From: Caulobacteraceae bacterium | Lineage (GTDB): Bacteria > Pseudomonadota > Alphaproteobacteria > Caulobacterales > Caulobacteraceae | Length of the DNA stretch: 10,433 nt | Direction of reading: 5' to 3' | Assembly (NCBI GenBank): GCA_947479185.1 | Contig: CANJYY010000061.1 | Location: 1 to 10,433, forward strand | Shown: positions 1 through 10,433 of the stretch, piece after piece | How the letters are laid out: each line of letters starts with the position of its first letter | Numbering within the stretch: position 1 is the stretch's first letter | Position numbers and translations under genes: made by a program | Notes under the pieces: generated by a model | What the model saw: only the letters and a program-made list of their open reading frames with translations | Told to the model about the DNA's origin: nothing | Database searches by the model: none

Positions 1-835
1 GATCGAGCTCGACCAGGGTCTCCACATGCTCGGAGACAAACGCGATCGGCGTCACGACCAGGGCCAGGCCCTCGGCGCTCGCGGCGCGGATCTCGTCATC
101 CGTCGACGGGCCGATCCATTTCATCGGCCCCACCCGGCTCTGGAAACAGACCTTCCAGTCCCAGCCCGGACCGAGCTTTTCCGCCACGGCGGCGCAGGTG
201 GCCTCGATCTGCGCCTGGTAGGGATCGCCGCCCTTGATGACCTTTTCCGGCAGGCCGTGGGCCGAAAACAGCAGCCTCGCGGGTCCCGCATGGCCGGCGG
301 CCGCCCAGGTCTCGGCGATCAGCCGGGCGTGCGCCTCGACCAGCCCGCCGAGCGTCGGGTAGCAGCAGACGGTGCGGATCTTCCCCGGGCCCTTGTAGGC
401 CTTGGCCCAGGCCTGGGCTGAAGACCCTGTCGTGGTGGTCGAGAACTGCGGATAGAGCGGCAGCAGGATGATCTCGTCAGGGCCCCAGGCCGCGACCTGC
501 GCCGCCGTCTCGTCGGTCAGCGGCTTCCAGTAGCGCATGGCTATGAAGCAGCGGATCTCGTCGTCGGGCGCGCGGACCGCCAGCGCCGTTTCCAGCGCCG
601 CCGCCTGTTTACGCGTCTCGGGCAGCAGCGGCGAGCCGCCGCCCATGATGGCGTAGTTCGCCTTGGCCGACTCTTCGCGACGGCTGGAGATCAGGGCCGC
701 CAGCGGCGTGCGCAGGATGCCCGGCAGGCTGATGATCGCCGGATCATTGAACAGGTTGAACAGGAACGGGCGCACCGCGTCCGGACCATCAGGCCCGCCG
801 AGGTTGAACAGGACAATAGCGACCTTGCGGCTCAT
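1..835 (-). CDS. hemH: Ferrochelatase, 3' end beyond the window
   Basis: Ferrochelatase inserts Fe2+ into protoporphyrin IX, the last step of haem synthesis, at the inner membrane. Read on the minus strand, the first 278 codons are present and the frame is still open at base 1; the family usually has about 320-350 residues. The N-terminus carries the family start VLFNLGGP (residues 8-15). The active-site motif FSAHGLP has its histidine at residue 193. It is followed by the QSRVGPMKWIGPSTDD block and, at the edge, SEHVETLVELD with the conserved glutamate near residue 272. The ATG (835-833) overlaps the hemE TGA as ATGA, so the two genes are very probably co-translated. Two adjacent cysteines (C157-C158) lie in RTVCCYPT. 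C. crescentus ferrochelatase carries a [2Fe-2S] cluster, but the C-terminal cysteines needed to judge that here lie outside the window. Identification is secure. Confidence 0.97.
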   Translation of the reverse strand, partial: MSRKVAIVLFNLGGPDGPDAVRPFLFNLFNDPAIISLPGILRTPLAALISSRREESAKANYAIMGGGSPLLPETRKQAAALETALAVRAPDDEIRCFIAMRYWKPLTDETAAQVAAWGPDEIILLPLYPQFSTTTTGSSAQAWAKAYKGPGKIRTVCCYPTLGGLVEAHARLIAETWAAAGHAGPARLLFSAHGLPEKVIKGGDPYQAQIEATCAAVAEKLGPGWDWKVCFQSRVGPMKWIGPSTDDEIRAASAEGLALVVTPIAFVSEHVETLVELD

Positions 836-1860
836 CCCTGGGTGATCCGCTTGAGGACGCGTTCGACATGGGCGATCGGCGTGTCGAGGATGATGCCGTG
901 ACCCAGGTTGAAGATGTAGGGACCGTCGCCCCACTGTTCGATCAGTTCGTCGACGCGGTGGTCGAGCGCCGCGCCACCAGCCCGCAGCAGCAGCGGATCG
1001 AGCGCGCCCTGGATCGGCACCTTTTCCTGGATGCTGCGACCGAGCGCGGCCGATGCGGCGGTGTCGAGCGCCACGGCGTCGACGCCGACGGTGTCGGCAT
1101 AGTGCTGCGCCAGACTGCCGGCGCCGCGCGGAAAGCCGATCACCGGCGCGACCACGTCCAGCCCGGCCAGACCATCGAGGATCGCCCGGTGCGGCTTGCA
1201 CACCAGCCGCTCGAACAGATCCTCGGGCAGGCCCTCGGCCCAGCTTTCGAACAGCTTCAGCACCTGGGCGCCGGCGTCGACCTGCATGGCCAGATAGCGC
1301 ACCGTCGACTGGACGAGGATGTCGAGCAGCCGGTCCATCTCCGCCGGATGCTCATAGGCGAAGGTGCGGGCTTTGCTGCGGTCCGAGGAGCCCCCTTCGA
1401 TCATGTAGGTCGCCACGGTCCACGGCGCGCCCGCGAAGCCGATCAGGGCCCGCTCGGGCTCCAGCGCTTCACGCACCCGCGTCAGGGTCTCCCCGACATT
1501 GGACAGACGGGCGGTCGAGGCTTCGATTTCCGCGGCCAGGCGGTCGAGATCAGGCAGGGCGCCGAGCTTGGGACCCTCGCCGGCTTCGAACCAGACCTCC
1601 TGTCCCAAAGCCTGGGGCAGCAGCAGGATGTCAGCAAAAACGATCGCCGCGTCGAACGGGAAGCGGCGCATCGGCTGCAATGTCGCCTCAGCCGCCTTTT
1701 CCGGGTTCAGGCAGAAGCTGATGAAGTCCGGCGTCGTCGCACGCAGGGCGCGATACTCGGGAAGATACCGTCCAGCCTGGCGCATGAACCAGACGGGAGG
1801 GCGCTCGAGCGTCTCACCATCGAGGACGCGCAGCAGGCTCGGGATTTGTGATTGGGTCAT
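832..1860 (-). CDS. hemE: Uroporphyrinogen decarboxylase
   Basis: This cytosolic enzyme decarboxylates the four acetate side chains of uroporphyrinogen III to give coproporphyrinogen III in haem synthesis. The product is 342 residues, normal for the family. The signature PVWFMRQAGRYLPEYR (residues 22-37) gives the substrate-binding arginines R27 and R31. FADIL holds the catalytic aspartate D77. GFAGAPWTVATYMIEGG is the central motif, and FNLGHGI near the C-terminus carries H321. The frame stays open upstream to an ATG at 2136, but that adds 92 residues with no family similarity, encoded across CtrA and DnaA sites. The start at 1860 (MTQSQIPSLL) puts the signature where the family has it. There is no convincing Shine-Dalgarno before it. 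The TGA overlaps the hemH start. Its promoter must lie in the origin region, as in Caulobacter. Confidence 0.97.
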   Translation of the reverse strand: MTQSQIPSLLRVLDGETLERPPVWFMRQAGRYLPEYRALRATTPDFISFCLNPEKAAEATLQPMRRFPFDAAIVFADILLLPQALGQEVWFEAGEGPKLGALPDLDRLAAEIEASTARLSNVGETLTRVREALEPERALIGFAGAPWTVATYMIEGGSSDRSKARTFAYEHPAEMDRLLDILVQSTVRYLAMQVDAGAQVLKLFESWAEGLPEDLFERLVCKPHRAILDGLAGLDVVAPVIGFPRGAGSLAQHYADTVGVDAVALDTAASAALGRSIQEKVPIQGALDPLLLRAGGAALDHRVDELIEQWGDGPYIFNLGHGIILDTPIAHVERVLKRITQG

Positions 1861-1916
1861 CGTTGGTCTTGATAGGCCCCGCACCGTGAGAGGCAAGTCC
1901 ACCACCCCTCTTTCAT
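1857..1916 (-). other. Candidate leader mini-ORF ahead of hemE
   Basis: On the minus strand a 19-codon frame, MKEGWWTCLSRCGAYQDQR, starts with ATG at 1916-1914. Its TGA (1859-1857) overlaps the hemE start codon as ATGA. It begins right after the AT-rich patch and leftmost CtrA box. hemE has no clear ribosome binding site, so coupling through this frame would make sense. The frame itself has AAGGA almost touching its ATG, closer than an ordinary Shine-Dalgarno. A frame this short can arise by chance; expression is unproven. Confidence 0.2.
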
Positions 1917-1941
1917 TCCTTAATAAGAGATTAAAAAGGAT
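1908..1941. promoter_or_regulatory. AT-rich patch upstream of hemE (unwinding element or promoter)
   Basis: This is the most AT-rich run of the gap, including CATTCCTTAATAAG and AGATTAAAAAGG, embedded in GC-rich sequence. It contains the leftmost CtrA box. In C. crescentus an AT-rich region carrying CtrA sites and the strong hemE promoter occupies the matching place in Cori. No clean -35/-10 pair can be assigned by eye, so the exact promoter is left open. Confidence 0.5.
1920..1934. promoter_or_regulatory. CtrA box 1 (TTAA-N7-TTAA)
   Basis: TTAATAAGAGATTAA matches the bipartite CtrA recognition sequence exactly, with seven bases between the TTAA halves. It lies in the AT-rich patch about 60 bp upstream of hemE. 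Bound CtrA~P here could repress origin firing and also act on hemE transcription, as known for Caulobacter Cori. Confidence 0.75.
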
Positions 1942-2029
1942 GGGGTAGTGGGAGTAGGGCCGGGGCGCCGCGGGGATCAATCGCTCCCGTCGCGGGCGGT
2001 TCAGCCGGTATGACCAGCCGGCGCCGGGC

Positions 2030-2071
2030 TTGTCCCCATGTCGACGGACGCTCTGTGAACTCCGGGGACAA
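2030..2071. repeat. 8-bp inverted repeat TTGTCCCC / GGGGACAA
   Basis: The arms 2030-2037 (TTGTCCCC) and 2064-2071 (GGGGACAA) are perfectly complementary and separated by 26 bp. TTGTCCCCA differs from the DnaA box TTATCCACA at two positions, so weak DnaA binding is possible. The GTCCCC core recurs as a second inverted pair further right in the origin. Function unknown. Confidence 0.45.
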
Positions 2072-2093
2072 CCCCCCAGGGCCTCGGAAATCG

Positions 2094-2108
2094 TTAATGA
2101 AAGGTTAA
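2094..2108. promoter_or_regulatory. CtrA box 2 (TTAA-N7-TTAA)
   Basis: TTAATGAAAGGTTAA is an exact TTAA-N7-TTAA match near the middle of the origin gap, away from both start codons. Its position suits a role in blocking replication initiation rather than in ordinary promoter control. Confidence 0.75.
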
Positions 2109-2145
2109 ACCGGGCATCCGGGCAAAATCCCCTCAACGGCGAATT

Positions 2146-2154
2146 TGATCCACG
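2146..2154 (+). promoter_or_regulatory. DnaA G-box-like site TGATCCACG
   Basis: TGATCCACG has one mismatch (last base) to TGATCCACA, the moderate-affinity DnaA G-box form described in Caulobacter Cori, and two mismatches to the classical TTATCCACA. It lies about 40 bp right of CtrA box 2. A plausible DnaA site, not certain from sequence alone. Confidence 0.5.
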
Positions 2155-2164
2155 GCTGGGGAGC

Positions 2165-2169
2165 GAGTC
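2165..2169. promoter_or_regulatory. CcrM methylation site GAGTC (GANTC)
   Basis: GAGTC is the only GANTC site I find in the origin gap. CcrM methylates GANTC in Caulobacterales, and its methylation state changes as a fork passes, so a site here would become hemi-methylated immediately after initiation. The motif is short and could be accidental. Confidence 0.4.
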
Positions 2170-2200
2170 GCGAGTTGGCGGCGCCCGTTGGGGCGTAACC

Positions 2201-2239
2201 TGGGGACGGCCATACCGAATTCGGCCCTACCTGTCCCCG
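2201..2239. repeat. Nested dyad: GGGGAC / CCGAATTCGG / GTCCCC
   Basis: GGGGAC (2202-2207) and GTCCCC (2233-2238) form an inverted pair whose midpoint, 2220, nearly coincides with that of a perfect 10-bp palindrome CCGAATTCGG (2215-2224, midpoint 2219.5). The result is a concentric dyad of about 37 bp. Outer half-sites are 31 bp apart, close to three helical turns. This could bind a dimeric or tetrameric protein. No known binding motif is recognised. Confidence 0.45.
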
Positions 2240-2263
2240 TGGCGCCCAGCCCGGCCATACCGA
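2207..2263 (+). repeat. 12-bp direct repeat CGGCCATACCGA
   Basis: CGGCCATACCGA occurs exactly at 2207-2218 and 2252-2263, 45 bp apart. A related copy on the opposite strand, GGTCATACCG, lies at 2015-2006. The shared core CATACCG is present three times in the origin gap. I do not recognise it as a DnaA, CtrA or IHF site. Confidence 0.45.
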
Positions 2264-2305
2264 CCCGCGGGCGTCTGTATGGAAGCCCATTCGGCGCCCG
2301 ATGGG

Positions 2306-2320
2306 TTAACGCTTCGTTAA
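2306..2320. promoter_or_regulatory. CtrA box 3 (TTAA-N7-TTAA)
   Basis: TTAACGCTTCGTTAA is an exact CtrA bipartite site and the second half continues as TTAAC, the preferred form. It lies 55 bp upstream of the PDRP start and 4 bp from a DnaA box, so it could control both initiation and transcription of the rightward operon. Confidence 0.78.
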
Positions 2321-2324
2321 CGGC

Positions 2325-2333
2325 CTATCCACA
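2325..2333 (+). promoter_or_regulatory. DnaA box CTATCCACA
   Basis: CTATCCACA has a single mismatch (first base) from the DnaA consensus TTATCCACA. It is the best DnaA site in the window, and only 4 bp separate it from CtrA box 3. Close packing of these two site types suggests competition between DnaA and CtrA. Confidence 0.65.
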
Positions 2334-2374
2334 GGCTTTGTTCCCTGGCCCGCGGCGCCCTATGGAAGAAGGCG

Positions 2375-3223
2375 ATGACCGCGACCTCCCGACTGGCGAC
2401 CTATTTCCATATCCATCTCGTGTCCGACTCGACGGGCGAGACGCTCAACGCCATGGCCCGGGCCGTGTGCGCGCGGTTCACCGATATCCTGCCGATCGAG
2501 CACATCTACGCCCTGGTGCGCTCGCCGCGTCAGCTGGAGCGGGCGCTGGAGGAAATCGCGGGCTCGCCGGGCGTGGTCCTGCACACCATCATCGATCCCG
2601 CCCTGCGATCGGCGCTGGAAGATGGCTGCCGACGACATGAGATCCCCTGCATCGCGGCGCTGGACCCGGTGGTCGCGGCCATGTCGCGCTATCTCGGCGC
2701 GCCGATCTCCAGCCGCGTCGGCGCCCAGCACACGCTCGACACTGACTATTTCAACCGCATGGAAGCCCTGAACTACGCCATGGGCCACGATGACGGCCAG
2801 GGCGGTCAGGACCTTGAACAGGCCGATGTCGTTCTGGTCGGGGTGTCGCGGACGTCGAAGACCCCGACCTGCATCTATCTGGCCCATCGCGGCGTGCGCG
2901 CGGCCAACCATCCGTTGGTGCCCGGCGCCCCGATCCCGCCGGCGCTGCTGGCGCTGAAGAACACCCTGATCGTCGGCCTGATCGCTTCGCCGGACCGGCT
3001 TATCCAGATCCGCCGCAATCGCCTGCTGTCGCTCAACGAACAGCGCGAAAGCACCTATGTCGACCAGGACGCCGTCCGCGAGGAGATCATCGCCGCCCGC
3101 CGGCTGTTCGAGCGGATGGGCTGGCCGGTGATCGACGTGACCCGCCGCTCGGTCGAGGAAACGGCCGCCGCCATCATCAATCTTCTGTCCGGCGGCGGCG
3201 GCCAGATCGAGGTGCTCGGATGA
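2375..3223 (+). CDS. Pyruvate,phosphate dikinase regulatory protein (PDRP)
   Basis: PDRP-family proteins (formerly DUF299) are bifunctional: an ADP-dependent kinase and a Pi-dependent pyrophosphorylase that switch PPDK or PEP synthase off and on, linking gluconeogenic carbon flow to energy state. The product is 282 residues, typical for the family. The N-terminus has FHIHLVSDSTGETL (residues 11-24). The phosphate-binding loop GVSRTSKTPT sits at residues 156-165, followed by IYLAHRG and the conserved SPDRLIQIRRNRL block. The ATG at 2375 has a purine-rich GGAAGAAGG just upstream. The TGA overlaps the maf ATG. It is the first gene right of the origin, as in C. crescentus, where it is the RP001 homologue used to define Cori. 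Whether the target is PPDK or PEP synthase cannot be told from this window. Confidence 0.95.
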   Translation: MTATSRLATYFHIHLVSDSTGETLNAMARAVCARFTDILPIEHIYALVRSPRQLERALEEIAGSPGVVLHTIIDPALRSALEDGCRRHEIPCIAALDPVVAAMSRYLGAPISSRVGAQHTLDTDYFNRMEALNYAMGHDDGQGGQDLEQADVVLVGVSRTSKTPTCIYLAHRGVRAANHPLVPGAPIPPALLALKNTLIVGLIASPDRLIQIRRNRLLSLNEQRESTYVDQDAVREEIIAARRLFERMGWPVIDVTRRSVEETAAAIINLLSGGGGQIEVLG

Positions 3224-3816
3224 CCCGCATTATTCTCGCCTCGGGCAGCCAGGCCCGCGCCGCCGTCCTCGCGGCGGCCGGCGTCACCTTCGAGGTGGCC
3301 ATCGCGGGCGTCGACGAGGCGGCCATGAAGGAAGGCCTGCTGGCCCAGGGCAACGGCCCGCGCGAGGTCGCCGACGCCCTGGCCGAGCTGAAGGCCGTGC
3401 GGGTCTCGCGCAAACATCCCGGCGCGCTGGTGATCGGCGCGGACCAGACCCTCGATCTCGACGGCCAGCTGTTCGACAAGGCCGAAACCATGGCCGAGGC
3501 CCGCGATCGGCTGCAACATCTGCGCGGCAAGACGCACAAGCTGCACTCGGCCGTGGTTGTGGCCAAAGACGGCGAGGTCATCTGGCGCGAGGTTCCTGCC
3601 GCGCGCCTGACCATGCGGCCGTTCACCGATGACTTCCTCGACGCCTTCCTTGAGCGCGGCGGCGAGAGCCTGCTCGGTTCGGTCGGCTGCTACCGGCTGG
3701 AGGACGATGGCGTGCAGCTGTTTTCCCGTATCAACGGGGACTATTTCACCATCCTCGGCCTGCCGTTGATGGGCCTGCTCGACCTGCTGCGCCGCTACGG
3801 AGCGCTGCCGCTATGA
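3220..3816 (+). CDS. maf: Maf-family nucleoside triphosphate pyrophosphatase
   Basis: Maf proteins hydrolyse non-canonical or selected NTPs to NMP and PPi; the historical name septum formation inhibitor comes from overexpression effects. The product is 198 residues, the usual size. It begins [14 protein letters not shown] (residues 4-17), the nucleotide-binding N-terminus. [10 protein letters not shown] follows with catalytic aspartate D75, then [16 protein letters not shown] and the C-terminal [14 protein letters not shown] Gln follows D75, as in E. coli YceF (m7GTP-preferring), whereas YhdE-type dTTP/UTP enzymes have ADT. This hints at YceF-like preference but does not prove it. The gene overlaps its upstream and downstream neighbours by ATGA, inside an operon whose last gene is dnaQ. 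A nucleotide-pool cleaning role would fit that company. Confidence 0.94.
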
Positions 3817-4661
3817 GCGCGATCACGGGTGCGGCGATGGTCGCGGGCATCATCGGCCGGCCGGTCACCCATTCCCTCAGCCCGGTGCTGCATAATGCCT
3901 GGATCGAGGCGGCCGGCCTCAACGCGGTCTATGCCCCTCTGGCCCCGACGGCGGATGGCTTCCGCGCCCTGGTCGATGGTCTGCGCGGCGGCGTCATTCG
4001 CGGCGTCAATGTCACCATCCCCTTCAAGGAGGAGGCGCTGGCCGCGGCGGATACCGCCAGCGACCGGGCCCGTCTCGCCGGCGCCGCCAACCTGCTGCTG
4101 TTCCGCGCGGACGGGACGATCCACGCCGACAACACCGATGGCCTCGGCATGCTGCTGGCGCTGGAGATCCAGGCCCCCGGCTTCGACGTCGGGGCCGGGC
4201 CTGCGGTGATTCTCGGCGCGGGCGGCGCGGCGCGCGGCGCGGCCGCGGCCCTGGCGCTGGCCGGCGTGCCCGTCGTGCGAATTCTCAACCGGACGGCCGA
4301 TCGCGCCGAGTCCCTGGCGCGCGACATCGGCGGCCAGGTCACGGTCGCCGCCGGCGATGACGCCCTCGACGGCGTCAACCTGATCGTCAACGCTACCTCG
4401 CTTGGCCTCGGCGGCGGACCGGGCCCCGACGTCGACCTGGCCAAGGCGCCCGAAACGGCGGTCGTGCTGGACATGGTCTACAAGCCGCTGCGCACCGAGT
4501 TCCTGCAGCAGGCCGCCGCGCGCGGCCTGCGCACCGTCGACGGGCTGGAAATGCTGATCCGCCAGGCCGTCCCCAGTTTCGAGGCATTTTACGGCCAGGC
4601 CCCGCCGGTGAATGTCGATGTCCGGGCCCTGGCCCTCAAGGCTGTTGGAGAATCCGCATGA
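3813..4661 (+). CDS. aroE: Shikimate dehydrogenase (NADP-dependent)
   Basis: AroE reduces 3-dehydroshikimate to shikimate with NADPH in the chorismate pathway. The product is 282 residues, normal. The substrate domain has [14 protein letters not shown] (residues 15-28) and NVTIPFK ending in the catalytic lysine K72. GAANLL follows at 90-95, then DNTDGLG with catalytic D109. The Rossmann domain starts at GAGGAARG (135-142), with LNRT and NATSLG after it, and GLEMLIRQA near the end. I take the ATG at 3813 because it overlaps the maf stop as ATGA, like the other junctions. An internal ATG at codon 9 is possible and would still precede the shikimate-binding motif. coaE overlaps its 3' end. No sign of the YdiB or fused AroDE types. 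Confidence 0.96.
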
Positions 4662-5278
4662 TCACCGTCGGCCTCACCGGCTCCATCGGCATGGGCAAAT
4701 CGACCACCGCGGCGATGTTCGCGGCCGAGGGCGTGCCCGTCTACGACGCCGACGCCGAGGTCCATGCGCTCTACGCGAAGGGCGGCGCCGCCGTCGCCCC
4801 CCTGGACGCGGCCTTTCCCGGCGTGGTCGTCGACGGGGCGGTCGACCGCACCCTGCTGAGCCAGTGTGTGGTCGGCAAACCGGACGAACTGAAAAGGCTC
4901 GAGGCCATCGTCCATCCGCTGGTCGGCGAAAGCCGGATCGGCTTCTTCCAGAAGGCCGTGACCGCAGGCGCCGACATCGTGATCCTCGACATCCCGCTGC
5001 TGTTCGAGACCGGCGGCGAGAAGCGCATGGACGCCGTTGTGGTGGTTTCGGCCCCCGCCGACCTGCAGCGCGAACGGGTCCTGGCCCGGCCGGGCATGGA
5101 CGAAGCCAAGCTCGACGCCATCCTCGCCCGGCAGATGGCCGATGCCGAAAAACGGGCCCGGGCCCACTTCGTCATCGACACCAGCAAGGGCCTCGACGAC
5201 GCCCGCCGGCAGGTCCGCGACGTGCTGACGCGGCTGCGCGCCGGACCGCTGGACGCGCTCTCCGAACCGGGCCAATGA
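4658..5278 (+). CDS. coaE: Dephospho-CoA kinase
   Basis: CoaE phosphorylates the 3'-OH of dephospho-CoA, the last step of coenzyme A synthesis, in the cytosol. The 206-residue product has the P-loop GSIGMGKST (residues 8-16, K14 contacting phosphate). DAD follows at 30-32, a CoA-binding HP (VHPLVGES), DIPLLFE (111-117) and [18 protein letters not shown] ending at 175. All are CoaE hallmarks in the normal order. The start overlaps aroE by ATGA. A short C-terminal tail of about 30 residues after VIDT is usual. dnaQ follows after a 7-bp gap, so the two are likely co-transcribed; the aroE-coaE-dnaQ order is familiar in alphaproteobacteria. Confidence 0.96.
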
Positions 5279-5285
5279 AGAGGCC

Positions 5286-5987
5286 ATGGCGCGCCACATT
5301 GTCCTCGACACCGAGACCACGGGCCTCGATCCCCGCACCGGTCACCGGCTGATCGAAATCGCCTGCGTCGAGGTCGTGGACTACATGCCGACCGGCAAGT
5401 CGTTCCACGAATACGTCCATCCCGACCGCGACATCGACCCGGACGCCGAGCGCGTGCACGGCATCAGCCTGGCCTCGCTGCACGGCAAACCGCGCTTTCC
5501 CGAGATCGTTGACCGCTTTCTGGAATTCGTCGGCGAAGACCCGATCGTCGCCCACAACGCCCCGTTCGACCGCGGCTTCGTCAACGCCGAGCTGACCCGC
5601 TGCGGACTCGCGCCGACGCGCGAGGACCAGTGGATCGACACCCTGGTGCTGGCCAAGAAGAAGTTCCCGGGGATGTACAACTCCCTGGACGCGCTCTGTA
5701 AGCGGATGAAGATCTCGCTGGCCGCGCGCGACAAGCACGGGGCCCTGATCGACGCTGAACTGCTGGCGGCGGTCTATCTCGAGCTGCAGGGCGGCAAGGA
5801 GCGGGGGCTGGACCTGGTTGCGGCGCCCGTGGCCAACAACGTCGGCCCGTCGCTGATCGCGGTCGCGTACGGCGCCCGGCCGCGCCCGCTGGCGTTCAGA
5901 TCAACCGACGCCGAAAGGGCCGCGCACGAAGCCTTCGTGCGCGGGACTCTCAAGGACAAGGCGGTCTGGATCGCGTTCGGTCTCTAG
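5286..5987 (+). CDS. dnaQ: DNA polymerase III epsilon subunit (3'-5' proofreading exonuclease)
   Basis: This is the DEDDh exonuclease that proofreads for the replicative polymerase and binds the alpha subunit. The 233-residue product shows Exo I as VLDTETTGLD (D8, E10), Exo II as HNAPFDRGF (D95) and Exo III as HGALID (H151, D156), a complete DEDDh set. The tail after about residue 180 would contact alpha and the clamp in the usual epsilon layout; no strong clamp-binding motif stands out by eye. The ATG at 5286 has AAGAGG just upstream. It ends the rightward operon that begins at the origin. Its stop codon lies in a hairpin facing convergent secB. Confidence 0.96.
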   Translation: MARHIVLDTETTGLDPRTGHRLIEIACVEVVDYMPTGKSFHEYVHPDRDIDPDAERVHGISLASLHGKPRFPEIVDRFLEFVGEDPIVAHNAPFDRGFVNAELTRCGLAPTREDQWIDTLVLAKKKFPGMYNSLDALCKRMKISLAARDKHGALIDAELLAAVYLELQGGKERGLDLVAAPVANNVGPSLIAVAYGARPRPLAFRSTDAERAAHEAFVRGTLKDKAVWIAFGL

Positions 5988-5995
5988 ACCGGACG
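5974..5995 (+). terminator. Hairpin straddling the dnaQ stop codon
   Basis: CGTTCGGTC (5974-5982) and GACCGGACG (5987-5995) pair over nine positions with one G-U wobble, closed by a TCTA loop. The TAG stop overlaps loop and stem. There is no following T-run, but the place, between two convergent genes only 14 bp apart, suits a transcription end or mRNA 3' end. On the opposite strand the wobble becomes a C-A mismatch, so it should work better for the dnaQ transcript. Confidence 0.5.
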
Positions 5996-6001
5996 GTAGG
6001 A

Positions 6002-6499
6002 TCAGGCGTTGCCGACGAACCCGCTGGTTTCGCCGTTGGCCTTGCGCGCGGCGTAGACGCCGGCGAAGTCGATCGGGTCCAGCTGGAACGGCGGGAAGCC
6101 GCCTTCGGCCGTGACGTCCGAGATCAGACGACGGGCGAACGGGAACAGGTAGCGCGGGCACTCGATCATCAGCACCGGTTCGATCTCGGCTTCCGGGATG
6201 CCGGTGATCTGGAACAGGCCACCGTAGAGCAGCTCGACGACAAAGGCGATGCTCTCACCGCGCTTGGCCTGGGCCGACAGCTTCAGGTCGACTTCGAACA
6301 GGCCGTCCGGACGACCGCGAGCGCTCATTTCGACGCCGATGTCGATCTGGGGCTGCAGGCCCTGACCGTCCGAACGCAGGGATTCCGGGGCCAGCGGGTT
6401 CTCGAACGACAGGTCGCGAACGAACTGCGCGAGGATGCGGAAGCCGGGCTGGGAGATGTCGCCGCCATTGTCGGCGGGGGTCGTGGACGTGTCGCTCAT
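6002..6499 (-). CDS. secB: Protein-export chaperone SecB
   Basis: SecB is a cytosolic tetramer that keeps precursors unfolded and hands them to SecA for export. The product from this start is 165 residues, normal for alphaproteobacteria. It shows [10 protein letters not shown] (residues 26-35), the LLYGGLFQI strand, and the strongly conserved [16 protein letters not shown] with [17 protein letters not shown]. The frame extends 20 residues upstream to an ATG at 6559. That extension resembles nothing in SecB, so the start at 6499 ([10 protein letters not shown]) is preferred; neither start has a good Shine-Dalgarno. The gene converges on dnaQ and is divergent from the Tim44-like gene. The acidic, flexible ends are usual. 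Confidence 0.95.
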
Positions 6500-6672
6500 G
6501 AGGAGATCGTGTTCCTGGACGTCAATCGGACGGGCGCCCCGTGACAGCGGGCGGGACATGATGAAGGCGCGCTGCTATCACGCAGCCCCAGCCCGCGCAA
6601 CGCCGGGCCCCTTACGCGGGCGTCGCGCTCGCCTATATTGCCCTTCATGATGACAGCATCGCCGGTTCCCCA
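6500..6672. promoter_or_regulatory. Divergent promoter region between secB and the Tim44-like gene
   Basis: The 173-bp gap must hold promoters for both directions. On the plus strand TATATT (6634-6639) is a good -10 candidate with only a weak -35 (TTACGC near 6612). Transcription from it would begin at about 6646-6647, exactly at an ATG. GCTATCAC (6574-6581) matches seven of eight positions of the Caulobacter housekeeping -10 GCTANAWC, without a clear -35. A small GCTGC-TATCAC-GCAGC stem-loop covers it. No CtrA box is present. Confidence 0.35.
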
Positions 6673-6676
6673 GTGA
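6647..6676 (+). other. Candidate leaderless mini-ORF ahead of the Tim44-like gene
   Basis: A nine-codon frame, MMTASPVPQ, starts at 6647, about where a transcript from the TATATT box would begin. Its TGA (6674-6676) overlaps the GTG start of the next gene as GTGA. Leaderless transcripts are common in Caulobacter. The next gene has no visible Shine-Dalgarno, so terminating ribosomes could reinitiate on it. Speculative, from spacing alone. Confidence 0.25.
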
Positions 6677-7284
6677 GATATTTCGAACTCCTGATCTTCG
6701 CCGTTTTCGCCGCCGTGGTGCTGTATCAGCTCTACGCCGTCCTCGGCCGCCGCATCGGCCGCCAGCCGGAAGACCTGCCGGCCGCGGCGCCGGTCGCCGA
6801 CGCTGATCCTGCCGCGACGGTGGACGGTCCCGGCATGGTCGGGGCTGACCTGTCGGGCCTGGCCGCCGTGCGCCAGCGCGATCCGTCGTTCGAGGTCCCG
6901 TCGTTCCTCGCCGGGGCCAAGCAGGCCTACGAGATGATCGTCATCGCCTTCGCCGCCGGCGATCACGCCACGCTGCGGAATCTGCTGTCGCCGGGCGTGG
7001 CCGAGAGCTTCGAGGCGGCCATCGCCGCCCGTGAGGCCGAGGGCCGGACGGAGAAGGTCGAGTTCCTCCAGCCGCCGCGCGCCGATCTCGACCGGATCGA
7101 CGTCGACGGCGGCGCGGCCCGCGCCGTGGTCCGCTTCCTCGCCGAGTTCCGCTCGCGCACCAAGGGTCCGGAAGGCGAGGCCGTCGATGACCGCCGCACC
7201 GCCGAACTGTGGACGTTCGAACGCAATCTTAACAGCCGCGACCCCAACTGGACGCTTGTTCACGTGGACGCCGCGGAGGCGTAA
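6673..7284 (+). CDS. Tim44-like domain membrane protein (TimA-like)
   Basis: The 203-residue product has one N-terminal membrane segment (about residues 4-24, FELLIFAVFAAVVLYQLYAVLG) followed by GRR. An acidic and Ala/Pro-rich linker comes next, then a soluble domain from about residue 75 (FLAGAKQAYEMIVIAFAAGDHATLRNLLSPGVAESFEAAI) that fits the Tim44-like family of mitochondrial import motor subunits. C. crescentus TimA is an inner-membrane protein of this family. Its bacterial job is not settled, though a role at the membrane in protein handling or quality control is plausible. The GTG start follows from the position of the membrane segment; no better upstream start exists in frame. The stop overlaps mltA by one base (TAATG). 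The next-door divergent secB strengthens an envelope or export theme. Confidence 0.85.
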   Translation: MRYFELLIFAVFAAVVLYQLYAVLGRRIGRQPEDLPAAAPVADADPAATVDGPGMVGADLSGLAAVRQRDPSFEVPSFLAGAKQAYEMIVIAFAAGDHATLRNLLSPGVAESFEAAIAAREAEGRTEKVEFLQPPRADLDRIDVDGGAARAVVRFLAEFRSRTKGPEGEAVDDRRTAELWTFERNLNSRDPNWTLVHVDAAEA

Positions 7285-8438
7285 TGCGACTTCGAGCCAC
7301 CGGCGTTCTGCTGGCGCTGGCCCTCACAGCCTGCGCGACGCCGAAGGCCGGCGGGCCGATCGTCACGCCCACGCTTCCGCCGGTGGTCCCGCCGGTCGAG
7401 GCGCCCGTCACGCCGCCGCCCTCCGACGCCTTTGCGACCCTGCCCGGCTGGGACGCCGAGGATCATCTGGCCGCGCTCAATGCCTGGCGCGCGACCTGCG
7501 GCGTGGCCCGTGATCCCGCCGCCGCCGCCGTCTGCAAACGGGCGAAGGCGTTGGGAAAGAGCGACGACGCGGAAGCCCGCCGCTTCCTTGAAGCGAATTT
7601 CCGGCCCGAGGCGCTGCCGGACAGCGGTCTGCTGACCGCCTATTTCTCGCCGGTCTACAAGGCCAGCGTTGCGCCGACGGCCGAGTTCAGCGCGCCGGCC
7701 CGGGCTCGTCCCGACGACCTGGTGATCACCGATCTCGCCGACATCGACCCGACCGCCGCACCCGGCCAGAAGCTGGTCAGCCGCATGCAGGACGGCCAGA
7801 CAGCCGCCTATCCCGACCGGGAAACCATCGAGACCGAGGGCCTCGGCAAGCCAATCGCCTGGATGCGGCCGGAAGACCTGTTCTTCCTGCAGATCCAGGG
7901 CTCCGGCGTGCTGGTCTATCCTGACGGATCGCGCAAACGCGCCGCCTTTGCCGCTCACAATGGCCGCCCGTTCACCGGCATCGCCCGGCCGATGCGCGAA
8001 CAGGGCCTGCTGAAGGATTCCGACACGTCCGGCGACGCGATCCGAGGCTGGCTGGCCGGCCATCGCGGCCGCGAGGCCGACGCGATCATGCGCCTGAACC
8101 CGCGCTATGTATTCTTCAGCCTGATCGAGGACGACGACCGCGACCCGGCAGGAGCCGCCGGTGTTTCCCTTCCGGCCGGCCGGTCGATCGCTGTCGACAC
8201 CAGCCGCCACGACATGGGCGAGCTGTTCTGGATAGACGCCAGCGCGCCGGTGCTGACCGGGGCCTTCCCCGTCTATCGCCGGCTGGTGGTGGCGCTCGAC
8301 ACGGGCGGCGCGATCAAGGGCGAGGTACGGGCCGACCTCTACATGGGCCGGGGCGACGTCGCCGGCGTCGAGGCCGGCCGTGTGCGCCATGTGCTGAAGA
8401 TGTACCGGCTCGTGCCGTTGCCGCCGCCGGGCGTCTAG
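7284..8438 (+). CDS. mltA: Membrane-bound lytic murein transglycosylase A lipoprotein
   Basis: MltA cleaves the MurNAc-GlcNAc bond of peptidoglycan, leaving 1,6-anhydro-MurNAc ends. The 384-residue product starts with a short lipoprotein signal, MRLRATGVLLALALTAC, with lipobox LTAC and modified C17. Residue +2 is Ala, so outer-membrane sorting is expected. A proline-rich linker (about 22-46) precedes the MltA domain. LTAYFSPVYKAS and FFLQIQGSGVLVYPDGS are seen on the way to the C-terminal 3D domain with VALDTGGAIKGEVRADLYMGRG. There D339 and D351 are the conserved aspartates, which include the family's catalytic acid. GGAGG at 7275-7279 is a strong ribosome site 4 bp before the ATG. The Smr gene follows after 4 bp, so the Tim44-like gene, mltA and smr form one operon. 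Confidence 0.95.
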   Translation: MRLRATGVLLALALTACATPKAGGPIVTPTLPPVVPPVEAPVTPPPSDAFATLPGWDAEDHLAALNAWRATCGVARDPAAAAVCKRAKALGKSDDAEARRFLEANFRPEALPDSGLLTAYFSPVYKASVAPTAEFSAPARARPDDLVITDLADIDPTAAPGQKLVSRMQDGQTAAYPDRETIETEGLGKPIAWMRPEDLFFLQIQGSGVLVYPDGSRKRAAFAAHNGRPFTGIARPMREQGLLKDSDTSGDAIRGWLAGHRGREADAIMRLNPRYVFFSLIEDDDRDPAGAAGVSLPAGRSIAVDTSRHDMGELFWIDASAPVLTGAFPVYRRLVVALDTGGAIKGEVRADLYMGRGDVAGVEAGRVRHVLKMYRLVPLPPPGV

Positions 8439-8442
8439 GGCC

Positions 8443-8949
8443 ATGTCGCGCAAGCTCAAACCGGATGAAGCGCATCTCTGGGGTCACGTGACCGCCACCG
8501 TGCGACCGATGCCCGGACGACTTGCGCCCAGCGTCAAGCCCCCGCCCGTCGAGGCCGCGCCGGCCCACCTGCCGATTCCGGTCAAGGCCGCCCCTCAGAA
8601 GGCCCGCCCCGTCCGGCCGCCCGAAGCGATCGAGCCCGGCCGGCACAAGCGCATCGTGCGCGGTCACGAACCGCTGGAAGCCCGCATCGACCTGCACGGC
8701 ATGACCCACGACCGGGCTCGCGCGGCGCTCGAAGGCTACATTCGCCGCGTCTGGGACGAAGGCTGCCGCGAGGTGCTGGTGATCACCGGCAAGGGAACCC
8801 AGGGCGATGGCGTTCTGCGCCGTTTCACCCCCGAATGGCTGGCGGCGGCGCCGCTGCGCGACCTCGTCGCCGGGGTGTCGCAGGCCCACCGTCGTCACGG
8901 CGGCGAGGGCGCGCTCTATGTCGCCCTGAAGCGGCGGCCGAAGGGCTGA
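8443..8949 (+). CDS. Smr domain protein
   Basis: The Smr domain (MutS2 C-terminal family) is a small fold linked to nucleic-acid nicking or ribosome-associated mRNA cleavage. The 168-residue protein has a basic, proline-rich N-terminal half (about 1-75) with the alphaproteobacterial start motif KLKPDEAHLWGHVTATVRP. The Smr domain follows: IDLHGMTHDRAR with D83-L84-H85-G86, then VLVITGKGTQGDGVLRR (T115-G116-K117-G118) and HGGEGALYVALKRR. The DLHG and TGKG motifs place it firmly in the family, but not with the long MutS2 proteins. It sits 4 bp after mltA, an order common in alphaproteobacteria. The link to the envelope is unexplained and may only be operon history. The substrate is unknown. Confidence 0.92.
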   Translation: MSRKLKPDEAHLWGHVTATVRPMPGRLAPSVKPPPVEAAPAHLPIPVKAAPQKARPVRPPEAIEPGRHKRIVRGHEPLEARIDLHGMTHDRARAALEGYIRRVWDEGCREVLVITGKGTQGDGVLRRFTPEWLAAAPLRDLVAGVSQAHRRHGGEGALYVALKRRPKG

Positions 8950-9018
8950 CCCGGCGTCAGACTGGTCGGGCCTCGCCGCACTGGGCATAGTCTGGCCTGA
9001 ACGACCGAGGATCCCCCC
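8950..9018. promoter_or_regulatory. Short gap before the oxidoreductase gene
   Basis: The 69 bp contain a 6-bp inverted repeat CAGACT (8958-8963) / AGTCTG (8989-8994) with a 25-bp loop. That is too weak to call a terminator firmly. CGAGGAT just before the next ATG supplies a ribosome site (GAGG, 8 bp away). No recognisable promoter. The next gene could be read through from smr or have its own start. Confidence 0.25.
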
Positions 9019-10433
9019 ATGACTGAACGCGTTCTGGTGATCGGCGCCGGCATGGCCGGTCTGTTCACGGCCCTGGCGCTCGGCGGACAGGGGCGTCAGG
9101 TCGACATTCTTGAACGTGATCCGCCGGCCCCGACGGGCGGCGCGGACGAGGCCTTCTCCGACTGGAACCGGCGCGGCGTCGGCCATCTGCGGCACAGCCA
9201 CGCCTTCCTCGCCCGGCTGCGCAACCTCGTCGTGGAGCATCATCCGGCGTTGCTCGACGCGCTGCGCGCCGCCGGCTGCCAGGAGATGAAGTTCGCCGAC
9301 GGCCTGCCCGCCGCCAGCCGGGATCGCTACCGGCCCGAGCCGGGCGACGAGATCCTGACCGTCATCACCAGCCGTCGCACGACGCTGGAACTGGTCATGC
9401 GCCGCTATGTCGAACAGATGCCGGGGGTGACCCTGCACAGCAACGTCAACGTCACGGGCCTGCTGGGCGCGGTCGACGCGGAGGGCCGCTTCGTCTGTGA
9501 AGGCCTGCGCGTGAAGGACGGCGAAACCGAGCGCGAGGCGCGGGCCAATCTCGTCGTCGACGGGGCCGGCCGCACCGACCAGGCCTTCGACTGGCTGGCC
9601 GAACAGGGCGTGACCTGGGACGAGGAGAGCGAGGACGCCGGCATCCTCTACTTCACCCGCCACTACCGGTTTCTGCCCGGCCAAAGCCAGCCCGAGCGGG
9701 GCCCCGTGCCCGGCGCGGGCGACATGGGATTTCTCAAGTACGGCGTGTTCCCGGCCGACAACGGCTGCTTCTCGATCACCCTGTCGGTGCCCGAGATCGA
9801 GGAGACCCTGCGCGTGGCGGTCATGCGGCCGGAGGTGTTCGATCACATCTGCCGTCTGCTGCCGGGCGTCGCGTCCTGGATCACGCCGGACCGCGCCGAG
9901 CCGGTGGGCAAGGTCTACGGCATGGGCGATCTGAAGAGCCGCTGGCGTTCGACGGTCAGGGACGGCAAGCCGATCGCGCTGAACCTGTTCTTCGTCGGCG
10001 ACGGCCTGGCCCGGACCAACCCGCTTTACGGCCGGGGCTGCTCGTTCGCGGCGATCGCGGCCTATCTGCTGAAGGATGTGCTGGCGGCGGAAGCCGACCC
10101 CGCGGCCCGCGGTCTCGCCTATCAGGCCGCCGTCGACCGGGACATTCGCCCCTATTTCCGCGCCATGCGCGACCAGGACCGCCAGGCGATCCGCCGCGCG
10201 CGCAACACCCTGGATCCGGCTTACCGTCCGCGGCTCAAGGCCAAACTGATGAAGAGCTTCGCCGAGGACGCCATCGCGCCCGCGATCCGCTCCGATCCGG
10301 CCCTGCTGCGGGCCTTCATGCGCGGCTTTCACATGCTCGAGCCCTCGACAGCCTGGCTCAAGCGCCCCGAGACCCTGGTCAGCGTGCTGGGGACCTGGGT
10401 GAAGCCGAAGGCGCTGAAGCAGCAGTACTATCC
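9019..10433 (+). CDS. FAD-dependent oxidoreductase or monooxygenase, 3' end beyond the window
   Basis: The first 471 codons are present and the frame is open at the right edge. The N-terminal Rossmann fold begins VLVIGAGMAGL with GAGMAG at residues 9-14 and the ribose-binding acid E32 (ILERD). VVDGAGRTD around residue 181 is the central strand. GDGLARTNPLYGRGCSFA (327 on, D328) is the second FAD motif of the PHBH/squalene epoxidase-type flavoprotein fold. RRGVGHLRHSHAFLARLR (about residues 54-71) is characteristic of a group of uncharacterised proteins annotated as FAD-dependent oxidoreductases. A helical C-terminal part rich in Arg and Lys follows. I see no Trp-halogenase WxWxIP motif. The substrate is unknown. 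It stands apart from the preceding operon by 69 bp. Confidence 0.88.
   Translation, partial: MTERVLVIGAGMAGLFTALALGGQGRQVDILERDPPAPTGGADEAFSDWNRRGVGHLRHSHAFLARLRNLVVEHHPALLDALRAAGCQEMKFADGLPAASRDRYRPEPGDEILTVITSRRTTLELVMRRYVEQMPGVTLHSNVNVTGLLGAVDAEGRFVCEGLRVKDGETEREARANLVVDGAGRTDQAFDWLAEQGVTWDEESEDAGILYFTRHYRFLPGQSQPERGPVPGAGDMGFLKYGVFPADNGCFSITLSVPEIEETLRVAVMRPEVFDHICRLLPGVASWITPDRAEPVGKVYGMGDLKSRWRSTVRDGKPIALNLFFVGDGLARTNPLYGRGCSFAAIAAYLLKDVLAAEADPAARGLAYQAAVDRDIRPYFRAMRDQDRQAIRRARNTLDPAYRPRLKAKLMKSFAEDAIAPAIRSDPALLRAFMRGFHMLEPSTAWLKRPETLVSVLGTWVKPKALKQQYY

Follow-up and report, generated by a model that had tools for sequence, protein, structure and literature searches.

The gap between hemE and ppsR at positions 1861–2374 of the contig described here is very probably the ortholog of Cori, the origin of Caulobacter crescentus, and the place where an uncultured species of this genus begins to replicate its chromosome. 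The interpretation is based on the agreement of gene synteny, three spaced CtrA boxes, a conserved DnaA-type site, a segment of low helical stability, and W-box-like hexamers, to which the relatives add a parB gene about 12 kb away and, in two complete chromosomes, a skew switch near the gap. These lines of sequence evidence support the origin assignment proposed in the initial annotation and mark the region as an ordinary, expected member of the known Cori kind.

Genomic context and host lineage

The window, i.e., the whole stretch of 10,433 nt that was analyzed, is a complete contig (C61) of a fragmented MAG (2.77 Mb in 410 contigs, 73.8% complete). The host is apparently an uncultured member of Caulobacter, a genus group that also includes Caulobacter segnis strain FS (L045). 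Its closest named relatives by ppsR (94–96% identity, five loci) are MAGs that bear the names Caulobacter sp. or Caulobacterales; the title of one indicates groundwater as its source. All loci with at least 91% identity among the matches listed stem from MAGs. The MAG E19_concoct.bin.116 contributes two ppsR matches (L037 and L085; 88% and 78% identical to the query), each close to a contig end; because the two copies differ in their relatedness, sequences of two species have probably been combined in this bin.

835–1860, minus strand: hemE, uroporphyrinogen decarboxylase (TIGR01464, 374.9 bits, cut-off 302.95); left flank
1861–2374, no strand: putative Cori-type chromosomal replication origin, comprising the whole hemE–ppsR gap (synteny, CtrA/DnaA module, footprint, weak duplex)
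2375–3223, plus strand: ppsR/PDRP (COG1806/DUF299), homolog of RP001 and CC_0001 (NF003742, 334.1 bits, cut-off 225); right flank

Both flanking genes score above their profile cut-offs and enclose exactly this gap, as the initial annotation had claimed for the hemE/PDRP pair. They are divergently transcribed from the gap, which is the arrangement expected of a Cori-type origin. The gap comprises 514 bp and has a GC content of 0.63, compared with 0.69 in the remainder of the window. On the left side, hemE is preceded by a fragment of a putative hemH (minus strand, identified by eye); on the right side, ppsR is followed by a Maf-like gene, aroE, coaE, and dnaQ (all on the plus strand), secB (minus strand), and then timA, a murein transglycosylase A-like gene, and a Smr-domain gene (plus strand). 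The profile matches of the Maf, transglycosylase, and Smr genes are below cut-off. A big open frame at 9019–10431, truncated by the contig end, resembles by eye an FAD-dependent oxidoreductase.

For comparison, the hemE–ppsR gap was sought in 85 loci and obtained from 81, with some genomes represented twice; the other four loci (L021, L037, L079, and L080) are without hemE. Seven sequences (L001–L005, L034, and L036) were aligned, and the rest were left out as duplicates or as more diverged.

CtrA boxes and their conservation

1920–1934, no strand: CtrA box 1, TTAATAAGAGATTAA; all 15 bases the same in the seven aligned sequences; inside the weakest duplex of the window
2094–2108, no strand: CtrA box 2, TTAATGAAAGGTTAA; 174 bp after box 1; box present in all seven, with one variable spacer base
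2306–2320, no strand: CtrA box 3, TTAACGCTTCGTTAA; 212 bp after box 2; box in place in all seven

A motif scan of the window returned the three exact CtrA boxes of the initial annotation, starting at 1920, 2094, and 2306. They account for six of the seven TTAA words in 10.4 kb, and there is no TTAA-N7-TTAA in the rest of the window. The earlier argument that three boxes exceed chance is borne out by each of the backgrounds used: none of 200 dinucleotide shuffles of the window contains a TTAA-N7-TTAA, and none of 5000 first-order Markov copies of the gap, which keep its higher A+T content, reaches the observed number of boxes. The whole assembly (2.77 Mb) has 11 such sites, of which three are in the gap; the other eight set the expectation at 0.0015 per 514 bp, with P(≥3) of approximately 5e-10.

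The gap might instead act only as a divergent promoter region through which CtrA regulates hemE and ppsR, with the true origin located elsewhere, e.g., at dnaA. Such an arrangement would accommodate the eight additional sites in the assembly, since CtrA boxes serve promoters too, and a review (PMC4468827) considers the activation of promoters at Cori. However, the eight sites are scattered singly over eight different contigs, whereas the footprint of the gap includes a conserved DnaA-type site and the weakest duplex, and the skew of two relatives switches in its neighborhood. We consider a promoter function without origin activity highly improbable and retain the assignment of the gap as the origin.

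Among the seven clade sequences, the spacing of the CtrA boxes is constant within one base, and G013, a distant member of the same genus, has three exact boxes with spacings of 174 and 212, equal to those in the window. Among the invariant blocks of at least nine columns, CTTAATAAGAGATTAA coincides with box 1, GAAAGGTTAA with the end of box 2, and GCTTCGTTAACG with that of box 3. Because the boxes, the ATCCACA core of the DnaA-type site, and their distances are unchanged in spite of considerable divergence in the intervening DNA (identity in 211 of 528 alignment columns), the pattern looks like purifying selection and not like decay. Further invariant blocks at 1890–1901, 1961–1969, and 2354–2364, the last just ahead of ppsR, match no motif known to us.

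The beginning of the spacer in box 1 is conserved although the CtrA consensus puts no constraint on the spacer. In 24 loci of the same genus with an exact first box, it reads TTAATAAGA in 17 cases, TTAAGAAGA in six, and TTAATAAGT in one; a second role of this spacer in unwinding is possible. A group of five loci (L024, L025, L026, L028, and L029, from genomes G004, G020, G010, G022, and G005) has an origin gap without any exact TTAA-N7-TTAA and carries only versions with one mismatch, such as TAAA-N7-TTAA ahead of the DnaA site. Control of the origin by CtrA may be weaker in this group.

Putative unwinding segment and further sites

1908–1948, no strand: putative DNA-unwinding element; 40 bp with the lowest duplex stability in the window by a nearest-neighbor profile; contains CtrA box 1
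2033–2038, plus strand: W-box-like TCCCCA; TCCCC kept in seven of seven aligned sequences, TCCCCA in six
2063–2068, minus strand: W-box-like TCCCCG; TCCCC[AG] kept in seven of seven
2157–2162, minus strand: W-box-like TCCCCA; TCCCCA within a few bases in five of six relatives
2201–2206, minus strand: W-box-like TCCCCA; kept in seven of seven
2234–2239, plus strand: W-box-like TCCCCG; kept in six of seven
2165–2169, no strand: GANTC (CcrM-type); not conserved in the seven aligned sequences

The AT-rich patch of the initial annotation coincides with the weakest duplex in the entire 10.4 kb. In eight of 11 related loci (L031–L035, L045, L010, and L012), the weakest 40 bp likewise contain one of the exact CtrA boxes of the gap; in the other three (L036, L006, and L016), they do not.

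Hexamers resembling the W-box (published consensus TCCCCA; PMC4285127) are frequent in the gap, which contains three copies of TCCCCA, as many as the other 9.9 kb of the window, and three copies of TCCCCG. Together, TCCCC[AG] occurs six times in the gap and nine times in the other 9.9 kb, and at least six are present in 43 of the 5000 Markov copies. Five of the six hexamers could be traced in the seven-sequence alignment, where they are mostly kept.

The published IHF 12-mer (TAACGCTCTGTT) has no convincing match in the gap; the best one has two mismatches and lies inside CtrA box 3. With up to three mismatches, the window yields six matches (2.57 expected), a number reached by 10 of 200 shuffles. 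The GANTC site of the initial annotation is present at 2165 but carries no weight as support for an origin, because the motif is frequent in the window (12 copies, approximately 0.6 expected per 514 bp) and the site is not conserved.

The DnaA-type site and its spelling

2325–2333, plus strand: DnaA-type site CTATCCACA; 4 bp after CtrA box 3, in the place of the G-box TGATCCACA
2146–2154, plus strand: G-box-like TGATCCACG; one step from the G-box, two from TTATCCACA; no copy in the six aligned relatives

Both near-consensus DnaA boxes of the initial annotation are present, but only the one at 2325 is conserved in the seven aligned sequences. By its letters, this candidate DnaA site is one step from TTATCCACA; it is spelled CTATCCACA in six of the seven sequences and CCATCCACA in the remaining one. 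The site at 2146 was rejected for now as a working G-box, since the six relatives are without it, and is probably due to chance or specific to the lineage. The alignment contains no second conserved G-box, and neither an exact TTATCCACA nor an exact copy of the published G-box (PMC4285127) occurs in the gap; the G-box class is characterized by a G in place of T at position 2 and by a pair of copies in each origin.

The combination of the last CtrA box and the core of the adjacent site (TTAA-N7-TTAA-N6-ATCCACA) was searched for in whole genomes. It occurs in 55 of the 75 genomes of the genus, exactly once in each, and in 45 of the 60 genus genomes that are at least 90% complete with at most 5% contamination; a reversed control pattern had no match in the genus. 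Across the family, the module is present in 56 of 390 genomes, of which one is among the 315 genomes of other genera. The genomes without a match include incomplete ones and the group comprising G004, G005, G010, G020, and G022, whose box is one mismatch off; L006 and L007 read CCATGCACA. The single module outside the genus (G107:C88:5236-5263) has GC before the core.

The two bases before ATCCACA vary among the 55 module-bearing genomes (tallied by eye: TG in 34, CT in seven, CC in six, GC in four, CG in two, TA in one, and TC in one). Because 21 of the 55 genomes also have a non-G-box spelling at this position, the site at 2325 is not classified as a G-box, and its spelling does not define the origin. 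The consensus TT precedes the core in none of the 55 genomes, which points only weakly to its avoidance, since random TT is rare in GC-rich DNA and the genomes are related.

A compensating change in DnaA is not supported as an explanation for the altered box. The DnaA proteins of the host genome, G026 (CT), G013 (GC), G003, and G034 (both TG) were compared over the 44 residues from ARPRQAAMW to RRIEAL, a stretch that we take to be the DNA-binding core; all five are identical except for one V/I difference in G026.

Tentatively, and with less than even confidence, we suggest that the selected feature is the fixed ATCCACA at a fixed 4 bp from the CtrA box and not the G of the G-box, while the outer bases drift without ever arriving at the strong TT. 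The modest and possibly new point suggested by these sequences is that the DnaA site next to the last CtrA box retains its core and its distance but loses the letter that named the G-box. In the literature searched, no title among the papers that mention CTATCCACA concerns origins.

Skew, parB, and dnaA in related chromosomes

Whole-chromosome skew was analyzed in two complete relatives, G013 and G005. In G013 (39 stretches of 20 kb, after exclusion of eight others near the gap), a switch at the gap gives a difference of 0.035 (one-sided permutation, p = 1.5e-4). This score equals the maximum at this resolution; the maximum is first reached at -51 kb, and the 90% band of -151 to +39 kb includes the gap. 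In G005 (40 stretches), the difference at the gap is 0.029 (one-sided permutation, p = 2.5e-4), and the best switch (0.033) is at -49 kb with a 90% band of -459 to -39 kb, just outside of which the gap is located. Positive stretches prevail on one side (17 of 20 in G013, 12 of 20 in G005) and negative stretches on the other (13 of 19 and 18 of 20, respectively).

The switch is loosely placed, with a broad plateau in both relatives. In 5-kb bins, the skew of G013 is mostly positive at 2.05–2.12 Mb, negative at 2.12–2.16 Mb, and mostly positive beyond, so that its sign changes more than once near the gap at 2.171 Mb. There is no clean switch within the window and no clear one along the 136.8 kb of G026:C75 from a 96%-identical relative.

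The location of parB was investigated in 12 genomes, with G027 taken as circular; the distance of parB was not measurable in G000, G028, and G034. In eight genomes (G003, G005, G007, G011, G013, G026, G027, and G029), parB is located toward hemE, at 11.3–13.0 kb from ppsR; in C. crescentus, parS is located within 8 kb of Cori according to a review (PMC4468827). In contig C1 of G019 (72435–72944 and 86154–86984), the distance is 13.2 kb on the ppsR side. The contrast with the eight genomes above points to a rearrangement in the vicinity of the origin.

In the five genomes in which its distance from the gap was measured (G003, G005, G013, G019, and G027, with G003 and G027 taken as circular), dnaA is 27–85 kb away. 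Origins adjacent to dnaA, as in Escherichia coli and many other bacteria, combine DnaA sites with an AT-rich unwinding segment. The region described here differs from them in that dnaA is on another contig and that the gap is without an exact TTATCCACA. An origin at dnaA was rejected for the host assembly, whose dnaA contig (C53) contains neither a CtrA box nor TTATCCACA or TGATCCACA and has three scattered ATCCACA cores. Like the distance of dnaA in the relatives, this argues against a promoter-only gap with the origin at dnaA.

Comparison with known origins

Cori of C. crescentus is flanked by hemE and CC_0001/COG1806 and listed with a length of 404 bp for strain CB15 (PMC1914354); five CtrA sites and two G-boxes have been reported (PMC4468827, PMC4285127). 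Among 236 loci, only L012 (genome G001, 4.0 Mb) contains a published C. crescentus Cori primer (PMC6169604), which matches approximately 1.1 kb rightward of the gap; its partner primer has no exact match in any locus searched. One of the CtrA boxes of L012 also contains the exact IHF 12-mer (present in L224, too), and we infer that L012 represents C. crescentus or a near relative. Its CtrA boxes are at gap positions 65 (one mismatch), 86, 208, 256, and 466.

The gap shares with Cori of C. crescentus the flanking genes and their orientation, the AT-rich segment, TCCCCA-type weak sites, and a DnaA site 4 bp after the last box. Its length of 514 bp is similar to that listed for CB15 (404 bp; PMC1914354) or that of L012 (518 bp by our gene starts). 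The three boxes are the counterparts, at matching places, of the boxes at 86, 256, and 466 in L012, whereas those at 65 and 208, the latter of which holds the IHF 12-mer, have no counterparts. There are thus three CtrA boxes instead of five, one conserved DnaA 9-mer instead of two G-boxes, and CTATCCACA instead of TGATCCACA as the DnaA site. The origins of Rickettsia prowazekii and related Alphaproteobacteria have the same hemE–COG1806 flanking pair, but that of R. prowazekii is AT-rich and shorter (384 bp listed; PMC1914354).

The missing IHF 12-mer and the two missing boxes would also be compatible with a former Cori that looks intact but has been superseded by another origin in this species. 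By contrast, boxes, ATCCACA core, and distances that stay fixed in seven clade sequences amid diverging DNA have the appearance of elements under purifying selection, and we regard a superseded origin as extremely improbable. The anatomy of the gap fits a simpler layout than that of C. crescentus, with one CtrA box on the segment predicted to melt, another in the middle, and the third next to the sole conserved, putatively moderate DnaA site.

Proposed function and implications

In swarmer cells of C. crescentus, CtrA~P binds Cori and excludes DnaA; the sites used by DnaA are weak W-boxes and two G-boxes of moderate strength, and IHF can displace CtrA, as described in PMC4468827, PMC4285127, and PMC6169604. 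The motifs observed in the gap, the way they are conserved and spaced, the flanking genes, and the skew of relatives suggest a similar working of the gap, in which protein binding, unwinding, and cell-cycle timing would follow the C. crescentus model. DnaA-ATP would nucleate at the moderate site at 2325–2333 and then spread across the weak TCCCCA-type sites, opening the AT-rich segment around 1908–1948. At high levels of CtrA~P, CtrA dimers would occupy the three boxes. CtrA on box 1 would mask the weak segment, and CtrA on box 3 would leave little room for DnaA at its site 4 bp away. Replication would be held off until CtrA is removed.

The assignment places an origin in a Caulobacter lineage whose relatives with at least 91% ppsR identity are, among the matches listed, MAGs. 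The composite TTAA-N7-TTAA-N6-ATCCACA, with at most one copy per genome, may serve as a compact signature for locating Cori in draft genomes of Caulobacter.

According to a review, a raised affinity for DnaA at Cori can lower replication (PMC4468827). It has been proposed that Cori depends on a weak DnaA site that competes with CtrA, and the natural box variants are ready-made sequences for testing this proposal. If the fixed core is indeed the selected feature, TGATCCACA, CTATCCACA, CCATCCACA, and GCATCCACA would be alike in their affinity for DnaA, and all would be weaker than TTATCCACA. Different lineages would then keep the same tuned, CtrA-excludable affinity by means of different letters (TG, CT, CC, GC, CG, TA, or TC).
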